In this document: positions 1 through 64,000 of the stretch, in pieces | Numbering within the stretch: position 1 is the stretch's first letter | Layout of the letters: each line of letters starts with the position of its first letter | From: Methanosarcinales archaeon Met12 | GTDB lineage: Archaea > Halobacteriota > UBA148 > JAJOKI01 | DNA length: 64,000 nt | Reading direction: 5' to 3' | NCBI GenBank assembly: GCA_002813105.2 | Contig: CP017966.2 | Location: 186,001-250,000, forward strand | Notes under the pieces: generated by a model | Seen by the model: the letters and a program-made list of their open reading frames with translations, nothing else | Told to the model about the DNA's origin: nothing | The model's database searches: none | Translations under genes and position numbers: made by a program

Positions 1-427
1 CACCAGACCCTACTAACTGCGGAACGATGTAGAATATCATCGATATCAATGTAAATATAACGCACACCATTCTAACCCGTTGCGAGTGCCATCTTGCAAA
101 TCCAAAATCCGCAACGGTGAATTTTGCAAATCTCCGGAGTGGACTGGCAATCCAGAATAACAGCACCACATATCCTCCGAAAAATCCCAATCCGTACGCA
201 AAGCCATCATATCCGTGCAGCCATACTAACCCCACAATGCCCAAAAACGATGCAGCACTCATGTAACTGCCTCCGAGCGAAAGGGCACTCTGTAAGGCGC
301 TTATCCCCCGGTTAGCCACATAGAATTCTGCCGCCGAACTACCAAATCGCCTTGCAAAGATTGCAATGCTCATAGTGATAAGCACCATGAATATCACGAG
401 ACCCAATGCGGTTGGATTTTCTACCAT
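1..427 (-). CDS. Sodium:solute symporter (acetate permease type), N-terminal part
   Basis: The reverse strand encodes about 142 residues of a multi-spanning membrane protein and runs off the window edge, so only the N-terminus is present. Visible are a first hydrophobic helix, the segment EFYVANRGISALQSALS and the Gly/Ser-rich stretch GGSYMSAASFLG, all typical of solute:sodium symporters of the ActP/PutP kind. The ATG overlaps the end of the upstream DUF485-like gene by 7 nt. This pairing of a small DUF485 membrane protein with an SSS symporter is the usual yjcH-actP layout, so a monocarboxylate such as acetate is the best guess for the substrate. That substrate is inferred from context. Confidence 0.8.
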   Translation of the reverse strand, partial: MVENPTALGLVIFMVLITMSIAIFARRFGSSAAEFYVANRGISALQSALSLGGSYMSAASFLGIVGLVWLHGYDGFAYGLGFFGGYVVLLFWIASPLRRFAKFTVADFGFARWHSQRVRMVCVIFTLISMIFYIVPQLVGSG

Positions 428-705
428 GGTGTTTTCTCCTCCATTTCAAGTGCTCTAATTACATATATTATTGATGTGCCCAAGCTGACAAAAAATATTA
501 AGAATATGGCATACAGAAAAGAGATTGTAAACTCTCCGAATATCTTTATTCTCATAAAGTCTGTCGCAAAGTCGTTTAACAGTGGTAGTGCATGATACAC
601 AACCATGAACAGCACTCCAAGCGGCAGGACCATGTTCCATTGACGCAACATCAGTTGAGATATCTCTTCATGCTTTTCCTTACTTGTTTGCATATATCTT
701 TTCAC
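421..705 (-). CDS. DUF485-like small membrane protein
   Basis: A 94-residue protein with two hydrophobic helices, about residues 26-45 and 60-82, and charged ends. Size, topology and position directly upstream of an SSS symporter match the DUF485 (YjcH) proteins that accompany acetate permeases. It is translationally coupled to the symporter (7-nt overlap). The sequence itself has no catalytic motif, and the family assignment rests on topology and neighbourhood. The universal stress gene lies 9 nt upstream, so the three genes are probably one operon. Confidence 0.65.
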   Translation of the reverse strand: MKRYMQTSKEKHEEISQLMLRQWNMVLPLGVLFMVVYHALPLLNDFATDFMRIKIFGEFTISFLYAIFLIFFVSLGTSIIYVIRALEMEEKTPW

Positions 706-714
706 CCACTTATA

Positions 715-1194
715 TCACCTTACAACCAGCACTGGGATATGGGCGGCTTTTATAACCATCTCAGCAACGCTCCCAATTGTTATTCTATTCAACCCAGTTC
801 GCCCTATCGTGCCCATCACTATCAAGTCCACGTTCTCCTGTTCAGCGGTCTCGACGATATGTTTTGGTGCACTTCCACGTTCCGTTATGGTTTTTACTTT
901 AACTCCATTCTTTTCTCCATACCATTTCGCGACTGTAAGCCCCTTTTTACCATGTTCCACTGCTTCAGATACTCCAAATTCTGCCTTTTCCAAAGGCGAT
1001 AGGGCAACCGTATCGTCCACGTATATCGCCATCAACTCTGCCTTCATCAGTTTTGCCAGTGCAACTGCGTGTTTTGTAGCCTCGACGGATGGTGCTGAAC
1101 CGTCTGTAGCCAGTAGGATTTTCTTCATGTCCAAAACCACCTTTTTTACATCAGTTTTAGAGAGCCCTTCTGCTGTTTTGTTTAATGAGTTCAT
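715..1194 (-). CDS. Universal stress protein, UspA family
   Basis: The protein shows the Usp fold: KKILLATDGSAPS at the first strand and the ATP-binding signature G-2x-G-9x-G-S in GTIGRTGLNRITIGS near residues 130-145. It probably binds ATP in the cytoplasm and modulates stress survival or the neighbouring transporter. Two starts are credible. The one given has GGAGG 6 nt upstream and yields 159 residues. An internal ATG at 1128 has AAGGTGG 8 nt upstream and begins right at the family N-terminus, so the first 22 residues may not be translated. Lies upstream of the DUF485-like and symporter genes. Confidence 0.9.
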   Translation of the reverse strand: MNSLNKTAEGLSKTDVKKVVLDMKKILLATDGSAPSVEATKHAVALAKLMKAELMAIYVDDTVALSPLEKAEFGVSEAVEHGKKGLTVAKWYGEKNGVKVKTITERGSAPKHIVETAEQENVDLIVMGTIGRTGLNRITIGSVAEMVIKAAHIPVLVVR

Positions 1195-1286
1195 CGAAAA
1201 CCTCCAAGTATATCATCATTATTCATGATGTCTATGTTTTCAAGGAGTGTATTATTATATATATTTTGTGTTCTGTCGTAAATTCA

Positions 1287-1553
1287 TTACTGAGTGAACA
1301 TCCTAAAATGCGGTTTTCCAAACTCCTTTTCCTGCAAAAACCGCACGGCATCGCCGGCCTTGCGCTCGTCGTCAACGCGTGCATAAATCCGCATTTTAGA
1401 TACGAGCACCTTTTGTCCACAAGGGCATGCCCGCGTCTTCTGGCCTTCTTTGGCATCGAAAATATTTCTATGAAATATTTTCTTAAGAAGATATCCTTTG
1501 GATATCTTCGAAATAAATCGCCTGCAATCGCTGCACCTAATCACCAAATACAT
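1287..1553 (-). CDS. DUF1922 zinc-ribbon protein with a hairpin-encoded insertion
   Basis: About 88 residues. MYLVIRC at the start, CPCGQKV in the middle and the helix VDDERKAGDAVRFLQEKEFG match the small archaeal DUF1922 family (structure known for MTH1184), which carries a rubredoxin-like zinc site; its function is unknown. Family members run from the first cysteines almost directly into the second pair, but here about 18 residues (ISKGYLLKKIFHRNIFD region) intervene. They are encoded by two tandem DNA palindromes. The start chosen is the ATG that gives the family N-terminus; it overlaps the end of polB by 17 nt, so the two genes are coupled. Confidence 0.75.
   Translation of the reverse strand: MYLVIRCSDCRRFISKISKGYLLKKIFHRNIFDAKEGQKTRACPCGQKVLVSKMRIYARVDDERKAGDAVRFLQEKEFGKPHFRMFTQ
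1458..1509. repeat. Two tandem mini-palindromes inside the DUF1922 gene
   Basis: Positions 1458-1482 form an 11-bp perfect stem with loop TAT (GAAAATATTTC and its complement). Positions 1487-1509 form a 10-bp perfect stem with loop TTT (GAAGATATCC and its complement). Only four bases separate them. They keep the reading frame of the gene. The second stem is the same sequence, with one mismatch, as the hairpin at 31418-31440 downstream of tRNA-Tyr. Confidence 0.85.
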
Positions 1554-4044
1554 CAAACGTTGCCTGTTTTGGCCCCCCATTCAACTCGACGTCAGAATGC
1601 CCAAAGTGGTTAAGTATCCGTGATGTAGCGGGGATCAATTGATTATTGATATAATATTCTGCATCAATCCTATCTCTCTTATCATCATCAGTATATAGAT
1701 ATCCATCTTCATATTTTTTGAATATATCGACTGGATATGCTCTATCCCCGATGCTGCCGGATCCCTTGACTACCACGTACGCTACTTTCGTCCCTACCTC
1801 TATCGGTATTTTTGCCCTTTTTGCCGCCCTTACATGCGCCTGTATCGATTCATAGCTGGATATTTTTTTAGTCAAAGTTTTGTATATCACGAGCTTTTCC
1901 AAGGGTACTTTTCCCCTCTTGACCTGCTGCACGATGCTCTGGACCAATCGTACCGCTTTAGCCGGGTCCCTTTCCCCGAGTATCACTTCGACCACCTGGG
2001 CCTGGGTTTCCTTTGCCAGAGCACACCAATCCCCCCTGCGGACTTCCAGTCCCTTAATAACGATCTCGCCATCCGCGGTGAGGCCTGCGTAGCGCTTCTT
2101 CTTCTCGGTGAAGAATATCACTTCATAATAGTTATCGATGTCCAGTTCCAGGGGGAGTTCCCTGGATATGGCATCTGAAAACTCCTTTGCGAGTCTTACA
2201 ATATCTCCATCCTTTTTTATAAACAAACTATCGGTATCTCCGTACAGCACCTCAAGCCCCATTTCCTCGGCCTTCTGAATGGCCTGCTTGATAAAGTGGC
2301 GCCCCCATGCAGTGGTCGCCTCTGCGCATTCCTTACGGTACCAGCGGGCTGCAGACCAGCCAGTATACCCATAAAACGCATTAGTGAGTATCTTGATGGC
2401 TTTTTGGCGGATATCGAGCAATTGATATTCATATGTGTCCCTGTCGTATCTCGCAAGTTCGCGTTTCAATTTATTACGCTTGGCAACCAGGTCCTGAAGA
2501 ATCCGTTTGAAGAAACCGTCTGGCTTTTTCCGAAACTTATATCCAACCTCTGGCGCCTCAAAGAATTCATCGCCATCTGCTATTACAGTATCCGGCGATA
2601 TGTTGAATGATATCATTATCGATGGATACATCGCTGAAAAGTCCAGACATACCACGTTTTCATGTATGCCTTTTTTCGGTTCGAGAACGAAACCGCCAGC
2701 ATATGGCGCACCGACTTCCCTCTTAGAGGGCACCAGTTCTCCTATTTTATATGCCTCATTACTCAAAAACGATTCTACCTGGCGCCCACGTCCCATCTTT
2801 GATACCTCATCCAGCGGTTGCCTGCTCATTCTCGCGAATTCATATTGCAGCGGGAGCATCTTTTCCGCTATTGCGAGCGTACTATTTACATCATCTCTGG
2901 CATATTCGAGAAGGGTCTTGCGCTTTTCAGGGTCTTCCCAGTACTGATGTATCTTTGATGCAGGTAAATTGACGCGCTCGGATTTTTTCATTACGCCCAG
3001 AAAATCCGCAACGTTTTCCAGTGTCTTGACCTTGACACTGCCCAAGTCCCTGTCAACGACACGGTATAAATCGACGTTAAGTCTGCCAGCAATGGAGACT
3101 TTCCCAGGAATGCCAGGCCGAAGCTGTGGGGTACTTCCATCCCTCCCCATCTTGAGCGGAATTTTAGCAAGTTCTGCGCGGTGCAAGAGATACGGCCAAT
3201 CAAAGTTGTCCGAATTGTAACCGCATATCACGTCTGGATTAACATCACGTATAAAATCAATAAACTCTCTGATGATAGATGGTTCGTCCTTGGATGTAAG
3301 CAATTTAACGTCGCCACGATTCGTCGCCACTCCTATAATGATGATTGGATCGCGCTCCTGGCTCGGCATGCCATGGGGGTTTATCATCTCACAATCGAAC
3401 GCCATTATTCGTAGATCTGGGTTTCCCTCTCTCTTTTGCGGCTTAACCTCGCTCGCCTCAAGCGCATACTCTGCATACTCGATGTCGATCGGCTTTCCCT
3501 GCACGACGATGCCATCCATGGGCGCCAGACCATGATCGATGATATACCTCACCGCAAACAGCACATCTGCTTCCCTGACATCCAGACCAAGAGCATCAAC
3601 GGCTTCACGCAGACTTGGCACGTGCTGAGGATGCCCTACGATTATTTTAAAAGCCTCAACCTCTTTCCCAAAATCCCTCCTTTTGACGGTCTCAACTCGT
3701 TTTGGAGATATCGTCTCACCATATCGCATTGCCCTGACCGCCATAATATCGTCGGCACTTCTGTTTTCTGACCTAAATCTGTGGTTGGGAGCAGCCACCG
3801 CATAGAAATACGGCTCAAAGTTTGGGTCAAAAACGACCGCATTTCTCCCCTGCTCGTCCTTGCACCAGAGCCTGATTACAGCTTTACCTCCCTTATCGGA
3901 AATCGAAGATTTTCCGACTTGTTGTAATTCTGAAGGAATTTCAACACCGATTAAATCTGAAGATTTAGACGGAGTTGGCAATCCCTTTGGGATTTCAACA
4001 GTCACATAATCGACGTCGAGCAACCAGCCCCTGAGTTGATTCAT
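1537..4044 (-). CDS. polB: DNA polymerase, family B
   Basis: An 835-residue replicative-type polymerase with proofreading. Exonuclease motifs are Exo I FDCE (D217, E219), Exo II YNSDNFD (D282) and Exo III YARDD (D385). Polymerase motifs are A DFSAMYPS (D468), B KILTNAFYG (about 551-559) and C YGDTDS (D603, D605). The N-terminal strand RGWLLDVDYVTV should continue directly into GGKAVIRLWCKD as in other archaeal PolB proteins, but residues about 17-52 are an in-frame insertion. This insertion consists of two related repeats that both begin VEIP and is encoded by four DNA hairpins. All catalytic residues are intact, so the enzyme should work. The DUF1922 gene overlaps its 3' end. Confidence 0.96.
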   Translation of the reverse strand: MNQLRGWLLDVDYVTVEIPKGLPTPSKSSDLIGVEIPSELQQVGKSSISDKGGKAVIRLWCKDEQGRNAVVFDPNFEPYFYAVAAPNHRFRSENRSADDIMAVRAMRYGETISPKRVETVKRRDFGKEVEAFKIIVGHPQHVPSLREAVDALGLDVREADVLFAVRYIIDHGLAPMDGIVVQGKPIDIEYAEYALEASEVKPQKREGNPDLRIMAFDCEMINPHGMPSQERDPIIIIGVATNRGDVKLLTSKDEPSIIREFIDFIRDVNPDVICGYNSDNFDWPYLLHRAELAKIPLKMGRDGSTPQLRPGIPGKVSIAGRLNVDLYRVVDRDLGSVKVKTLENVADFLGVMKKSERVNLPASKIHQYWEDPEKRKTLLEYARDDVNSTLAIAEKMLPLQYEFARMSRQPLDEVSKMGRGRQVESFLSNEAYKIGELVPSKREVGAPYAGGFVLEPKKGIHENVVCLDFSAMYPSIMISFNISPDTVIADGDEFFEAPEVGYKFRKKPDGFFKRILQDLVAKRNKLKRELARYDRDTYEYQLLDIRQKAIKILTNAFYGYTGWSAARWYRKECAEATTAWGRHFIKQAIQKAEEMGLEVLYGDTDSLFIKKDGDIVRLAKEFSDAISRELPLELDIDNYYEVIFFTEKKKRYAGLTADGEIVIKGLEVRRGDWCALAKETQAQVVEVILGERDPAKAVRLVQSIVQQVKRGKVPLEKLVIYKTLTKKISSYESIQAHVRAAKRAKIPIEVGTKVAYVVVKGSGSIGDRAYPVDIFKKYEDGYLYTDDDKRDRIDAEYYINNQLIPATSRILNHFGHSDVELNGGPKQATFDVFGD
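3897..3999. repeat. Array of four mini-palindromes inside polB
   Basis: Four consecutive short inverted repeats: 3897-3916 (CGGAAATC, loop GAA, GATTTTCCG), 3922-3944 (TTGTAATTC, loop TGAAG), 3947-3972 (12-bp stem with two mismatches around TAAATCT, loop GA) and 3974-3999 (GTTG..AATCCC, loop TTT). The array is two copies of a two-hairpin unit of about 54 nt, which explains the two VEIP repeats in the protein. The third hairpin with its flank is nearly identical to the one at 38816-38842. Confidence 0.85.
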
Positions 4045-4141
4045 CCATAAACGATGGTCCCGAATACCTTAAATACTTGTGGCAAAAACGATACCTGAAA
4101 CCGCCTATTATTTATGTAATATGACTACGCTTTATTAAACG

Positions 4142-6229
4142 ATGAACAGGGAATATCTAAAATATTTTCCAAAGGAATCGCCCTACCCAGACCAAGACAG
4201 GGCGATGGATGATATATATCGGGCGCTGTCAGACCGTCATATCGTTTTGTTCGAGGGTGCGTGCGGTACCGGCAAGACCCTGAGCGCTCTCGTTCCATCA
4301 CTGCACATTGCACAACAAAGCGATAAAACGGTCGTCATTGCCACTAACGTCCATCAACAAATGCTACAATTCATAGACGAGGCAAGGGAGATCAGAGACA
4401 TAGCAGATATCAAAGTCATCGTCCTGAAGGGCAAACTGCATATGTGCCCCGCCGAAAAGAGTTATGAAGAGTGTGACGTGTGCAGGGATAGCACGTATGA
4501 ATTGATCAAATTAGAGCAAAGCGTGAATCGATCCGATGCAGATGATATGCGCATAAGGGCATTGAAAAAGCGATCATGCGGGTACATGCTTCAGACGCTC
4601 AAAGGAGATAATATGGAGTTCCACAGGTGGCTCTTTTCAGGAGTTAGAACCCCCGAAGAAGTTGAAGCGCGGGCATCTGATGATGGAACGTGTGGCTATG
4701 AATTGTTAAAAAGAGAGATGTGCAATGCAGACCTGGTCATCTGCAATTATCATCACCTACTAAACCCGGATATCCTGGCGAAGTTGCTCTCGTGGATGGG
4801 CCGCGGACTGGAGGACATCATAGCGATATTCGACGAAGCACACAACATCGAATCGGCAGCAAGGTTGCATTCATCACTAACACTGACCGAGTACACCATA
4901 GAACAGGCACTGAACGAACTGAGGGATACGGGTGCGCATGAAGATGCTGTCGAAAAACTGCTTCGCACACTGAGAGATGTACTTAGAGAGATATATGAGT
5001 CGAAGTTCGCCTTTGGTGAAAAGGAACGTATCGGCGTCGAATGGCATGATGTTATTATACGGGAGCCGTCGGGCACCGAGGACCTGCTGAGCGTCAACCT
5101 CCACAGCCGCCTTCTTGATATCGACGTATTGGTCGAACAGGCGCATATCCTCGGCATCGAATTTGATACCATATACCGCAATCAATATAAAGAGGGATTA
5201 TCCGGGACAAAGAAGAGTTCTTATCTTATCGCGGTTTCAACGTTTCTCGAGAATTATTTGAGACTGGCAGGAGACCCGGGGTACTATCCACTGATCAATA
5301 TCAGAAGAGACCAAAATGGCGAGATAACCGGCAGAATCGAACTTTTCTCATGTATCCCCAAGAACGTAACCAGATTCCTGTTCAACTCATTTTATTCTGC
5401 GATTCTCATGTCCGCTACCCTGCGACCATTCGACGTGGTAAAAACGACGCTGGGCATCGATAGGGACGTGAGGAAACTCGTATATGGTTCCCCCTTCCCA
5501 AGAACTCGCAGGCATACCATTGCGGTGACCGCCCCTCCCCTATTTGCGAGGAATCGAGAGGACCAGGATGTCATAGATGCCATCACAGGGGTTCTGGAGG
5601 ATGTCATAGAACAATCCAATGGAAATGTTCTGATATTCTTTCCGAATTTTAGCGAGGCGGCACGATATTATGACCTTTTAGTCCCCAATCTGCAGGAGTT
5701 GGGTATCAGCGTGCCCATGTTTTTAGACAGAGTTGGCGTTTCCGCGATGGATGTAATGGAAGAATTCTTGAAGATAGGAAAATCTGGTGGAAAAGCCGTA
5801 ATGCTCTCATATTTATGGGGAACGCTGACCGAAGGAATAGACTATAAAGACGGTCGTGCACGAACTGTCGTAATCGTGGGTGTTGGCTACCCTGCTCTGA
5901 GCGATAGAATTAGGGCGATTCAGTATTCGTATGACTACGAATTCGGCGCTGGAAAGGGGTGGCGTTATGCGATTGAGATTCCTATGGTCAGAAAGGTCAG
6001 ACAGGCAATGGGGAGAGTAATCAGGTCGCCAGAAGATTACGGCGCAAGGGTGTTATTAGATGTGCGATACACGAACGAATCCCAAAAAACGATGGGCAAA
6101 TATTCCGTATATCCGCGTTTTCCGCCAGATGAGAGAGAGGAAATAATAGACGTGACGCCGAAGAAGGTCAAGTATGCGCTGATGAATTTCTTTGACGACA
6201 TCAAACAGAAGTCAGCTCATACTAAATAA
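4142..6229 (+). CDS. XPD/DinG-type superfamily 2 DNA helicase with Fe-S domain
   Basis: A 695-residue helicase. Walker A is GACGTGKT (39-46). Walker B is IFDEAHNIES (about 230-239). The cysteines expected for the Fe-S domain lie between them (C102, C111, C114, C146, C184). The C-terminal motor has GTLTEGIDYKD and the arginine-finger motif QAMGRVIRSPEDYG. The family unwinds DNA 5' to 3' in repair or transcription-linked processes. TATTATTTATG about 26-36 nt upstream of the ATG with no clear ribosome site suggests a leaderless message. It is divergent from polB. XPD and DinG cannot be told apart safely here; archaeal XPD is the likelier. Confidence 0.92.
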   Translation: MNREYLKYFPKESPYPDQDRAMDDIYRALSDRHIVLFEGACGTGKTLSALVPSLHIAQQSDKTVVIATNVHQQMLQFIDEAREIRDIADIKVIVLKGKLHMCPAEKSYEECDVCRDSTYELIKLEQSVNRSDADDMRIRALKKRSCGYMLQTLKGDNMEFHRWLFSGVRTPEEVEARASDDGTCGYELLKREMCNADLVICNYHHLLNPDILAKLLSWMGRGLEDIIAIFDEAHNIESAARLHSSLTLTEYTIEQALNELRDTGAHEDAVEKLLRTLRDVLREIYESKFAFGEKERIGVEWHDVIIREPSGTEDLLSVNLHSRLLDIDVLVEQAHILGIEFDTIYRNQYKEGLSGTKKSSYLIAVSTFLENYLRLAGDPGYYPLINIRRDQNGEITGRIELFSCIPKNVTRFLFNSFYSAILMSATLRPFDVVKTTLGIDRDVRKLVYGSPFPRTRRHTIAVTAPPLFARNREDQDVIDAITGVLEDVIEQSNGNVLIFFPNFSEAARYYDLLVPNLQELGISVPMFLDRVGVSAMDVMEEFLKIGKSGGKAVMLSYLWGTLTEGIDYKDGRARTVVIVGVGYPALSDRIRAIQYSYDYEFGAGKGWRYAIEIPMVRKVRQAMGRVIRSPEDYGARVLLDVRYTNESQKTMGKYSVYPRFPPDEREEIIDVTPKKVKYALMNFFDDIKQKSAHTK

Positions 6230-6267
6230 TCTAAATGATAGATATGTAACATAAAATTTAGATACGC

Positions 6268-6537
6268 CTATAGATACCCCCACTCAAGGTTTACAAAGAA
6301 AGATGCGCAAAGAAGGGGACATTCGGGTGATAAATACATATATTCCCGCAGGGATTCTATCAGCATAGCACCAAAACCTCTTGAAACAGACTTTCCGAGA
6401 CCCATGAGACCAGGGATGTTGAAGTTCACAATAAAATCACACTCGAATCCAACAAGTGGTGTTTTTTGATGAAACACTTTTTCGGAGACAGACTTCCCCA
6501 TATCCAGCTTGATTTCTTCGGAAGAAGACCTCGATAA
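6268..6537 (-). pseudogene. Cas6-like RAMP protein, C-terminal remnant
   Basis: Reading on the minus strand, about 80 residues contain PLVGFECDFIVNF followed by GLGKSVSRGFG. The latter fits the glycine-rich loop (G-hydrophobic-G-x5-R-G-hydrophobic-G) that closes Cas6 and other RAMP proteins. The reading frame upstream runs into the promoter and start of the ferritin-like gene on the other strand and has no Cas6-like N-terminus, so only the 3' part survives. Remnants of cas7 and cas8b lie 0.9-1.2 kb away on the same strand. Identification as Cas6 is inferred from the loop; another RAMP protein is possible. Confidence 0.5.
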
Positions 6538-6544
6538 ACTAAAA

Positions 6545-6560
6545 AAAAGTTTAAATACTT
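6545..6560 (+). promoter_or_regulatory. BRE/TATA promoter of the ferritin-like gene
   Basis: AAAGTTTAAATACTT reads as a purine-rich BRE followed by an archaeal TATA box. A start site about 25 nt downstream would give a short leader of some 20-25 nt that includes the ribosome site TGGAGGATG in front of the ATG. Confidence 0.6.
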
Positions 6561-6601
6561 TCGTGTTCATCGATTTATCAATGATATACATGGAGGATGA
6601 T

Positions 6602-7021
6602 ATGAGCAATAAAATAATAGACGCATTGAACAAAGACCGCGAAGACGAGCTGAGCGCCATCATACAGTATATGAAACATCATTATGAGGGAGAAGGGATG
6701 GAGAGCCCGGAAATACTTGAGATATTCAAAGAAACCGCAATAGATGAGATGAAGCATGCAGAGAAGCTGGGTGAGCGCATCGCGTACTTGGGAGGGACCC
6801 CAACAAAGAAGCCATCCCTTATAATAGAAGGCGGCGACCTGAAGAAGATGATTCAGGACGACCTTGCAAAAGAAAACGGTGCAATCAAACAATACAAAGA
6901 GCATATTAAACTGGCTGCTGAAGAGGGCGATCCTGTGACCAGGCTCATGCTCGAAGAAATCCTATCGGATGAGGAGGGTCACGCGGACACGTGGGAGACC
7001 ACCCTTGAAATAAGAAAATAA
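6602..7021 (+). CDS. Ferritin-like diiron protein
   Basis: About 139 residues forming a four-helix ferritin-like domain. Likely iron ligands are the glutamates and histidines in DELSAIIQYMKHHYEG, DEMKHAEKLGERI and EILSDEEGHADTW (the repeated E-x2-H pattern). Related archaeal proteins are annotated as bacterioferritin-like and handle iron or reactive oxygen. The ATG chosen follows TGGAGGATGAT, and earlier in-frame Met codons lack a ribosome site. It stands alone between CRISPR-Cas remnants on the opposite strand, so it may have been inserted into that locus. Confidence 0.85.
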   Translation: MSNKIIDALNKDREDELSAIIQYMKHHYEGEGMESPEILEIFKETAIDEMKHAEKLGERIAYLGGTPTKKPSLIIEGGDLKKMIQDDLAKENGAIKQYKEHIKLAAEEGDPVTRLMLEEILSDEEGHADTWETTLEIRK

Positions 7022-7298
7022 ACATGTTTGGAATAGACGCACAGCTGGTTAGGCGAAGAAGCTGTGGAGAGTGAATGATTTGAAGTGCGAAGATGGGAAA
7101 AAATACGGATGCAGTGGCAGCCTGTATAGTGTGTTGAATGAGTAGATATATGTAACATGCAATCTACGAAGAAACCCCAATCTGGGAAGGCGATTATATC
7201 CTGTACGGCTTGAGAAGGATATTGAAAAACTGAAGCGAATACTATGTCAACCGTGCCATGAAGCACTCAAGGAGAACTGGTGATGTTATGCTGAGATG
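7022..7298 (+). other. Degenerate stretch without an intact gene
   Basis: No intact reading frame is present. Short frames look like decayed coding sequence: one reads DLKCEDGKKYGCSGSLYSVL and another LEKDIEKLKRILCQPCHEAL ending in a stop. The second has a CxxCH pattern like a zinc or HNH fragment. I do not recognise the parent genes. The stretch lies between the ferritin-like gene and the truncated cas7. Confidence 0.4.
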
Positions 7299-7418
7299 TT
7301 ATGAATGCGCACTGCAAGATAAAGTTGAAGAAGCCGTGCCATTTGCATCCTTTATATCGTACAAAAATACGATTTCCGACCTGTTTTTTATCACTTCACT
7401 CATTTTCTTCGCCTCCAT
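7299..7418 (-). pseudogene. Cas7 (Csh2 type, CRISPR type I-B), N-terminal remnant
   Basis: The frame begins MEAKKMSEVIKNRSEI and continues VFLYDIKDAN. This is the conserved N-terminus of Csh2/Cas7 of type I-B systems (family pattern S-E-V-I-K-N-R-S-E-I-x-F-L-Y-D-x-K-D-A-N followed by PNGDP). After DAN the homology stops and the frame ends 13 codons later. About 90% of the gene is therefore missing. It follows a cas8b-like start after 2 nt, the normal cas8b-cas7 order. Confidence 0.75.
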
Positions 7419-7420
7419 TA

Positions 7421-7489
7421 TTATTTTCCTTCTTTCTCACCTTCTTTCTCAATTACATATTCTCCGATTTCCTTAATCGCCTCAATCAT
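7421..7489 (-). pseudogene. Cas8b/Csh1-like N-terminal remnant
   Basis: A 22-codon frame reads MIEAIKEIGEYVIEKEGEK and then stops. This resembles the beginning of type I-B Cas8b (Csh1) proteins, which open with a similar amphipathic helix. It sits immediately before the cas7 remnant, as cas8b does in intact I-B operons, and its ATG overlaps the stop of a tiny upstream frame (ATGA). The rest of the gene, normally 500 or more codons, is gone. A second, diverged copy of the same start lies at 8316-8402. Confidence 0.6.
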
Positions 7490-7533
7490 CTAATCCACCA
7501 ATCACGATACTGTGCTGTTCTTATATCTGTCAT
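7474..7533. repeat. Junction repeat, copy 1
   Basis: Copy 1 of a roughly 60-nt imperfect direct repeat shared with 8385-8461. It begins with the identical 19-mer CTTAATCGCCTCAATCATC. On the minus strand it carries the end of a tiny frame, AQYRDWWIR plus stop, overlapping the cas8b-like ATG. Both copies keep this peptide reading (AQY-DWW), so it is probably the 3' end of a real gene that once preceded cas8b. Confidence 0.8.
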
Positions 7534-7908
7534 TCATTCTGAAATCTTCAATATGACGTCTGAAAGCTCATCTATTCTGCTGAAAGCCTCTTCTATGATT
7601 TCCATGTCAAGCCGATCGTATTTATGAGCGATTGAATTTCTTATCCCATTAAATTTTTTCAATAACTCACCATCTTTTCTGGGAATTATGCTTTCTTCGA
7701 TCAGCTTTTCAATGTTTATATAATCATCTTCCACGACCAAGCCAGCATCCTTTGTTTTCATGGCTGCTATGTCCATAGCAATCTCAACACATATCTGCAG
7801 GGAATATAATAGTGCGCGCTCTGTGACGCCATCCTCTATGCTGTGGTTTTTGATAAATTCTCTTTCTTTCTCAAATGTCTCAAGCTTTTTGAGATATCTT
7901 TCTCCCAT
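7534..7908 (-). CDS. hepT: HepT-type HEPN toxin
   Basis: A 124-residue all-helical HEPN protein with the RNase/AMPylation-target motif R-x4-H-x-Y in RNSIAHKYDRLD. HepT is the toxin of the MntA-HepT module: free HepT cuts RNA, and MntA silences it by adding AMP to the tyrosine of this motif. The gene overlaps mntA by 29 nt, the usual coupling. Its TGA overlaps the ATG of the tiny peptide in the junction repeat. The module is flanked by two copies of that repeat. Confidence 0.9.
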   Translation of the reverse strand: MGERYLKKLETFEKEREFIKNHSIEDGVTERALLYSLQICVEIAMDIAAMKTKDAGLVVEDDYINIEKLIEESIIPRKDGELLKKFNGIRNSIAHKYDRLDMEIIEEAFSRIDELSDVILKISE

Positions 7909-8290
7909 CTAGCCATGCCCTCCTCTGTCTTATCATCTCTCGAGCGCTGGAGAATGTGTTTCTTCTGATCCTTGGCTCAGCATCCGCCCATTCCTTCCTG
8001 AACCTGTAGAAATAATGGGAGAGCTCAATTTCATCGCCAAAAACGGTCTGATGCTTATTTATTATGCTCATCTTCACGGTGAGTGGTAGATCCTCAAATA
8101 TCTTAATATCATATTTCCCACCAAGTCTTTCAAACACCTTTAGAAGCACGCTCTTATCTTCAGGGCTGACCAGACAAACATCTATGTCAGAGCTCTTGCT
8201 CCTCTCGTCTTTGGCACAGGAGCCGAACAAGAGAACTCCTTTAACACTATCATTTATGAACTCAAAATCTCTTTTTATATCTGGAAGCAT
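7880..8290 (-). CDS. mntA: MntA-type nucleotidyltransferase antitoxin
   Basis: A 136-residue minimal nucleotidyltransferase. The GS motif and catalytic aspartates are visible in LLFGSCAKDERSKSSDIDV (G-S-x10-D-x-D). This family transfers AMP to the paired HepT toxin and neutralises it. It is upstream of hepT with a 29-nt overlap and downstream of a second HEPN/MNT pair. The stretch between its start and the neighbouring pair holds a duplicated cas8b start (8316-8402), so the module seems to have been inserted into or recombined through the decayed cas operon. Confidence 0.9.
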   Translation of the reverse strand: MLPDIKRDFEFINDSVKGVLLFGSCAKDERSKSSDIDVCLVSPEDKSVLLKVFERLGGKYDIKIFEDLPLTVKMSIINKHQTVFGDEIELSHYFYRFRKEWADAEPRIRRNTFSSAREMIRQRRAWLDGRKISQKA

Positions 8291-8315
8291 GTTTTATCCC
8301 ATAGTCAAAATAGGC

Positions 8316-8402
8316 CTAAGAATATAAAAACGTTCTGCGAATCTTCTCTGGATAATACCACTTTACAACCGCCCCTATAACATTCTTAATCGCCTCAATC
8401 AT
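8316..8402 (-). pseudogene. Second copy of the Cas8b-like start, diverged
   Basis: The frame opens MIEAIKNVIGAVV, sharing the first six residues and the preceding DNA with the remnant at 7421-7489, and ends after 28 codons. Its ATG overlaps the stop of the peptide ending AQYYDWWTGR (frame 8399-8461), the counterpart of AQYRDWWIR in copy 1. It is either a duplicated operon junction or a scar of a module inserted at this point. It is too short to be functional. Confidence 0.5.
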
Positions 8403-8461
8403 CTTCCAGTCCACCAATCATAATACTGTGCTATTTTGATTTTTCTCGTTGTCATTATCAT
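8385..8461. repeat. Junction repeat, copy 2
   Basis: Copy 2 of the repeat at 7474-7533: the 19-mer CTTAATCGCCTCAATCATC is identical, followed by CCACCAATCA-AATACTGTGCT with a few changes. Together the two copies bracket the mntA-hepT module. The divergence is too great for a recent transposition footprint. Confidence 0.8.
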
Positions 8462-8537
8462 CCTTGGGTTTGGTATGCATTTTTACATTGCCTGTACTTA
8501 TAATTTTTTTCTGGTGTGCGTGGTCACTAATATGTGT

Positions 8538-8858
8538 TCATATCTCTATTCCTTCTTCCACTGCTTTTCTCACTATTGTGATCTGTTTCTTCTTTTTCTC
8601 GAATTCTTCCGGGGTGAAGCACAGGAAGTCCACTGGATAGTCCAGGCTCCATTCCAGATAGAATTGACATGGTCTCTCAAGAGTGCTTTTATCCTTGAAT
8701 TCATCGCTGACCAAGAGGAGATCAACATCGCTGTGTCGATCTCCCATGCCCTTGCTTCTCGATCCGAATAAGATCATACTGCGAATATCATGTTTTTTAC
8801 TGATTTCGTTTTTGAATTGTTTTAATTCATCTATGAGTTCAGATTTTTTTTCACCCAA
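8538..8858 (-). CDS. Nucleotidyltransferase (MNT) antitoxin of a second HEPN/MNT pair
   Basis: A 106-residue minimal nucleotidyltransferase with ILFGSRSKGMGDRHSDVDLLL: G-S motif, then D-x-D. It should adenylylate its HEPN partner. It overlaps the HEPN gene upstream by 28 nt, so here the toxin-type gene is first and the transferase second, the reverse of mntA-hepT next door. Its C-terminus is Lys/Glu-rich. About 135 nt of non-coding DNA separates it from junction repeat copy 2. Confidence 0.88.
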   Translation of the reverse strand: MGEKKSELIDELKQFKNEISKKHDIRSMILFGSRSKGMGDRHSDVDLLLVSDEFKDKSTLERPCQFYLEWSLDYPVDFLCFTPEEFEKKKKQITIVRKAVEEGIEI

Positions 8859-9196
8859 TCTAAAACCTCCTTGGCAGCAACCAAAAGTCCTTCAACCTCT
8901 CCCCGGTCATACTTTCTTCCAACATCAGGATAACGTGTTGCCATGTAACCTGGTGTGATTTTCGCACACAATTCAACGATGTTATGGGGAGCATCTACTT
9001 TTCTGGCAAGCCGAACAAGGTCATGAATCTTCCACAGATCATTGAACTTCAGGATATACAAAGCTTTCAATGCCTTTTCAACAGCTTGCTGAGAAAGAAA
9101 AGCAGACACATAATAGTCCCCACATCTAAGTGCATTTCTAGCGCTCTCCAAGTCTCTAAGAGCTTGCTTCCACCAGTCAGATACTTCTTCCATCAT
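8831..9196 (-). CDS. HEPN-domain protein of a second HEPN/MNT pair
   Basis: A 121-residue helical HEPN protein: WWKQALRDLESARNALRCGDYY, then LSQQAVEKALKALYI and IHDLVRLARK. This is the large HEPN branch usually found with MNT proteins. The strict R-x4-H-x-Y motif of HepT is not evident, so RNase activity is less certain than for the neighbouring pair. It is first gene of its pair, and the start ATG-ATG is preceded by weak ribosome signals only. Confidence 0.85.
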   Translation of the reverse strand: MMEEVSDWWKQALRDLESARNALRCGDYYVSAFLSQQAVEKALKALYILKFNDLWKIHDLVRLARKVDAPHNIVELCAKITPGYMATRYPDVGRKYDRGEVEGLLVAAKEVLDWVKKNLNS

Positions 9197-9267
9197 TGAA
9201 TATTTGCACCTAGTTTATCATATTCACTACTTATATTTACTATCTACTGCCTCCGCATAAATCCTTG

Positions 9268-10437
9268 TTACCTCAGCGCCTTCGCCAGCACACCTGACAA
9301 TCTCAGCAAGCTTGGCTTTGCTAAAATCAACTTCTTCACCACTGCCGAGGGATAGTCCATGTCCCCATACTGGGATATGATGCCCAAAATCCCTGTGTCG
9401 TCAAGTGTCCTGATAATCCTGTCAAAATCTGAGTCGCTCAACTTTCCCATGGCCTCATGAATCTTCATCCCAATCGATAATTCTCGCCATATGGCAGACC
9501 TCCAGCGCTTTTCATACTCTGCCAAGCGTTTCGCTGATGTGTCGCCCTCGCTTACAGCGGCTGCTGCCACTTCACCTGCGACCTTCGCACACAGAGCACC
9601 AGTATAGATGCCTCCGCCTGAAGTCGGCTTAACCTGTCCGGCTGCATCGCCGACAAGCATCACGCCATCGGCTGTGGTTTGCTCAGGCGGCCCAAGTGGA
9701 ATGCCGCCGACCACAAAATCAAGATATGACCCGTGATACCGTTTGGAGATGACCGGATGAGACTTCAACATGGTCCTGAAATGATGAAACGGCCTCGCAG
9801 TCGCACATAGCCCAACTCTTGCAATGCCATCCTCAACAGGAATTGTCCAGGCGAAAAATCCCGGTGCAACCGGCCCGATAAATACTTCTACAAATCCCGG
9901 GTTGCGCAACTCATACAGTCCCTCGATCTGTACGCCACCGAGGACCTTTTTTACATTTCCCAGAGCGGCCCATCTGGCGACCTGACTTTTAACGCCATCC
10001 GCACCGATGACGATGTCTGCCTCTATCTCCAGACGCTCTCCGTAACTGACAACTTCAAGAACTCGATTTTTCAATCCAACTGCCCTGGTCTTGAGTAGAA
10101 TATCGACGCCCGTCTTGAGCGCCTGGCGTGCAAGTTCCTGGTCAAATGCCTTACGCTCTATCACATATGCCCTGGTCTCATTTCCACCGACTGCAATGCT
10201 GTGGCCGTTTGGAGAATATATGAAGGCGCCCTTGACCTCCCGGTTTATCCATCTGCCCAATCCAATTTCACATTCGTCTAATGCTCTGGTGCTGATGATG
10301 CCTGCGCATGCAACTGGCGCTCCGATCTCCTGATGCTCTTCGATAAGAAGAGTATCTGCCCCGTTTTTAGCTGCATATTTTGCCGCCATTGACCCAATGG
10401 GCCCAGCGCCGACGACCGCCACATCACATTTTATCAT
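9268..10437 (-). CDS. Geranylgeranyl reductase family flavoprotein
   Basis: A 389-residue FAD protein. The dinucleotide fold GAGPIGSMAAKYAAKNG is at residues 10-26, IGADGVKSQVAR lies mid-protein and GDAAGQVKPTSGGGIYTG is the second FAD-binding motif. In archaea this family saturates the geranylgeranyl chains of membrane ether lipids (digeranylgeranylglycerophospholipid reductase), using reduced ferredoxin or F420H2. Length is normal. It is divergent from the gene at 10497. The precise substrate among lipid or quinone side chains cannot be read from sequence. Confidence 0.9.
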   Translation of the reverse strand: MIKCDVAVVGAGPIGSMAAKYAAKNGADTLLIEEHQEIGAPVACAGIISTRALDECEIGLGRWINREVKGAFIYSPNGHSIAVGGNETRAYVIERKAFDQELARQALKTGVDILLKTRAVGLKNRVLEVVSYGERLEIEADIVIGADGVKSQVARWAALGNVKKVLGGVQIEGLYELRNPGFVEVFIGPVAPGFFAWTIPVEDGIARVGLCATARPFHHFRTMLKSHPVISKRYHGSYLDFVVGGIPLGPPEQTTADGVMLVGDAAGQVKPTSGGGIYTGALCAKVAGEVAAAAVSEGDTSAKRLAEYEKRWRSAIWRELSIGMKIHEAMGKLSDSDFDRIIRTLDDTGILGIISQYGDMDYPSAVVKKLILAKPSLLRLSGVLAKALR

Positions 10438-10496
10438 ATCATCATCCTTTTAAACGTGGAACAATATATAGCAGTTTGTTCTAATTGGGTGATACG

Positions 10497-10826
10497 ATGA
10501 CGCTTAAAACCAGAATCCTCAAATTTTTAAGGATTGAAAGGGAAGACTCTGAAATGGATAAGAGTCCCGAAATCGATTATATGTGCAAAATCGTTAAACA
10601 CCGTGGAAAAAAGGTCGGTGAAAGCATAGCCGTCGATGATGGGCAATTATTGATTAAGAATAAAAAAGAGATTCTCTCCGTTCCGCTGGATTCTATTAGC
10701 GCCGTCTCAGATGATATCATCCTCGATAAATTCAATAAGGCTAAAGCCAAGAAGATGGGGCAGCAGTGGAGAACTGAACGAAGGGACGAGATGAAATACG
10801 ATAAGAATGGGATGCTGATTCAGTGA
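10497..10826 (+). CDS. Small conserved archaeal protein, function unknown
   Basis: About 109 residues: a basic N-terminal helix (TLKTRILKFLRIERE), a central beta-rich region with GKKVGESIAVDDGQLLIKNK, and a basic helical tail. It resembles the small beta-barrel proteins (DUF5749-like) found next to pth2 in euryarchaea, a recollection I cannot verify here. The ATG was chosen because GGGTGAT lies 4 nt upstream. Its TGA overlaps the ATG of pth2, so the two are co-translated. No catalytic motif is seen. Confidence 0.7.
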   Translation: MTLKTRILKFLRIEREDSEMDKSPEIDYMCKIVKHRGKKVGESIAVDDGQLLIKNKKEILSVPLDSISAVSDDIILDKFNKAKAKKMGQQWRTERRDEMKYDKNGMLIQ

Positions 10827-11176
10827 TGGAATCCGAGTATAAGCAGTGTATAATCATCAGGACCGATATCATTCTATCGCGGGGCAAATTGGCTGCACAG
10901 GTGGCGCACGCAGCGGTATCAGCATATGAGTTTGCAGAACCACGAACCCGTAAGGCATGGAAAGACGAAGGTCAAAAGAAGGTCGTTCTGAAGGTTAGCA
11001 ATCAGAGGGAATTATTTGAATTGAAAGAGGGGGCACGACGACTGAATTTTCCAGCCGCTCTGGTCACAGACGCTGGATTGACTGAGGTGCCGCCAGGAAC
11101 CATTACGGCGCTGGGCATTGGCCCGGCAAAAAGCGAGGACCTGAATGAACTTACAGGCCATCTGGCATTATTATGA
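10826..11176 (+). CDS. pth2: Peptidyl-tRNA hydrolase, Pth2 type
   Basis: About 116 residues with the archaeal/eukaryal Pth2 signature: RTDIILSRGKLAAQVAHAAV at the N-terminus (catalytic lysine and histidine), then VTDAGLTEVPPGTITALGIGP near the C-terminus. It releases tRNA from stalled peptidyl-tRNA in the cytoplasm. The start overlaps the stop of the upstream gene (TGATG). The malate dehydrogenase gene follows after 9 nt, so the three genes likely form one operon. Confidence 0.95.
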   Translation: MESEYKQCIIIRTDIILSRGKLAAQVAHAAVSAYEFAEPRTRKAWKDEGQKKVVLKVSNQRELFELKEGARRLNFPAALVTDAGLTEVPPGTITALGIGPAKSEDLNELTGHLALL

Positions 11177-11185
11177 GGTGTGGTA

Positions 11186-12061
11186 ATGGTCAAAATTGGA
11201 TTTGTGGGCGCTGGCAGGATAGGTTCGACATCGGCATATGCCACACTGTACGATGTGGATTGCGATGAAATAGTGCTGATAGATTTGGTCGAGGATTTGG
11301 CCGTGGGCGAGGCAATGGACTTGGGGGCTGCGGCCATCGCCACTGGCAAGAGCGCAATTGTTGAGGGGGGGAGCGATTATTCACTTTTGAGTGACTCAAA
11401 TGTCATTGTGATATCTGCTGGCATTGCAAGAAAACCAGGAATGACGCGGTTGGACCTTACCCGGACTAATGCGAATATCATGTGCGATGTCATCAAAAGG
11501 GTAAACGAAACCGTACCGGACGCAATACTCGTTTTAGTCACCAACCCTGTCGATGTGATGACATATGTCGCCTATAAAGCGTCCGGGAAAGCAAGAAATG
11601 AAGTCCTTGGCATGGGCTCATCGCATGATACCGCCAGGTTGAAAGAGCAGTTGCTGAGACTAAACGTTAAGAGTGATGCGCTGGTGATCGGAGAGCACGG
11701 GGATAGCATGACACTTATAAAGGGCCAAAAGGAGATAGAAGGAGTTGACTGGAATAAGATTGTCCAGACCACGAAGGAAAAAGGCATGGAGATTATAAGG
11801 AGAAAGAGCGCTACCTATTATGCTCCTGCCTCATGCATTGCAAAAATCGTAAAGGCGATTGTAAGCGATGAGGACGCCATGATACCGGTGAGCGTTGTGC
11901 TGGAGGGTGAATACGGACTGCGTGACGTCGCCATAGGTGTGCCGGCGCTGATAGGCAAAAACGGCGTGTCGAGTGTCCTCGAATACGACCTGACCGAAGA
12001 AGAGCTGATTCAATTAAAAAGGTCAGCGGATATCATCAAGGGGATGTTGAAAAGCATCTAA
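11186..12061 (+). CDS. mdh: Malate dehydrogenase (LDH/MDH family)
   Basis: A 291-residue NAD(P)-dependent 2-hydroxyacid dehydrogenase. The Rossmann motif is GFVGAGRIGS. VLVTNPVDVMTYVAYKASG is the cofactor/substrate strand and GEHGDSM holds the catalytic histidine. The substrate-loop arginine lies in ARKPGMTRLDL, and arginine at this loop favours malate over lactate. It interconverts malate and oxaloacetate. The ATG at 11186 follows GAGGTG by 5 nt. Length is a little under the 300-310 usual for the family. Confidence 0.93.
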   Translation: MVKIGFVGAGRIGSTSAYATLYDVDCDEIVLIDLVEDLAVGEAMDLGAAAIATGKSAIVEGGSDYSLLSDSNVIVISAGIARKPGMTRLDLTRTNANIMCDVIKRVNETVPDAILVLVTNPVDVMTYVAYKASGKARNEVLGMGSSHDTARLKEQLLRLNVKSDALVIGEHGDSMTLIKGQKEIEGVDWNKIVQTTKEKGMEIIRRKSATYYAPASCIAKIVKAIVSDEDAMIPVSVVLEGEYGLRDVAIGVPALIGKNGVSSVLEYDLTEEELIQLKRSADIIKGMLKSI

Positions 12062-12134
12062 AATGAGCTTTGCACATAAAGTGCTGTTGAATTTACAGGA
12101 TGATTCAAATATGATGAAGAAATAAAGAGGAAAT

Positions 12135-12975
12135 ATGAAATCAAAACAAGCCATATTTAATTTTCTTCAATCTTCGACGCCAAGAATGCTGAAAAACATA
12201 ATACCAATAAATGTTAGGATATGGATTGGCAGACAACTCGATCATGGCATAACTTTCAATGGTTGGGGAATGAAAACTAGTTGCGAACTTCCATGGAATG
12301 GTGGTATAAGAAATGAATTTTTTCTACGTGCTAGTCAGGATGTCAAAGAGCATTTTGAATTCTCTGGTGACGGTGGAGTAAATTTGTCTAACATAGACGG
12401 TTTCATAGACGAGTTATTGTGGCGACACTGGATAGTATCGTATTGTGTACGACACGCAGTTGAGCTCACAAATGAAGATTTAGACATGGTTGAGTGTGGT
12501 GTGTGTGACGGTCTATCAGCATTTTTCACGCTAAGAGAATTACGAGGATTAGGTAGCCGCTCTACGATGCATCTATATGATGCATGGGCACCTATGCGTA
12601 GTGAATGCCTTTTAGAATCAGAACAACATTCGACAGGAAATTATTCAAATATTTCAATGTCGCGTGTAAAGAAAAATTTGTCTGAATTCGATAATATCGT
12701 GTATCATCCAGGATATATCCCAGAATCGCTCCACATAGAACCGCCTTCACCAGAAAAAATATCTTACCTTCATATCGATTTGAATTCAGCTATGCCAACA
12801 GTTGCGGTGTTAGAGTACTTTTTCCCCAGACTCGCGAGGGGGGGGGGTCGTTCTTTTTGACGATTATGGCTGGATTAGCTACGCCCCCACAAAAAAAGCT
12901 GTTGACAAATTCTTTGCCGATAAACCTGGAATTCTTATGCCCCTCCCCACTGGCCAAGCTATTTACTATCGATGA
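12135..12975 (+). pseudogene. TylF-like SAM methyltransferase, frameshifted at a G10 tract
   Basis: The first 240 codons show VECGVCDGLSAFFTLRE as the SAM-binding region, YHPGYIPESL, and ISYLHIDLNSAMPTVAVLEYFFPRLARGG, characteristic of macrocin-O-methyltransferase (TylF) type enzymes. At 12838-12847 ten guanines put the gene out of frame and it stops 4 codons later. With nine guanines it would read on as GGVVLFDDYGWISY and end at 12975 after LPTGQAIYY. The second frame is otherwise clean. The protein is thus either switched off by slippage, recently broken, or affected by a sequencing error. It is preceded by AGAGGAAAT and probably acts on a surface glycan. Confidence 0.8.
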
Positions 12976-13107
12976 ACCATTTTCAGATTCTGCACAAAAA
13001 GTCACCAAAAATCGTTAGTTTTTGTGCAAAGCATCTAAACATATAAAAAAAAGTTAAATATATAGCGAATAACACTAAAACACTTAAGATAACACGAGGT
13101 AAAAATC

Positions 13108-13692
13108 ATGAAAAACACAATCCAAAATTTAACAAAAGCATTTATTGGCGAAAGCCAGGCAAGGAATAGATACACTTTCTATTCTAAAATCGCCAAGAAA
13201 GAAGGGTTTGAGCAAATCGCCGAGATTTTTCTCGTCTCAGCCGAAAATGAAAAGGAACATGCCAGCTGGTTGTTTAAGTTGATTAATGAGCTGAAGAAGA
13301 AAAGCGATGAAAATTTGGATGAAATTAAAGTTGAAGCATCGGCTCCAACAGTTCTTGGTACTACTGCCGAGAATCTGAAAGACGCAATCGCCGGAGAGCA
13401 TCACGAGCATACAGAAATGTATCCTGAGTTTGCTGATACTGCCGAAGAAGAAGGTTTTCCTGAAATTGCCAGGAGATTGCGGGCAATTGCCAAAGCAGAA
13501 GAACATCATGAAGAAAGATATAAAAAATTACTAAAAGAAGTAGAAGCCGGTACGATTTTCAAAAAGACAAGGGAAGTTGACTGGGTGTGTTTGGAATGCG
13601 GATATGTTCACTTTGGAACAGAGCCGCCAGAGAGATGCCCTTCATGTGACCACGGAAGAAGCTTTTATCAGGTTAAATGCGAGGAATACTGA
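13108..13692 (+). CDS. rbr: Rubrerythrin
   Basis: A 194-residue peroxide reductase. The N-terminal ferritin-like diiron domain has [29 protein letters not shown] and, further on, [19 protein letters not shown] and [13 protein letters not shown]-terminal rubredoxin domain has CLECGYVH and CPSCDHGRS (two CxxC pairs). Electrons pass from rubredoxin to the diiron site to reduce hydrogen peroxide. It heads an oxygen-defence cluster with desulfoferrodoxin and two small Cys proteins. A TATA-like AAGTTAAATATATAG lies about 50 nt upstream and ACGAGGT precedes the ATG. Confidence 0.95.
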
Positions 13693-13704
13693 GGGCATTG
13701 GAAA

Positions 13705-14106
13705 ATGATTGGAAAATTGCCTGAAAATATAGAACAAAATCAAATCTACAAATGCAATGTCTGTGGGAATATTGTCGAGGTTTTACATGTGGGAGTTGGA
13801 GAGCTCGTTTGTTGTGGACAGCCGATGGAACTACTCAAGGAAAAAACAGAGGACGTTGGCCAAGAGAAACATATACCGGTGATTGAAAAGACGGAGACGG
13901 GAATAAAAGTGAGAGTCGGTTCAGTTCCTCATCCAATGGAAGAACGCCATTACATTGAGTGGGTAGTGCTAATTACAGACGGCAGGGTTTACAGGAAGTT
14001 CTTGAGGCCTGGCGATAATCCAGAAGCAGAGTTTGAGATAAAAGCGGAGAGAATCGAAGCAAGAGAATACTGCAATATCCACGGTTTGTGGAAATCATGG
14101 AAATAA
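13705..14106 (+). CDS. dfx: Desulfoferrodoxin (superoxide reductase)
   Basis: A 133-residue two-domain protein. The N-terminal desulforedoxin-like site has [12 protein letters not shown] and CCGQPM. The catalytic domain has the iron ligands in [21 protein letters not shown] and the C-terminal [11 protein letters not shown] (C and H). It reduces superoxide to peroxide, which rubrerythrin upstream can then remove. It starts 12 nt after rubrerythrin, clearly in the same operon, and overlaps the next gene. Confidence 0.95.
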
Positions 14107-14336
14107 AATGCCCTGGAAGTTTAAGCATAAGAAGGCCGACCATCGAAATCATTAAATGTGGTTGTGGCTGGGAAGTGGAAATATTCACAGATGAGCAGAA
14201 AGCAGAATGTGAAAATTGTGGGGCAACCGTGTTTAGAGATGCCCGCCCTTCCTGTGTAGAGTGGTGTCCATATGCGGAGAAGTGTATAGGCGAGGAAAAA
14301 TACAAGAAAATCATGGGAAAGAAAAGACATTTATAG
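14097..14336 (+). CDS. Small Cys-rich protein of the oxygen-defence cluster
   Basis: About 79 residues with eight cysteines: [23 protein letters not shown] and [11 protein letters not shown]. The CxC and CxxC pairs suggest a zinc ribbon or an Fe site, and the C-terminal CxxxCxxxxxC could be a cluster ligand set. Proteins of this type occur beside rubrerythrin or hybrid-cluster genes in anaerobes, but I do not know a defined function. The start overlaps the desulfoferrodoxin gene by 10 nt; it is probably coupled. Confidence 0.75.
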
Positions 14337-14348
14337 GGGGTGCAAAAA

Positions 14349-14453
14349 ATGGCAGTTTGGAAATGTATGAAATGTGGTTTCAAGAAGGAAACGAGATGCA
14401 AACCAAGAAAATGTCCTGAGTGCAATGCCAAGGATGATTTTGTAAAAGCATAA
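14349..14453 (+). CDS. Rubredoxin-like mini protein
   Basis: A 34-residue protein: WKCMKCGFKKETRCKPRKC followed by PECNAKDDFVKA. The two CxxC pairs (C6, C9 and C22, C25 approximately) make a stand-alone rubredoxin-type iron or zinc knuckle, very like the C-terminal domain of rubrerythrin. AGGGGG lies 7 nt before the ATG. It ends the rubrerythrin-desulfoferrodoxin operon and may pass electrons to its members; that role is inferred. Confidence 0.8.
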   Translation: MAVWKCMKCGFKKETRCKPRKCPECNAKDDFVKA

Positions 14454-14471
14454 AAGTGGGTGCGGTTTCAT

Positions 14472-15659
14472 TCAGCAAAATCTCTGCTGGACAAGGGGTT
14501 TTTTAACATCGAGCATCTCCTTTGCCACCTGCTCAACAGCACCTTTGTATTCCTCTGGCGCATATACTCCCAATTTCCAATTATCCCACTGCACATCTAC
14601 CAGTATATTCACTAAATGTGATGCCTCGTCCAGCCGCTTCATCTTGCCATTGACCAGTATCTTTGCCCTCATCTCGATTATTTCCGGTCGCCTGGGGATG
14701 TCCAATAATACATATCCTTCCTGGACGCCTGCCTCTTCTGCGATTTCGTTCTCGATTTTTTCCGTTTGCCCCCTCAGCATTAGCATCTTTTCGACGTTTA
14801 CCATGTCCTTCCCGACGTACAGCGCGCGTTTGAACAGCCTTCGCTGATCAATCCGTGCGATGATATCGCGTGAATATCCCTCCGAGCTCCGCAGTGTCAT
14901 TATCAGTTCATAATCGTCCATCTCTCTCAGCATAGCCGGTTCCAGTCCTGCTCGGAGTAATGCCTCAACAGCATGCACCAGCATAGCCTCGCCAATCCTG
15001 CTCACATGATGATAATAGACGGTAGGGTGCATTAGAAAGCGCGACACCAATAGGGATTCTACGGCCTGTAGTCCTCCCTCTCCCACCACCAGATTTTGGT
15101 TTTGAATCTCCATCTCATGTATCAATCGCACATAGTCGATGACCCCATATGCGACGCCTGTATAATGGGCATCTCTAGTCAGGTAATCCATTCTGTCCAC
15201 ATCAAGCTCGCTGTTTATCAACTGCCCATATGCCGTTTCACCTTTGATGAGTTGAGCTATATGCGCAGGGTCCAGCGAATGTGCGTCTAATACTTCTGCG
15301 ATCGTGCTATTTGAAATCAATTTTTCCACATCGTCATGACTCCTGCCCGTATGTTGAATTATCAGTCCTTCCATGGCATGAGAGAATGGCCCATGCCCAA
15401 CGTCATGTAGCAATGCAGCCGCCCGAACTTCACCTCTATCCTTGCCAGCGACGTCCAACTGACCCAAGAGCTGGTCTGCCAAATGCAGCGTGCCAAGCGA
15501 GTGCTCGAACCTGGTGTGATTTGCGCCTGGATAGACGAGATTCGATAGGCCCAACTGGCGAATGCGCCTGAGGCGCTGCATCTCGGGAGTGTCAATTAAC
15601 TCGAGCGCGAGGTCATCAAGTAATATATATCCATGGATTGGGTCTTTGACGACTTTCAT
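14472..15659 (-). CDS. HD-domain phosphohydrolase (SAMHD1/dGTPase-like)
   Basis: A 395-residue HD-superfamily metal hydrolase. VKDPIHGYILLDD opens the protein and HTRFEHSLGTLHLADQLL supplies the first H. AALLHDVGHGPFSHAME carries the HD pair, and ELDVDRMDYLTRDAHYTG supplies the last Asp. This layout is that of deoxynucleotide triphosphohydrolases and related archaeal phosphohydrolases. The substrate is probably a dNTP. It is convergent with the small rubredoxin gene. Confidence 0.9.
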   Translation of the reverse strand: MKVVKDPIHGYILLDDLALELIDTPEMQRLRRIRQLGLSNLVYPGANHTRFEHSLGTLHLADQLLGQLDVAGKDRGEVRAAALLHDVGHGPFSHAMEGLIIQHTGRSHDDVEKLISNSTIAEVLDAHSLDPAHIAQLIKGETAYGQLINSELDVDRMDYLTRDAHYTGVAYGVIDYVRLIHEMEIQNQNLVVGEGGLQAVESLLVSRFLMHPTVYYHHVSRIGEAMLVHAVEALLRAGLEPAMLREMDDYELIMTLRSSEGYSRDIIARIDQRRLFKRALYVGKDMVNVEKMLMLRGQTEKIENEIAEEAGVQEGYVLLDIPRRPEIIEMRAKILVNGKMKRLDEASHLVNILVDVQWDNWKLGVYAPEEYKGAVEQVAKEMLDVKKPLVQQRFC

Positions 15660-15748
15660 CGCATATAGTTAGTGCTCCATATTATAACGTTTTTCTGATG
15701 GTGAGGTTGTTGCAAAAATATTAAACCCTTGCCATCCAATTTGAACAG

Positions 15749-17038
15749 GTGAAGTGGCTGAGCAGAATCTTTGGCAGAGAGAAAATACCAACTACAATCG
15801 CCTTCGATGGAATATACGCCTGGCTGGACACGGCATCGGGAGCACTATTTCCTGGCTTGAGCACAACTGCCAGCCGGTTGTATGAGGAGATGAAGGATGT
15901 GCGGGATAGACTTGGGCAAAACACCTCCGAGCTTCGGGATGCCGAGCCAGCTGAACATATACCCGCCCCCATCGCAAAATCGGGATTGACCGCCCGCGAT
16001 AAGATGGTGAAACATCTCAATTCCATGGTCGAAAAGATGTCAATCCCGACTCAAACAGATTATAAAACGGTTTTATCATTTCATAGGACGACGACCTCCA
16101 GCATGGAATTTACACTGGCGATGCCGCGGAGGAATATCTATTGTGTTAGGTCACTGTTTCCTGATGAGGTTGAGAAGGTCTTCTCAAATCTCGATCGACT
16201 GAAAACGCTTCTTAACCAGCTTATCGCACCTCTCGCGGAAAAAGAAAGTCAGATCATAGGTCTGGAGAAGGTGCCAGAGATAGTACGAAGTGTAAAAGAT
16301 ATAAAATCCACAATAGAGAGAGAAAAAGAGGTGGTCGACAATCGAGAAAAGGAGGTATTCGCACTCGAAAAGAGACTTGAAGCGGATAAGGAAAGAATGA
16401 GATTACTTGAAGAAGGTGAAGAGTGGACGCGGTTCAAAGAGCTAGAAATCAAATTATCTTCGTTAGAAAAAGAGTTGAACACGCTCGAAGCGAATTTAGC
16501 CATGCTTTTCTCACCGATTGACAAGGCGCTCAAACTCTTAAAGAGGCAGGATGAAACTGGGCGGCATACCCTCGCTCTTGGAGAGAGAAGGGCGTTATCA
16601 TCGATATTATCCTCGCCGATTCATGCACTCGATGGAGATGTTGATGATTTTCTTCGCACTCTACGGAGTATCATCGAAGGAGACGTCCTCCCTCTAAAAG
16701 GGCGAGGACGAGAGAAGGCAGTGAAATGGATAGACCATCTGTTAGATGCTGAAATATCTTCTATCAAGGGGCGTCACGATTCACTGCAGTTGGATATCAA
16801 AGAGATTAAAGGCCGACTCTCAAATACAACGATACTCAAGGATAGAAGGGAAATCGAACGAACAATCGTTTCAACTGAGGGACAACTCGCCCAATTACGA
16901 GAAGGGATAGAGCGCTCTAAAAGGCACATAGATTCGTTGGAAAAGAACCTCGCTGGTGAAGTAAGGCGGTTATTAGAGGCTCTGGAGAATATTGCGGGCA
17001 AGAAAATCGATGTTGAATTCGACTTTAAAACAGTTTAA
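15749..17038 (+). CDS. Archaeal coiled-coil protein, function unknown
   Basis: A 429-residue protein starting at GTG. The first 130 residues are globular (IAFDGIYAWLDTASGALFPG, then ARDKMVKHLNSMVEKM). Residues about 160-240 and 340-420 form long heptad-rich helices, as in VVDNREKEVFALEKRLEADK. I do not recognise the family. The architecture recalls SMC-like or membrane-associated scaffold proteins but has no Walker motif. TATA-like AAAATATTAAA lies about 30 nt upstream with no ribosome site, so the message is probably leaderless. Confidence 0.75.
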   Translation: MKWLSRIFGREKIPTTIAFDGIYAWLDTASGALFPGLSTTASRLYEEMKDVRDRLGQNTSELRDAEPAEHIPAPIAKSGLTARDKMVKHLNSMVEKMSIPTQTDYKTVLSFHRTTTSSMEFTLAMPRRNIYCVRSLFPDEVEKVFSNLDRLKTLLNQLIAPLAEKESQIIGLEKVPEIVRSVKDIKSTIEREKEVVDNREKEVFALEKRLEADKERMRLLEEGEEWTRFKELEIKLSSLEKELNTLEANLAMLFSPIDKALKLLKRQDETGRHTLALGERRALSSILSSPIHALDGDVDDFLRTLRSIIEGDVLPLKGRGREKAVKWIDHLLDAEISSIKGRHDSLQLDIKEIKGRLSNTTILKDRREIERTIVSTEGQLAQLREGIERSKRHIDSLEKNLAGEVRRLLEALENIAGKKIDVEFDFKTV

Positions 17039-17078
17039 CAAGTTAGATAAAATCGATTAAAAAACAATCCTGCAGTTT

Positions 17079-17115
17079 CACTTAGAAAAACTTAAGTATA
17101 CCGTTTATATATACT
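17079..17115 (+). promoter_or_regulatory. Promoter of the antitoxin-toxin pair
   Basis: CACTTAGAAAAACTTAA followed by GTATACCGTTTATATATACTG contains BRE/TATA-like DNA immediately upstream of the antitoxin start. The first 17-mer recurs with one change at 27582-27600, upstream of another accessory gene. TATATATA near 17106-17113 is about 25 nt from the ATG and could drive a leaderless transcript. Confidence 0.5.
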
Positions 17116-17132
17116 GTATTACAGTGACTTGG

Positions 17133-17441
17133 ATGAGCCAATTAATATCGGTGAGATTGCCTGAGGACATACACACTGAACTAGATCACCTCTCAAAAGC
17201 AGAGGACAAAGACAAATCGGCGATAATAAGAGAACTATTAACCAGAGGAATCAAAGAAAAGAGATTGGATAAAGCCATCGAGTTATACAGCCAAGGAAAA
17301 ATCACCCTCTGGAAAGCAGCAAGGACGGCAGACGTATCCCTCTGGAAAATAATCGAGGTTCTCAGGGAAAAGCATGTCGAACTTCAATACGGGCCAGAAG
17401 AACTCAAAGAAGACCTAAAAGCCTTAGAGGAGTCCCCTTGA
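17133..17441 (+). CDS. Ribbon-helix-helix / UPF0175-like antitoxin
   Basis: About 102 residues. The N-terminal ribbon-helix-helix is ISVRLPEDIHTELDHLS with DKSAIIRELLTRGI; the second half KITLWKAARTADVSLWKI is the helix-turn-helix typical of UPF0175 antitoxins. It should bind and neutralise the PIN-domain toxin that follows and repress their shared promoter. The stop overlaps the UUG start of the toxin gene (TTGA). Confidence 0.88.
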   Translation: MSQLISVRLPEDIHTELDHLSKAEDKDKSAIIRELLTRGIKEKRLDKAIELYSQGKITLWKAARTADVSLWKIIEVLREKHVELQYGPEELKEDLKALEESP

Positions 17442-17950
17442 GAGTAGTTTCTAACTCAACCCCCCTGATATATTTAGCCAAGACGAACAAGCTATCATTG
17501 TTAAGAGAGGTTTTCAAAACAGTTATTATCCCGCGCGAGGTTTTCAATGAAGTGGTAGTAAGGGGCAGAAAGGAAGGTTATTCTGAAGTTGTCGCAATAG
17601 AAGAGGCGATACGAGGCAAATGGTTGCAGGTCAAAGATGCAAAAGTTGACCTTAAACTCTTTGAGATCGCTAGAGAGATCGATAGAGGTGAGGCCGAAGC
17701 TATCTCTCTGGGCAGAAATATAAAAGCGGACTTGATCTTGATCGATGATGCCACTGGGCGAAAGGTAGCCGAGAGCCTCGGGCTGAATGCAAAGGGAACC
17801 CTATACGTGATTCTACGTGGATTGAAGAAAAATGTGCTCTCAAAAAAGATTGCAAAAGACTACATTCTCGAGCTGGCCTCATCAGGATTTAGATTATCGC
17901 CTGAGGTTCTTGGAGGAGTTCTAAGGGAAATTGAAAAAATAAGGGATTAA
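17438..17950 (+). CDS. PIN-like DUF3368 toxin
   Basis: A 170-residue PIN-fold nuclease of the DUF3368 branch. It has SNSTPLIYLAKTNKL at the N-terminus (first acidic site replaced in this branch), EIDRGEAEAISLG in the centre and LILIDDATGRKVAE with the paired aspartates. Such toxins cut RNA with a metal ion. The UUG start within TTGA of the antitoxin stop gives tight coupling. Length is normal for the family. Confidence 0.88.
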   Translation: MRVVSNSTPLIYLAKTNKLSLLREVFKTVIIPREVFNEVVVRGRKEGYSEVVAIEEAIRGKWLQVKDAKVDLKLFEIAREIDRGEAEAISLGRNIKADLILIDDATGRKVAESLGLNAKGTLYVILRGLKKNVLSKKIAKDYILELASSGFRLSPEVLGGVLREIEKIRD

Positions 17951-18000
17951 CTATCTAAATAACAAAATTGAATGTATTTTTTGACATTGCCGAGCGTCCC

Positions 18001-18918
18001 ATGGAAGTCAAAATCATGATAATACTCTCTGGTGGAACTGGAACTCCAAAGTTGTTGAATGGTTTGAAGCGAATAATCCCCCAAGAAGAGATAACTACAA
18101 TCGTGAACACTGCCGAAGACAGGTGGGTTTCTGGAAATCTGGTGTGCCCTGATATTGATACGGTCCTTTATACATTCGCAGACTTGATCGATGAGAGCCG
18201 ATGGTGGGGCATCAGAGATGATACATTCTACACGCATGAAGCGCTGAAAAAATTAGGATATCATGAATCGATGAAATTGGGGGATCAGGATAGAGCGACA
18301 CATATCATTCGTTCTGAGTTGATCAAGAATGGCTATACGCTGACACAATCCATATACGAACTAAGATATCTGTTTGGAATTACGGCTAAAATATCGCCGA
18401 TGAGCGACGATCCAGTTGCTACGATGATTCTTACGCCAGAAGGGGAGATGCATTTCCAGAACTTCTGGATCACGCACAAGGGAAAACCAGAGGTATTGGA
18501 TGTCAGATTTGTAGGTCTTGATAAAGCAGAGCCGACGCCAGAGGTGATGAATGCACTAAAGTCCGAGGATACGGTAATCATCGGCCCGTCCAATCCCATC
18601 ACCAGTATTGGACCAATCCTAAGATTGAAAGGCATCAGGTCAATGCTGCAAAAAAAGAGAGTGATCGCCATATCTCCAATCGTTGGAAATAATCCTGTGA
18701 GCGGCCCTGCTGGAAAGCTCATGACTGCAAAGGGTTATGAGGTCTCATCTGCTGGTGTTGCACAGTGCTATGCTGATTTCCTAGATGTGCTAGTGGTTGA
18801 CCAGAGGGATAATTGCGTTCCTCCAGATGTTAGGGTGGTGAAGACGGACACGATGATGGGCTCTGTGGAGAAAAGCATAGAACTGGCAAGATTTATTGTT
18901 GGATTAACATGGGGATGA
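18001..18918 (+). CDS. cofD: 2-phospho-L-lactate transferase (F420 biosynthesis)
   Basis: CofD joins the lactyl- or enolpyruvyl-phospho-guanosine donor to the deazaflavin Fo in coenzyme F420 synthesis. The diagnostic start IILSGGTGTPKLLNGLK is followed by NTAEDRWVSGNLVCPDIDTV, SPMSDDPVATMI and GPSNPITSIGPIL. About 305 residues, the usual size. The ATG at 18001 or 18016 is favoured because the family begins just before the SGGTGTPK motif; the earlier in-frame UUG has no support. It precedes a methyltransferase after 1 nt. F420 is used here by Mtd and the FrhB-like protein. Confidence 0.95.
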   Translation: MEVKIMIILSGGTGTPKLLNGLKRIIPQEEITTIVNTAEDRWVSGNLVCPDIDTVLYTFADLIDESRWWGIRDDTFYTHEALKKLGYHESMKLGDQDRATHIIRSELIKNGYTLTQSIYELRYLFGITAKISPMSDDPVATMILTPEGEMHFQNFWITHKGKPEVLDVRFVGLDKAEPTPEVMNALKSEDTVIIGPSNPITSIGPILRLKGIRSMLQKKRVIAISPIVGNNPVSGPAGKLMTAKGYEVSSAGVAQCYADFLDVLVVDQRDNCVPPDVRVVKTDTMMGSVEKSIELARFIVGLTWG

Positions 18919-18919
18919 T

Positions 18920-19579
18920 TTGGAAGTGAAGAATAACGAAGAGTATTATCAGCATATAAAGAAATATGGGAAGCTGGCCCATATATATGATCTGTTCACC
19001 TTTCACATACGAGGAATAAGGGAGAAGGTCGTGGACATCGTTGAATTAGAAAGGAACTCAAAAGTATTAGATGTCGGTACTGGAACAGGTGCCCAAGCGT
19101 TAGCGTTTTCTAAGAGAGGTTGCTCAGTGGTTGGAATTGACCTATCCAAGGATATGCTAAGTGTGGCAATGTTGAAATCTCGGATCCGTGAAAAGGGAGA
19201 TGGCGCAAATGTCACATTCAGCCTATCAGATGCCGCCAATATGCCATTTAAGGACGATTCCTTTGATATCTGTTGTATCTCTTTCGCCCTTCATCACATG
19301 CCGATAGAGGTCGGGAAGAGGGTTCTGAAAGAAATCATTAGGGTGACCAAGGGAGACGGTTGCATAATTATCGTCGATTACGCTTTATATAAAGAAATGA
19401 ACAAAATCAAGCGATGGTTGTTTCTGCGGTTGGCATCACTTTTTGAATCGAAGTATTTTAAGGAATTTATCCAATTGGATTTTGAGGATTTGGTCGAGAA
19501 ATCTAAGCTCAAAATAGAAATGCAGATTTCAGTAATGCTGGGATTTGCAAAAATCTCGAAATGCAAGATAAAAAAGTGA
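18920..19579 (+). CDS. Class I SAM-dependent methyltransferase
   Basis: A 219-residue methyltransferase of the UbiE/Methyltransf_11 kind. Motif I is KVLDVGTGTGAQALAF, then VVGIDLSKDMLSVA, motif II FKDDSFDICCISFALHHMP and post-II LKEIIRVTKGDGCIIIVDY. A UUG start follows GGGGATGAT and lies 1 nt after cofD, so the two are one transcript. The substrate is unknown; the link to F420 genes is positional only. Confidence 0.85.
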   Translation: MEVKNNEEYYQHIKKYGKLAHIYDLFTFHIRGIREKVVDIVELERNSKVLDVGTGTGAQALAFSKRGCSVVGIDLSKDMLSVAMLKSRIREKGDGANVTFSLSDAANMPFKDDSFDICCISFALHHMPIEVGKRVLKEIIRVTKGDGCIIIVDYALYKEMNKIKRWLFLRLASLFESKYFKEFIQLDFEDLVEKSKLKIEMQISVMLGFAKISKCKIKK

Positions 19580-19588
19580 GGGTTGAAG

Positions 19589-20687
19589 TTGAAGCGCACG
19601 GGAATTACAAATCTCCCATTGCACAGGGGAAAAGCTCCAAGATGGCTATTTGATAGAATGGTCAGATTGGCAGGAGGCATCACTGAGGTCGTCGTATATG
19701 AATATGGACAGGAGGAATTCTTAAGGCGAGTTGCAGACTCTTACTGGTTTCAGGCGTTCTCCTGCGTCCTTGGTTTTGATTGGCACTCGTCCGGGACGAC
19801 TACCACGACATGCGGCGCCCTAAAGATTGGCACTCGATTCCGAAGAGCTTGGCATTAAAGTCGCAGGCGGCAAGGGCAGAACATCGAGAAAGACGCTTGC
19901 TGAGATCGAGAAGACAGCGGATTTGTTCACTTTATCCACAAGCGAGATCGAAAAACTAAAGTATTCGAGCAGGATGTCAGCCAAGGTCGACAATAGTTGC
20001 GTCCAGGATGGATACCAGCTCTACCACCATTGTTTTATATTTACCGAGAAGGGGGAGTGGGTAGTTGTACAACAGGGCATGAACGACAGATATGCAAGGC
20101 GCTATCACTGGCTATCTGACAACGTTGAGTGTTTTGTGGAAGAACCGCATACCGGTATTTGCTGCGACAGGGTTGAAAACATGACTCTGGATTTGACCGC
20201 CAAAGAGAGTTCTGAGACGAGAAAGACGAGCCTTGACCTGATTAGAGACGACCCTATGCACCTGATAAAATATTTCAAACCCGTAAAGCAGAAACTGCTC
20301 ACAGAATTTCAACAGCTGTCGATGCCAGTTCATCATCCCATCCTCGACATCGACATTACCGAACGAGGGATGAAAACGCTGCAGAAGGCATACGAGATAC
20401 AGCCGGAGAGCTATGAAGAGCTGGTGTCGTTGAGAGGGCTGGGGGCGAAGAAGATGAGAGCGCTTGCGCTGATCTCCGACCTGGTATACGGTACGCGCCC
20501 GAGTTGGAAAGACCCAGTAAAGTACAGTTTCTCTCATGGAGGCAAGGATGGTCATCCTTATCCCGTCGACAGAGCAGTTTATGACAACTCGATTCAGATG
20601 TTAAAGGATGCGGTAGAAGGAGTTAAATTGGACGATAAAGATAGATACTATGCCATCAAGAGGCTAAGAGAGTTTTGTGTGGTGTGA
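19589..20687 (+). pseudogene. DUF763 protein, split by a +1 frameshift
   Basis: The first part, KRTGITNLPLHRGKAPRWLF to GFDWHSSGTTTTTCGALK, and the second part, ELGIKVAGGKGRTSRKTLAE to the C-terminus, are the two halves of the archaeal DUF763 family. At about 19827-19832 the sequence ATTGGCACTCG has one extra G; with ATTGCACTCG the frame is continuous through ALDSEELGIK. The remaining 286 codons are intact, including a helix-hairpin-helix-like LRGLGAKKMRALAL. The protein is probably a nucleic-acid enzyme. A single-base insertion may be a real lesion or an assembly error. The UUG at 19589 follows GAGGG and gives the family start MKRTGI. Confidence 0.8.
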
Positions 20688-20700
20688 TGAAAAAATAACG

Positions 20701-20722
20701 ATGGAAATAGCTATTTTTCCAT
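20701..20722. terminator. Terminator-like hairpin after DUF763
   Basis: ATGGAAATAG and CTATTTTTCCAT form a stem with a two-base bulge, centred on AGCT. It lies 13 nt past the DUF763 stop. No long T tract follows directly, so a role in termination is only suggested. Confidence 0.3.
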
Positions 20723-20799
20723 ATTGTCTAATAGCGGTGCATCTGGGTTATCTTTTTCTACATATGTAAATAATTAGTTTTTCAATAAAAGTGATGTTG

Positions 20800-21465
20800 A
20801 TGAAAATAGGGCTCATAGCAGATACACATTCTAATCTACCTGCGCTAAAAGCAGTGCTCGATGTCATCGATGTAGACCAAATCTTATGTGCTGGCGACAT
20901 CGTCGGATATTATCCCTACCCCAAGGAGGTCATTGAGACTGTGAAGAGACACAAAATCATTTCGATCAGGGGGAATCATGACGTTGCAGTGCTAACCGGA
21001 GACACGTCCTGGTTCAATCCAATTGCCGCCTCTGCAATCGAGTGGACGCGCGATAACATTTCCCAGAGTGGGATGAAATTTCTTGAAAAACTTCCGGCGC
21101 AGCTCATGTTCGAGGACGTTACCATAGTCCATGGCAGTCCACATGATCCAAATGAATACGTATATCCAACAACATCGCCTGCCAAACTGGAAAAATTTTT
21201 GGATCAAGTGAGCAAAAAGGTCTTAGTTCTTGGTCATACGCATGTTCAATGGAGTTTCGAGCTCGGAGGCCGAAAAATAATCAATCCTGGGGCAGTGGGA
21301 CAACCGCGTGATGGAAATCCAAAGGCAGCTTATGCTATCTTTGATACAAAGTCGGAAGAATTTACGATGCACAGAATTGAATATGATGTCGAGGAAACGG
21401 CATCAAAGACGCTCGAAGTTGGGCTGCCTCAGCACATGGCACGTCGCCTGTTCTTTGGCCTATAA
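20800..21465 (+). CDS. Metallophosphoesterase, YfcE/MJ0936 type
   Basis: About 221 residues of the calcineurin-like fold. Metal-site motifs are IGLIADTHSNLPAL (D-x-H), CAGDIVGYYPYP (GD), IRGNHDVAV (GNHD), IVHGSPHDP and VLGHTHVQW (GHTH), with NPGAVGQPRDG near the end. Archaeal relatives hydrolyse phosphodiesters with Ni or Mn. GTGATG precedes two possible ATG codons 6 nt apart; the one giving MKIGLIADTH is used. Its end overlaps the convergent RAM-domain gene by 6 nt. Confidence 0.92.
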   Translation: MKIGLIADTHSNLPALKAVLDVIDVDQILCAGDIVGYYPYPKEVIETVKRHKIISIRGNHDVAVLTGDTSWFNPIAASAIEWTRDNISQSGMKFLEKLPAQLMFEDVTIVHGSPHDPNEYVYPTTSPAKLEKFLDQVSKKVLVLGHTHVQWSFELGGRKIINPGAVGQPRDGNPKAAYAIFDTKSEEFTMHRIEYDVEETASKTLEVGLPQHMARRLFFGL

Positions 21466-21687
21466 CTCTGCTCCAATGAGTGTTCTTGTCTTTGCAACGC
21501 CTTTGACCTTCTGAATTCTATCCAGTACCTTCGCTGCAGACTCCCTCAGGTCTACCGAGTCCGCTATTACCAGAAAATCGAACTCGCCGAACAGTGGATG
21601 TACCTCTGCGTTGATCTTTTTGAGCCCTGCATAGACGTCTCTCGCCTTGCCACTTTCGGCGTTCACAAACGTAAATGTCTTTACCAA
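21460..21687 (-). CDS. Stand-alone Lrp/AsnC ligand-binding (RAM) domain
   Basis: A 75-residue protein equal to the RAM (AsnC-ligand) domain alone: TFTFVNAESGKARDVYAGLK, then LFGEFDFLVIADSVDL and IQKVKGVAKTRTLIG. The DNA-binding half of Lrp is absent. Such small proteins assemble into oligomers and sense amino acids, sometimes by docking to full Lrp regulators. A UUG start is supported by GGAGGTGAAAGG just upstream. Confidence 0.88.
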   Translation of the reverse strand: MVKTFTFVNAESGKARDVYAGLKKINAEVHPLFGEFDFLVIADSVDLRESAAKVLDRIQKVKGVAKTRTLIGAEL

Positions 21688-21807
21688 ATCCTTTCACCTC
21701 CTTTTTTAATCCTACTGGGCTTTCTCCACTTATACTCTTTTTCCATCGGATAAATAATTACGCAAGATATTTGTGATTATGCGTCAACTCTAAGGATAGT
21801 GGTCGTC

Positions 21808-22650
21808 ATGAATCCTAAATACATCGCCAGATGTGCTCAAATCGCCATGCTCTTGGAGGTGTCCGCCACGCCAAAACCAGGCAACGTCGACAGGGACCAT
21901 GATTTTGCTGACCTTAGATACGAGCATTTTTTGGCTTCTGCAATTGGAGTTGGACATGTGTTCGAGAGGGCGGCCGTGAACGATAATAAAGTCGGGTCGC
22001 TGATTAGGGAAGCCGTCGAGGAAAGTGCAAAATGGAACGGCGGCAGAAACACTCATTTCGGCACGTTTCTTCTGCTGGTTCCGCTGATAGTGGCAGCTGG
22101 CAAAGGTGATGTCCGTGCAGTAAATGATGTCGTGCGCAATACCACCGTCGAAGATGCTATCGAGCTTTATAAGGCATTCAAATGCGTTGATGTATATTTG
22201 GAGGACATTGACGATTTGAATGTGAAGGACGCAACTTCGGTCGACGAAATTAGAAGGAGAGGATTGACGCTGTACGATATTATACAGATATCTGCCGAGC
22301 ACGATGGAATCGCGCAGGAATGGGTGCGCGATTTTTCAAGGACGTTAGCCGGTGCCAGAATGCTGGCGGAAAAAGCGAAGGAGATGAGCATGAACGATGC
22401 CATTGTGCATAGTTATCTCGCACTTCTCGCCGAGCGGCCTGATACCCTGGTTCAGAAGAAGTTTGGGTCATCTGTAGCAGAAGAGGTCGGCAGAAAGGCT
22501 TCTGCGGTGCTGAAAGAAAGAAATATAGATGCCATACGCCGATTTGATGATGAATTGATTCGGAGGAAGATAAACCCAGGCACCACTGCTGACATCGTGG
22601 CAGCCTCCTTGTTCGTGCACCTTCTGGAGGAATACGATGAGATTGCATGA
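21808..22650 (+). CDS. CitG-like (triphosphoribosyl-dephospho-CoA synthase family) protein
   Basis: About 280 residues. LEVSATPKPGNVDRDHDFAD, FLASAIGVGHVFERA and GGRNTHFGTFLLLVPLI match the archaeal branch of the CitG/MdcB family. Methanogens and H4MPT-using methylotrophs keep a CitG-like gene next to DUF447, and no citrate lyase is present here, so the role is probably in cofactor (folate/methanopterin-like) synthesis rather than citrate lyase. It overlaps the DUF447 gene by 14 nt. The catalytic reaction in archaea is not established to my knowledge. Confidence 0.85.
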   Translation: MNPKYIARCAQIAMLLEVSATPKPGNVDRDHDFADLRYEHFLASAIGVGHVFERAAVNDNKVGSLIREAVEESAKWNGGRNTHFGTFLLLVPLIVAAGKGDVRAVNDVVRNTTVEDAIELYKAFKCVDVYLEDIDDLNVKDATSVDEIRRRGLTLYDIIQISAEHDGIAQEWVRDFSRTLAGARMLAEKAKEMSMNDAIVHSYLALLAERPDTLVQKKFGSSVAEEVGRKASAVLKERNIDAIRRFDDELIRRKINPGTTADIVAASLFVHLLEEYDEIA

Positions 22651-23200
22651 TTTCGGCATACTGGACGGCATATCAGAGGTCATTGCTACTACGATATCGA
22701 AGGATGGAAGACCAAATGCTGCGCCGATTGGCATAATCTCGGATGACATCATGCACGTGAGATTGTATCCTGATACGCACACATATTCGAACATCAAGGC
22801 GACGAAAAAACTTGTTGCTAACGTCGTGAACGACCCGTTTTTGTTTATGTTATCCGCACTGGGAGATTTAGGCGAGAGGGGGTTCTATGTAGTCGATGGG
22901 TTGCCGGTGCTGAGATGCGCAGACGCCTGGGCGTCATTTGAGTGCGAAGAGGATAAACGAGATAGTACTTTGATACATTTGCATCTTGTAAGGGGCAAGG
23001 TCATTCGAAAGAGAGTGCGGGCGATAAACAGGGGGGCTAACGCCGTAATCGAGGCGACGGTACATGCCACACGCTACGCAGCTACAAAGGATGAAAAATA
23101 TCTGGAGTGGATTGCGCATTACGAGGGGGTCGTGAAAAAGTGCGGAGGGGCGCGCGAAAAAGAGGCGATGAAAAAGTTGAGGGAGTTCTTGAAGAAGTAG
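22637..23200 (+). CDS. DUF447 flavin-reductase-like protein
   Basis: A 187-residue protein with LDGISEVIATTISKDGRPNAAPIGI, a split-barrel FMN-binding pattern, and VANVVNDPFLFMLSALGDL. DUF447 is confined to methanogens, related archaea and H4MPT-containing methylotrophs, so a step in tetrahydromethanopterin biosynthesis or use is inferred. It is coupled to the CitG-like gene. A Lys/Glu-rich helix closes the protein. Confidence 0.88.
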   Translation: MRLHDFGILDGISEVIATTISKDGRPNAAPIGIISDDIMHVRLYPDTHTYSNIKATKKLVANVVNDPFLFMLSALGDLGERGFYVVDGLPVLRCADAWASFECEEDKRDSTLIHLHLVRGKVIRKRVRAINRGANAVIEATVHATRYAATKDEKYLEWIAHYEGVVKKCGGAREKEAMKKLREFLKK

Positions 23201-23455
23201 ATATGGAGAATTGCTAACATCATCTGCCATTGTATACTTTGCCGCGGTGCCCGATTCGTAAGATTAGCACTCTCCCCTTGGTTTTAGTATAGATGATGCG
23301 ATAATCGCCTTTATGCTCATTTTATGGGTACTCGTTTGAACTAAAACTTGAAATGGATGCCATTAAGAACGTTAAAAGTCATATTGAAGATTTGTAAATT
23401 CGTGAAGGAATAGATATAGAGGATTGCGAGCATCGTCACGTGCTCTTGTATTCAG
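23194..23455. repeat. Imperfect duplication in a decayed toxin region
   Basis: GAAGTAGATATGGAGAATTGCTAACATCATC at 23194 is echoed by GAATAGATATAGAGGATTGCGAGCATCGTC about 210 nt on, each followed by a similar TTGTATnC(A/T) run. The copies surround the RelE remnant. Between them a plus-strand frame ELKLEMDAIKNVKSHIEDL ending in TAA looks like the tail of an antitoxin. Confidence 0.45.
23220..23321 (-). pseudogene. RelE/ParE-type toxin, C-terminal remnant
   Basis: Thirty-three codons read NEHKGDYRIIYTKTKGR and then VLILRIGHRGKVYNGR before the stop. This is the C-terminal core of RelE toxins (GDYRIIY..., ...IGHR..VY). Directly upstream the frame reads EYP and then a TAA stop, so translation cannot enter from a normal start; the N-terminal part is not found. 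It is a dead toxin-antitoxin relic. Confidence 0.7.
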
Positions 23456-23477
23456 TTTGCAAGGATACTTTTCTCGC

Positions 23478-23633
23478 TTATTTTATCCGTCTCATCGGCA
23501 CGCCACAGCAGTAAGGTACTGCCTTCGGCCCCTCATCGAACTCGATGATACTACAGTTGCATCCATCTTCTTCGCATACGCATTCGTATTGGATCGGTTT
23601 TTCTGCAACTTCACATCCGCATCCTTCACACAT
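23478..23633 (-). CDS. 51-residue Cys-rich metal-binding protein
   Basis: A short gene with a strong ribosome site (GGGAGGTG 6 nt before the ATG). The product has nine cysteines in 51 residues: MCEGCGCEV, YECVCEEDGCNCS and VPYCCGVPMRRIK. The closing CCGxPM motif is like the desulforedoxin knuckle, and the first part is metallothionein-like. It probably binds zinc or iron. It follows the decayed RelE region and precedes (on the same strand) no obvious partner. I know no named family. Confidence 0.75.
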   Translation of the reverse strand: MCEGCGCEVAEKPIQYECVCEEDGCNCSIIEFDEGPKAVPYCCGVPMRRIK

Positions 23634-23693
23634 ATTTTTCACCTCCCTTGTATTAATACTGCTTAAGAGGCATATAAATCATCTCGTTGTTTA

Positions 23694-24668
23694 TTATAAA
23701 TCTCCCGATGCTCTACGTAACCTGTCCATAATCGCCCTGCCCAATCCAACCTCTGGAACAGGTTCAGCATAGATAATGTCCAAACCCGCTGCATCTAACC
23801 TGTGAAGCTGGGTAAAGAAATTTGCCGCCGCCTCCCGCAAATCCCCGTGAGAAGAAAGAACTTCTACTGCTTTATATGGCAATTTCTTTTTTGGGTACGT
23901 AAATGCCAGGAGCCCTACTTGTTTCCCTTGCACCATATCAAACCCCACCTCTTTTAGAATCTTGATGGGAGTTCGCGGCGAGTAATGGCGAGGCAGCTGT
24001 CCAGGTGAACGTGGCTTTGAAGAATCGATTGTAGAAAGTTTTATCTTGCCTATCACCGCCTCTATCTCTTCAAGGGACAGTCCGCCTGGCCTGAGGAGAA
24101 TGGGTTCGGCTTCTGTGAGGTCTATGACCGTGGATTCCACGCCAATAGGACATTTTCCACCATCCAGTATCATATCAACCTTTTCTCCTATCTGCTCCTT
24201 CACATGCTCTGCAGTTGTTGGACTTAAATAGCCAAAAGGGTTGGCGCTTGGAGCAGCTATGGGCACCTCTGCCTTTTTAATAAGGTTTAAAGCCACTGGA
24301 TGTGCCGGCATCCGTATAGCCACTGTTGAAAGGCCCGCCGTTACGATATCTGGCACGACTTTTGATTTGAGTAGGGTTATGGTAAGCGGTCCGGGCCAGA
24401 ACCTTTCAATGAGTTTTTCAGCCTTTTCATTTGGCGAATGGCATAAGCGTTCGACCTCTAAAAAATCCGCTATATGCACTATCAGCGGATCGAATCGAGG
24501 CCTGTTCTTTACTTCAAATATTCGGGCAACTGCCTGTGGATTCAGCGCATCTGCTCCAAGTCCGTATACCGTCTCCGTGGGAAAGGCTACTAAGCCGCCT
24601 TTTCGTATGATATCGCCCGCGTCCTGTAGGGCTTTTGGCGTAGCCTTAACAACGTTTGTCATCGACAT
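23694..24668 (-). CDS. sua5: Threonylcarbamoyl-AMP synthase
   Basis: A 324-residue Sua5 protein. The YrdC domain (about 1-200) has GGLVAFPTETVYGLGADA, KNRPRFDPLIVHI, WPGPLTI and SANPFGYLSPTTA; the C-terminal Sua5 domain follows SPGQLPRHYSP. It makes threonylcarbamoyl-AMP for the t6A37 modification of ANN-decoding tRNAs. It overlaps purC upstream by 23 nt on the same strand, giving a purC-sua5 pair. Both domains are complete. Confidence 0.96.
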   Translation of the reverse strand: MSMTNVVKATPKALQDAGDIIRKGGLVAFPTETVYGLGADALNPQAVARIFEVKNRPRFDPLIVHIADFLEVERLCHSPNEKAEKLIERFWPGPLTITLLKSKVVPDIVTAGLSTVAIRMPAHPVALNLIKKAEVPIAAPSANPFGYLSPTTAEHVKEQIGEKVDMILDGGKCPIGVESTVIDLTEAEPILLRPGGLSLEEIEAVIGKIKLSTIDSSKPRSPGQLPRHYSPRTPIKILKEVGFDMVQGKQVGLLAFTYPKKKLPYKAVEVLSSHGDLREAAANFFTQLHRLDAAGLDIIYAEPVPEVGLGRAIMDRLRRASGDL

Positions 24669-25689
24669 TTAGCGCCTCTTTTATATCCTTCAATAGCTCC
24701 TTCAAGGTGGGCAGGTCTTTAAACCACGTCCTCTGGGTCACCTCATTTGTGACGGCGCAATAAATCTGAGAGATTAGAAGTTTTAGCATTTCGGGAAGCG
24801 GCTCTGGACTAAGCTCACACGTCTCCCTCCAATGTTGCCTGTCCTTCTTTTTAGCCTCCTCAACCGCATGGTGCCACTCTGTCTTGCGGTAGTAAATTCG
24901 GGCTATCTCCTTGCTGACAGGGGTTCCGTCGAATGTAACACGGCACTCATCCAGGGTTCCAAGGACGTCGACCAGCATAAAACATCGTTTTAAATCAAAA
25001 CCCAATTCTACTTTTCCGTCTTCGTTTACCAGCCCAATCTTTGAAAACTCCTTTGTAATAAGGTCGTTGACATCGATCACAATCCCCTCTATCTCAAGGA
25101 TTTCGTCATCACTCAAACCTGCTATACTGCGAGCTCTTTCACGAGTGAGGTATCTATCCGTTATCTCCAGTTTGGTAGAATAATCCAAAAAGGGAGAATC
25201 CAGTTTCTGGTTTGGCAAGGGCATGCTGGAAAGGTTCAGGTCAGCAGGGCATATTTCTCCGTCTTTGAGGCGCCTGAAAACACTGCTTCCTGCAGGCAAA
25301 AAATTTCTGTAAATTACCTCAAGGGGGACCAGAAAGCCGCCTTTCTCTTCCCGGTAAACGGAATAATCATAATCAGTGTCCTGGAGTTTGGGGCTTATCA
25401 CGCGCAGGAGCTTGATTTCAATTTTATTTGCTGGCCTCTTGACATCCGAAAGCCTTTTCACCTCGCCATCTTCCACAATACCCAGGTAGTGGGTGGAAAT
25501 ATCCATCTCCTCAAGTTTTTCAAAAAAATAGGCGCCCAAAAGAGCAATCGCCTCTCCTTTGTATGGTATGTGGTCAGGCATCTCTCCCCAATCAAAGACC
25601 GAATATCTATCTGAAAAGTGAAACCTTCCTACACCCATCCTCTCTTTTGTCGGCTCCATCAGAACTTCCAGATCTTTCACACTCCCCAA
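24646..25689 (-). CDS. purC: Phosphoribosylaminoimidazole-succinocarboxamide synthase (SAICAR synthetase)
   Basis: A 347-residue PurC of the longer archaeal form: GSVKDLEVLMEPTKE, then FHFSDRYSVFDWGEMPDHIP and LVPLEVIYRNFLPAGSSVFRR. It condenses CAIR with aspartate using ATP in purine synthesis. The start is UUG, supported by GAGAGGTG upstream and by the family start MGSVKDL. About 100 residues longer than bacterial PurC, as expected. Sua5 follows with overlap. Confidence 0.93.
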   Translation of the reverse strand: MGSVKDLEVLMEPTKERMGVGRFHFSDRYSVFDWGEMPDHIPYKGEAIALLGAYFFEKLEEMDISTHYLGIVEDGEVKRLSDVKRPANKIEIKLLRVISPKLQDTDYDYSVYREEKGGFLVPLEVIYRNFLPAGSSVFRRLKDGEICPADLNLSSMPLPNQKLDSPFLDYSTKLEITDRYLTRERARSIAGLSDDEILEIEGIVIDVNDLITKEFSKIGLVNEDGKVELGFDLKRCFMLVDVLGTLDECRVTFDGTPVSKEIARIYYRKTEWHHAVEEAKKKDRQHWRETCELSPEPLPEMLKLLISQIYCAVTNEVTQRTWFKDLPTLKELLKDIKEALNVDDKRC

Positions 25690-25710
25690 CCCAAATCACC
25701 TCTCAGTTAT

Positions 25711-26322
25711 TTATCTCACTTTAAACCCGACGCCGAGCTCATTAGCGACCCTCTCGCACTCTACTATGTTCGCATATCCCTCAACGACGCTCACTCGGAC
25801 TTCTGGAATATGTTCCTTGCACTCTTTGATGAACTCAATAATTTTTTCATATGTCGCCCTCCCAAACTTTGGTCTGCACATCTCAAAGTATTTCTTTGGG
25901 TTCTCCGCATTCATGCTTATGGAAATGGAGTCCACTCCAGCGTCTTTAAGCTCTTTTGCCACATTTCGATTGGGATAGAGCAATTTGGCCTGTCCGTTGG
26001 TGTTCACCCTCACCTTTAGGTCTGGATATCTCTTTTTAATAGCTCCTGTCACTTTCAATATAGTATCCAATCTAATCAATGGCTCTCCATAGCCGCAAAA
26101 GACGATTTCTTCGTACGTAACATCATCAAGTTCTTTGGACAATTCTCTGAGAATCTCATCCGCTGAAGCCTCGCTTTGTAGCCAGAGAACACAACCGCCC
26201 AGTCCTCTCGTAAATTTCCTGACGCAAAAAACACAGTCATTGGTGCACTCATTTGTTATGTTCAGATATAATGAATGCTTGTATCTATAAACAACCGCAC
26301 CTTTAGCCGACGCTGCTATCAT
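25711..26322 (-). CDS. Radical SAM protein (TatD-associated type)
   Basis: About 203 residues. The radical SAM cluster motif is CTNDCVFC (CxxxCxxC), followed by CGYGEPLIRLDT (the GGE/GEP strand) and VRVNTNGQAKLLYP. The small size and lack of an extra domain match the family often encoded beside TatD nucleases or amidohydrolases. The ATG chosen has GGGGAAGGA 6 nt upstream; it overlaps the amidohydrolase gene by 20 nt. Its reaction is unknown. The neighbour may clear its 5'-deoxyadenosine by-product. Confidence 0.85.
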   Translation of the reverse strand: MIAASAKGAVVYRYKHSLYLNITNECTNDCVFCVRKFTRGLGGCVLWLQSEASADEILRELSKELDDVTYEEIVFCGYGEPLIRLDTILKVTGAIKKRYPDLKVRVNTNGQAKLLYPNRNVAKELKDAGVDSISISMNAENPKKYFEMCRPKFGRATYEKIIEFIKECKEHIPEVRVSVVEGYANIVECERVANELGVGFKVR

Positions 26323-27460
26323 AGATAGTCCTTCCCCTGCACATGACTCTCCAAACATTTCTCGCATCCGCCCTATGAACGATCGCCGAGACCGCATCAC
26401 CCAATGGACTCATATTTCTATGTGGCCTGAGGAATAGAAGGTCAGCCCGTTTTCCCTCCAGTATCAAGCCTGAGTCCAGACCCAATATCTTTGCTGGATT
26501 CAAGGTGACCATTCTAAGTATATCTTTCGCTGAGATCGTCCCTGAATCCTTGTGAACATGGCTGATGATTCTCGAGAGAAATTCCATCTCCCGAAAAAGG
26601 TCGGGTGAGTTCAACATGACATTGTCGGTTCCCAGAGCGACCAAGACGCCTTTCTCCAGAAAATCCATGATGGGCGGCACTCCAACTCCAAGGAGGGCAT
26701 TGCAACGGGGACAACATACTATAGGAATGTTTTTTTTGACAATATGCCTCACGTCATCTTCAAGCGGGTTGGTCACGTGGACAAGAAAATCAGGGTTTAA
26801 TTTCACCGCTCTCTCAACCTCTGTTTTTCCTGTCAGCGCAAGAGAACGCTGTTGTGAGGGCATGTGCTCTGCAGCATGAAGCGCCAGAGGTAGTCCCAGG
26901 TCTGCAATCTTTTCGAGCGTGGCATCTGAAAACTCTCCCACGCCACTCAACCCGATTCCGTCGCATTCCATGGCACGTCCATGTACATCATCGACGATAG
27001 AAGGACCGGGCTTATTTGTTGCCACGTCATCATCCACCTGCACCATGGTAGGCTCATAATATATTTTCGCTTCTTTGTTTGCCTGTTTGGACAACACAGG
27101 GTCATTCGAGAACTCGCAAAAATAGGTTATCCCGTTGGATATCATCTCACGAACGGCACCGCGAGCCGCAGCAACGAGTTTTGCTTTTGGCGTGCTCCTC
27201 AGGATTTTTTGTTTATAGCCATTGGGAGGTCTTACCAGCTCATCCAGCGTCATACCTGCACCGCTCTCCTTTGCAATGGAATCGAGAAGGTGGACATGAG
27301 CATTGATGAGGCCCGGCATTATTATGCAGTTCTCTGCATCCATATCGCCTCTGATGTCGCCCTCGCCAACCTCAGATATCAGTCCATCTTCGACCTTGAT
27401 GTACCCGCGAATCAGCTCGAAGTCCGCGCCATAAAGAATTCTTGCGTTGTAGATTATCAT
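26303..27460 (-). CDS. Amidohydrolase (deaminase, SsnA/DadD type)
   Basis: About 385 residues of the metal-dependent amidohydrolase superfamily. Metal ligands are seen in PGLINAHVHLLDS (HxH), LPLALHAAEH, DFLVHVTNP and VALGTDNVML (D). SAKDILRMVTLNPAKILGL is typical of the C-terminal region of adenosine- or 5'-deoxyadenosine deaminases and related enzymes. The start at 27460 gives the canonical short strand MIIYNARILYG. Coupling to a radical SAM gene makes 5'-deoxyadenosine an attractive substrate; that is inference. Confidence 0.88.
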   Translation of the reverse strand: MIIYNARILYGADFELIRGYIKVEDGLISEVGEGDIRGDMDAENCIIMPGLINAHVHLLDSIAKESGAGMTLDELVRPPNGYKQKILRSTPKAKLVAAARGAVREMISNGITYFCEFSNDPVLSKQANKEAKIYYEPTMVQVDDDVATNKPGPSIVDDVHGRAMECDGIGLSGVGEFSDATLEKIADLGLPLALHAAEHMPSQQRSLALTGKTEVERAVKLNPDFLVHVTNPLEDDVRHIVKKNIPIVCCPRCNALLGVGVPPIMDFLEKGVLVALGTDNVMLNSPDLFREMEFLSRIISHVHKDSGTISAKDILRMVTLNPAKILGLDSGLILEGKRADLLFLRPHRNMSPLGDAVSAIVHRADARNVWRVMCRGRTIYDSSVG

Positions 27461-27581
27461 TATATATTGAGTAGTACAGTATATCATTATAAATTGGTAT
27501 CGCGGTTAAAATGTCCACAATAGATTATATGCAATCTAACTTAATAAAAAGTCGTATAATAGTGGGTTATTTTTGAGTTGA

Positions 27582-27600
27582 CACTTAGAAAAACATTAAA
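27582..27600 (+). promoter_or_regulatory. Promoter-like motif upstream of the PLD-type gene
   Basis: CACTTAGAAAAACATTAAA contains a TATA-like ACATTAAATAG about 28 nt before the ATG, which suggests a leaderless message. It repeats the 17-mer at 17079 with one change, so two accessory genes share a promoter sequence. Confidence 0.5.
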
Positions 27601-27624
27601 TAGAAATAACAAGTTTAATTGTAT

Positions 27625-28326
27625 ATGGTAGAATTTTTGAATAGTTCGGCGATTAGTTATCATTTAGAGAATCTCATTAAAAATGCAGGTGTTAGTTTAT
27701 TTCTTATTAGCCCTTATTTAAAATTCAACTCAAGAATAAAACAGATATTAGATGAAAAAAATAGACTTAGGTTAGACATTCGGATTATTTATGGAAAAGC
27801 AGATTTACAAACAGAAGAAAGTAAATGGCTTAAATCTATGGATTCAATAAAAGTTCTATTTTGTAAAAATTTACATGCAAAATGTTATATTAATGAAAAA
27901 GAAGCAATTATTACTTCAATGAATCTTTATGATTTTTCTCAGCAAAATAATATTGAGATGGGTATTTACATTACCAAAGAAAATGACCCCAAATTATATC
28001 AAGACGTTCACGGGGAAGTAACTAGTTTAATTCGAACAAGCGAACATGTTTCAATTTCTATCGAGAAAGTTGAAACTAAGAAAAAAGGATTAGACAAAAC
28101 TACACCTAACGAGAAACAATTGAAAAATAGAAATGGTCATTGCATAAGATGTGATGCTGACATAACACTTAATCCTAACTACCCATTATGTAAAAAATGT
28201 TATACCATTTGGAAGGAATATTCCGATCCAACCTATAAAGAAAAGTTTTGCCATATGTGTGGAAAATCTAATTCATCGTCGATGGAAAAACCAGTTTGTT
28301 ATTCTTGTTATAAGTTATTATTATAA
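27625..28326 (+). CDS. Phospholipase-D-like protein with C-terminal zinc knuckles
   Basis: A 233-residue protein. The N-terminal half is a PLD-like domain: LFLISPYLKFNSRIKQIL, then the HxK motif LHAKCYINEKEAIITSMNLYD (HxK...SxN). The C-terminal 70 residues have three CxxC pairs (HCIRCDAD, LCKKCY, FCHMCGK, VCYSCYK). The gene is far richer in A+T than its neighbours, uses AAA/AAT-type codons and has its own promoter, so it was probably acquired. One HxK motif implies a dimeric nuclease or phosphodiesterase; a defence role is possible. Confidence 0.8.
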   Translation: MVEFLNSSAISYHLENLIKNAGVSLFLISPYLKFNSRIKQILDEKNRLRLDIRIIYGKADLQTEESKWLKSMDSIKVLFCKNLHAKCYINEKEAIITSMNLYDFSQQNNIEMGIYITKENDPKLYQDVHGEVTSLIRTSEHVSISIEKVETKKKGLDKTTPNEKQLKNRNGHCIRCDADITLNPNYPLCKKCYTIWKEYSDPTYKEKFCHMCGKSNSSSMEKPVCYSCYKLLL

Positions 28327-28427
28327 AAAAATAAACTTAGGTCAACCAATTCAAAAGCTCAAGGGGACGTTAAACTTTCGCTTCACCCCCTATATAACAA
28401 GGATATAAAGGTCCACTACGTTACACA

Positions 28428-30071
28428 TTATTTCATACATGCGCCCTTGTCAGAGCTTAAACATAGCTCCGCATATCTCCTGAGATATCCCTTCACATTT
28501 CGTTCTCTGGGTTTCCAGCGCCGCAAGCGCATCTTGAGCTCTGACTCTTTTATGACTATGTCCAGTTTTCTGGCAGGAATGTCAACCTTAATCATATCTC
28601 CTTCCTCAACGATAGCAATCGGACCCCCATCTGCCGCCTCTGGTGCCACGTGCCCTATACATGGACCTCTGGTTCCACCAGAGAAGCGCCCATCAGTGAC
28701 CAATAAGACCTTAAGCCCCATACCATAGATAGCAGAGGTTGGCGCTAGCATCTCGCGCATACCAGGACCGCCTTTAGGACCTTCATATCTGATAACGACA
28801 ACATCTCCATCATTGATTCTACCATTCAGTATCGCATCTATTGAATCCTCTTCCGATTCAAAAACTCTGGCAGGCCCAGTATGCCTTAACATTTGCTCGT
28901 CGACGGCAGTTTGTTTTACCACGGCGCCATTCGGAGCTAAAGAACCCCTCAACACGGCAATCCCTCCCTCAGAATGAATGGGGGCGCTGAGGGGGCGTAT
29001 AACCTCGTCATCGATCACCTCTACATCTTTTATGTTCTCCCCCACAGTCTTTCCCGTAACGGTGATGCACTCCAGATTCAGCAGTTCTCTCAGACGTTTC
29101 ATCACTGCCGGAATACCGCCTGCCCTATCCAGGTCCAACATAGTATAGACTCCTCCTGGACGCATATTGCAGATGTGTGGCGTCTTCCTACTGATTTTAT
29201 CGAATGAGTCTAACGATATTTTTATGTCCGCTTCTTTGGCTATCGCGAGTATTTCCAGCACATCATTGGTGGAGCCAGCAGTCGCCATGGAAACCCTCAT
29301 CCAGTTCTCAAATGCATCATAGGACATGATGTCCCGTGCGGTCACGTCATCTTTTACCAGCGACACGATCCGTTTTCCACTCTCTCTGGCAATTCTCAGC
29401 TTACTAATATCTATAGCATGAGCGGTTGCACATCCTGGCAGAGATAATCCTAAAGCCTCTACGCCACATGCCAGTGTATTGGCGCTGAACATCCCAGCAC
29501 AACTACCGGCACCTGGACATGCGCAATCTTCGAGCTCCTTCAGGTCATCTTCGCTTATTTTGCCGCCCTTGAGCTTGCCTATGGCTTCAAAAACAGATAT
29601 TATGTCGACGTTCTCGCCTTTAAATACTCCGGAGTGCATTGGCCCTCCAGTTACAACTGCTGCAGGAATGTCCAGCCTGGCAGCCGCCATCAAATGTCCT
29701 GGGACGATTTCATCGCAGGAAGATATGAGCACCATTCCGTCAAACGCGTGTGCCCTTATCATTACCTCTATGGAGTCCGCTATGACATCTCTGGAGGGCA
29801 GAGAGTACCTCATTCCATCGTGCCCCATCGCCAGTCCATCGCATACCGCTATGGTGTGGAATTCAAATGGCGATCCTCCTGCGCTATGTATGCCCGTTTT
29901 CACGGCATCGGCAACCTGGCGGAGATGGATGTGCCCTGGCACAATCTCGTTCCAGGAGTTGACCACTGCGATAAAGGGGCGCTCTATGCCCTCATCCGTC
30001 ACGCCGCATGCCTTTAGCAATGCCCGGTGGGGCGCCCTCTCAACTCCTTTTTTCATTATATCGCTTTTCAT
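28428..30071 (-). CDS. ilvD: Dihydroxy-acid dehydratase
   Basis: A 547-residue IlvD, catalysing the dehydration of dihydroxy acids in valine, leucine and isoleucine synthesis. Fe-S ligands and active site: [51 protein letters not shown] and [17 protein letters not shown] near the C-terminus. Length is normal. TTTTTAAACC upstream and CAGGAGTGC before the ATG give a conventional promoter and ribosome site. It stands alone, with no ilvB, ilvN or ilvC nearby. Confidence 0.96.
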
Positions 30072-30148
30072 TGCACTCCTGTGATTAGTAGGGGTTAATC
30101 TTGTCCTAATGCCTAAAAGAGTTATGGTTTAAAAATCTTCGCCTATGT

Positions 30149-30215
30149 GGTACCGTAGAAAAATCGGTTGATGACCGTAAACCTCTTGGTAGGACCAATC
30201 GAAGACCCCATAGAA
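30149..30215 (+). repeat. Structured direct repeat, copy A
   Basis: Shares with 31048-31114 the core AAAATCGGTTGATGA, then CGTAAACCTCTT, and an inverted partner (CCAATCGAAGA here, TCAACCGAAGA in copy B). CGGTTGAT pairs with the downstream ATCAACCG, through wobble pairs in this copy. A TATA-like TTTTTATATAGC follows about 15 nt later. TTGATGA resembles a C box but no D box is clear. Confidence 0.75.
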
Positions 30216-30373
30216 TCCTTTTCAGAGATTTTTATATAGCGTCATGATTCATCAAACTTAATCAACTAACCTCATCCCTCCTCATTGGATATATGGGATG
30301 TATATACATATATATATTATGTAGATAAACTATTTATACCATGAAGTTTGTGATACCACTTGATGAATTAACT

Positions 30374-30739
30374 ATGAACACAAAAATATTCGCAATATTA
30401 GCGACAATACTGATGCTGGGGACGCTGGCGATGCCGGTGGCCGCACAGACGAACGATGAGAAGACATACGAGATCGAGGAGTTGCTGTACGATCTTGAAA
30501 CTGCTGTGACGGATCATAACGAGGCGGTGGCAGAGGGATATCCAGAAGATGCAGCCAACTACAAGAAAGACATTCTCAACATTCAAGCAGAACTTTTAGA
30601 ACTGGGCGTGGAAGTAGAGGTAGTAATTGAAAATCCAATCAAGATCATTCCAAGATTTCCAATCCCATTTCCGTCTGGGGCAGTTAGAATATTTTTACCG
30701 CCCTGGGGATCAGGGGGTGTAGAAACGGTTGTCGCATAA
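30374..30739 (+). CDS. Small secreted protein with signal peptide
   Basis: About 121 residues. The start MNTKIFAILATILMLG plus TLAMPVAAQ is a clear Sec signal peptide with an AxA cleavage site near residue 24. The mature part is acidic and helical (YEIEELLYDLETAVTDHNEA) and ends with a Pro/Gly-rich stretch (RFPIPFPSGAVRIF). No known family. It lies between two copies of a structured repeat. ATATATATTATG and AACTATTTATACC upstream are AT-rich promoter candidates. Confidence 0.7.
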   Translation: MNTKIFAILATILMLGTLAMPVAAQTNDEKTYEIEELLYDLETAVTDHNEAVAEGYPEDAANYKKDILNIQAELLELGVEVEVVIENPIKIIPRFPIPFPSGAVRIFLPPWGSGGVETVVA

Positions 30740-31045
30740 TGGAACGGCGTCTAAATTCGATGATGTATTCTCATTGATCCAAGTGATTGTGACCGCCTGC
30801 ATAGTAGTGTATGTAATTTCCTTGTATCTTTTCCACTTAAGTTAAAACGAAACTTAATATATGTTGGAGTGGGGATAGTTGTAGTAAGCGGAATTATAAG
30901 AGTGGGCGATATAATTTTGGTAAATTTTTTGAACATACCTTGGCACTTACATTGGGCCATGATAGTTGCTTACGCGGCGACGATGGCGATGATAGTTCTG
31001 CCCTTAACAGATACCATATGCTCTTGTATATATAAAAATATGTAA
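30740..31045 (+). other. Possible decayed membrane-protein gene
   Basis: No intact gene. One plus-strand frame reads hydrophobically through FSLIQVIVTACIVVYVISLY and stops near 30840. A shifted frame then reads NLIYVGVGIVVVSGIIRVGD and WAMIVAYAATMAMIVLPLTD and stops at 31045. Together they look like a three-helix membrane protein broken by a frameshift. No start with a ribosome site is seen. The frame follows directly on the secreted protein gene. Confidence 0.4.
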
Positions 31046-31047
31046 AG

Positions 31048-31114
31048 GGTACTGTAGGAAAATCGGTTGATGATCGTAAACCTCTTTATAGAATCAACCG
31101 AAGATTTTATAGAA
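31048..31114 (+). repeat. Structured direct repeat, copy B
   Basis: Second copy of the element at 30149-30215. Here the stem CGGTTGAT / ATCAACCG is perfect (8 bp). It lies just upstream of the tRNA-Tyr promoter. The two copies differ mainly in the loop after CCTCTT. Confidence 0.8.
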
Positions 31115-31127
31115 CATACGATAGAAA

Positions 31128-31141
31128 AAGATAAATATAGC
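31128..31141 (+). promoter_or_regulatory. TATA box of the tRNA-Tyr gene
   Basis: AAAGATAAATATAGC reads as BRE plus TATA and ends about 20 nt before the first base of tRNA-Tyr, the expected archaeal spacing. Confidence 0.6.
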
Positions 31142-31160
31142 AGTTGGCATTGTCATATAG

Positions 31161-31375
31161 CCCGCCTTAACTCAGTCTGGTAGAGTGCGCGGCTGTAGTT
31201 TGATGGTGTTGAAATCCCTTCGGGCGAAGATGGTCTTTGATCATCTTCTGAAGAAAACACTTCTGCGAAGTGTTTTCGATTACAACTCTCCCAGTTCTTC
31301 GAACTGGGACATGTGCATGGCACGCATTACCGCGCAGATACCGCGATGTCCCCGGTTCGAATCCGGGAGGCGGGA
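31161..31375 (+). tRNA. tRNA-Tyr (anticodon GTA) with a 141-nt intron
   Basis: Acceptor CCCGCCT pairs with AGGCGGG and the discriminator is A. C1:G72 is the archaeal tRNA-Tyr identity pair. The D arm is ACTC..GAGT, anticodon stem CGCGG/CCGCG with loop C-T-GTA-G-A, T arm CCCGG TTCGAAT CCGGG. The exons are 31161-31198 and 31340-31375. At the junction CTGT pairs with GCAG, leaving 3-nt bulges AGT and ATA on opposite strands, a proper bulge-helix-bulge for the splicing endonuclease, cutting at position 37/38. Confidence 0.95.
31199..31339 (+). other. tRNA-Tyr intron filled with mini-palindromes
   Basis: The 141-nt intron, much longer than the usual 15-60 nt, contains three strong hairpins in a row: GAAGATGGTC-TTT-GATCATCTTC (9 of 10 pairs), GAAAACACTTC-TGC-GAAGTGTTTTC (11 of 11) and TCCCAGTTC-TTC-GAACTGGGA (9 of 9). 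A partial fourth, AATCCC-TTC-GGG, starts the series. No protein frame is likely. These belong to the same palindrome family as those in polB and the DUF1922 gene. Confidence 0.85.
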
Positions 31376-31404
31376 TCAGTCCTGTCGTCCTATTGAGCAA
31401 TCGA

Positions 31405-31529
31405 GACTCCGCAAGGCGAAGGTATCCGAAGGATATCTTCTGAACGAAGGTTGCATAACCAACCCTCTGAATAAAATATTCCTATGGAGTACTTTGAAGT
31501 CGAGGATAGCGAATGTAGGATGCGGAGTC
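31405..31529 (+). other. Structured element or ncRNA candidate between two tRNAs
   Basis: GACTCCGCA at 31405-31413 and TGCGGAGTC at 31521-31529 are perfect complements and would close a 125-nt domain. Inside are the mini-palindrome GAAGGTATCC-GAA-GGATATCTTC (31418-31440), GGTTGCATAACC and GAATA-AAA-TATTC. It is not a tRNA (no T arm). It could be a small RNA co-transcribed with the tRNAs, a processing stem, or a composite of inserted palindromes. Confidence 0.5.
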
Positions 31530-31551
31530 AAGAGATAAGTGTAAACCCTTT

Positions 31552-31624
31552 GCCCGGGTAGTGTAGCGGCCTATCATGAAGCCCTGTCGAGGCTTCGACT
31601 CGGGTTCGAATCCCGACCTGGGCG
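31552..31624 (+). tRNA. tRNA-Asp (anticodon GTC)
   Basis: Acceptor GCCCGGG pairs with CCTGGGC with one G-U pair. The anticodon arm is GAAGCC-CTGTCGA-GGCTTC with GTC at the centre, and the T arm is CTCGGGTTCGAATCCCGA. Discriminator G, as expected for Asp. No intron. No TATA at the right distance, so it is perhaps transcribed with tRNA-Tyr. Confidence 0.95.
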
Positions 31625-31786
31625 CCTCAATCTTTAGCCTCGATTGGCAAAACGATATTGTTATGAGAACCCATAGTATTATATATATGATGATTTCTAT
31701 TTAGAATTGTTTGTAAGGTCAAAGGAGTGGCGCAATAATAATCCGCTCCCAAAAAAATAAATAAAATATAAAATGAGGGGATGAAA

Positions 31787-32896
31787 ATGGAATCGATAAT
31801 AGAAGAAGCTTTAAGGTATGCTGGAAAAGAGCAAGTGTGCAGAGAGTCCACAGACGCCGACGATGTTTTTGAGGAATTTGGGATGCCGCAGATTAAGGTT
31901 ATAGGATGTGGTGGAGCAGGGAATAATACTATCAATAGACTATATCGCATTGGAGTCGCGGGCGCTGAGATAATAGCATTAAACACCGACAAACAGCATC
32001 TAAGCATAGTCAATGCAGACAAAAAGATTTTAATTGGCGGATCAATCACGAGAGGTCTCGGTGCTGGAGGATATCCAGAGATCGGGAGGCGGGCTGCTGA
32101 ACTCGCGCGAGGGACGCTTGAAGAAGCTTTGAAGGGTGCCGATCTGGTATTCATCACCGCAGGTATGGGTGGTGGAACCGGCACGGGATCTGCGCCAATA
32201 GTTGCAGAAATCGCAAAAAAGCAGGGCGCAATAGTCGTTGGAATGGTATCGTCTCCATTTATGGTGGAACGAGCTCGATTGATCAAGGCAGAAGAAGGCC
32301 TGGAAACCCTTAGACGTGCTGCGGACACCGTGATCGTTCTGGACAATAACCGACTTTTAGCATACGTGCCGAATCTGCCGCTCGAACAGGCGTTCTCAGT
32401 GATGGACCAACTGATTGCAGATACTGTGAAGGGCATATCCGAAACGATAACACAACCATCGCTGATAAATCTCGACTTTGCAGATGTCAAGACCATCATG
32501 AGTTCTGGCGGGGTTGCGGTCATGGTGGTTGGCGAGACGAAGGGGCAGGGCAGGGCAGAAGCCGTGGTAAGCAATGCATTGGCTAATCCACTGTTGGATG
32601 TCGATTATCGAGGAGCAACTGGTGCTTTGGTTCACATTAGTGGAGGGACGGACCTAACACTGGGTGAGGCCGAAGAAATCACTAGATCGATCACATATGA
32701 ACTCGACCCACGTGCAAATGTGATATGGGGTGCACGAGTCAACAAGGAATTTGACGGTAAAGTGCGAGTGATGGCCATCATGACAGGAGTTCAATCTGCG
32801 CAAGTACTCGGGCCACGCAACGCCAATGCGTCCGATGCCGTGTTTGGTCGCTATACGCCAAAACAGGAGAAGACCATTATCGATGTAATTCGATAG
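31787..32896 (+). CDS. ftsZ: Cell division protein FtsZ
   Basis: A 369-residue tubulin-like GTPase that forms the division ring. [15 protein letters not shown] starts the GTP site, the tubulin signature is [13 protein letters not shown], and [22 protein letters not shown] supplies the T7/synergy-loop region. A short variable N-terminus and a short basic C-terminal tail ([15 protein letters not shown]) are typical of archaeal FtsZ. GAGGGG 6 nt ahead favours the second of two close ATGs. It is convergent with ncs6. Confidence 0.97.
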
Positions 32897-32910
32897 TGGT
32901 TTTTTATTTT

Positions 32911-33816
32911 TCAACTCAACATTTCCAGTAGCTTACATGCCTGACATGTGGTGTTAGTCGTTGGTTCACCGCAGATACTACACTGCCTGAGGTCTGCCTG
33001 CATCCATTCCCTTCTCAACGTCTCGGACATTTTTTCAAAACTTCGCATTAACGCGTATTTGGTGCCCGGGTGTTTTGTCTCAAAGTCGTTCAGCATCTCC
33101 CGTATCTCTCCCCTCATCGACCGGCCCGTATACGGGCATTCATCGAAGTTTACGGGCAATTCGTCGAGTAGTGCATAAAGGCCTACCTCTTTTTCTGGAA
33201 TGTTTCTCAACGGCTTTATTCGCGGAATTAAACCTGGTTGAACTCTTGCTGGAACGAGTCTTGCCAGCCGATCGACATCACCGCGCAACAAATTTAGCAG
33301 TACTGCCTGTGCCTCATCATCCAGATTATGCCCTGTTGCCACTTTGGTGGCGCCCAACGTCTTGGCAGTCTTGTTTAATAAAACCCTTCTGAATACACCA
33401 CACAGAGAGCATGGTGTTAGACCTGTCCCTTGCTCCATCATCTTATCCAGCGTTGCCCCATATTTCTCGACAAATGATACGATGGTGAGCGGTATCCCAA
33501 TCGCTTTGCAGGCCTCTTTTGCTGTTTTGATCGTTTTTGCACGATATCCTTTGATTCCCTCGTCAACCAATATGGCAGTCAGCTGAATATCGGGGCGCTT
33601 GCCAAATAAGGACTCCAATATATGCAGCGTAACAATGCTATCCTTTCCCCCACTTAGTGCAACCGCGATGGTGTCGTTTTTTTCTATCATCCTGTACCTT
33701 CGGATGACGCTCTTGGTCTTGCGCTCGACATCGTCCTTGAAATGGCTCTTGCATAGGTGCATGCCAGAATATCGTTGATGAATGACTGCCGGACTGTTAC
33801 ACTTATCGCATTTCAT
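32911..33816 (-). CDS. ncs6: tRNA 2-thiolation enzyme, Ncs6/TtuA family
   Basis: A 301-residue ATP-pyrophosphatase. N-terminal zinc finger MKCDKCNSPAVIHQRYSG, PP-loop ALSGGKDSIVTLHIL, the catalytic cysteines in GLTPCSLCGVFRR and in FDECPYTGRSMR, GHNLDDEAQAVLLNL, and a C-terminal zinc finger CSICGEPTTNTTCQAC. It 2-thiolates U34 (or U54) of tRNA, with a bound Fe-S cluster. It lies 28 nt downstream of the SAM synthetase gene on the same strand, probably one operon with it and dacZ. Confidence 0.93.
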   Translation of the reverse strand: MKCDKCNSPAVIHQRYSGMHLCKSHFKDDVERKTKSVIRRYRMIEKNDTIAVALSGGKDSIVTLHILESLFGKRPDIQLTAILVDEGIKGYRAKTIKTAKEACKAIGIPLTIVSFVEKYGATLDKMMEQGTGLTPCSLCGVFRRVLLNKTAKTLGATKVATGHNLDDEAQAVLLNLLRGDVDRLARLVPARVQPGLIPRIKPLRNIPEKEVGLYALLDELPVNFDECPYTGRSMRGEIREMLNDFETKHPGTKYALMRSFEKMSETLRREWMQADLRQCSICGEPTTNTTCQACKLLEMLS

Positions 33817-33844
33817 CTGGTTCCCATATTTTTATCCGCTAAAT

Positions 33845-35038
33845 CTAAAACGTCTTTAGCTTCCCTTCCACAACCATCTCCGTGATCTTCGTGATGTCTG
33901 ATAACCGTTCATCGAACACGCCTTTGACCTTGGATTTAATCGATTTCATACTGGTGCCCTTTTCCAGTATGATTTGCGCGCTTGCGACCTTGGGGTTGTC
34001 GATCGACTGCCCGATTTGAGATAGAATGCGCACGTATATCTCCTCAATGCCATCGACGATTTCCACTACATCGTGTGCTATCTGGGTAGATAATAAATTA
34101 TATATCTTGCCAACGTGATTTACTGGATTCTTGCCGCTGGAAGCTTCCATGCTCATCGGCCGATTTGGTGTGATCAACCCATTACAGCGATTGCCCCTGC
34201 CCACAGAACCATCATCACCCATCTCGGCCGACGTCCCGGTCACAGTGAGATACACAGAACCGGTCTCATAATTATCTCCTGTATTGACGGCCACCGATAC
34301 ATCGCGGTTGGTGTATTTTTTTGCGACATTCAAAATATATTCTGCCAATTCTTGTTTTATCGCCACATAGTGATCAATATCATCCACATATCTGGATACG
34401 AAACCGTCTGCAACCGTCAGGCTGATATTATCTCCTTTCCGCAACCCCATTACCTTGATATCCTCTCCAGTTGCCAATTGTTTTTTCCTAAAATCGTTCA
34501 TCACAGCCCGCTCTACGTTATATACGATCATTTCGGTTTCCGATAAGGGAGCATGACCCACTCCGATGGATGTGTCATTTGCCTTGGGGATGCCGTCACG
34601 CTCAAAAATATTTACAAGGTCCACAGAGCCCTGCCCCAACCGCTGCTCTAAGACTATGTGTGATGGCTTTATATTTTTAATAGTACTTGTTAGATACTCT
34701 CCTGCAGCCTCAAGGGCGATTTCTCCAACAGGTATCTTTTCATTGCCGATGTATGCGGTGGCTCTACCGCTCAGCAGGATATACAACGGTTTTATCACGT
34801 CCCCTCCACCGTAGACAGGGGATGCCTCGCCGCCGACCAATTCAACTTGATCGGTATTATGATGCAATATCCTACCAAACCGCTTTAGATACTCATTCGA
34901 TAGCGTACGGCTGACTGCCTCTGCGATTCCATCACATATCGAATCTGGATGGCCTATTCCTTTTCGCTCTACCAGCTCGATCTCCTGCCGTTCTACTGGC
35001 GTCTGGATAATATTTTCTATTCTGATATTCCTGTTCAT
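33845..35038 (-). CDS. mat: S-adenosylmethionine synthetase, archaeal type
   Basis: A 397-residue archaeal [23 protein letters not shown] is the N-terminal signature, [39 protein letters not shown] and [20 protein letters not shown] follow. It makes S-adenosylmethionine from methionine and ATP. The ATG at 35038 follows AGAGG by 5 nt and gives the normal family length; an earlier in-frame Met would add 33 residues with no support. It lies 43 nt downstream of dacZ. Confidence 0.96.
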
Positions 35039-35081
35039 CAAAACCTCTATATAGATACTGGATGTTATAAGTTGCGATAAT

Positions 35082-35933
35082 TTAACTCCTGTGTGAAAAT
35101 CGGATGGTTGGTGCGATTTCGGCGATTTGCAATCCATCCTTATATATTCTTACTATCCCGCCACTTTGAGATACTGTAATGGCGATCGCCTGCGTATCAC
35201 GGGTTATCGCTGCTGCTGCGACATGGCGCCCTCCCAATCCTTTCTGGACCCGTATGTCTCTTGCATCGATATCTAAATATCTGCCTGCTGCCAAAATATG
35301 CCCGTCCTCACGGACGATAAATACTCCGTCTAACTGCGCAAAATTCTTGGCTGACTCCACATTATCAGGGATTGTTATATCTCTGTTTTTATCTTCATGT
35401 CCGTGATATGGATTAAGCGTCATCTGGTGCGACCGTTTGAGAACTTCATCCGAGTCTCCCAGAATAAAGGCAGTTCCAATGCGTTTGTCCTCTTTCCCTT
35501 CATATCCTATTTCCAGCGCCAGCCTCAAAACAGCCCGTATCACTTCTGGATTTGCTCTGTCTGCGCTTTTATCTATTTCCTTGATAACGCCCTCTCCTCT
35601 GACATCACATACTGTGATCGCGTCGAGTGAATTCCCTCCAACGATGCCGACCACCACATCATCCGCTTTGATACTCTCCTCAACATATGCGCCCAGGACG
35701 GCACCCCGCATTTTGTCGATTCTGGTGGATGCCCTAGAAAGCAGATTGATGACCAGATCATCACGAATGCCCTCAATGCCGCCTTCTATCTGGCTGATTA
35801 CGACGGGAATCTTCGTCTTGAGGTCTTTTTGCACATATTTCTCATCGACGATGATGATTGCAGCGGCACCAATTTTATTTGCCAATCTAACTGCGGCTTT
35901 GCCAATCTCGAGTTTGATATCTTTTTTCTTCAT
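35082..35933 (-). CDS. dacZ: Diadenylate cyclase (DisA_N/DacZ)
   Basis: About 283 residues. The C-terminal half is a DisA-N diadenylate cyclase domain: LDGVFIVREDGHILAAGRYL (DGA-type motif, here DGV), GLGGRHVAAAAITRDT (RH motif) and VSQSGGIVRIYKDG. It makes cyclic di-AMP from two ATP; in euryarchaea c-di-AMP controls osmolyte and potassium balance. The N-terminal domain (VRLANKIGAAAIIIVDE) resembles the pyruvate-kinase-like domain of archaeal DacZ. ATG 35933 or GTG 35942; with the TATA at 35972 the longer form would be leaderless. It heads a run with mat and ncs6. Confidence 0.9.
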   Translation of the reverse strand: MKKKDIKLEIGKAAVRLANKIGAAAIIIVDEKYVQKDLKTKIPVVISQIEGGIEGIRDDLVINLLSRASTRIDKMRGAVLGAYVEESIKADDVVVGIVGGNSLDAITVCDVRGEGVIKEIDKSADRANPEVIRAVLRLALEIGYEGKEDKRIGTAFILGDSDEVLKRSHQMTLNPYHGHEDKNRDITIPDNVESAKNFAQLDGVFIVREDGHILAAGRYLDIDARDIRVQKGLGGRHVAAAAITRDTQAIAITVSQSGGIVRIYKDGLQIAEIAPTIRFSHRS

Positions 35934-35971
35934 CCCTCTCACTTGTTCTGATTGATTTGTTCTATTTTATG

Positions 35972-35992
35972 TTATATAGTTAAGCTATATAA
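35972..35992. promoter_or_regulatory. Symmetric TATA region between divergent dacZ and the aconitase-like genes
   Basis: TTATATAG-TTAAG-CTATATAA is a perfect 8-bp inverted repeat with a 5-nt spacer. Each arm is a TATA box for one direction: about 30 nt to dacZ and about 40 nt to the hydro-lyase gene. Expression of the two sides would be mutually exclusive, or a dimeric regulator could bind here. Confidence 0.6.
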
Positions 35993-36030
35993 GAAATGTG
36001 TAACATTATCACAATGAGGGCTGTGATTTT

Positions 36031-37290
36031 ATGGACAGGACAATGGCAGAAAAAATACTTTCGGATAAACACGGGGCTGATGTCTCAACAGGTGACATCG
36101 TCATCGTTCCAGTTGATTTCGTATTCTCTCACGATGGCACCATGCCACTTGCGATTCAGCAAATGGAAGCTGGACTATCGACGCGTAAGGTATACGACCC
36201 ATATAAAGTGGCCGGTGTGTGCGACCATGCATCTCCTTCCCCAAGCGAAAAAGCGTCCAATGTTCACATTTTCATGCGCAAATTTGCAAAGGAGAACAAA
36301 ATGCCATATTTCTTCGAGAACGGCGATGGGATCTGCCATCAGATCGTCGTGGAGAAATTCGCCGCACCAGGGAAGATCATCATAGGGGGGGACAGTCATA
36401 CGTGTACGCATGGCGCACTTGGTGCATTCGCCACCGGGATGGGGAGCACTGACATAGCTGCAATTATGGCATATGGCAAGACGTGGCTTAGAGTTCCTGA
36501 ATCATTTAAAATTGAGGTGACAGGGACGCCACCAAAGCATGTGTACTCCAAGGACGTAATGCTGCACATAATTGGAGAGATAACCGCAGATGGTGCCACA
36601 CATATGTCCATGGAATTTTTAGGGGATGCGGTGGATGCCATGAGCGTGGAATCCAGGCTGACGATGTCCAACATGGCCATCGAAGCGGGAGCTGTAACGG
36701 GCTTGTGCCAGGCGGATTCAAAGGTAAGGGCATTTCTTGAATCTCATAAAAGAGGGCAGGATTACAGACCACTCGCTCCTGACAAGAATGCGACATATGC
36801 CGATGAAATCATCGTCGAGGCCGAACAGATGGAACCGATGGTCGCATACCCGCACCGGGTGGATAACGTTGCCCCAGTAACGCAGTTTGAGGGAGTTGAC
36901 GTCGACCAGGTGTGCATAGGTTCGTGTACCAATGGGAGGATGGAAGACATGCGCATCGCAGCTCAAATATTAAAGGGAAAGAAGGTGGCAGAAAATACGC
37001 GATTGGTCGTGTATCCTGCCAGCAGAGATATTCTGATTCATGCGATGGAGGAGGAGTTCATAAAAACCATGGCAGAGGCGGGTGCTGCAATCTGCCCCCC
37101 TGGATGCGGCTTTTGTATAGGGAGAACCGTGGCACTTGGGGACGGCGAGGTTGCATTATCTACCCAGAATAGAAACTTTAAGGGCAGAATGGGCAACGAC
37201 AATGCAGAAATATATCTTTGCAGTCCTGCTACTGCGGCAGTCAGTGCGATAACGGGCAAAATAACCGACCCGAGGGACGTGGTGATATAG
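36031..37290 (+). CDS. Aconitase-family hydro-lyase, large subunit
   Basis: A 419-residue LeuC/HacA-type subunit. It has VCDHASPSPSEKASN, GGDSHTCTHGALGAFATGMGSTD, and the [4Fe-4S] cysteines in CIGSCTNGRMEDMRIAA and CPPGCGFCIG. The family isomerises isopropylmalate, homocitrate or citrate through a dehydration-rehydration. The small subunit and an isocitrate-dehydrogenase-like enzyme follow in the same operon. Substrate is uncertain; see the small subunit. Confidence 0.93.
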   Translation: MDRTMAEKILSDKHGADVSTGDIVIVPVDFVFSHDGTMPLAIQQMEAGLSTRKVYDPYKVAGVCDHASPSPSEKASNVHIFMRKFAKENKMPYFFENGDGICHQIVVEKFAAPGKIIIGGDSHTCTHGALGAFATGMGSTDIAAIMAYGKTWLRVPESFKIEVTGTPPKHVYSKDVMLHIIGEITADGATHMSMEFLGDAVDAMSVESRLTMSNMAIEAGAVTGLCQADSKVRAFLESHKRGQDYRPLAPDKNATYADEIIVEAEQMEPMVAYPHRVDNVAPVTQFEGVDVDQVCIGSCTNGRMEDMRIAAQILKGKKVAENTRLVVYPASRDILIHAMEEEFIKTMAEAGAAICPPGCGFCIGRTVALGDGEVALSTQNRNFKGRMGNDNAEIYLCSPATAAVSAITGKITDPRDVVI

Positions 37291-37803
37291 ATGAAGCGCA
37301 AAGGAAAAATTCTGCGAATATTTCCAAAGGACACCAACACAGATGAAATCATCGCAGGGAAATACAAATACGATGAACTTGACCTCGAGAAGCTTGCAGT
37401 TCACACCTTTAAGTCGATCGATCCGTCATTTTATGCCGATGCCTCGAAGGCGAAGAACCCTTTGATAGTTGCAGCCACTAATTTTGGATGCGGGTCGTCC
37501 AGAGAACAGGCACCGCAAGTCCTCAAGACATGCGGTATCTCGTGTATAATCGCCGAATCTTTTGCGCATATCTTTTACAGAAACTGTTTCAACATCGGTC
37601 TGCCACTAATCGAGTGCAAGGACATGATAAAAAAAGTCGCGCAGGGAGATGTGGTAGTGGTCGACTTTGACTTGGGCGTAATCCGCAATATAACGAAAAA
37701 GGAGGAATACTGCTTCAAACCAATCCCGAGATTCATGCAGGAATTGCTTGAGGCAGGGGGCATTATGCCATATCTAAGGTCGCATGGAGGGTATCGTGAC
37801 TAA
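37291..37803 (+). CDS. Aconitase-family hydro-lyase, small subunit
   Basis: A 170-residue LeuD/HacB-type swivelling domain with [28 protein letters not shown] and [17 protein letters not shown]. It starts directly after the large subunit stop. The loop that sets substrate range in methanogen enzymes (YLRT in homoaconitase, YLV-type in isopropylmalate isomerase, as I recall it) reads YKYD here (residues 25-28), so neither assignment is safe and citrate/isocitrate is possible. Confidence 0.92.
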
Positions 37804-38836
37804 AAAAGTGGCGGTAATCAGAGGCGATGGAGTGGGGCCAGAACTCGTCGATGTGGCTATTGCCATCTTAGATGCTACCGGTTCAGATATCGAGTTGATC
37901 ATGTGCGATGCAGGCGCCGAATGGTGGGATAAACACGGTGGAGATTCGCTGATACCAGATGATACATGGAGCATACTTCAAGAGAGCGATTCATGTTTCA
38001 AGGGACCGACCACAACGCCAGGCGGGGCAGGGTCACCCAAGAGCGTGGCGGTTTCCATCCGCCAGAAGTTTGACCTGTATGCAAACGTCAGACCGATCAA
38101 AACATTTCAAAACACCCCGAAGCCGCTGGGCGATGTCGATTTTGTTTGCGTGCGAGAGGGGACCGAGGGGCTTTACAGCGGTTCTGAAACTCAGGTAGAT
38201 GAGGACACATACGTAGCGCATAGAATAATCACGAAATCCGCATGCAGAAGGATTGCCAGATATGCATTTGATGAGGCGACCCGCAGAAAGTGGGATACCG
38301 TGGTGGCAATTCACAAAAGCAACATACTAAAACTGACATGCGGGGCATTTTTAGAGGCGGTCAATGACGTAGGAAAAGAGTATCCAGACATTGAGATATG
38401 GGATTACCATGTCGATAATATGGCACAGCAACTCATCAAGAATCCGCAACTTTTCAACCAGAAGGTTCTATTGTCCACCAATATGTTTATGGATATACTC
38501 AGCGAGGAGTGTTCTGCCCTTGTTGGAAGCATTGGCCTGATTTATTCAGCGAATATCGGGGACTCCTATGCGATGTTCGAACCCGCGCATGGGTCAGCTC
38601 CCAAATACAAAGGCATGGATAGAGTAAATCCAACCGCAACCATACTCGCAGGTGCGTGGATGCTCGATTATATGGGAGAGAAAGATAAAGCCGATGCGAT
38701 CTTCAAGGCGACGGAAGAGGTAATTGCAGATGGCAAAAAGGTCACCTATGACCTTGGCGGAAACGCAAAACTCAGCGAGATGGCGGACGAAATCGCCAGG
38801 CGCATGGAATCGAAACCGACTAAATCGAAGATTTAG
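37796..38836 (+). CDS. Isocitrate/isopropylmalate dehydrogenase family enzyme, probably isocitrate dehydrogenase
   Basis: About 346 residues, NAD(P)-dependent beta-decarboxylating dehydrogenase. Motifs: [69 protein letters not shown] and the C-terminal [20 protein letters not shown]. The Ser-x5-Arg substrate loop and YANVRP favour isocitrate over isopropylmalate. A GTG start has GGAGGG 4 nt upstream and overlaps the small subunit gene. The last codons, P-T-K-S-K-I-stop, lie inside a mini-palindrome, so the element supplies the native C-terminus. Confidence 0.88.
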
Positions 38837-38864
38837 ACGGAGCCATAATTCTTCGAATTGTGGC
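38816..38864. repeat. Double mini-palindrome across the stop codon of the isocitrate-dehydrogenase-like gene
   Basis: First hairpin CCGACTAAATC-GAA-GATTTAGACGG (38816-38840), second GCCATAATTC-TTC-GAATTGTGGC (38842-38864, one mismatch). The stop TAG falls in the first. The first hairpin and its flank match polB 3947-3974 almost base for base (CCGAYTAAATC...GATTTAGACGGAG), while the second hairpins differ in sequence but keep the stem-loop. Confidence 0.88.
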
Positions 38865-38880
38865 ACTTTCCTGAACCAAC

Positions 38881-40161
38881 TTACTCCTTCTCTTCTCCAT
38901 TTCTACCAGCATCTTTTTTGACGATGGGCTCGAACATGAAGTACTTCTTAACATAACTCTTCAGCTCTTCATCGGATATGCATGAGCGTCTGGTTTCATC
39001 GTCATACAGTTTCTGAATATCCTGGTGAATGGCCTTTATGCGCATGTCATTTTTGTCAACTTTTGCATTAACATGCATCAGTTCGGACAGGGCGTCTTCA
39101 ACCTTCATTCGTATTACTTCAGTTCCAGAGGAATCACCTATCAGCAGCTCCCTTTTCCCACCAACGAGCTCTGGTGGAAACGGCTCGTATGTAAATGGAT
39201 TCTTGATAACCCCTGCTGTGTGGATGCCACTTTCATGGGCAAAGATATTCCTGCCGACTACTGCCTTATTTCTGGGAACCCTGATTCCAACTTCTTTCTC
39301 CATATATCTCGCAAATTCTACGAGGCATTTGAGGTTGTATTTCTGGAAACCCTCAACACGGTATGCCAAAAACAACAATATTTTCTCCAATTCTGCGTTG
39401 CCCGCTCTTTCGCCTATGCCCAAAAATGTCAGATTTGACCAATTGGCGCCATACCAGTATCCTGCCAATGTATTGGCTATGCCGAGACCGAAGTCATCGT
39501 GGATGTGTGTCTCTATGTTTACAACCCCTGCATCTTTAAGCCGCTTGATTATAGTTGGAATTCCATATGGAACATCCAGTTCAGGAAATGGTAATCCAAA
39601 GTTTAGCGTATCACAAATTCGAATGAGGATATCGGGGGACCTTTCTATAATCTGCTCAACAAGTGGAATCACAAATCCAGTCATATCTGCTCTTGTGATG
39701 TCCTCGAAATGACACCTAACTTTCAGACCGTGATCAATTGCATAGTCCAGCGCAGCTAAATATTTCTCTTCAGCCTCTTCCCTATTTTTTAAACTCATCT
39801 TGTCGAAGATGTGTACATCCGAGATGGACATCAATATCCCGATTTCTCCTATACCATCCATATTCAGGGCTAAATCTATATCCGCTGGAACTGCCCGCGC
39901 CCACGCCGTGACTTCCGGATGTTCATAGCCGCGATCCAGCATTTCTCTGGCTGCGACGCGGTCCCGTTTGTTATACAGGAAAGTTTCGATTTTCTCGATG
40001 CCGATTTCGTGCAGCCATTCATATACCTTCAGTCTATGGGACGTTTTAAACACGATGCCTGGCATTTGCGCTCCATCTCGTATGGTACTATCGCTTATTT
40101 TAACCTCGACGTCACCTGGTAACTTGATTTTTGGCATATCTTCATACGTTCTGTACATCAT
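38881..40161 (-). CDS. Alpha-isopropylmalate/homocitrate synthase family; possible Re-citrate synthase
   Basis: A 426-residue HMGL-like TIM-barrel enzyme. It has VKISDSTIRDGAQMPGIVF (catalytic R and metal D), RCHFEDITRADMTG, IRICDTLNFGLPFPELD, ETHIHDDFGLGIANTLAG (metal HxH) and GERAGNAELEKIL. It lacks the long C-terminal leucine regulatory domain of LeuA. The family joins acetyl-CoA to a 2-oxo acid: oxaloacetate (Re-citrate synthase), 2-oxoglutarate (homocitrate) or pyruvate (citramalate). Because it is convergent with an aconitase-type and an isocitrate-dehydrogenase-type gene, citrate formation is plausible. Not certain. Confidence 0.85.
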   Translation of the reverse strand: MMYRTYEDMPKIKLPGDVEVKISDSTIRDGAQMPGIVFKTSHRLKVYEWLHEIGIEKIETFLYNKRDRVAAREMLDRGYEHPEVTAWARAVPADIDLALNMDGIGEIGILMSISDVHIFDKMSLKNREEAEEKYLAALDYAIDHGLKVRCHFEDITRADMTGFVIPLVEQIIERSPDILIRICDTLNFGLPFPELDVPYGIPTIIKRLKDAGVVNIETHIHDDFGLGIANTLAGYWYGANWSNLTFLGIGERAGNAELEKILLFLAYRVEGFQKYNLKCLVEFARYMEKEVGIRVPRNKAVVGRNIFAHESGIHTAGVIKNPFTYEPFPPELVGGKRELLIGDSSGTEVIRMKVEDALSELMHVNAKVDKNDMRIKAIHQDIQKLYDDETRRSCISDEELKSYVKKYFMFEPIVKKDAGRNGEEKE

Positions 40162-40218
40162 CTCATCACAATTACCTTAGAATGCACATAAAATTAACTA
40201 AGATAGCGTGATATATGG

Positions 40219-40758
40219 ATGCTCATGGGACAAATAGTGGTTCTTCGGCTGGGACACAGACCAGAGCGCGACCAGCGGATGACGACGCATGTCGGACTGA
40301 CGGCACGGGCCTTTGGCGCAAATGGCATGCTTATCGCCGCCCAGGACAGGTCGATCGAAAAAAACATAGACGACATTACCAGACGATGGGGCGGAAAGTT
40401 TTTTGTCAGAAGCGGCATTAAGTGGAAGAACGAGGTTATGGAGTGGAAGGGGCGCGGAGGAAGGGTCTGTCACCTCACCATGTACGGCATCAATTTGCCA
40501 GATGTTATTGACGATGTTCATGCAGCAGGGGATATCTTGGTCGTAGTTGGCGCTGAAAAAGTTCCAGCTGAAATTTATAGTATGGCAGACTGGAATATCG
40601 CGATAGGAAATCAGCCGCATTCTGAAGTGGCGGCACTGGCAATTTTTCTGGATCGACTGCAGAAGGGGAGGGAGTTAAGCCGTGTGTTTGAGGGCGGAGA
40701 ACTCCAGATCGTTCCAAGGGAGAGAAATAAAGAGGTACGCAGGGTTTCTCATGAATGA
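40219..40758 (+). CDS. trm56: tRNA (cytidine(56)-2'-O)-methyltransferase
   Basis: A 179-residue SPOUT enzyme of the aTrm56 family: VVLRLGHRPERDQRMTTHVGLTAR at the start, then GGRVCHLTMYGINLPDV, ILVVVGAEKVPAEIYSMADWN and NIAIGNQPHSEVAALAIFLD, the trefoil-knot SAM site. It methylates the ribose of C56 in the T loop, found in almost all archaea. ATG 40219 or 40225. It overlaps the following ATP-grasp gene by 8 nt. Confidence 0.95.
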   Translation: MLMGQIVVLRLGHRPERDQRMTTHVGLTARAFGANGMLIAAQDRSIEKNIDDITRRWGGKFFVRSGIKWKNEVMEWKGRGGRVCHLTMYGINLPDVIDDVHAAGDILVVVGAEKVPAEIYSMADWNIAIGNQPHSEVAALAIFLDRLQKGRELSRVFEGGELQIVPRERNKEVRRVSHE

Positions 40759-41851
40759 TATACGACGGATACTCATCATAGGAAACAATACTCGCCATAT
40801 CGCTTGTTCGGCAAAAAGAGCAGGATACACCGTCTACGTCATCGATCATTTTGGAGACGTGGACGTCAGGCGATGTGTCGATGGAGTGATCGTTTTAGAT
40901 TCGCACTGCGATATATCGGATTCGAAGCTGAATGAGCATATAAAGGCGTCTGACGTGGATGCGGTGGTATTGGGCGCGGGCTTCGAAACGAGGAGAGTGA
41001 ATCTATCTGAAAAGATATTATTGGGCAACGACCCGGTTGTAGCGAACAGAGTATCTGATAAAGAATGGTTGGCAAAAGAGCTAAATAAATTGGGCATACC
41101 CCATCCGCGCATTTACGCCAATGGAAATATCGAGTATCCCGCCATCATAAAACCAAAACAAGGCATGGGCGGGCGCTTGTGTCGGATTATTCATGAGGGG
41201 GATGTCCCTCCAGATTATATAGCGCAGGAATGTCTGGTTGGCAATTTTGCCAGTGTTTCAGTACTGTCTACTGAGGATGATGCCATATCGCTGGCTGTAA
41301 ACGAGCAGTTGATAGGAGTACCATGGTTGGGAACGGCGTTTCCGTTTCGCTATTGTGGCAATATCACTCCCTTTAATGATGAACACGGTGATGAAATGCG
41401 TCAAATTGCAGAGGGAATAATACTCCATCTGAGACTAATTGGCTCGAATGGTGTGGACTTTATAATCACAAAGGACGGACCAGTCGTACTCGAAGTGAAT
41501 CCAAGGTTTCAGGGCAGCCTGGATACGGTCGAACTTGCTACTGGCGTCAATCTGTTTGACGCACATGTGCAGGCAATATCAGGCGTCTTAAAGCGGAATG
41601 TAAAAGCACAATGCTTTGCAACTAAGATGGTGGTCTTTGCCACGGATGATATGATAGTCAGGACGAGTTTGGACATCGATGGAATAGCAGACATTCCACA
41701 TATCGGAAGTAAAATATGTGCTAGAGCTCCCATCGCCACTGCTCTCGGAACAGGCATCGACAGAAAGAGTGCACTTCATGCTGCGATGAAAAAGGCGCTG
41801 ATGATAAGGACGCAAGCCCCAAGCATCCCATCGAGACATGGACAAGTTTAA
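40751..41851 (+). CDS. ATP-grasp ligase, possibly cofactor biosynthesis
   Basis: A 366-residue ATP-grasp protein. RILIIGNNTRHIACSAKRAGY is a PurK-like preATP-grasp domain, YPAIIKPKQGMGGRL the glycine-rich ATP loop, and GPVVLEVNPRFQGSLDTVELATG the metal-binding C-terminal core. Such ligases join a carboxylate to an amine or thiol. Proximity to the fwd operon makes a role in methanofuran or methanopterin assembly (like tyramine-glutamate ligase MfnD) tempting, but the protein is longer than MfnD and the substrate is not shown by sequence. It is co-translated with trm56. Confidence 0.8.
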   Translation: MNDIRRILIIGNNTRHIACSAKRAGYTVYVIDHFGDVDVRRCVDGVIVLDSHCDISDSKLNEHIKASDVDAVVLGAGFETRRVNLSEKILLGNDPVVANRVSDKEWLAKELNKLGIPHPRIYANGNIEYPAIIKPKQGMGGRLCRIIHEGDVPPDYIAQECLVGNFASVSVLSTEDDAISLAVNEQLIGVPWLGTAFPFRYCGNITPFNDEHGDEMRQIAEGIILHLRLIGSNGVDFIITKDGPVVLEVNPRFQGSLDTVELATGVNLFDAHVQAISGVLKRNVKAQCFATKMVVFATDDMIVRTSLDIDGIADIPHIGSKICARAPIATALGTGIDRKSALHAAMKKALMIRTQAPSIPSRHGQV

Positions 41852-41902
41852 GGCTATTCAGTTGTATAACAATAATAACAATAGAGAGTAAAAAGGCAAC
41901 AG

Positions 41903-42412
41903 GTGATTGGTTTGATATCGTTGAAGAATGCAGTAACTCGCGCATATATCACAAAACTGATTGGGGAGGAGGGCATCCCAATGATCGAAAAGATGCCCGA
42001 AGGCGAAGTTACCGATGTGGAAATATCGAAAATAACAGGCGTAGCCTTAAATTTAGTTAGGCGATCTCTATTCATTCTGTATGAGAATCGATTGGCAGAA
42101 TATCGGCGAGAGCGGGATAAGGACAGTGGATGGCTTACATACCTATGGCGTGTCGATTTGCACAATATCGAACAGGCCATGGAGTTGGAACTGCGAAAAT
42201 TGTTAAATAACCTTCAGAAAAGGTTGGCATCAGAAAAAGGAAACATGTTCTACGTGTGTACTGAAAATTGTGGGCGGTTTTTATTCGATCTGGCGGCAAA
42301 GACAAATTTTGTATGCCCATTTTGTGGTGCGCCGCTCGAGTTTGAGGATAATACGAAGGCCGTAACTGCACTCGAAAAACATATCGCTGAAATACAGGCG
42401 GCGTGTGCATGA
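41903..42412 (+). CDS. tfe: Transcription factor E, alpha subunit
   Basis: A 169-residue archaeal TFE. The N-terminal winged helix (VTRAYITKLIGEEGIPMIEKMP to VRRSLFILYENRLAEYRRER) is followed by YLWRVDLHNIEQAM, a coiled linker and a C-terminal zinc ribbon with CTENCGRF and CPFCGAPL. It helps TBP/TFB open promoters. Start is GTG 41903 or UUG 41912. Its stop overlaps the start of the FrhB-like gene (ATGA), so this general factor is co-expressed with C1 genes. Confidence 0.95.
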   Translation: MIGLISLKNAVTRAYITKLIGEEGIPMIEKMPEGEVTDVEISKITGVALNLVRRSLFILYENRLAEYRRERDKDSGWLTYLWRVDLHNIEQAMELELRKLLNNLQKRLASEKGNMFYVCTENCGRFLFDLAAKTNFVCPFCGAPLEFEDNTKAVTALEKHIAEIQAACA

Positions 42413-43290
42413 AGATACGAGAGGTCATCGACGCAGGCAAATGCACAGGCTGTGGAGGCTGTGTGGCGGTCTGCCCAATAGATGCCGTTATGGTCAAAGA
42501 GTATGCCGTCATCGGCGACGAATGCACAGAGTGCGATGTATGCTCCATGACATGTCCTGTGGTCGATGGATTTCCAGAAAACGAGTTCGATAATGTGCTG
42601 CGCGTGTGCGCTGGCAGAAGCGATATGCAGGGACAGGATGGTGCCGTCGTTAGTGGGATACTCAGGTCGTTGCTCGCAGGAGGGCATATAGACTGTGCGA
42701 TAGGCGTGGGCAGGGATGACGTGTGGCGGGCAACGCCTATTTTGATAACCGATGCCCAGGATGTTGCAAAGACGAGTGGAACAAAATATACTCATGCCCC
42801 GGTTCTCTCCCTGGTCAAGGATGCCATGGAGAAATATGAGAAAATTGCGATAATAGGTGTGCCATGCCAGGTTCATTCCGCCAGACTGCTCAATGAGAGA
42901 AAAATAGTTGCGATTATAGGGCTTTTCTGCATGTCGAGCTTCACGCACGGCTTGTGCGAATTCATATCCAGTCTTGGGGTTAACGTCTGCGATGTGCATA
43001 AGATGGACTTTGACAGGGGGAAATTTGTAGTATATGCAGACGAGGAGCATCGTGTCCCGATAAAGGACGTCAAAGAATATGCACGCCCATCATGTAAGCA
43101 CTGTCGTGATTTTAGCGCTTATCATGCTGATATTTCAGTGGGCTCGGTCGGCTCTCCAGAAGGGTGGAGCACCATGCTGATAAGGACCAAAAATGGCGAG
43201 AAGCTCCTCGATTTAGTTGAGCTGGAATACGGAGATGCCGATATGGATGCGGTCAAAAGACTGTCGGATATGAAACGGAAGACCTCATAG
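42409..43290 (+). CDS. FrhB-like coenzyme F420 oxidoreductase subunit
   Basis: A 293-residue iron-sulfur flavoprotein. Two N-terminal [4Fe-4S] motifs, CTGCGGCVAVCP and CTECDVCSMTCP, precede the FrhB/FdhB core: KTSGTKYTHAPVLSLV, IGVPCQVHSARLL and the C-terminal CKHCRDFSAYHADISVGSVG. FrhB proteins carry FAD and exchange electrons between F420 and Fe-S clusters. The gene is 36 nt upstream of fwdF, whose promoter lies in between. It may link F420H2 to the ferredoxin-type chain of Fwd; that is inferred from position. Confidence 0.9.
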   Translation: MKIREVIDAGKCTGCGGCVAVCPIDAVMVKEYAVIGDECTECDVCSMTCPVVDGFPENEFDNVLRVCAGRSDMQGQDGAVVSGILRSLLAGGHIDCAIGVGRDDVWRATPILITDAQDVAKTSGTKYTHAPVLSLVKDAMEKYEKIAIIGVPCQVHSARLLNERKIVAIIGLFCMSSFTHGLCEFISSLGVNVCDVHKMDFDRGKFVVYADEEHRVPIKDVKEYARPSCKHCRDFSAYHADISVGSVGSPEGWSTMLIRTKNGEKLLDLVELEYGDADMDAVKRLSDMKRKTS

Positions 43291-43294
43291 AAAG

Positions 43295-43326
43295 CATTAT
43301 TAATCATTAACATTATGATATAATAG
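43295..43326 (+). promoter_or_regulatory. Promoter of the fwd operon
   Basis: CATTATTAATCATTAACATTATG and GATATAATAG upstream of fwdF are TATA-rich. The best box (TTATTAAT, about 43297-43304) is some 25 nt from the ATG, and there is no ribosome site, so fwdF may be leaderless. Confidence 0.5.
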
Positions 43327-44415
43327 ATGAGGGAGGGCATGGAAAACGGGAGAACGGTCGCCACCAGAGATGCGCCACGGAAGAGAGAGCTGGTATTCTT
43401 CCAAGACAGCTGTACTGGCTGCGGAATGTGCTGTGAAGTATGTACATCAAATGCAATACGGCTAGGGCCGACCGGAGCAATCGCAAGGGGCGTCGTGGAT
43501 GCGGCATATCTGGCCGTAAATGAAGATTGCAAGCTATGTGGCCTATGTGCTCGCGTCTGCATGTTCGGTGCACTCGCATTGTATATAGATGGCGTGAAAG
43601 AAGAATACGATGCACTTGGAAGCGCTGGCGTGAAGGGCGGCTGCAAATTCTGTAAATTGTGCGAGGAAGTCTGCCCCAGAGACGCCGTCACCGTGCATCG
43701 GACCATGCCAGGCATGGGAGAACTGGTGAGCGGTGAATTCAAGATTGACATGGAGAAGTGTATCTATTGCGGGATTTGCCAGGACATATGTCCAACTGGG
43801 GCATTAACGGTTGAGCGGGGGGGACTGAGCGCAAAACAGAGGGGCGTTTCAGAAGACACGCCGGCGAGGTTTGAGCGAATAGAGCTGGATGAGAGTAAAT
43901 GCGTTTTATGCAGAATATGTGCACGCGCCTGCCCTGTCGATGCCCTGACAGTGACTCAAGATGCATGCGATGATAAAATCAAGATTACCGGGGAAGTGGT
44001 CATAGACAATAATAGATGCTCGTGGTGTGGTTGGTGCGAGGAGGTGTGCCCTGAGAAGGTCATCGAGGTCCAGAAACCGATTGAAGGAGACATTGAAATC
44101 GATGTGGAGAGGTGCCAGGGCTGCGGCACATGCGTAGAAATATGCCCGTGCGATGCGCTGTATTTCCCATTGACCGAATATATCAAAATTGAGGAATCCT
44201 ATGCGCTGGACAGGGGCTGGAGCAAACCAATCCGACCACGCGCAATTCCTGTCGCAGTTCAACTGAAGGTCAATAAACAGCGGTGCATATTTTGCGGTGC
44301 CTGTGCGAACGCCTGCCCCATCGATGCGATCAAAGTTACACGGAAGAAGATAAGGATGATGGACACGCTCCCGAAACCCACACAAAAGGCGCTCAGCAAA
44401 TTAATGGAGGCGTAA
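43327..44415 (+). CDS. fwdF: Formylmethanofuran dehydrogenase polyferredoxin subunit F
   Basis: A 362-residue polyferredoxin with eight CxxCxxCxxxC motifs: CTGCGMCCEVC, CKLCGLCARVC, CKFCKLCEEVCP, CIYCGICQDICP, CVLCRICARACP, CSWCGWCEEVCP, CQGCGTCVEICP and CIFCGACANACP. It wires electrons to the W/Mo site of Fwd across its cluster chain. FwdF in structures of the methanogen complex also carries eight clusters. It is first gene of the fwd operon; fwdD follows after 1 nt. Confidence 0.95.
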   Translation: MREGMENGRTVATRDAPRKRELVFFQDSCTGCGMCCEVCTSNAIRLGPTGAIARGVVDAAYLAVNEDCKLCGLCARVCMFGALALYIDGVKEEYDALGSAGVKGGCKFCKLCEEVCPRDAVTVHRTMPGMGELVSGEFKIDMEKCIYCGICQDICPTGALTVERGGLSAKQRGVSEDTPARFERIELDESKCVLCRICARACPVDALTVTQDACDDKIKITGEVVIDNNRCSWCGWCEEVCPEKVIEVQKPIEGDIEIDVERCQGCGTCVEICPCDALYFPLTEYIKIEESYALDRGWSKPIRPRAIPVAVQLKVNKQRCIFCGACANACPIDAIKVTRKKIRMMDTLPKPTQKALSKLMEA

Positions 44416-44416
44416 C

Positions 44417-44851
44417 ATGGAGTTCATATTGAGTACGGGTAGAAGCATATGGCAGGGCGAGGGTATCGAGGCTGGTTGTGACTCTGAACTGTACTTTGAT
44501 GCCTGCGCAAGAGTCGAAATGGACCCTGATGACATGGAGCGTCTTGGCCTCAAGGAAAATGATGCCGTTAAGGTGAAGACGAGATATGGCGAGGTCGTCG
44601 TTTATGCGAAAACGTCTACACAGGCACCACATCGTGGGTTGATATTTATGCCATTTGGTACATGGGCTAACGTCGTCGTTCAGCCGTCGACCGAGTGTAC
44701 AGGTATGCCAAACTGTAAGTGCATTCCTGCGACGACGGAAAAAACCGATGAAAGGGTTCTGGGCGCCCACGAAGCAATAAAAATTTATTATGCCGATGGA
44801 GAGTGGGGAAAGAGGGCGGAGGAGTTGAAGTCATATTATGATATACATTAG
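44417..44851 (+). CDS. fwdD: Formylmethanofuran dehydrogenase subunit D
   Basis: A 144-residue molybdopterin-dinucleotide-binding domain protein: FILSTGRSIWQGEG, AKTSTQAPHRGLIFMPFG and NVVVQPSTECTGMPNCK. It caps the pterin cofactor held by FwdB. The ribosome site GGAGGCG lies 6 nt before the ATG, inside the end of fwdF. Confidence 0.94.
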   Translation: MEFILSTGRSIWQGEGIEAGCDSELYFDACARVEMDPDDMERLGLKENDAVKVKTRYGEVVVYAKTSTQAPHRGLIFMPFGTWANVVVQPSTECTGMPNCKCIPATTEKTDERVLGAHEAIKIYYADGEWGKRAEELKSYYDIH

Positions 44852-44859
44852 GTGTGAAG

Positions 44860-46164
44860 ATGATGCGCGAAATTAAAAATGTGCCATGCCCTTTCTGCGG
44901 ATGTTTATGTGATGATGGGGTGGTCATAGTTGATGACAACAAAATCATCGGGACGAGAAATCTGTGCAGGATAGGGCACCAAAAATTTGCACATGCCCAG
45001 AAAGGGCGATTTGAAACACCACAAATACGAAAGAATGGAAAACTGGAGCCGGTAAGTTTGGACGAGGCGTTCGATAAAAGCGCACAGATACTTGCAAATG
45101 CGGAGCGTCCCCTCCTATATGGATGGTGTTCGACGAGCGCCGAGGCAATCCAAATTGGATGTGAGCTTGCAGAGGCATGCGGCGGAATCATCGACTGCAC
45201 TGCAACGCTATGTCATGGGCCATCGCTTTTAGCGATTCAAGACCAGGGTGCACCCAGCTGCACGTTGGGAGAGGTGATGAATCGTGCCGATTTGGTCATA
45301 TATTGGGGCTGCAATCCAATGCATGCACATCCAAGGCATATGAGCAGGTATTCAGTATTCCCAAGGGGCTTGTTCAGGAAGAGGGGGCGAAGAAGCAGGA
45401 CCATCATAGTCGTCGACCCCAGGCGGACGGATACGGCGAAACTCGCGGACCTGCACATCCAGATAGCACCTGGGTCGGACCACATGTTGGTGCACACGTT
45501 CCGTGAAATCATCAATTCATATGACGTTACGCACGAGACCGTGGCTGGCATTCCAGCAGATGCGATACGGGAAACGATAGAGGCAATGGGGCAGCATCAG
45601 TGGGCGGTACTGTTCTTTGGGATGGGATTGACCCAACAGATGGGGAAGGATAGGAACATCGACGTTGCCATAAAATTCATACACGAATTCAATAAATACA
45701 TCGGCACCAAGACCGTTTTAATGCCGATGAGGGGGCACTACAATGTCGCAGGGTCAAACGTCACGATATGCGCCGAGACAGGGCATCCGTTTGCAGTGGA
45801 CTTTTCACGCGGATATCCCAGATACCACCCGGGTGAAACGACTGCCATGGATGTGTTATATCGTGGCGAGGTCGATGCGATGCTCAACATCGCTGCCAAC
45901 CCCGGGACATCGTTCTCGAATAGGGCCCTAGCCCATCTGGCAAAGATACCACTCATAAACATCGAACCCCACAATCAACAATCCATGCAGATATCAGATG
46001 TGGTAATTCCCCCTGCGATCGTTGGAGTTGAATGCGATGGAACTGCATATCGAATGGACAACATTCCAATAAAGATGAAAAAAATTGTGGACCCACCTGA
46101 GAACAGCATGCCAGATACCGTTATCTTAGGAGAGATTTTGAAGAGGGTCAAGGAATATGTATGA
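44860..46164 (+). CDS. fwdB: Formylmethanofuran dehydrogenase catalytic subunit B
   Basis: A 434-residue molybdopterin oxidoreductase. CPFCGCLCDD is the N-terminal [4Fe-4S] motif, and CTATLCHGPSLL carries the cysteine that ligates W or Mo (cysteine, not selenocysteine). RRTDTAKLADLHIQIAPGSD and GTKTVLMPMRGHYNVAGSN line the cofactor. It reduces CO2 to formate, which FwdA passes to methanofuran, or works in reverse. The ATG at 44860 follows AGGTG by 5 nt; it overlaps fwdG by 8 nt. Confidence 0.96.
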   Translation: MMREIKNVPCPFCGCLCDDGVVIVDDNKIIGTRNLCRIGHQKFAHAQKGRFETPQIRKNGKLEPVSLDEAFDKSAQILANAERPLLYGWCSTSAEAIQIGCELAEACGGIIDCTATLCHGPSLLAIQDQGAPSCTLGEVMNRADLVIYWGCNPMHAHPRHMSRYSVFPRGLFRKRGRRSRTIIVVDPRRTDTAKLADLHIQIAPGSDHMLVHTFREIINSYDVTHETVAGIPADAIRETIEAMGQHQWAVLFFGMGLTQQMGKDRNIDVAIKFIHEFNKYIGTKTVLMPMRGHYNVAGSNVTICAETGHPFAVDFSRGYPRYHPGETTAMDVLYRGEVDAMLNIAANPGTSFSNRALAHLAKIPLINIEPHNQQSMQISDVVIPPAIVGVECDGTAYRMDNIPIKMKKIVDPPENSMPDTVILGEILKRVKEYV

Positions 46165-46402
46165 ACTCATAACCCATGAAGAAAAATGTCACGGATGTGG
46201 CAATTGTGTGGTCGCCTGTCCGGTGAACGCATATATCGATCCAGCGGTTGCCGGAGGAAAAGGTCCGGAGACGGATGAGGTCATCATGCGGGTGGAAAAT
46301 GGCGTGATAAAAATTCTGAACGGGGACATATGCAGAGGATGTGGAACATGCATCGAATCGTGTCCAGTGGGTGCAATAGAATTGAGGGTGAACTATCGAT
46401 GA
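46157..46402 (+). CDS. fwdG: Formylmethanofuran dehydrogenase ferredoxin subunit G
   Basis: An 81-residue ferredoxin with two [4Fe-4S] motifs, CHGCGNCVVACP and CRGCGTCIESCP. It connects the FwdB cluster to the FwdF polyferredoxin. It overlaps fwdB by 8 nt and fwdA by 4 nt (ATGA). Confidence 0.94.
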   Translation: MYELITHEEKCHGCGNCVVACPVNAYIDPAVAGGKGPETDEVIMRVENGVIKILNGDICRGCGTCIESCPVGAIELRVNYR

Positions 46403-48162
46403 CCACAGAATTATTGATTAAAAACGGAGTCGTATATGACCCTATCAACGACGTGAATGGAGAGGTGATGGACCTTTGCATCAAGGATGGAAAAATCGTC
46501 GACAAAGTGAGCGATAACGCGAAGGTCATCGATGCAATGGGAAAAGCAGTCACCCCTGGCAAAATAGAGTGTCATTCACACATGGTGGGTGCTACTCCAA
46601 CCAGCGCCAGAATACTGAGGCCAGAGGATATAAGAGTGCGTTTGAGCTCTGCCACAGGGGTGCGAAGGGGCGGGGGAGGGCGCACCGTACCCACCACTTG
46701 GGAAGTTGGATATGAATATGCCAAGCTTGGGTTCACCAAAGCATATGAAGCAGCGGTGACTCCGTTGTATGCGCGGCAGGCCTGCAGAGAGTTCAACCGA
46801 ATGCCAATACTTGGCAAGGGGATTTTCATACTCATGGGCAACAACTGGATGATACTGGATTATCTGAAATCCAGGGAGCAGGATAAGGTTACTGCTTACG
46901 TGGCGTCTCTTCTCAGGGCGACGGGCGGATATGCCGTGAAAATAGTCAATCCAGGTGGCAATGAGGCATATAAATGGAACACTGAGTGGAATTGCCATCA
47001 CGCAGATGACCCAGTGCCATATTTCGGGGTGACTCCAAGGGAAATAATAAAAGGGCTGTGCACTGCGAACGAGGAGTTGTGTCTGCCGCATTCCATACAT
47101 CTCCATGTCAATAAAATTGGCACTCCAGGAAATTATGAGGTAACTCTTGAAGAGCTGAACATAACCAAGAACATCGAGGTGAGGTGCGATTCCGGCAGAA
47201 CACAAAACACGCATGCAACACACCTTCAGTTCCATGCATACGGAGGAGACTCGTGGGGGACATTCGAGTCGAAGGCAGATGAGATTGCGAAATACATCAA
47301 CCACCATGACCACGTCACAGGTGATAGTGGAAACGTGATATTCGGTGATGTAACCACGATGACCGCTGATTCGCCAGCAGAATGGGCACTGTATAAAATG
47401 ACGCACAATAAACTTGTTACGGGCGATACCGAAGCAGAAGACAGTGTTGGCATTCTTCCATTCCTCTATTCAAAAAAATCCCCAGTTCACGCTGTGATGT
47501 GGGCGATTGGACTGGAGCTGCAGCTATTGACTGACCCATGGAAGATGTTCGTGACAACGGACCATCCAAATGGCGGCGTATTTTTTGACTATCCGCTGGT
47601 GTATTCATGGCTGATGAGCAAAAAAGAGAGGATGGACATAGCGGAAAATATCCATCCATGGGCGCTTAAAAGAACCGGGCTCGGCGGAATTGACAAAGAA
47701 TATACTTTCTACGAATTGGTCATCGCAACCAGCGCTGGACCCGCCAAGGCGATGGGCATATCCAAGACAGAAGGGCACCTAAGCATCGGTGCTAAAGCAA
47801 ATATTGCGATATGGGATGTGGACCCATTGGAAATTGATTTCTCCAGAGATTCGGCTGCGGATAAATTATCTTCCGCGGCATATACGCTAAAGGATGGAGA
47901 GGTTGTGGTAAAAGATGGTGAAGTCGTGTGTGCACCCGTGGCGCCAATTGAAAGAGTGCTCCCACAAGTTGAACATGACATCCAAAAAGTAGTGGAGGAG
48001 GAAGTCAAGACCAAGTTCAAGAGGTACTATACTCTCCAGTTTGAAAACTATATGGTGGACCCTGAACTATATCTATCAAAATCGGACCGAATTGAAGTCG
48101 TTTCTGGAAAGCTCCATGTTATACCGCACGAGATTCCGGAGGATGTAAAATGCATGAAATAA
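46399..48162 (+). CDS. fwdA: Formylmethanofuran dehydrogenase subunit A (amidohydrolase)
   Basis: A 587-residue binuclear-metal amidohydrolase. KIECHSHMVG gives the HxH, GGYAVKIVNPGG the likely carboxylated lysine, HSIHLHVN and HATHLQFHAYGG further histidines, and FVTTDHPNGGVFFDYP the aspartate. It condenses formate with methanofuran. The start ATG overlaps fwdG (ATGA), giving the usual family length; an earlier Met in the same frame lies within fwdG and is rejected. The end overlaps fwdC by 13 nt. Confidence 0.96.
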   Translation: MTTELLIKNGVVYDPINDVNGEVMDLCIKDGKIVDKVSDNAKVIDAMGKAVTPGKIECHSHMVGATPTSARILRPEDIRVRLSSATGVRRGGGGRTVPTTWEVGYEYAKLGFTKAYEAAVTPLYARQACREFNRMPILGKGIFILMGNNWMILDYLKSREQDKVTAYVASLLRATGGYAVKIVNPGGNEAYKWNTEWNCHHADDPVPYFGVTPREIIKGLCTANEELCLPHSIHLHVNKIGTPGNYEVTLEELNITKNIEVRCDSGRTQNTHATHLQFHAYGGDSWGTFESKADEIAKYINHHDHVTGDSGNVIFGDVTTMTADSPAEWALYKMTHNKLVTGDTEAEDSVGILPFLYSKKSPVHAVMWAIGLELQLLTDPWKMFVTTDHPNGGVFFDYPLVYSWLMSKKERMDIAENIHPWALKRTGLGGIDKEYTFYELVIATSAGPAKAMGISKTEGHLSIGAKANIAIWDVDPLEIDFSRDSAADKLSSAAYTLKDGEVVVKDGEVVCAPVAPIERVLPQVEHDIQKVVEEEVKTKFKRYYTLQFENYMVDPELYLSKSDRIEVVSGKLHVIPHEIPEDVKCMK

Positions 48163-49055
48163 TCCTTACACCAAAGAACCAATCGCTTATATCCTTAGAG
48201 GCAGAGGTGATAACTCCAGATAATTTTGCCGGCAAATCTCTGGGCGACGTTGAAAACATGGTGATATATCGTGGAAATATGTCCGTTCAGCTCAAAGAGC
48301 ATTTTGATGTGAGTGGAACGCCCTGCGAGACTGCTGAGAGGTTGCGAATAGTAATAGATGGCGATGCTTCGCGAACAAAGAGAATTGGTGAGAAAATGAG
48401 CTGTGGCGAGATCGTCATCCGCGGCAATGTAGATATGCATGTGGGTGCGGAGATGACTGGTGGCAAAATAACCGTAGAGGGCAGTGCAGATAACTATGCT
48501 GGAAGGGAGATGACAGGAGGAATTATCCATATCAAATGCAATGCGCTGCACTATGCTGGCGGGACTGCACGGGGTAAAAAGAGAGGGATGGCTGGCGGAA
48601 CACTGCTCATCGATGGAAGCGCGGGAGACCATGTTGGAAACTTCATGTACGGAGGAAACATCAAGGTAGAGGGAAATGTTGGGCAATGCGCCGGGACGCA
48701 CATGAGAGGGGGCACCATTATCATCGGCGGAAATGCGTTCTCCAGAATAGGCAGTGAGATGGCAACGGGAACGATTCTCGTCAAAGGAAAGGTGCACCTG
48801 ACCACGGCCTCGCTTGGATATGGGTCAATAGGCAGGATAGTCAGGGACCCTGAGGTGGGTGGCACGATGGTCAGAGGGGAGTTCTATGAATTGCGCGGCG
48901 ATTTGGGATATGAGCCAAAATGCGGGTCAGGGGTCATATACGCCTCTGTTGAGCACAATGAGCATATTCTGCCAGGCGGGGCAGATATGCCGCCAAAAAG
49001 GAATATGTTGCCATATTTGAAAATTTATCACTCAGAAATAAGGGGGAGGTGTTGA
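48150..49055 (+). CDS. fwdC: Formylmethanofuran dehydrogenase subunit C
   Basis: A 301-residue GltB3-like beta-helix protein. The central part is a run of G-x2-G-x3-G repeats (GEIVIRGNVDMHVGAEMTGG, GGIIHIKCNALHYAGG, GGTLLIDGSAGDHVGNFMYGG), as in FwdC and the C-terminal domain of glutamate synthase. It is a structural subunit of Fwd. It is longer by about 30 residues than the shortest FwdC proteins, with a C-terminal extension after the repeats. Confidence 0.95.
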   Translation: MHEIILTPKNQSLISLEAEVITPDNFAGKSLGDVENMVIYRGNMSVQLKEHFDVSGTPCETAERLRIVIDGDASRTKRIGEKMSCGEIVIRGNVDMHVGAEMTGGKITVEGSADNYAGREMTGGIIHIKCNALHYAGGTARGKKRGMAGGTLLIDGSAGDHVGNFMYGGNIKVEGNVGQCAGTHMRGGTIIIGGNAFSRIGSEMATGTILVKGKVHLTTASLGYGSIGRIVRDPEVGGTMVRGEFYELRGDLGYEPKCGSGVIYASVEHNEHILPGGADMPPKRNMLPYLKIYHSEIRGRC

Positions 49056-49057
49056 AA

Positions 49058-49684
49058 ATGGAGCCGAAAATAGTGATAGGCGGTCCAGATTGCCTTGGCT
49101 TCGACCTGAAAGGAAGACTGGCGATGAACCTGACCGATGTCTCTCGCGTAACCACTGCCAAAGTATCCTCGCCGAAAGAATACGCGGAGCACCTTGCAGA
49201 GGCAAAAAATCCGTTGTATATAGTCGGGCCTGGCGTTCTGATGGGCACCATAAAAGGAAAGCCTGCGGTTGATTGGTGTGTTGAGATTGCCAAGGCAGGT
49301 GATTTGCCGGTATGTGCGACCGGGGATACCGCTGGGCCATTAACAGAAAGGGGCTTGAAGCCAAATCTCAGTTGCGGAATACTGGAAATAAGCGGCATCT
49401 ATCTCACGGACCCTAACTGGAAGGGAGTCAATGGAAAGGGCCAACATGATTGGGTTTTGTTCCATGGAATACCCTGTTATTTTGCCGAAAGGGCGTTGAC
49501 CACCTTGCTGAGATATGCCCCGTGGCTGAAGACATATACAATTTGCCATCGTTTTCATCATAACGCAGATTTCACATGGCACAGGCAGAACAAAGCAGGG
49601 TTTGAAAGGTACGTGGAATGGACTATAAAAGAGTTTGAAAAAATAGGAGGAGACATCAATGCGAATAAATGGGGTAGAAATTGA
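49058..49684 (+). CDS. CdhB-like (CO dehydrogenase epsilon subunit) paralogue in the fwd operon
   Basis: About 208 residues. AKNPLYIVGPGVLMG and then GQHDWVLFHGIPCYFAERALT, LLRYAPWLKTYTICHRFHH align with the true CdhB encoded at 62463 ([40 protein letters not shown]). CdhB is the DHS-like (Rossmann-type) epsilon subunit that binds the CODH alpha subunit. Here it sits between fwdC and ftr with overlaps or tight spacing on both sides (SD GGGGGAGG, 25-nt overlap with ftr), with no cdhA beside it. It may be a Fwd- or Ftr-associated flavin or nucleotide-binding partner. Confidence 0.82.
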   Translation: MEPKIVIGGPDCLGFDLKGRLAMNLTDVSRVTTAKVSSPKEYAEHLAEAKNPLYIVGPGVLMGTIKGKPAVDWCVEIAKAGDLPVCATGDTAGPLTERGLKPNLSCGILEISGIYLTDPNWKGVNGKGQHDWVLFHGIPCYFAERALTTLLRYAPWLKTYTICHRFHHNADFTWHRQNKAGFERYVEWTIKEFEKIGGDINANKWGRN

Positions 49685-50552
49685 AGATACTTTTGCAGAG
49701 GCATTTGGGATAAAGATGGCGAGGGTGTTGATAACCGGTGCCACTCCCCACTGGGCGCGCGTAGCAGCACAGGAAGCGACGGGATTCGGAACCTCGATCA
49801 TCATGTGTCCTGCAGAAGCTGGAATAGAAAGAGAGGTTGGCGGCGATGAAACGCCTGACGGAAGACCTGGCGCATATATCATGATATGCCATATGAGCGG
49901 CAAAGAGCTGGAAAATCAGTTGCTTGCGAGAATAGGGCAGTGCGTATTGACCGCCCCAACTGCGGCCGCATTCAATGGTCTGTTGGATGCAGAGATACAA
50001 TATGACACAGGTTTTAAGCTAAAATTCTTTGCCGATGGATATGAGAAAGAGGACACCATTGGTGGACGCAGAGTATATCGCATTCCCATGATGCAAGGAG
50101 AGTTCATCGTTGAACACAGCATGGGTGCGGTCAGCGGCGTTGCCGGTGGCAATTTCTTCATCCTCGCCAAGAATCAGATGGCGGCGCTCATGGCAGCGGA
50201 AACTGCGGTTAGCGCCATCTCCAGATTAGAGGGCAGCATCACCCCGTTCCCCGGCGGCATAGTGGCATCCGGGTCGAAGGTCGGCGCAAACAAATATAAA
50301 TTTATGAAGGCGACTACCAACGAAAAATTTTGTCCGAGCCTCAGAGACGAAGTGGAGACCATGGTGCCTCCTGATGTGGAAGCGATATACGAAATCGTCA
50401 TAAACGGCATATGTCCTGATGCAGTAGAAAAGGCGATGAGGTATGGAATCATGGCGACGACCAAAATCCCAGGCGTCGTAAAGATAACTGCTGGCAATTA
50501 CGGTGGAAAGCTCGGCAAATATAAGATGCACTTAAAGGAGATTTTGAGGTGA
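49659..50552 (+). CDS. ftr: Formylmethanofuran:tetrahydromethanopterin formyltransferase
   Basis: A 297-residue Ftr. NGVEIEDTFAEAFGIKMARVLITG opens the protein, followed by QEATGFGTSIIMCPAEAGIE, DTIGGRRVYRIPMMQGEFIVE and TTKIPGVVKITAGNYGGKLGKY near the end. It moves the formyl group between methanofuran and H4MPT. It overlaps the CdhB-like gene by 26 nt, and mch follows after 9 nt. Confidence 0.97.
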   Translation: MRINGVEIEDTFAEAFGIKMARVLITGATPHWARVAAQEATGFGTSIIMCPAEAGIEREVGGDETPDGRPGAYIMICHMSGKELENQLLARIGQCVLTAPTAAAFNGLLDAEIQYDTGFKLKFFADGYEKEDTIGGRRVYRIPMMQGEFIVEHSMGAVSGVAGGNFFILAKNQMAALMAAETAVSAISRLEGSITPFPGGIVASGSKVGANKYKFMKATTNEKFCPSLRDEVETMVPPDVEAIYEIVINGICPDAVEKAMRYGIMATTKIPGVVKITAGNYGGKLGKYKMHLKEILR

Positions 50553-50561
50553 GATGAGATT

Positions 50562-51542
50562 ATGATCAGCGTAAATAGAGAGGCAAAAAAGATAGTAGAC
50601 CATATGGTGGACAATTCGGATAAATTGAATATCGATGTGCTGGAGATCGAAAATGGCACCACCATATTGGACTGTGGAATCAAGGCAAAGGGAGGAATGC
50701 AGGCGGGAAAACTGCTTTCAGAGATATGTATGGGAGGACTTGGAGAGGTATCGTTTACTCAGATGAGCATCTGCGAATGCGACGGTGATGACGACGGTTG
50801 TTGCAGTCGCAACTTTCATGCCATGAATGTCGTTGTTGACCAGCCGTTGATTGGATGCATGGCTTCACAATATGCTGGATGGAGTATTAGCATTGGGAAG
50901 TTCTTTGCACTTGGGTCAGGTCCAGCCAGAGCATTGGCTTTGAGAGAGAAATTGTTCGAGGATTTAAAATATAAAGACGAGTCCGATGTTGCCATATTGG
51001 TGCTGGAAACATCAAAGATGCCAGAGGCGGAGGTTGCAGACTACATCGCCGAGAAGTGCGGCGTCAAATCTGAAGACCTGTATATATTGGTTGCCCCGTG
51101 CGCAAGCGTAGCAGGGTCCATCCAGATATCAGCGCGTTTAGTCGAAACCGGAATGCATAAAATGCACGAAATAGGGTTTGACATCGGCTCGGTGGTCAGC
51201 GGATTCGGCGTGTGTCCGATAGCGCCCATAGCAAAGAATGACCTGGAGGCAATGGGCAGAACCAATGACTGCATACTATACGGCGGAAGAACATGGTATA
51301 ACGTGGATTGTGAGGATGATGAGATAGGGAAGATGATAGAGAAGGTACCGTCTGATTCCTCGAAGGACTACGGCATGCCGTTTTTGGAAATATTTGAGAA
51401 ATACAACAGGGACTTTTACAAGATAGACCCTCTGCTGTTTTCACCTGCCGATATTACTATCAACAATATGAGGACTGGGAACAACTTCCACGCCGGCAAC
51501 GTGAACATAGATGTTTTAAGAAAATCTTTGGGGGTTGATTAA
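50562..51542 (+). CDS. mch: Methenyltetrahydromethanopterin cyclohydrolase
   Basis: A 326-residue Mch. Recognisable parts are TTILDCGIKAKGGMQAGKLL, EICMGGLGEVSFTQM, HAMNVVVDQPLIGCMASQYAGW, GSGPARALA and FGVCPIAPIAKND. It interconverts formyl- and methenyl-H4MPT without a redox step. It is followed by mtd, whose ATG lies 2 nt past the mch stop. Confidence 0.97.
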   Translation: MISVNREAKKIVDHMVDNSDKLNIDVLEIENGTTILDCGIKAKGGMQAGKLLSEICMGGLGEVSFTQMSICECDGDDDGCCSRNFHAMNVVVDQPLIGCMASQYAGWSISIGKFFALGSGPARALALREKLFEDLKYKDESDVAILVLETSKMPEAEVADYIAEKCGVKSEDLYILVAPCASVAGSIQISARLVETGMHKMHEIGFDIGSVVSGFGVCPIAPIAKNDLEAMGRTNDCILYGGRTWYNVDCEDDEIGKMIEKVPSDSSKDYGMPFLEIFEKYNRDFYKIDPLLFSPADITINNMRTGNNFHAGNVNIDVLRKSLGVD

Positions 51543-51543
51543 G

Positions 51544-52362
51544 ATGGCAAAAGTAAAAATAGGATTTGTGAAGCTCGGTGCCCTGGGAATCACCCAGGTA
51601 GTCGATTTACTGCTGGATGAGAGGGCGGAGAGGGATATAGATATCAGAACGGTTGGTACTGGGGCAAAAATGGGAAAGGATGAAGCAGGCTATGCAGAAA
51701 AGTTGATGGAATGGGACCCTGATTTGGTGGTGGTCGTTAGCCCGAATGCCTCGCTTCCAGGACCGAAAATAGCACGAGAAGCGGTTAAAGATACGCCCTG
51801 CATCGTTATCTCGGATGGCCCCACGGAAAAGATAAAAGACGGGCTGGCGAAAGAGGGTTTTGGGTATATCATTTTAAAGGGCGATCCACTCATTGGCGCA
51901 AGGAGAGAATTTCTCGACCCGGTAGAGATGACGCTGTTCAATACAGATGCTCTGCGCGTATTGACGATATGCGGTGCAGTGAGATTAGTACAGGAGGAAT
52001 TGGATGCCGCAATAGAGGGAGTTCGGCAGGGAAATGTGAAGCTGCCGCATATCACCGCAGGTGCGGAGACTGTGGTGGATAGAGCTGGGTTTGCGAATCC
52101 ATACGCGAGGGCGAAGGCCATGGCATCGTATAAAATGGCCGAGCTTGTCGCAGAGATGAACGTGCAAACGTGTTTCGTCCTAAGAGAGCCGCCCAAGTAC
52201 ATTATGATGGGTGCTGCTGCCCATGAGGTGATGAGGACTGCGGCGCTGCTCGCCAACGAAGCCAGGGAGATTGAAAAAGGTGCCGATAGCGTGTCGCGCA
52301 AGCCTCACGACGATGATGGGAATATACTATCCAAAAGGCGCCTCTTGGATATACCTGAATAG
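51544..52362 (+). CDS. mtd: F420-dependent methylenetetrahydromethanopterin dehydrogenase
   Basis: A 272-residue Mtd. VKIGFVKLGALGITQVVDLLLDE-type N-terminus, WDPDLVVVVSPNASLPGPKIA, CIVISDGPTEKIKDGL and YIILKGDPLIGARREFLDP are typical. It reduces methenyl-H4MPT with F420H2 or the reverse. It is the last C1 gene of the run; no mer follows. The ATG at 51544 is used because the in-frame UUG upstream lies inside mch. Confidence 0.97.
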   Translation: MAKVKIGFVKLGALGITQVVDLLLDERAERDIDIRTVGTGAKMGKDEAGYAEKLMEWDPDLVVVVSPNASLPGPKIAREAVKDTPCIVISDGPTEKIKDGLAKEGFGYIILKGDPLIGARREFLDPVEMTLFNTDALRVLTICGAVRLVQEELDAAIEGVRQGNVKLPHITAGAETVVDRAGFANPYARAKAMASYKMAELVAEMNVQTCFVLREPPKYIMMGAAAHEVMRTAALLANEAREIEKGADSVSRKPHDDDGNILSKRRLLDIPE

Positions 52363-52414
52363 ATAAACCTCGAGCTCTGTAGAATCAGGGAAACATTTAT
52401 GTTCGTTCAGATAG

Positions 52415-53533
52415 ATGTTTTTCTCCTATATGAAGACAAAAAAGAAAATAATAAAATCTTCTCTAAGGCGAGTTGCCGTACGCAAGAAAAAAGAGGACCC
52501 TAAAGAGGAAAAATCAGTAAAGACAGTCGTATTAATAAGACCCAAAGAAAATCCGATAATATCGCCAAACGTTGAAAGCAGTTGGGAATCTTGGCAAACC
52601 TTTAACCCCGGAGTTATTTTACTTGAAAATAAAATCCATTTTCTTTACAGGGCAATTGGAAAAGACGGCATTTCGCGCCTGGGATATGCTGTTTCTGGCG
52701 ACGGATTTAAAATTGATGAAAGATTGCCTCAACCAGTTTATGAGCATCCTTTAATTAACAATCCTTCTTTTTATATCTTTTCCTTTGCTTCAGGGGGTAG
52801 TTTTGGCGGATGTGAAGACCCTCGTCCCGTAAGAGTGAATAAAGAAGATATCCTTTATATGACCTATACTGCCTGCGATCAGAGATTAAGGGTAGGTTTA
52901 ACCTCAATAAAAGTTAACGATTTTTTAAATAAAAAATGGCAATGGAATCCACCAGTACTCATTTCTCCACCCGGCCAAGTGCATAAAAATTGGGTAATAT
53001 TTCCAGAAAAGATTAAGGGCCGCTACGCTATTTTGCATAGCCTTAGCCCTCAAATATCAATAGATTTTTTTGATAATTTAAAATTTGATGGTAAAACCTA
53101 TATTGATAGTTATCATGAAAAAGAGCCCAAGGGAAGTCATTGGAATTGGGAAGGCCGGATTAGGGGAGTAGGACCTTCACCTGTAAAGACCAAAGAAGGC
53201 TGGCTAATATTCTATCATGCAGAAGATCGGCGTGATCCCGGTAAATATAAAGTGGGAGCTATGCTTTTGGACCTTGAAGAACCAACCAAGGTTTTGTGCT
53301 GTGCTAAAGAACCGATCTTAGAGCCAAATGGGTTATATGACAGCAATGGCTTTAAACCGGGTGTTGTTTATGTTTCAGGGGCTGTAGTAAAAAATAACAA
53401 CTTGCTGATTTATTACGGAAGCTCTGATAGTTATGTCTGTGTTGCTTATTCCAACTTTGAAGAATTTTTGGGAGTACTGAAAAAAGATGTTAAACCGAAA
53501 CTTAAAACAAGGGTCTTAAAGAAAAAAATATGA
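52415..53533 (+). CDS. GH130-type beta-mannoside phosphorylase-like protein
   Basis: A 372-residue five-bladed propeller of the GH130 family. A basic, Lys-rich N-terminal tail (about 35 residues) precedes RPKENPIISPN. The family signature GGCEDPRPVRVNKEDI, FPEKIKGRYAILH and GVGPSPVKTKEGWLIFYH follow. GH130 enzymes phosphorolyse or hydrolyse beta-mannosidic bonds in oligosaccharides. Base composition is much richer in A+T than the fwd genes 50 nt upstream, and AAA/ATT-type codons dominate, indicating transfer, most likely from a bacterium. It overlaps the next gene by 4 nt (ATGA). Confidence 0.85.
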   Translation: MFFSYMKTKKKIIKSSLRRVAVRKKKEDPKEEKSVKTVVLIRPKENPIISPNVESSWESWQTFNPGVILLENKIHFLYRAIGKDGISRLGYAVSGDGFKIDERLPQPVYEHPLINNPSFYIFSFASGGSFGGCEDPRPVRVNKEDILYMTYTACDQRLRVGLTSIKVNDFLNKKWQWNPPVLISPPGQVHKNWVIFPEKIKGRYAILHSLSPQISIDFFDNLKFDGKTYIDSYHEKEPKGSHWNWEGRIRGVGPSPVKTKEGWLIFYHAEDRRDPGKYKVGAMLLDLEEPTKVLCCAKEPILEPNGLYDSNGFKPGVVYVSGAVVKNNNLLIYYGSSDSYVCVAYSNFEEFLGVLKKDVKPKLKTRVLKKKI

Positions 53534-55476
53534 TAATTAAGAGAGCGAAAGAAAATCCAATACTAACACCTTTGAACGCCCATGCTTGGGAAGCCCAGGC
53601 TGTCTTTAATGGTTGCCCTGTTCAAAAAGATGGAGAAATTTACATTTTATATCGAGCAATTTCTTTGCCTTATTATCATACCGCCAGCCGGGCTAACATA
53701 ATGACTTCTGATATTGGTATTGCTGAAAGCAAAGACGGGATTCATTTCACAAATCGGCAACGATTTATTGTTCCGGAATACGATTGGGAAAAATTTGGTT
53801 GCGAAGACCCCCGAGTAACAAAACTTGATGGAAAATATTATATTTTTTATACCGCCCTCTCCGAGTATCCGTTTAGAACCGAAGGCATTAAAGTTGGTTT
53901 GGCTATCAGCAAGGACTTAAAAAAGATTGAAGAAAAACATTTAGTCACCCCTTTTAACGCCAAGGCAATGGCTCTTTTCCCAGAAAAAATAGGAGGAAAA
54001 ATGTGGGCTATACTTACAGTTCATACTGATAAACCTCCTTCAAAAATATGTCTTGCCTCTTTTGCTAAAGAAGAAGACATTTGGTCTGAAACTTATTGGC
54101 AGAAATGGTATGACGTTTTTGAAAAATACTCTTTACCTTTACAGCGCAAACCCGAAGACCATATTGAAGTTGGCGCTCCGCCATTAAAGACAAAATACGG
54201 CTGGCTTTTGCTATATTCCTATATCCGTAATTATTTTTCTCCTCAAAAACTCTTCGGGGTAGAAGCAGTTTTACTTGACCTCAAAAATCCCTTAAAAGTT
54301 ATTGGCAAGATTGATGCCCCGATTTTAGTGCCAGAAGAGTACTATGAAAAAGTAGGCCTTGTGCCAAATGTGGTTTTCCCTTCAGGAGCAATAATTTTAC
54401 CCCCCCACCAAAAATTTTGTAGTGGGGGCAAAGAGGACTGGATTCACCTTTATTATGGAGCAGCTGACACCACCTGCTGCCTCGCTTTTATAAATCTTTC
54501 TTTTTTGTTAGAAGAATTATTAGGTAAAAATAAAGCAGTCACCTTGAAGCGGGCCAAGGAAAATCCGATTATTACTCCCGAGAAAAAACACCCCTGGGAA
54601 AGCAAGTCCGTTTTCAATCCTGCGGCTATTTGTCTTCAAGGGAAAGTTCACATTGTGTATAGGGCAATTTCAGAAGACAATACCTCTGTTTTGGGCTATG
54701 CATCAAGTAAAGACGGGATTCATATTGATGAACGTTTGTCGCAACCGATATATGTCCCTAGAGAGCCATTTGAGCAGAAACTTCAACCAGGAGCCGGTTC
54801 TGGTTGCGAAGACCCTCGACTTACTAAAATAGATGAGAAGATCTACATCTGCTACACCGCCTTTGATGGAAATCTTCCGCGAGTAGCTTTAAGTTGGATT
54901 TGGGCAAAAGATTTTCTCGAAAAGCAATGGAATTGGGCAAAGCCAGTGCTTATTTCGCCAGCTGACTTAAACGATAAAAATGCCTTTGTTTTTCCAGAGA
55001 AGATAAACGACAAATATCTGATTGTTCATCGGGTTGGTTATGACATTGATTATTCTTTCTGCCAGACTTTAGATTTTAAAGGTGATGTTTTTCTTGAAGA
55101 GCAACGTTGGATATATAGGAGGAAAGGGTGGTGGGACAGTAAAAAAGTAGGGGCTGCTGCCCCGCCCATAAAAACAAAAGAGGGATGGATTATGCTCTAC
55201 CACGGTATTTCAGAAGATGGCGTTTATAGAGTAGGGGCCGTGCTTTTAGACCTTAAAAACCCGCTTAAAATCCTCGGTCGCACCAGCAATCCTATTCTTG
55301 AGCCAGAAACTCCCTATGAAAAAAAGGGGTTGGTTCCCAATGTTGTTTTTCCCTGCGGCAATGTGGTCTTGGATGATAAACTTTTCGTCTATTACGGAGG
55401 CGGTGATAAAGTAGTGGGGGTTGCGACCATCGAATTGGCGGACCTGCTTGCATATCTTAAACTGTGCAAATGCTAA
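53530..55476 (+). CDS. Tandem two-domain GH130-type protein
   Basis: A 648-residue fusion of two GH130 propellers. Domain 1 (about 1-335) has RAKENPILTPLNAHAWEAQA and FGCEDPRVTKLDGKYYIFYTA; domain 2 (about 340-645) has RAKENPIITPEKKHPWESKS and SGCEDPRLTKIDEKIYICYTA, each ending in a blade with a VFPSGA or VFPCGN motif. With the preceding gene this makes three related propellers in a row, probably from serial duplication. A+T-rich like its neighbour. Target is likely a mannoside or surface glycan. Confidence 0.85.
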   Translation: MIIKRAKENPILTPLNAHAWEAQAVFNGCPVQKDGEIYILYRAISLPYYHTASRANIMTSDIGIAESKDGIHFTNRQRFIVPEYDWEKFGCEDPRVTKLDGKYYIFYTALSEYPFRTEGIKVGLAISKDLKKIEEKHLVTPFNAKAMALFPEKIGGKMWAILTVHTDKPPSKICLASFAKEEDIWSETYWQKWYDVFEKYSLPLQRKPEDHIEVGAPPLKTKYGWLLLYSYIRNYFSPQKLFGVEAVLLDLKNPLKVIGKIDAPILVPEEYYEKVGLVPNVVFPSGAIILPPHQKFCSGGKEDWIHLYYGAADTTCCLAFINLSFLLEELLGKNKAVTLKRAKENPIITPEKKHPWESKSVFNPAAICLQGKVHIVYRAISEDNTSVLGYASSKDGIHIDERLSQPIYVPREPFEQKLQPGAGSGCEDPRLTKIDEKIYICYTAFDGNLPRVALSWIWAKDFLEKQWNWAKPVLISPADLNDKNAFVFPEKINDKYLIVHRVGYDIDYSFCQTLDFKGDVFLEEQRWIYRRKGWWDSKKVGAAAPPIKTKEGWIMLYHGISEDGVYRVGAVLLDLKNPLKILGRTSNPILEPETPYEKKGLVPNVVFPCGNVVLDDKLFVYYGGGDKVVGVATIELADLLAYLKLCKC

Positions 55477-55585
55477 ATTTGTGAACTCCTTGCCTATCAT
55501 CCATACAAGCTATGCATGATTAATTGCTCGGTTATGAAAAAAGCAAACAAAACCTTTATAATTGATAAAATGAGACGGCATGGTG

Positions 55586-55978
55586 ATGAAAGGACGGGTT
55601 ATCATTGCCATCGTTTTGACCATGGCCATATCTGGATGTATCCACGGCGGGGAAGTAGATTATGCGAACAAGATTGATGTTGCATTAAAAGATGGTCCGG
55701 TCGTCGCATATTTTTATTCAGATTGGTGTCCAGCGTGCGCGCCGCAGAAGCCAATCATCGAAGAGTTGGATAAAGAGCATGGTGGAGATGTGACGTTCAT
55801 ACTGATAAATATAGATGAGGATGCCACGGCGATGCGGAAATATGACATAAGACGCATCCCAACGACGATTGTGTTCGCTAGTGGTGAAAGTTATATGAGA
55901 CATGTCGGCGTAACGGACAAGGAGACGTTGAATACTTCCATCCAGTGGGCAATGTTGAATCGCGGTCCGGGATTATGA
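55586..55978 (+). CDS. Thioredoxin-like lipoprotein
   Basis: About 130 residues. N-terminal signal VIIAIVLTMAISGCIHG contains a lipobox-like AISGC, so the protein is probably anchored outside the membrane. The thioredoxin domain shows VVAYFYSDWCPACAPQKPI with redox pair WCPAC, and the cis-Pro segment RRIPTTIVF. It should reduce or form disulfides in exported proteins. Its stop overlaps the ccdA-like start (ATGATG). A TATA-like CCTTTATAATTG lies about 25-30 nt upstream. Confidence 0.9.
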   Translation: MKGRVIIAIVLTMAISGCIHGGEVDYANKIDVALKDGPVVAYFYSDWCPACAPQKPIIEELDKEHGGDVTFILINIDEDATAMRKYDIRRIPTTIVFASGESYMRHVGVTDKETLNTSIQWAMLNRGPGL

Positions 55979-56634
55979 TGTCACTTCCATTGCCAGCACT
56001 CGCTTTCCTGGCCGGTATGGCAAGTATTGTCTCGCCATGTATCCTGCCAATAATTCCTGCTATAGTAGCATATTCTATCGATGGAGACAAGTATCGTCCC
56101 GCAATAATAGTATTTGGCCTATCCATATCGTTCACGATTCTTGGCGTAATAACATCGGCAGTCGGATACGCGATACAGGCTCACATCGACTACCTGCGGG
56201 TTCTTTCTGGAGTCATAATTTTGAGTATGGGATTCCTTCTCGTGTTTGACTTACCCATTAAGTCAGGTGGTGTCGAGGCCAAAGTAGCACCGTTTCTTGA
56301 TAGAGTCCAATCGAGAGGGATAATTGGCGGACTTTTATTTGGATCTGCACTTGGACTGGTATGGATTCCATGTATAGGCCCCATCCTTGCGGCAATCCTC
56401 ATGATAGTTGCAGTCGAGGGCAATATCGTCACAGGGGGCTTTTTGTTGTTTATATATTCACTTGGACTTGGGTTGCCGATGCTCGTGATAGCCTACTTGC
56501 CAAGACTCTCCATGAAGTTTGTGCGTGTTGGAACTAAGAAGGGGGTTACGATAAGGCGCATGGCTGGTGCCGTATTAATGGCGACTGGATTTTATTTCCT
56601 GCTCAGCTTCATGCGATACGTGGGCGGCTGGTGA
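55975..56634 (+). CDS. ccdA: CcdA/DsbD-type membrane electron carrier
   Basis: About 219 residues with six predicted membrane helices. The two redox cysteines are in VSPCILPIIPAIVAYS (helix 1) and GLVWIPCIGPILAAIL (helix 4), the CcdA pattern P-C-x(2)-P. It carries reducing power from cytoplasmic thioredoxin to the external thioredoxin-like lipoprotein encoded just before it. The pair forms a small disulfide-reduction or cytochrome-maturation unit. Confidence 0.92.
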   Translation: MMSLPLPALAFLAGMASIVSPCILPIIPAIVAYSIDGDKYRPAIIVFGLSISFTILGVITSAVGYAIQAHIDYLRVLSGVIILSMGFLLVFDLPIKSGGVEAKVAPFLDRVQSRGIIGGLLFGSALGLVWIPCIGPILAAILMIVAVEGNIVTGGFLLFIYSLGLGLPMLVIAYLPRLSMKFVRVGTKKGVTIRRMAGAVLMATGFYFLLSFMRYVGGW

Positions 56635-56738
56635 TGAGGAGATGCATAGAGGTCCAGCATAACAGGATGATTCGATTTTTAGACGAATTTGAGTCGAATT
56701 ACGACAACATAAAGTTGACTGACTTTGTCTTATTGCGA

Positions 56739-58097
56739 TTACCGCTCCCTTTCTATGAATCTACCTATTTCTGATGAGTCCTTTGGTCCGATGAGCACTT
56801 TCCATCCACTCAACTGTTCCAATTCTCCGGAAATTCGCGCCGCAAGGCCTGGAATGACCATCTTCTTGTGCCTTATTTTTTTCTCAATCCCGGTTTCATC
56901 GATGACTTTTTTTACCCTCGACGCACTTAATTGTCTACCTGCAACCGCGGCTTCGACGCCAATTCCATTCGTATCCAGGACGATTAAGTAACAGTCGACC
57001 TTAGCGGATTCGATGTCTGACGCAACGGTATAATAAGTCAAAGCAAAGTTCGTCGTCAACAATACTGGCGAGTTCTCATCTGGGGAGCCGAATTCTTTTA
57101 AGCCTGCTTCAACTCTAACAGGCCGTCTCGGGTCTGTGTACAGGTTTTGTCTCAGGGTGATGTTTGGAAGCAATGCCCATATTTCAATATTGTGTAATAT
57201 AATCAGGTCAGCATATTTGGCCATCATCAAAGAGGCGGCCATTGCCTCCTTGAGTCCGTCTCCACTCTGCAAATAAACGGCTGCAGGTATGCCCAGTATC
57301 GGACGATTGAGCACTTTATCTTCGTTCGTAGCGCTTCTTCTCAGCATCACGAAATTGTTTAGCGTGCAGGAGTCCAGATGAGAACCAGGATCGATGACGA
57401 TGTCATTTATGCCCATTCTTTGTAAGGCGTTTACAACGGATTTTAGTTCAGAAATATCGTTATCTGCGAAGGCCACTACAGGGCAATTGTATTTTACGGC
57501 CAGTTCTCCAACCTCCTTCCAGGTATTCTTTGTCGCCGCATAGACCAATGGTTTTTTATCTCCCACGATTCTCAGGGCTTTGTCCAGAGATTCAGAATTC
57601 CAGGAACACAGTATCAGTGCTTTTTTCGTCCGCTTTGCCGTTTCTTCGACGCATTTATCGAACTTTTCAACGTCCCCTGACCTGTTTCTTATCGCAATCG
57701 CCTGCAGAGTAAGCGTCTCGCCGATTCTCTCATGCGCAAAATTGTTTACAAATTCTATCCTTTTCGACAATTCCTCTTTGCCCATCTCATCGTGAATATC
57801 TATGGCGATGGCAGTTTGGTTAAAATACGTCAGTTCATGCCTGTAGAGGACTTTCTCCCCTCCTACACTAACGGTGGGCTTCCCAAAAACTACCTCTCTA
57901 ACAGCTGGAGCAAGAATTTCTTCTAAAGCCTTGAAGCTCTCTCTTTTTAGATGTGGACAATCCTTGAGTTCGACCTTTCTCTCGATCAACTGAGAGCTGA
58001 AGGCCATGCAGGTCTTCTCACCACATTTTTTACAGTTGATTTTTGGTAAATATTTATAAATATCTAGAGGACCCGCTTTTTTTCTCACATATATCAC
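56739..58097 (-). CDS. cdhE: Acetyl-CoA decarbonylase/synthase gamma subunit (corrinoid Fe-S protein, large)
   Basis: A 452-residue CdhE. The N-terminal cluster motif INCKKCGEKTCMAFSSQL with a later ELKDCP binds the [4Fe-4S] centre; the barrel and the C-terminal cobalamin-binding part (TTNFALTYYTVASDIES, VIPGLAARISGELEQLSG) follow. Together with CdhD it carries the methyl group on a corrinoid between H4MPT and the A-cluster of CdhC. Overlaps cdhD by 4 nt. Confidence 0.95.
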   Translation of the reverse strand: MIYVRKKAGPLDIYKYLPKINCKKCGEKTCMAFSSQLIERKVELKDCPHLKRESFKALEEILAPAVREVVFGKPTVSVGGEKVLYRHELTYFNQTAIAIDIHDEMGKEELSKRIEFVNNFAHERIGETLTLQAIAIRNRSGDVEKFDKCVEETAKRTKKALILCSWNSESLDKALRIVGDKKPLVYAATKNTWKEVGELAVKYNCPVVAFADNDISELKSVVNALQRMGINDIVIDPGSHLDSCTLNNFVMLRRSATNEDKVLNRPILGIPAAVYLQSGDGLKEAMAASLMMAKYADLIILHNIEIWALLPNITLRQNLYTDPRRPVRVEAGLKEFGSPDENSPVLLTTNFALTYYTVASDIESAKVDCYLIVLDTNGIGVEAAVAGRQLSASRVKKVIDETGIEKKIRHKKMVIPGLAARISGELEQLSGWKVLIGPKDSSEIGRFIERER

Positions 58098-59239
58098 AGC
58101 CCTATCCAGTTCGTGACGTCGACTATCTCTTTCTTGTCGCTAGTCAGCACATCAACCATGCTCTTGAAAAGTTCTATGGAAGTTGGACATATCATCATGA
58201 AAAGGTTGCACCCAGCCAACCACAGCGACATGGCAGTTACAGCCTCCCACAAAGGCCCTCTCTTCTCACGGTCACCCCATTCAGGTGCTTTCATCCAAGC
58301 CTCCCTGGCACCCCATGCATTGGTCGTTCCAGAAGCTATTGGCATCTGCAAATCATCATCGCCCTTCAGTGCTGCCAATCTAATTTTCTCCATCGTGCTG
58401 AAGGAAAATTCCAACCCATATCCAAGGGGGGCAGTAGTGGGGTCCATGATAATGTCTTCTTTTTTAAGACCAAGTTCAAATAAGCGTTTATTCATAGTTT
58501 TTTGATTATTGACGTCCAATTGAGTCCAGGATAATACGGCATGACCATTGTCCAGGCAGGCACTGCCGATTTTTTTATAATCCAAGTTCATGCCAACTGA
58601 GTTAATCAGACATCTCTCCCCCTGGGCAGCTTCTGCTGCTTTTTTCAAAACTTCGGGGTCCTTATCTGGATTGCCTGAGCCCCCTATTATCATGGGAACT
58701 TTTACGGCTTGCAATAGCTCCTCGACCGTTTTAGCCGCTTCTCGAGCTGTTGTGTCCTTTATGCCTGGGTCAGTGCTTATCAGGTGTATGGTCACCATAT
58801 CGGCACCATACTTGTCGACGCACAGCTTTGCCCACTCCACTGGGTCCTCTAAAACCTCTTCGAAATGCATCCTGACTGGACCGGGTAGAGGTATCTTCAT
58901 GTCGAAGACATCGAAGGCGACTGCTGGTTTGGAGGGATTTCCAGATTCAAATGGCATCGCTTTATCTCCGCCGACCGTTATGGAATGGCTCCTTGTTCCG
59001 CCCTCTGCCTTTGTATTTCCCAATTTCACCGAGGTAACTTCTCCCCTGTAGTTTACCGGAGGTTTTTCAAAAATCTGCACACTATATCTGGGAACGTCTT
59101 CGACCGCCTTTTGTAATGCGGGTAAAACTGAAAGTGGGCTGACCATCAACTCCAGTTCATCGGCGATTATCTCGATGTTTTCCATCTCGATTTGCTCTGC
59201 TTGCTTCAGTGCTTCAATAAGTTTGGTTATATCCGTCAT
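58094..59239 (-). CDS. cdhD: Acetyl-CoA decarbonylase/synthase delta subunit (corrinoid Fe-S protein, small)
   Basis: A 381-residue CdhD. It has GGTRSHSITVGGDKAMPFE, DMVTIHLISTDPGIKDTTA, VPMIIGGSGNPDKDPEVLKKA, IMDPTTAPLGYGLEFSFSTM and TTNAWGAREAWMKAPEWGD, the conserved TIM-barrel parts. Partner of CdhE. It lies downstream of an inserted HicAB module that separates it from cooC and cdhC. Confidence 0.95.
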   Translation of the reverse strand: MTDITKLIEALKQAEQIEMENIEIIADELELMVSPLSVLPALQKAVEDVPRYSVQIFEKPPVNYRGEVTSVKLGNTKAEGGTRSHSITVGGDKAMPFESGNPSKPAVAFDVFDMKIPLPGPVRMHFEEVLEDPVEWAKLCVDKYGADMVTIHLISTDPGIKDTTAREAAKTVEELLQAVKVPMIIGGSGNPDKDPEVLKKAAEAAQGERCLINSVGMNLDYKKIGSACLDNGHAVLSWTQLDVNNQKTMNKRLFELGLKKEDIIMDPTTAPLGYGLEFSFSTMEKIRLAALKGDDDLQMPIASGTTNAWGAREAWMKAPEWGDREKRGPLWEAVTAMSLWLAGCNLFMMICPTSIELFKSMVDVLTSDKKEIVDVTNWIGL

Positions 59240-59343
59240 ATTTCCCTCGGGCTGTCGAAGAGCTTATAAATTTTGTCTTTTCAAATCAGTTATCTAACCG
59301 CCGAGCCGTATGTCAACTGTTGTGCAAGTGTCGGCTTGGGTGT

Positions 59344-59574
59344 TTATAGATATTTAGAAAACTCATCTTCATCTACTTTTGCCAATTTTAGAACTCCTTT
59401 CAGTGTCCCTATTTTCAGCTCTTTGTGTATAGGAACAACAGTTCCTACTTTTCCCGTGGGAGCCATTTTTGATAACCTAACATGGCTACCAGTTTTACCA
59501 CCAATCTCAAATCCCATTTTGTTACAAAGAATTCTGATTACTTTTTCTCCTGAAACTTTCCTAAGTTTTGGCAC
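59344..59574 (-). CDS. hicA: HicA mRNA interferase toxin
   Basis: A 76-residue double-stranded-RNA-binding-fold toxin: KLRKVSGEKVIRILCNKMGFE, then GKTGSHVRLSK with the catalytic histidine and VVPIHKELKIGTLKGVLKLA. It cuts mRNA when free. Here it is the second gene, overlapping hicB by 37 nt, so antitoxin is made first. Confidence 0.92.
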   Translation of the reverse strand: MPKLRKVSGEKVIRILCNKMGFEIGGKTGSHVRLSKMAPTGKVGTVVPIHKELKIGTLKGVLKLAKVDEDEFSKYL

Positions 59575-59765
59575 TCAAACGTTGTCATCAACGTTTTTCT
59601 CTCTTTTTCCTTTAACGGAAATTCATCCAAATAAAGCTCAGTAGCCTCCTTAAGATTAGCTATAGCCTCCTCAATAGTCTCCCCTTGGCTGACTGTGCCA
59701 ACTTCTGGGCACTCTGCCACATACATATCCTCTTCTTTATGTAATACTGCTGTAAACGTCTGCAT
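59538..59765 (-). CDS. hicB: HicB antitoxin
   Basis: About 75 residues of the short HicB type: TFTAVLHKEEDMYVAECPEVGTVSQG and TIEEAIANLKEATELYLDEFP. It blocks HicA. The ATG at 59765 gives the family start. A 10-bp mini-palindrome with loop TTT lies just upstream, so this module too is associated with the hairpin family. Confidence 0.9.
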   Translation of the reverse strand: MQTFTAVLHKEEDMYVAECPEVGTVSQGETIEEAIANLKEATELYLDEFPLKEKERKTLMTTFECQNLGKFQEKK

Positions 59766-59781
59766 CTTTATTCGCCCCATC

Positions 59782-59804
59782 GGGTGTTTACTTTGTAAAC
59801 CCCC
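59782..59804. repeat. Mini-palindrome upstream of hicB
   Basis: GGGTGTTTAC-TTT-GTAAACCCCC, 9 of 10 pairs, 3-nt loop. Same architecture as the elements in polB and the tRNA intron. It would fall in the hicB leader or promoter. Confidence 0.6.
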
Positions 59805-60043
59805 TTCATAAAATGTGTTTCTACCCCTTAAAGATTCTTTGGTTGGTTTGTTGAATTTGAAAAATTTGATGGATTCAAATGCATAGATATAACAATCGTT
59901 GAAGCAAAAGTGGATATGGGAAGGATTTGTTACACTCAGAATACCAATAAATATTAGAAGAGACTGCGAATTTTATTAGTAGATTTCTCAATTGAATATA
60001 ACAACTATCAACCGAGATAATCACTCATTTAATCTAACAATTT
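59805..60043. other. Non-coding gap between the HicAB module and cooC
   Basis: About 240 nt, A+T-rich, with no plausible frame on either strand. TTTGATGGATTCAAATGC and TGAATTTGAAAAATTTGATGG show weak dyads. It may contain the hicBA promoter and the end of the upstream cdh transcript. Confidence 0.4.
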
Positions 60044-60790
60044 TCAGGACAATTTGTCCATGATGGTTTCTACGGCTTTTGTTGCGTTGCACTCTTCTAA
60101 ATCCAGTAAAGACTTTCCTGCGAAGAGATATTCCTCGATATGAACGTCGTAGGGAATCGTTCCTAAAAACTCTGGTCCGAAGGATTTTGCCCTGTCGATG
60201 ATTGCCTTCTCATGCCCTGCGCTCACTCTATTTACCACTAAATATAAGTGTTTGAACCTGGCATCAAGTTCGCCGGCCAGCTCACTTATCCTCTCTGCCG
60301 TGTCAAATCCATGTTGAGACATGTCCGTCACTATGATCATATCGTCTACGCCCAGGGTGGTCTTTCTACTTATATGCTCCAGACCGGCCTCGGCGTCGAT
60401 GATGACATGGTCGTAACTCTTCGTCATCGAATCTATTATCCATCTGAGTATGTTGTTTACCGAACAGTAGCATCCAGGTCCTTCTGGCCGCCCCATCACC
60501 AGGATGTCGAAATCAGGCGTCTCTGCAATTATCTCAAATACCCTATATTCCAGCCACTTGTCCTTGGAGTATCCTGGCGGCAGTTGGGATTGCTTTGTCA
60601 ACAATTCTTCCTTGATATCCCCAACAGTGCTTTTAACAGACACTCCCAACATGCCTGGTAAATTAAAGTCAGGGTCGGCATCTATTGCCAGGATATTTTT
60701 TTCGCCGTCTCTCACCATTTTTCTGATTATGAGGGCGGCGAGCATGGTTTTCCCTACTCCACCCTTACCGGATACGGCAAGAATCCTCAT
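60044..60790 (-). CDS. cooC: CooC-type nickel-insertion ATPase
   Basis: A 248-residue MinD/CooC-family ATPase. The deviant Walker A is AVSGKGGVGKTMLAAL at the N-terminus, followed by LAIDADPDFNLPGMLG, VMGRPEGPGCYCSVN with the CxC that binds nickel in CooC, and IIDAEAGLEHISR. It loads or matures the nickel centres of CO dehydrogenase. It belongs to the cdh operon as in Methanosarcina. The ATG at 60790 overlaps the stop of the 39-residue gene. Confidence 0.93.
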   Translation of the reverse strand: MRILAVSGKGGVGKTMLAALIIRKMVRDGEKNILAIDADPDFNLPGMLGVSVKSTVGDIKEELLTKQSQLPPGYSKDKWLEYRVFEIIAETPDFDILVMGRPEGPGCYCSVNNILRWIIDSMTKSYDHVIIDAEAGLEHISRKTTLGVDDMIIVTDMSQHGFDTAERISELAGELDARFKHLYLVVNRVSAGHEKAIIDRAKSFGPEFLGTIPYDVHIEEYLFAGKSLLDLEECNATKAVETIMDKLS

Positions 60791-60909
60791 CAAATTTCCT
60801 CGATCTCTATCTCGATGTCTCCCTCGATCGTCACGCCCACCAGTTCGATACTGTATTCTTTTAGAATCCCATGGATTCCCGATATGTACGGCTCTTTTTC
60901 CGTCGTCAT
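60790..60909 (-). CDS. 39-residue acidic protein in the cdh operon
   Basis: MTTEKEPYISGIHGILKEYS followed by an acidic beta-like tail IELVGVTIEGDIEIEIEEI. Its ATG directly follows the stop of the 58-residue gene and its TGA overlaps cooC, so it is placed to be translated as part of the operon. No family recognised. The alternating tail could form a strand that docks on Cdh subunits; that is a guess. Confidence 0.55.
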   Translation of the reverse strand: MTTEKEPYISGIHGILKEYSIELVGVTIEGDIEIEIEEI

Positions 60910-61086
60910 TTACTTCTTCCTGATTATGACCTGGTCTATGTGTATCTTTGCGTTCTTCAAAACCAGCTTAATGCCCCCTGTTTGTGGGATGTGTTCGGTT
61001 GCAGAAACTTGCGCTTTCGGAGCCGCGGTCGTCGGAGAACTCTCTTTTTTCTTAATTTTTAATTTCAATGGTTTTTTATCACTCAT
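60910..61086 (-). CDS. Small basic protein resembling the CdhC C-terminal tail
   Basis: A 58-residue protein: basic, MSDKKPLKLKIKKKESSP, an Ala/Thr linker, then GGIKLVLKNAKIHIDQVIIRK. As I recall them, many CdhC proteins end in a Gly-rich linker plus a closely similar strand (GG-x-K-x-LKNA-K-I...VII). Here that tail is a separate gene 12 nt after cdhC, with GTGAGGT in front of its ATG. It is probably a split-off CdhC tail that completes the beta subunit. Confidence 0.65.
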   Translation of the reverse strand: MSDKKPLKLKIKKKESSPTTAAPKAQVSATEHIPQTGGIKLVLKNAKIHIDQVIIRKK

Positions 61087-61097
61087 CTTTACAAACC

Positions 61098-62459
61098 TCA
61101 CTCCAGTATTCCATCTTCCCGAAGCCTGTCTATGACTTTTGTCAATTGGTCCTCGCTTAGGCCAAGCTCTTTGGCGGCCTCTTCGGGATATATCTCCCCA
61201 TCTTGTTGTTCTATATATGCTATAAGTTTGTTTTTTAGCTCTTCTGTGACCTCAAACTCCCATCGCTGAACCACTGGATGAGCTTTCTTTTGCAAAAATG
61301 CCTTGAGGGAATCGATATCCGTGGCATCGTCTTCCGTAGCTATTCTTTCGTGAAGCCCCTCTGGAATGGCATCTTCTATCCTTTTTTTCGCATCCTTTGG
61401 CAGCCATACAATACGCTCCCATCCGCCGTCTGCCTGCAGGAACTTTCGAGACCGCATATATTCGATGGCCATCCCAAGGATGCCCTCTTCCTGTCTCCCC
61501 CCGCCAGTTTGTGCCGCCAATCTTGAGAAGGGTATGCCAATCGGAGTATCCTCTGAGTATTCCCTGTGCACAACACCAATTCCATCCACTTCTGGGATGT
61601 AGAACGCGAGCGACTCGAAACACCCGCAGGATGTGTGCGGGTAACCAAACATGCTGTGCAGATAACATCTCTCGGTCTCGCCATCTGATTTCTCTGATAC
61701 CACTTCGTTCACCCCGGCGTACTCTCCCTTTATCGCATCCAAAAGCTCGCCTTTTTGGATTGGAAAGTTCGTACCTTCAGGGTCCGCCCTCGTGGCAGCC
61801 CTGCCCTCGAGCCAGCTTATCGAGCCGCAAAGTGACATCTTCTCCGGCGTTATGATGCAGACGTGTGTTGGGGCAAAACTTTGACACATGAGACACGCAT
61901 AAAACTCATCTACTTCCTCTTCGCTCAATGCTCTTGCCCTTGCATCCCTGTCCTCATAGGTTTTCTTTGCGTTGTCCACAAATCCCTCTATCTCCTTTTC
62001 GTCTGTGATGAATGTGACCTGCATTTTCTCGATGATCGGCAGCTCAGACTTGAACAATTTGATTAAAGCCTGTCCCATGTATTTCAGGTTGAAGCCCTTT
62101 GCATGGGCGCCCTTGCTCAACCTGCACCAGATGTCATATCTCTGATTCAGGTGCATGAATCCCTCTATGAAGTTGCAGTACTCGTGTATCCTTCTCTCAA
62201 CTACACCTTCCATATCCTCTTCCAACTTTTCTCCAGTCACCTCAACGAAGATGCCAAAAGGATAGCTGCCTCCCTCCTTCATCTCCCCGATGTCCGGACC
62301 TTTTACTTCAACCCTGCCATCCTCTATTTCATCCGTCTTTCTCAATTTAGCGAGCTCTGCTTTTGCTTTTACCTTCGGTCCCCCCAGCTCAACGTACATG
62401 TCTTCTTTTCTTATTCTCTCTCCCTCATATTGAGGACCAATATCGAATGGAAGTTCCAT
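61098..62459 (-). CDS. cdhC: Acetyl-CoA decarbonylase/synthase beta subunit
   Basis: A 453-residue acetyl-CoA synthase subunit. CLMCQSFAPTHVCIITPEK and MSLCGSISWLEGRAA lie in the centre, and the A-cluster ligands are in CYLHSMFGYPHTSCGCFESLA. YSEDTPIGIPFSRLAAQTGGG and GERIVWLPKDAKKRI-like segments follow. It joins CO, a methyl group and CoA. The C-terminal 60 residues (TEELKNKLIAYIEQQ to DRLREDGILE) look like a winged-helix and replace the usual tail, which is encoded separately downstream. GGAGGGATT precedes the ATG. Confidence 0.95.
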   Translation of the reverse strand: MELPFDIGPQYEGERIRKEDMYVELGGPKVKAKAELAKLRKTDEIEDGRVEVKGPDIGEMKEGGSYPFGIFVEVTGEKLEEDMEGVVERRIHEYCNFIEGFMHLNQRYDIWCRLSKGAHAKGFNLKYMGQALIKLFKSELPIIEKMQVTFITDEKEIEGFVDNAKKTYEDRDARARALSEEEVDEFYACLMCQSFAPTHVCIITPEKMSLCGSISWLEGRAATRADPEGTNFPIQKGELLDAIKGEYAGVNEVVSEKSDGETERCYLHSMFGYPHTSCGCFESLAFYIPEVDGIGVVHREYSEDTPIGIPFSRLAAQTGGGRQEEGILGMAIEYMRSRKFLQADGGWERIVWLPKDAKKRIEDAIPEGLHERIATEDDATDIDSLKAFLQKKAHPVVQRWEFEVTEELKNKLIAYIEQQDGEIYPEEAAKELGLSEDQLTKVIDRLREDGILE

Positions 62460-62462
62460 ATT

Positions 62463-63026
62463 TTAATCCCTCCTCAACGTTTCAACGAGTTTATTTAATT
62501 TTTCACCATCTATTATGACTGACATATCTGCACTAGGATGGTAGCGAGGACAGATAGTTATGGTCTTCAGCCATGGGGCAAAATGTCTCAGAGTCGAAAG
62601 TCCTTGTTCGCCAAGGGCGCAAAAGACCCCGAAAAAAACCACGAGGTCGTGTTGCCCCTCTTCCCTTATGCCGTCCCATTCGGAGTCCCTGAGCCTGTCA
62701 ACTATATTGACAGCGGGCATCCAGGCATCTGGTTCGAAGCCCTTCTGCAGAAATCCTTTTATCGCATGTGAAACAGCGACCACTGGTACATTATATGCCT
62801 CTGCCATCTCAATAGCATAGTCCAGTGCCAGCTTATCATCATATTTTGCCTCCAATAACGAAGGTCCAAATACATACAAAGGCCTCTTTGCCTTCTTTAT
62901 CAACTTGCCAAGGACTTCTGGAGATATCACCCTGGGCGTATCACCCTTGCCAATTCCCCTGCCAAGCTGCCAGGACCTGTTAATGCTAACAATATCTTCT
63001 TTCGCCATCGTGTCCATCATCTCCAT
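62463..63026 (-). CDS. cdhB: CO dehydrogenase/acetyl-CoA decarbonylase epsilon subunit
   Basis: A 187-residue Cdh[62 protein letters not shown] and [21 protein letters not shown] are the conserved segments. It binds CdhA in the alpha2-epsilon2 CO dehydrogenase. It overlaps cdhA by about 10 nt. Two further in-frame ATGs 9 and 18 nt inside are possible starts. Confidence 0.95.
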
Positions 63027-64000
63027 TTGAGTTTGAACCTCTCCAGATTGGTGGGGTCTGGAATCCTGCCCGGCTTCCAGCCAACCTCCTTCAATTCCTT
63101 TAATAGCACATCCTTTTTAGCAATTGGCAGGTCAGCCTCGGTTCTAACGAATACTGGCCAATCGTCCGGGAGTGTGCCAAAATATTTCTCGCTCAGGTCC
63201 AGATAATGTGATAATTTTATCATCCTTCCCTTGGTGGTATCATTGGGCCTTATACAGAGCCTCGCCGTCATGACTATGCACTCTTCCTTTGTCTCGGATG
63301 CGTACATGAGATGTTCAGGAGCAGGTCCAACAAAAACCCTCTCTCCCCTGGCTTTGACGTCGTAGACGTGCCAATCATCCTCTATGTCTTTTCGTCCCAG
63401 ATACAGCCTTCTGTATTTAGAAGCATGCGGTCCAACTATCACCGGGATACCCCATCTGTTACAGCCCACGGCGATCGCTTCGGCTTTCTGGGAGTATACC
63501 CCCCATGCAACTCCGCATGCACCAATACGATTTAGTATATAGTCAGCTATCTCTTCGTAGTTCGCCCTTATATTCCTCCTGGCGAATATGCTGGGAATCT
63601 TGATGCATGCACCCGAAATATGCGAGTTCGCAACACATGACCCAACATTAGCTATACAACCCGCATCAAAGTCTCCAGGATATTTTTCATATAACGTCTT
63701 CCCATCTTCATCTTCATGCATCGCTATATCCATGGCTGCACATCCAGAGGCGACCACTATATACTTTCTACGGAGGAACTCCTCTGCCATCTCCGCAAGT
63801 GCTCCCCTTCCCTTTGGATAGTTTGCGCATCCAACATAAGCTACCACTCCTGGAATCGTTCCCAATACTATCGGTGGACCGACGTGTCTTATTTCCGTGT
63901 CCAGGATTGGTCCCCTGCCACTTCTCAAGAGGTGTTTTTCTTCCTTGACCTTGCGCTCTGCGGCCCTTTGCACCATATTCAATATTGGCAGGTCCCTTCT
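63017..64000 (-). CDS. cdhA: CO dehydrogenase alpha subunit, C-terminal part
   Basis: At least 327 residues from the C-terminal half of CdhA, open to the window edge. It has [59 protein letters not shown] and [22 protein letters not shown], which include C-cluster ligands. It oxidises CO or reduces CO2. It heads the visible order A-B-C. The start lies outside the window, so length and N-terminal ferredoxin clusters cannot be checked. Confidence 0.95.

Follow-up and report, generated by a model that had tools for sequence, protein, structure and literature searches.

A hairpin insert in the DNA polymerase gene of the archaeon Met12 as a probable copy of a dispersed double-hairpin element

The window analyzed here, a 64,000-nt stretch of the Met12 genome, contains the gene of a family B DNA polymerase (PolB; 835 aa; window positions 1537..4044, minus strand), which gives the only PF00136 match in this single-contig genome of 1,067,436 bp. 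Met12 is represented by a circular MAG, recovered at The Cedars, of a Methanocellales archaeon that is not a methanogen, and the main text of that report contains none of the terms 'repeat', 'palindrom', 'hairpin', or 'transpos' (PMC11176372). The N-terminus of Met12 PolB reads MNQLRGWLLDVDYVT-VEIPKGLPTPSKSSDLIGVEIPSELQQVGKSSISD-KGGKAVIRLWCKD, in which the 35 codons for VEIPKGLPTPSKSSDLIGVEIPSELQQVGKSSISD form a 105-nt in-frame hairpin insert (3896..4000, minus strand) between DYVT and KGGKAVIRLW. An earlier note on this DNA had claimed that the gene is interrupted in frame by four hairpins at 3897-3999; the predicted folds and the empty site in relatives confirmed the interruption, and its boundaries were refined to 3896-4000. 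The four hairpins, all read on the minus strand, are hairpin 1 (module A in a 26-nt variant, GTTGAAATCCC-AAA-GGGATTGCCAAC, 3974..3999), hairpin 2 (module B, CCGTCTAAATC-TTCA-GATTTAATCGG, 3947..3972), hairpin 3 (module A, GTTGAAATTCC-TTC-AGAATTACAAC, 3921..3945), and hairpin 4 (module D, GTCGGAAAATCTTCGATTTCCGA, 3896..3918). The folding energy of positions 3890-4005 as DNA was −23.2 kcal/mol compared with −10.1 ± 2.4 for shuffled sequences (z = −5.45; 0 of 200 shuffles equaled it), and the insert folded as RNA gave z = −4.26. Since the modules stand in the order A-B-A-D, the first hairpin is repeated and the second hairpins are of different types. Thus, the description of the insert as two copies of one two-hairpin unit holds for the hairpin whose translation starts with VEIP, which is duplicated, but not for the second hairpins, B and D, which differ.

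The insert was absent from PolB of a genus-mate (89% identical) and of 27 further relatives reaching to other families of the phylum, in which the corresponding place reads DYITQEAKAVIRLW, DYVTKNGKAVIRLW, and similar sequences. Excision of the 105 nt (3896-4000) at the DNA level yields GTGAC|TAAGGGAGGT, that is, VTKGG, where relatives have VTKNG. In the comparison with PDB structures, the insert was placed just before residue 10 of KOD polymerase (ENGKPVIRVF), a site that we take to be the turn following the first strand of the N-terminal part. The alignment of relatives that the earlier note had proposed produced insert-less orthologues in all cases examined, and a homologous insert in distant PolB orthologues, which would have refuted that note's proposal, was looked for and was carried by none. 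Translation of the insert is inferred; there are no proteomic or transcript data, such as evidence for the peptide SSDLIGVEIPSELQQVGK.

A search of the Met12 genome with the DNA of the PolB insert found 26 other partial copies, and the merged Met12 matches of three covariance models occupied at least 42 sites. Together with the exact empty site in relatives, this dispersal upholds the view that a selfish-looking element lies in an essential enzyme; that it is selfish in the sense of giving the host no benefit remains an inference. The covariance model of the 51-nt unit described below matched 47 times in Met12, 19 times in its sister genome G001, and 12, 10, 7, 5, and 3 times in G008, G003, G007, G009, and G005, respectively; four other genomes of the order, G002, G004, G006, and G010, gave no matches. 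The family was thus observed in 7 of the 11 genomes of the order, and this model gave only weak matches beyond it. Among approximately 85,000 prokaryote genomes, the exact module A pattern occurred only in archaea labeled Methanocellales or Methanosarcinales and on one Mucilaginibacter contig. Module B was absent from IMG/VR, which was searched as a check of viral carriage. Replication template switching is able to generate palindromes as well as to correct them, and hairpins might accordingly have arisen as local quasi-palindromes without common ancestry. However, copies at unrelated loci agree in primary sequence, in module order, and in the 51-nt length, and no local process could distribute homologous modules across the genome. 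The dispersed homologous copies leave this explanation with very little probability.

The weak model matches outside the order (G016, G034, G050, and G028) resemble other hairpin families and were kept unmerged. In G028, which belongs to another family of the phylum, there were approximately 70 dispersed weak module B matches, and those that were read consist of a 26-nt hairpin, CCTTCCTAAATCTTTGATTTAGGTGGG. G016, G034, and G050, of one further family (f9), carry a different double-hairpin repeat of approximately 45 nt, several copies of which end in TTCGCAAATCTTTGATTTGCGAT; it may be a separate family built on the same plan.

Module A has the form GTTGA-AATYCC-nnn-GGRATT-ACAAC with a conserved A·A mismatch, module B is CCGTCTAAATC-nnnn-GATTTAGTCGG with a T·T mismatch, module C is TCRCAGWTS-nnn-SAWCTGYGA, and module D, found also in the IleRS and TFB inserts, is GTCGGAAATC-TTC-GATTTCCGAC. 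When all A copies were aligned, C regularly followed A, the two together forming a double hairpin of constant length (51 nt) with TG at its start and CA at its end (CA terminus in 31 of 37 copies). Over 35 aligned copies and 19 base pairs, 98.3% of the pair cells were paired; compensatory double changes were observed in 94 cells compared with 25.6 expected by shuffling, both helices covaried, and the signal was lost when the partners were slid. These copies had been selected partly on pairing, so a second set was picked on hairpin 1 alone. In that set, hairpin 2 had 8 or 9 of its 9 pairs in 37 of 51 copies (random positions reach 7 or more of 9 with P = 0.0016), and most of the rest had a hairpin 2 split by an extra hairpin or carried a different module where C would stand. 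Judged from its modules, the PolB insert is a mosaic of related modules (A-B + A-D), the basic unit being the 51-nt double hairpin (A+C). The element alone is predicted to fold as two closed hairpins with unpaired ends. No known RNA family was recognized in it; the only Rfam match over the window was a tRNA-Asp. In addition, Met12 has three near-identical compound elements of approximately 110 nt (at 398858, 617915, and 966608), in which the outer arms CAACCTGC/GCAGGTTG surround three hairpins; their likeness suggests a larger version that spread recently.

In-frame copies were found in about a dozen protein genes, including essential ones, and lengthen the products by 17 to 35 amino acids; at least 11 genes have empty orthologous sites. 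Empty sites were observed for the Met12 inserts in IMPDH (81 nt), IleRS (54 nt, reverse orientation), LeuRS (about 51 nt, reverse orientation), TiaS (102 nt, two units), an Endo_dU-family protein (51 nt), an uncharacterized protein (51 nt; 206-aa ORF, P206), and an asparagine-synthase-like protein (AsnB-like; 51 nt plus a small local change). The same held for the sister genome, in which CarB (34 aa), DUF362 (17 aa), and TRM1 (17 aa) carry inserts that relatives lack, and for a 303-aa protein in another family (f3). TFB has nearly the same insert in Met12 and the sister genome and none in other families, indicating that it was inherited. The element sequence was also present in the Met12 thymidylate kinase, a ThiS-family protein, and a HypA protein, whose orthologues were not aligned. 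Host genes were assigned to families with Pfam and NCBIfam. Exact excision from TG to CA gives back the ancestral residues, as in PLWG|FKK and GFD|VTE. A copy in a 682-aa secretion-ATPase-like ORF (931071) was not counted as intragenic, because the start of this ORF is uncertain and orthologues do not extend over that end. The sole apparent gene-breaking copy observed (G008:C28:2972-3022) lies out of frame in a transposase-like frame, assigned by eye without a Pfam match, and breakage there would do no harm.

In conserved genes, all intragenic copies have lengths that are a multiple of 3, are free of stops, and use open phases only, in a search that favored open frames. Two of the six frames of 35 51-mers were nearly always closed (open in 2 and 4 of 35), and the other four were mostly open (19, 33, 31, and 29 of 35). 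Intragenic copies used two forward phases and the reverse orientation and never the closed phases, so they share no common peptide. This frame use is more consistent with selection acting after insertion than with a peptide that evolved as such, but the statistic is only supporting evidence because most copies were noticed through their open frames. The inserts could instead be host-adaptive, as domesticated regulatory or stability hairpins or as useful peptide loops under host selection, in line with the TFB insert having outlasted the divergence of Met12 from its sister and with the maintained base pairing. We consider this improbable: the host genes are unrelated, the differing phases and both orientations leave no common peptide, presence varies among species, and copies also occur between genes, at gene ends, and within introns. 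The neutrality of the inserts is likewise inferred.

Further copies were located at the 3′ ends of genes and in intergenic DNA. In the window, a 352-aa gene judged by eye to be dehydrogenase-like has a module B hairpin (38816..38840, minus strand) at its 3′ end, and this hairpin provides the C-terminal KPTKSKI and the stop codon; matches to orthologues stop just before it. Elsewhere in Met12, an element at 363406-363457 lies between a cas4-like gene, the C-terminus of which is replaced, and a cas1-like gene (both by eye). The window also contains a tRNA-Tyr(GTA) gene (31161..31375, plus strand; ARAGORN with introns allowed) with a 141-nt intron that holds a double-hairpin element (A...C; 31207..31311, plus strand), the first hairpin of which is split by further hairpins. 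Intron copies were found in tRNA-Tyr, tRNA-Ala, and tRNA-Lys of Met12 and in tRNA-Thr of the sister genome. The element-bearing introns were 84-295 nt long, and ARAGORN without the intron option missed these tRNA genes. One Met12 locus (L061) is an unclear tRNA with an element-bearing intron.

The clean insertion between ancestral codons and the copies within tRNA introns would both suit hairpins that are removed or skipped in expression, either through RNA splicing by the archaeal bulge-helix-bulge endonuclease or through ribosomal bypassing like that of mitochondrial byp elements, such that the proteins stay ancestral. However, removal would make it needless for copies to be stop-free, in open phases, and a multiple of 3 in length, although the search favored open frames, and two closed hairpins with unpaired ends form no exon-intron helix, although no dedicated bulge-helix-bulge scan was performed. 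Removal or skipping is therefore an unlikely account. The tRNA-intron location bears on the mechanism as a lead and not as evidence.

With regard to mobility, 30 of 37 copies had 0 nt in common between their flanks and the maximum was 4 nt; hence, there is no target-site duplication. Y1_Tnp (PF01797) had no match in Met12 and, within the genomes compared, matched only in G002, G007, and G008. DEDD_Tnp_IS110 had no match in Met12, and RVT_1 had none in any of the 11 genomes of the order, Met12 included. Y1 (RAYT/IS200), IS110, and reverse transcriptase were accordingly rejected as Met12 mobilizers. Because both hairpin arms change together, what is maintained is base pairing in single-stranded DNA or RNA; most likely, pairing is kept because propagation needs it, and its conservation suggests that the element passes through a single-stranded form, either DNA or RNA. 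All evidence for mobility comes from between-species comparisons; no transposition was directly observed, and active transposition is an inference.

In our assessment, the PolB insert is a composite copy of a non-autonomous double-hairpin element (51 nt, TG...CA) dispersed within one archaeal order, a reading to which we assign a probability of about 0.83. Under this proposal, copies would have inserted at many places in the genome. Those falling in tolerated open frames would have been retained and translated as 17-codon peptides or as two joined units (34-35 codons), and others would persist in intergenic DNA, tRNA introns, and the 3′ ends of genes, to which they may donate a new C-terminus and a stop. 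More tentatively, and with considerable doubt, the element could represent an undescribed class of archaeal mobile DNA: a 51-nt (17-codon) non-autonomous double hairpin with no recognizable host transposase or reverse transcriptase and no target duplication, resident in tRNA introns and housekeeping genes, that could propagate via RNA or single-stranded DNA, for example, spliced intron RNA.

In-frame palindromic repeats are already known in Rickettsia and hairpin elements in mitochondria; here, the same strategy is seen in an archaeal chromosome, with the genes of the replicative polymerase, IleRS, LeuRS, TFB, IMPDH, and thymidylate kinase as hosts. This suggests that, in reduced genomes, new stretches of protein arise repeatedly from small hairpin elements. 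In the open-access literature, with most subscription journals outside its scope, no description of elements of this kind within protein-coding genes of archaea was found. The species pair with occupied and empty sites makes the tolerance of essential enzymes to random 17-residue inserts directly testable.

Like REP/BIME (RAYT) and IS200/IS605-derived elements, the archaeal element is a dispersed imperfect palindrome with a conserved mismatch and no target-site duplication; unlike them, it is a fixed hairpin pair, repeatedly intragenic, in a genome without a Y1_Tnp match. The enterobacterial units RU-1/2/3 are MITE-like small mobile repeats of 103-168 bp with open frames and intragenic copies (Delihas 2007, PMC2759123). 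The archaeal element resembles them in being small, putatively mobile, open-framed, and intragenic, but its unit is a double hairpin of only 51 nt, and it lacks the target-site duplications that, together with terminal inverted repeats, define MITEs. Rickettsia palindromic elements are small palindromic repeats that lie in frame in unrelated conserved genes, and outside genes, of a reduced genome (PMC10969869). The archaeal element is likewise in frame in unrelated conserved ORFs (at least 11 genes with empty orthologous sites), a likeness of behavior, as no Rickettsia element sequences were compared. It differs in that the Rickettsia elements are bacterial, about 150 bp long, and reported to have a conserved peptide, whereas the archaeal unit has 51 nt and no common peptide. 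The double-hairpin elements of Allomyces mitochondria (Paquin 2000, cited in PMC2800124) are adjacent hairpin pairs that are optional among related species, and an RNA intermediate was proposed there because they lack flanking duplications. The archaeal element shares the pair of adjacent hairpins as a unit, the optional presence, and the absence of flanking duplication. However, the Allomyces elements are fungal and mitochondrial, and the archaeal one resides in a chromosome, with no RVT_1 match in the 11 genomes; sequences were not compared. Since size and peptide set it apart from the Rickettsia elements, and host and compartment from those of Allomyces, it fits neither class. By analogy, it is best read as a putative archaeal mobile double-hairpin element, a counterpart of the Rickettsia palindromic elements and the fungal mitochondrial double-hairpin elements.

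Follow-up and report, generated by a model that had tools for sequence, protein, structure and literature searches.

The tRNA-Tyr gene of the archaeon Met12 contains a 141-nt intron that very likely combines the ordinary short, bulge-helix-bulge-type intron of its lineage with a mobile insert in the apical stem-loop. The insert consists of a unit that we call E1, interrupted by a second unit, E2. As a whole, we are fairly confident in an explanation in which E1 and E2 are mobile DNA similar to the Rickettsia palindromic elements (RPEs), tolerated in tRNA genes through splicing and in protein genes through frame neutrality. Sequence comparison demonstrated an empty site, dispersed families with compensatory changes, a motif shared by the insertion sites, no visible target duplication, and further copies, some in other tRNA introns and some in frame within housekeeping genes.

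The genome (G000) is a single contig of 1,067,436 bases, and according to the accessible text of its description, Met12 is Candidatus Serpentinarchaeum aceticum (Methanocellales), represented by a circular MAG from the serpentinizing springs of The Cedars (PMC11176372). The window analyzed here is a stretch of 64,000 nucleotides (G000:C1:186001-250000). With introns allowed, ARAGORN called tRNA-Tyr(gta) (anticodon GUA) at 31161-31375, confirming the gene and the 141-nt intron that an earlier note had read from the DNA. Exon 1 (31161-31198, plus strand; ARAGORN and spliced fold) runs through G37, the intron (31199-31339, plus strand; ARAGORN, relatives, and constrained fold) combines a 36-nt ancestral intron with a 105-nt insert, and exon 2 (31340-31375, plus strand; ARAGORN and constrained fold) starts at A38, placing the intron at position 37/38. 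After intron removal, the predicted fold is a standard cloverleaf. Both ARAGORN without introns and Rfam missed the gene, giving tRNA-Asp only, and no second tRNA-Tyr was seen in a whole-gene DNA search of the genome, which returned one full-length match. The intron is indeed unusually long, as the note had remarked; its 141 nt fall outside the range of 11-129 nt stated for archaeal tRNA introns in the accessible part of PMC4090602.

The splice junctions had been described as a proper bulge-helix-bulge, and this held for one half of the structure. Judged by the criterion of a 4-bp helix between two 3-nt bulges, in a fold constrained to contain the anticodon stem, the 3' splice side was canonical (a 3-nt bulge, AU^A, adjoining a 4-bp helix), whereas the 5' splice side was relaxed, without a perfect bulge-helix-bulge. 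The 5' side was relaxed alike with or without the insert, and equally so in the tRNA-Tyr of the sole same-genus genome (G001). The 105-nt insert occupies the apical stem-loop and leaves the splice-site helices untouched. A splicing endonuclease is encoded in the genome (PF01974; two domains within one 385-aa frame).

To look for an empty site, we compared the whole tRNA-Tyr gene with 60 relatives. In G001, query bases 1-55 and 158-224 are adjacent, with a 3-base overlap, and the intervening block is missing. Under the exon definition of the window, the G001 intron is 36 nt long, and 141 nt equals 36 plus 105 nt (ARAGORN itself reports 25 nt rather than 36 for G001, because it places the 3' site earlier). 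A scan of 19 loci in relatives yielded tRNA-Tyr at 13, where the introns called by ARAGORN measure 22-56 nt and all lack the 105-nt block; five of the remaining six were without a call, and the sixth (L032) was a mis-called tRNA-Asp. Long, structured tRNA-Tyr introns of unrelated sequence, which the earlier note held would point to an ancient functional intron, were not found at the 13 called loci.

The architecture of the insert emerged when dispersed copies were read side by side. E1 is a 51-nt unit made of two hairpins (A, 26 nt; B, 25 nt), and E2 is a 54-nt unit of two hairpins that, in tRNA-Tyr, interrupts hairpin A of E1. A covariance model of E1 (R1), trained on 16 copies that excluded the one in tRNA-Tyr, aligned to 31207-31311 (plus strand) from its first to its last position (1-51 of 51), treating E2 as inserted sequence (57.8 bits, E 2.8e-12). 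This composite, with E1 termini TGT...ACA, is the block missing in G001. The left part of E1 (31207-31224, plus strand), recognized by comparison with other E1 copies, holds the 5' arm, the loop, and part of the 3' arm of hairpin A; the right part (31278-31311, plus strand), recognized by the E1 model match and the G001 comparison, holds the end of hairpin A and all of hairpin B. Between them lies the E2 double hairpin (31225-31278, plus strand; boundary ambiguous by one G), with perfect 11-nt arms at 31253-31263/31267-31277. The E2 model (R2) matched 31225-31279 at 80.8 bits, a score for a training-set copy: R2 contains three sequences only, its three best matches are those sequences, and E2 statistics are weak. 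Weak E2-like hairpins (R2 14-27 bits; strand unassigned) also lie between tRNA-Tyr and tRNA-Asp, at 31408-31498. The note had described at least three strong hairpins of one dispersed family. Strong hairpins are present; their actual number is four, two from E1 and two from E2, and they reflect nesting of E2 in E1 rather than three independent insertions of the same family. An exact repeat search of the window did not pick up any E1/E2 hairpin as a direct repeat, since the stems diverge in sequence but keep their structure.

The stems of E1 covary: 96.9% of stem cells were paired versus 86.7% in shuffles, and a shift of the pairing by one base reduced this to 37%. Seven pairs changed on both sides, with 27 double-change cells versus 7.3 in shuffles. 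Searching the Met12 genome with the E1 model gave 41 matches at E<=0.01 and 33 at E<=0.001. Across the order, seven out of 11 genomes had matches at E<=0.001 (G000 33, G001 14, G003 8, G008 7, G007 6, G009 4, G005 3), counted as matches that include half units and array neighbors and not as independent insertions; the same search found none in the four genomes of genus g2. Under stricter filters, seven out of 392 genomes in a phylum sample had E1, all from this order, and all nine matches to an E1 pattern in public genomes were Methanocellales MAGs. E2 was detected in three out of 11 genomes of the order (E<=0.01, three-sequence model), with several places matching both strands. A viral origin of E1 was considered and rejected, the pattern having 0 matches in IMG/VR viral contigs. 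Elsewhere in the order, two loci on one G003 contig (L123 and L127, G003:C26) have E1 copies nested in another hairpin family, relatives of which form tRNA introns elsewhere (G009 tRNA-Asp, L032).

We proceeded to examine the host flanks of full-length E1 copies, after removing hairpin-module neighbors and two duplicate sites (unfiltered n=34). The flanks had A at +7 in 26 out of 27 copies, A at +6 in 22 out of 27, G at +5 in 19 out of 27, and T at -7 in 23 out of 29 (uncorrected binomial p of 7.8e-14, 1.1e-8, 2.6e-7, and 6.0e-9, respectively). The empty tRNA-Tyr site of G001, TTTGATGG^TGTGTAA, has both T(-7) and A(+7), with TAA and not GAA at +5 to +7; the right flank in Met12 now reads TGTGCAT, with T at +7, so that only the G001 empty site fits at this position. 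Judging from this empty site and from conserved codons in TiaS, the motif bases belong to the host. E1 itself begins with TGTTGAA and has T at -7 from its 3' end, and by reading, junctions, including those within A|A and B|B arrays, show T(-7)...A(+7). The recurrence of the motif at all junctions (host|A, A|A, B|B, and B|host) suggests one putative junction-reading enzyme, possibly working via an RNA intermediate that tRNA splicing sets free. E1/E2 could represent a new kind of mobile DNA, in which hairpins of ~25 nt, single or paired, enter T-N6^N4-GAA-like sites duplication-free, consist of whole codons and can thereby colonize essential proteins, and have tRNA introns as a splicing-protected niche, an idea that we put forward only tentatively.

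REP/BIME elements and prokaryotic MITEs are short hairpin repeats with tandem and nested arrangements, and REP elements are moved by transposases of the Y1 family (TnpA-REP). E1/E2 could accordingly be non-autonomous elements of the MITE/REP type that depend on a classical transposase, encoded on another replicon or by an IS that is now extinct. In general terms, this agrees with how small they are, with their symmetrical ends and hairpins, with the nested and tandem copies, and with the patchy distribution; Y1 transposases are present in three relatives (G007, G008, and G002). However, Y1 (PF01797), the sole transposase family searched, had 0 matches both in G000, which has the most copies, and in G001. 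Moreover, if TGT is taken as the start of E1, comparison with the G001 empty site shows no duplicated target at tRNA-Tyr, and the lack of E1 pattern matches among IMG/VR contigs also weighs against this origin, which we regard as possible but doubtful. Unlike REP/BIME elements and MITEs, which they resemble as short tandem and nested hairpin repeats, E1/E2 have in-frame intragenic copies, a host without a Y1 transposase, and no target duplication seen.

Tyr is not the only tRNA with an element in its intron. ARAGORN was run on 73 loci (L079-L151), of which 55 had been fetched as E1 matches and 18 as E2 matches. E1-family copies were found in the introns of tRNA-Lys(CTT) (anticodon CUU; 295 nt) and tRNA-Ala(TGC) (UGC; 130 nt) of Met12, and in that of tRNA-Thr(TGT) (UGU; 84 nt by ARAGORN) of G001. 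Three out of 33 E1 matches in Met12 thus lie in tRNA introns, compared with 0.08 expected against the whole genome. Against non-coding DNA alone the excess is weak (P 0.008-0.024; 0.05-0.11 without Tyr), with a non-coding share assumed at 10%-15% and some intron lengths rounded; E1 is not shown to favor tRNA introns above the rest of the non-coding DNA.

A T-arm pattern search returned 35 sites, and an ARAGORN scan of the 30 fetched as loci extended the view to other long introns of Met12. Introns composed of other hairpin modules were found in Gly-TCC (366 nt), Arg-TCT (303 nt), Gln-CTG (227 nt), and Met-CAT (128 nt). Gln-TTG was called with a 178-nt intron and an over-long mature product (the intron is probably nearer 200 nt), Thr-TGT had 120 nt, and Lys-TTT, printed by ARAGORN as tRNA-Stop, had 96 nt. 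Calls of 790-nt introns were dismissed as artefacts spanning neighboring tRNA genes. The long introns (L189, L202, L193, L209, L187, L025, L013) carry tandem hairpin modules with 85%-98% identity between tRNAs, shared for example by Gln-TTG and Gly-TCC (130 nt, 97.7%), Arg-TCT and Thr-TGT (81 nt, 96.3%), and Arg-TCT and Gln-CTG (76 nt, 94.7%). E1 and E2 account for only part of the tRNA-intron expansion in this genome, as many long introns carry other modules. At least six Met12 tRNA genes (Tyr, Ala-TGC, Lys-CTT, Gly-TCC, Arg-TCT, and Gln-CTG) are missing from the Rfam list, a warning for annotators.

Such sharing raises the alternative of intron transposition: the hairpins would have moved from one tRNA gene to another as introns, through reverse splicing or gene conversion, and copies elsewhere would be secondary. 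The modules at 85%-98% identity would fit, as would the large-scale tRNA intron transposition reported for Thermoproteales in the accessible part of PMC4033280, where, as in the other long introns of Met12, sequences are shared across different tRNAs. However, what tRNA-Tyr shares is the insert only, neither the intron nor its splice sites: among the long introns compared, the one in Lys-CTT gives the longest match, and those 34 nt are E1 itself. E1 junctions do not coincide with splice junctions at tRNA-Tyr, nor at the G001 tRNA-Thr, most E1 copies lie outside tRNA genes, and the site motif is also found around copies in proteins and intergenic DNA. Spread as introns is therefore very improbable here. 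Unlike the Thermoproteales introns, the tRNA-Tyr intron is ancestral, its apical insert alone appears mobile, and the insert family also occurs outside tRNA genes.

We discovered that E1 also resides in open reading frames of Met12, namely those of LeuRS, thymidylate kinase (Tmk), TiaS, an asparagine-synthase-type protein, an Endo_dU/DUF99 protein, and DNA polymerase B. Within the window, an E1-family copy lies in frame near the N-terminus of PolB (gene at 1537-4044, minus strand; Pfam DNA_pol_B) at 3894-3946 (minus strand; R1 37.7 bits), with a second, adjacent copy in the same reading frame at 3958-4000 (minus strand; R1 24.8 bits), and an E2 copy lies in frame inside an open DUF1922 reading frame (Pfam PF09082) at 1456-1510 (minus strand; R2 80.1 bits, a training-set copy). 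A further E1 copy, upstream in a T2SSE ATPase frame of Met12, is less sure, its start codon being unplaced. According to Pfam, hosts in relatives include Elp3, CobQ-type, Trm1, and DUF362 proteins; carbamoyl-phosphate synthase, a host in G001, was named by sequence reading only.

Comparisons with insert-free proteins delimit several of these copies. The alignment of TiaS to the solved TiaS breaks exactly between residues 326 and 327, where there are 33-34 extra residues. Relatives of Tmk are without the E1 insert, as is the LeuRS of G001 (88% identical), in which the net difference is 42 nt and not 51, so a small local change probably accompanied or followed the E1 insertion. The lengths of 51, 54, 102, and 105 nt are all whole codons. 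By reading, a stop normally closes two out of the six frames of the E1 consensus; the other four are open, subject to the bases at variable stem positions. Not every insertion is harmless: in G003, an E1 copy within a PIN-like frame contains, by reading, a TGA that is in frame (L110 1501-1551, G003:C28:48516-48566; also L067). The earlier proposal that the intron is a safe harbor for the element largely stands. It agrees with the G001 empty site, the dispersed family, and the three further tRNA introns with E1; it needs correcting in that tRNA introns are not the sole harbor, E1/E2 units being present in frame in essential protein genes.

The note had also raised the possibility that the excised RNA is itself functional, and the intron could be a structured RNA (for example, one guiding the modification of tRNA-Tyr, or a stable circle) whose hairpins are kept by selection. 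In its favor, the precursor folds strongly (-94.1 kcal/mol versus a shuffle mean of -68; z -5.64; 0 out of 200 shuffles equal), archaeal tRNA-Trp introns are known to carry box C/D RNAs (PMC4090602, accessible part), and positions 31199-31253 give a sub-threshold match to the C/D-box family sR55 (13.2 bits versus a gathering threshold of 35, E 1.9). However, neither the tRNA-Tyr of G001 nor that of any of the 13 relatives with a call has the block, and no Rfam family reached threshold; a guide RNA (H/ACA or C/D) in the intron was rejected for want of a covariance match above threshold. Furthermore, E1/E2 units are found in unrelated protein genes, E1 occurs in both orientations relative to its host protein gene, and therefore no common RNA role is needed. 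A functional RNA is accordingly very improbable. In common with the tRNA-Trp introns (PMC4090602), the tRNA-Tyr intron is long, structured, and at the canonical 37/38 position; unlike them, where RNA guides methylation, it owes its structure to a dispersed insert specific to the lineage, for which no guide match was obtained. E1 and E2 look like DNA parasites that would bring the tRNA no benefit, the excised intron RNA being a by-product.

Our preferred explanation, mobile DNA tolerated by its hosts, envisages the following course. A 51-nt E1 would have inserted into the apical stem-loop of the ancestral tRNA-Tyr intron, and the 54-nt E2 would have become nested within E1. A putative trans-acting enzyme would copy or move hairpins into T-N6^N4-GAA-like sites, and selection would remove most insertions. 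Those in tRNA introns outside the splice helix would be tolerated because the splicing endonuclease discards them, and those in proteins because the unit lengths are whole codons and most E1 frames are open; copies in protein genes would be translated through.

The closest parallel is provided by the RPEs, protein-coding palindromes described from Rickettsia (PMC10969869). As described in the accessible part of that source, they share with E1/E2 a small size, dispersed palindromes in frame in unrelated housekeeping genes, and several families per genome. Unlike RPEs (~150 bp), E1/E2 are archaeal, measure 51 and 54 nt, and have modular hairpins, a clear site motif, and tRNA-intron copies; they seem to work like RPEs, a likeness with which we claim no family membership. 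A literature search on palindromes in archaeal genes and repeats in archaeal tRNA introns, covering mostly titles and the starts of abstracts with subscription journals largely outside it, found no description of E1/E2, and the accessible main text of the Met12 paper (PMC11176372) has no mention of tRNA, intron, repeat, palindrom, transposase, or hairpin. We thus describe an RPE-comparable element in a genome-reduced archaeon, occupying a tRNA-splicing niche as well as proteins. The case shows how mobile DNA can be taken up by RNA genes that are both essential and single-copy, and tRNA splicing appears to let DNA parasites inhabit an indispensable gene. The empty site and the insertion-site motif make mobilization testable.

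Finally, we noted two other sets of repeats in the window. A 67-nt direct repeat (30149-30215/31048-31114, 82% identical), which includes an inverted repeat, lies upstream of tRNA-Tyr and is possibly another palindromic family. Two direct-repeat pairs at 53704-54861, ~1 kb apart and 72%-74% identical, lie inside one 648-aa reading frame, suggestive of an internally duplicated protein.
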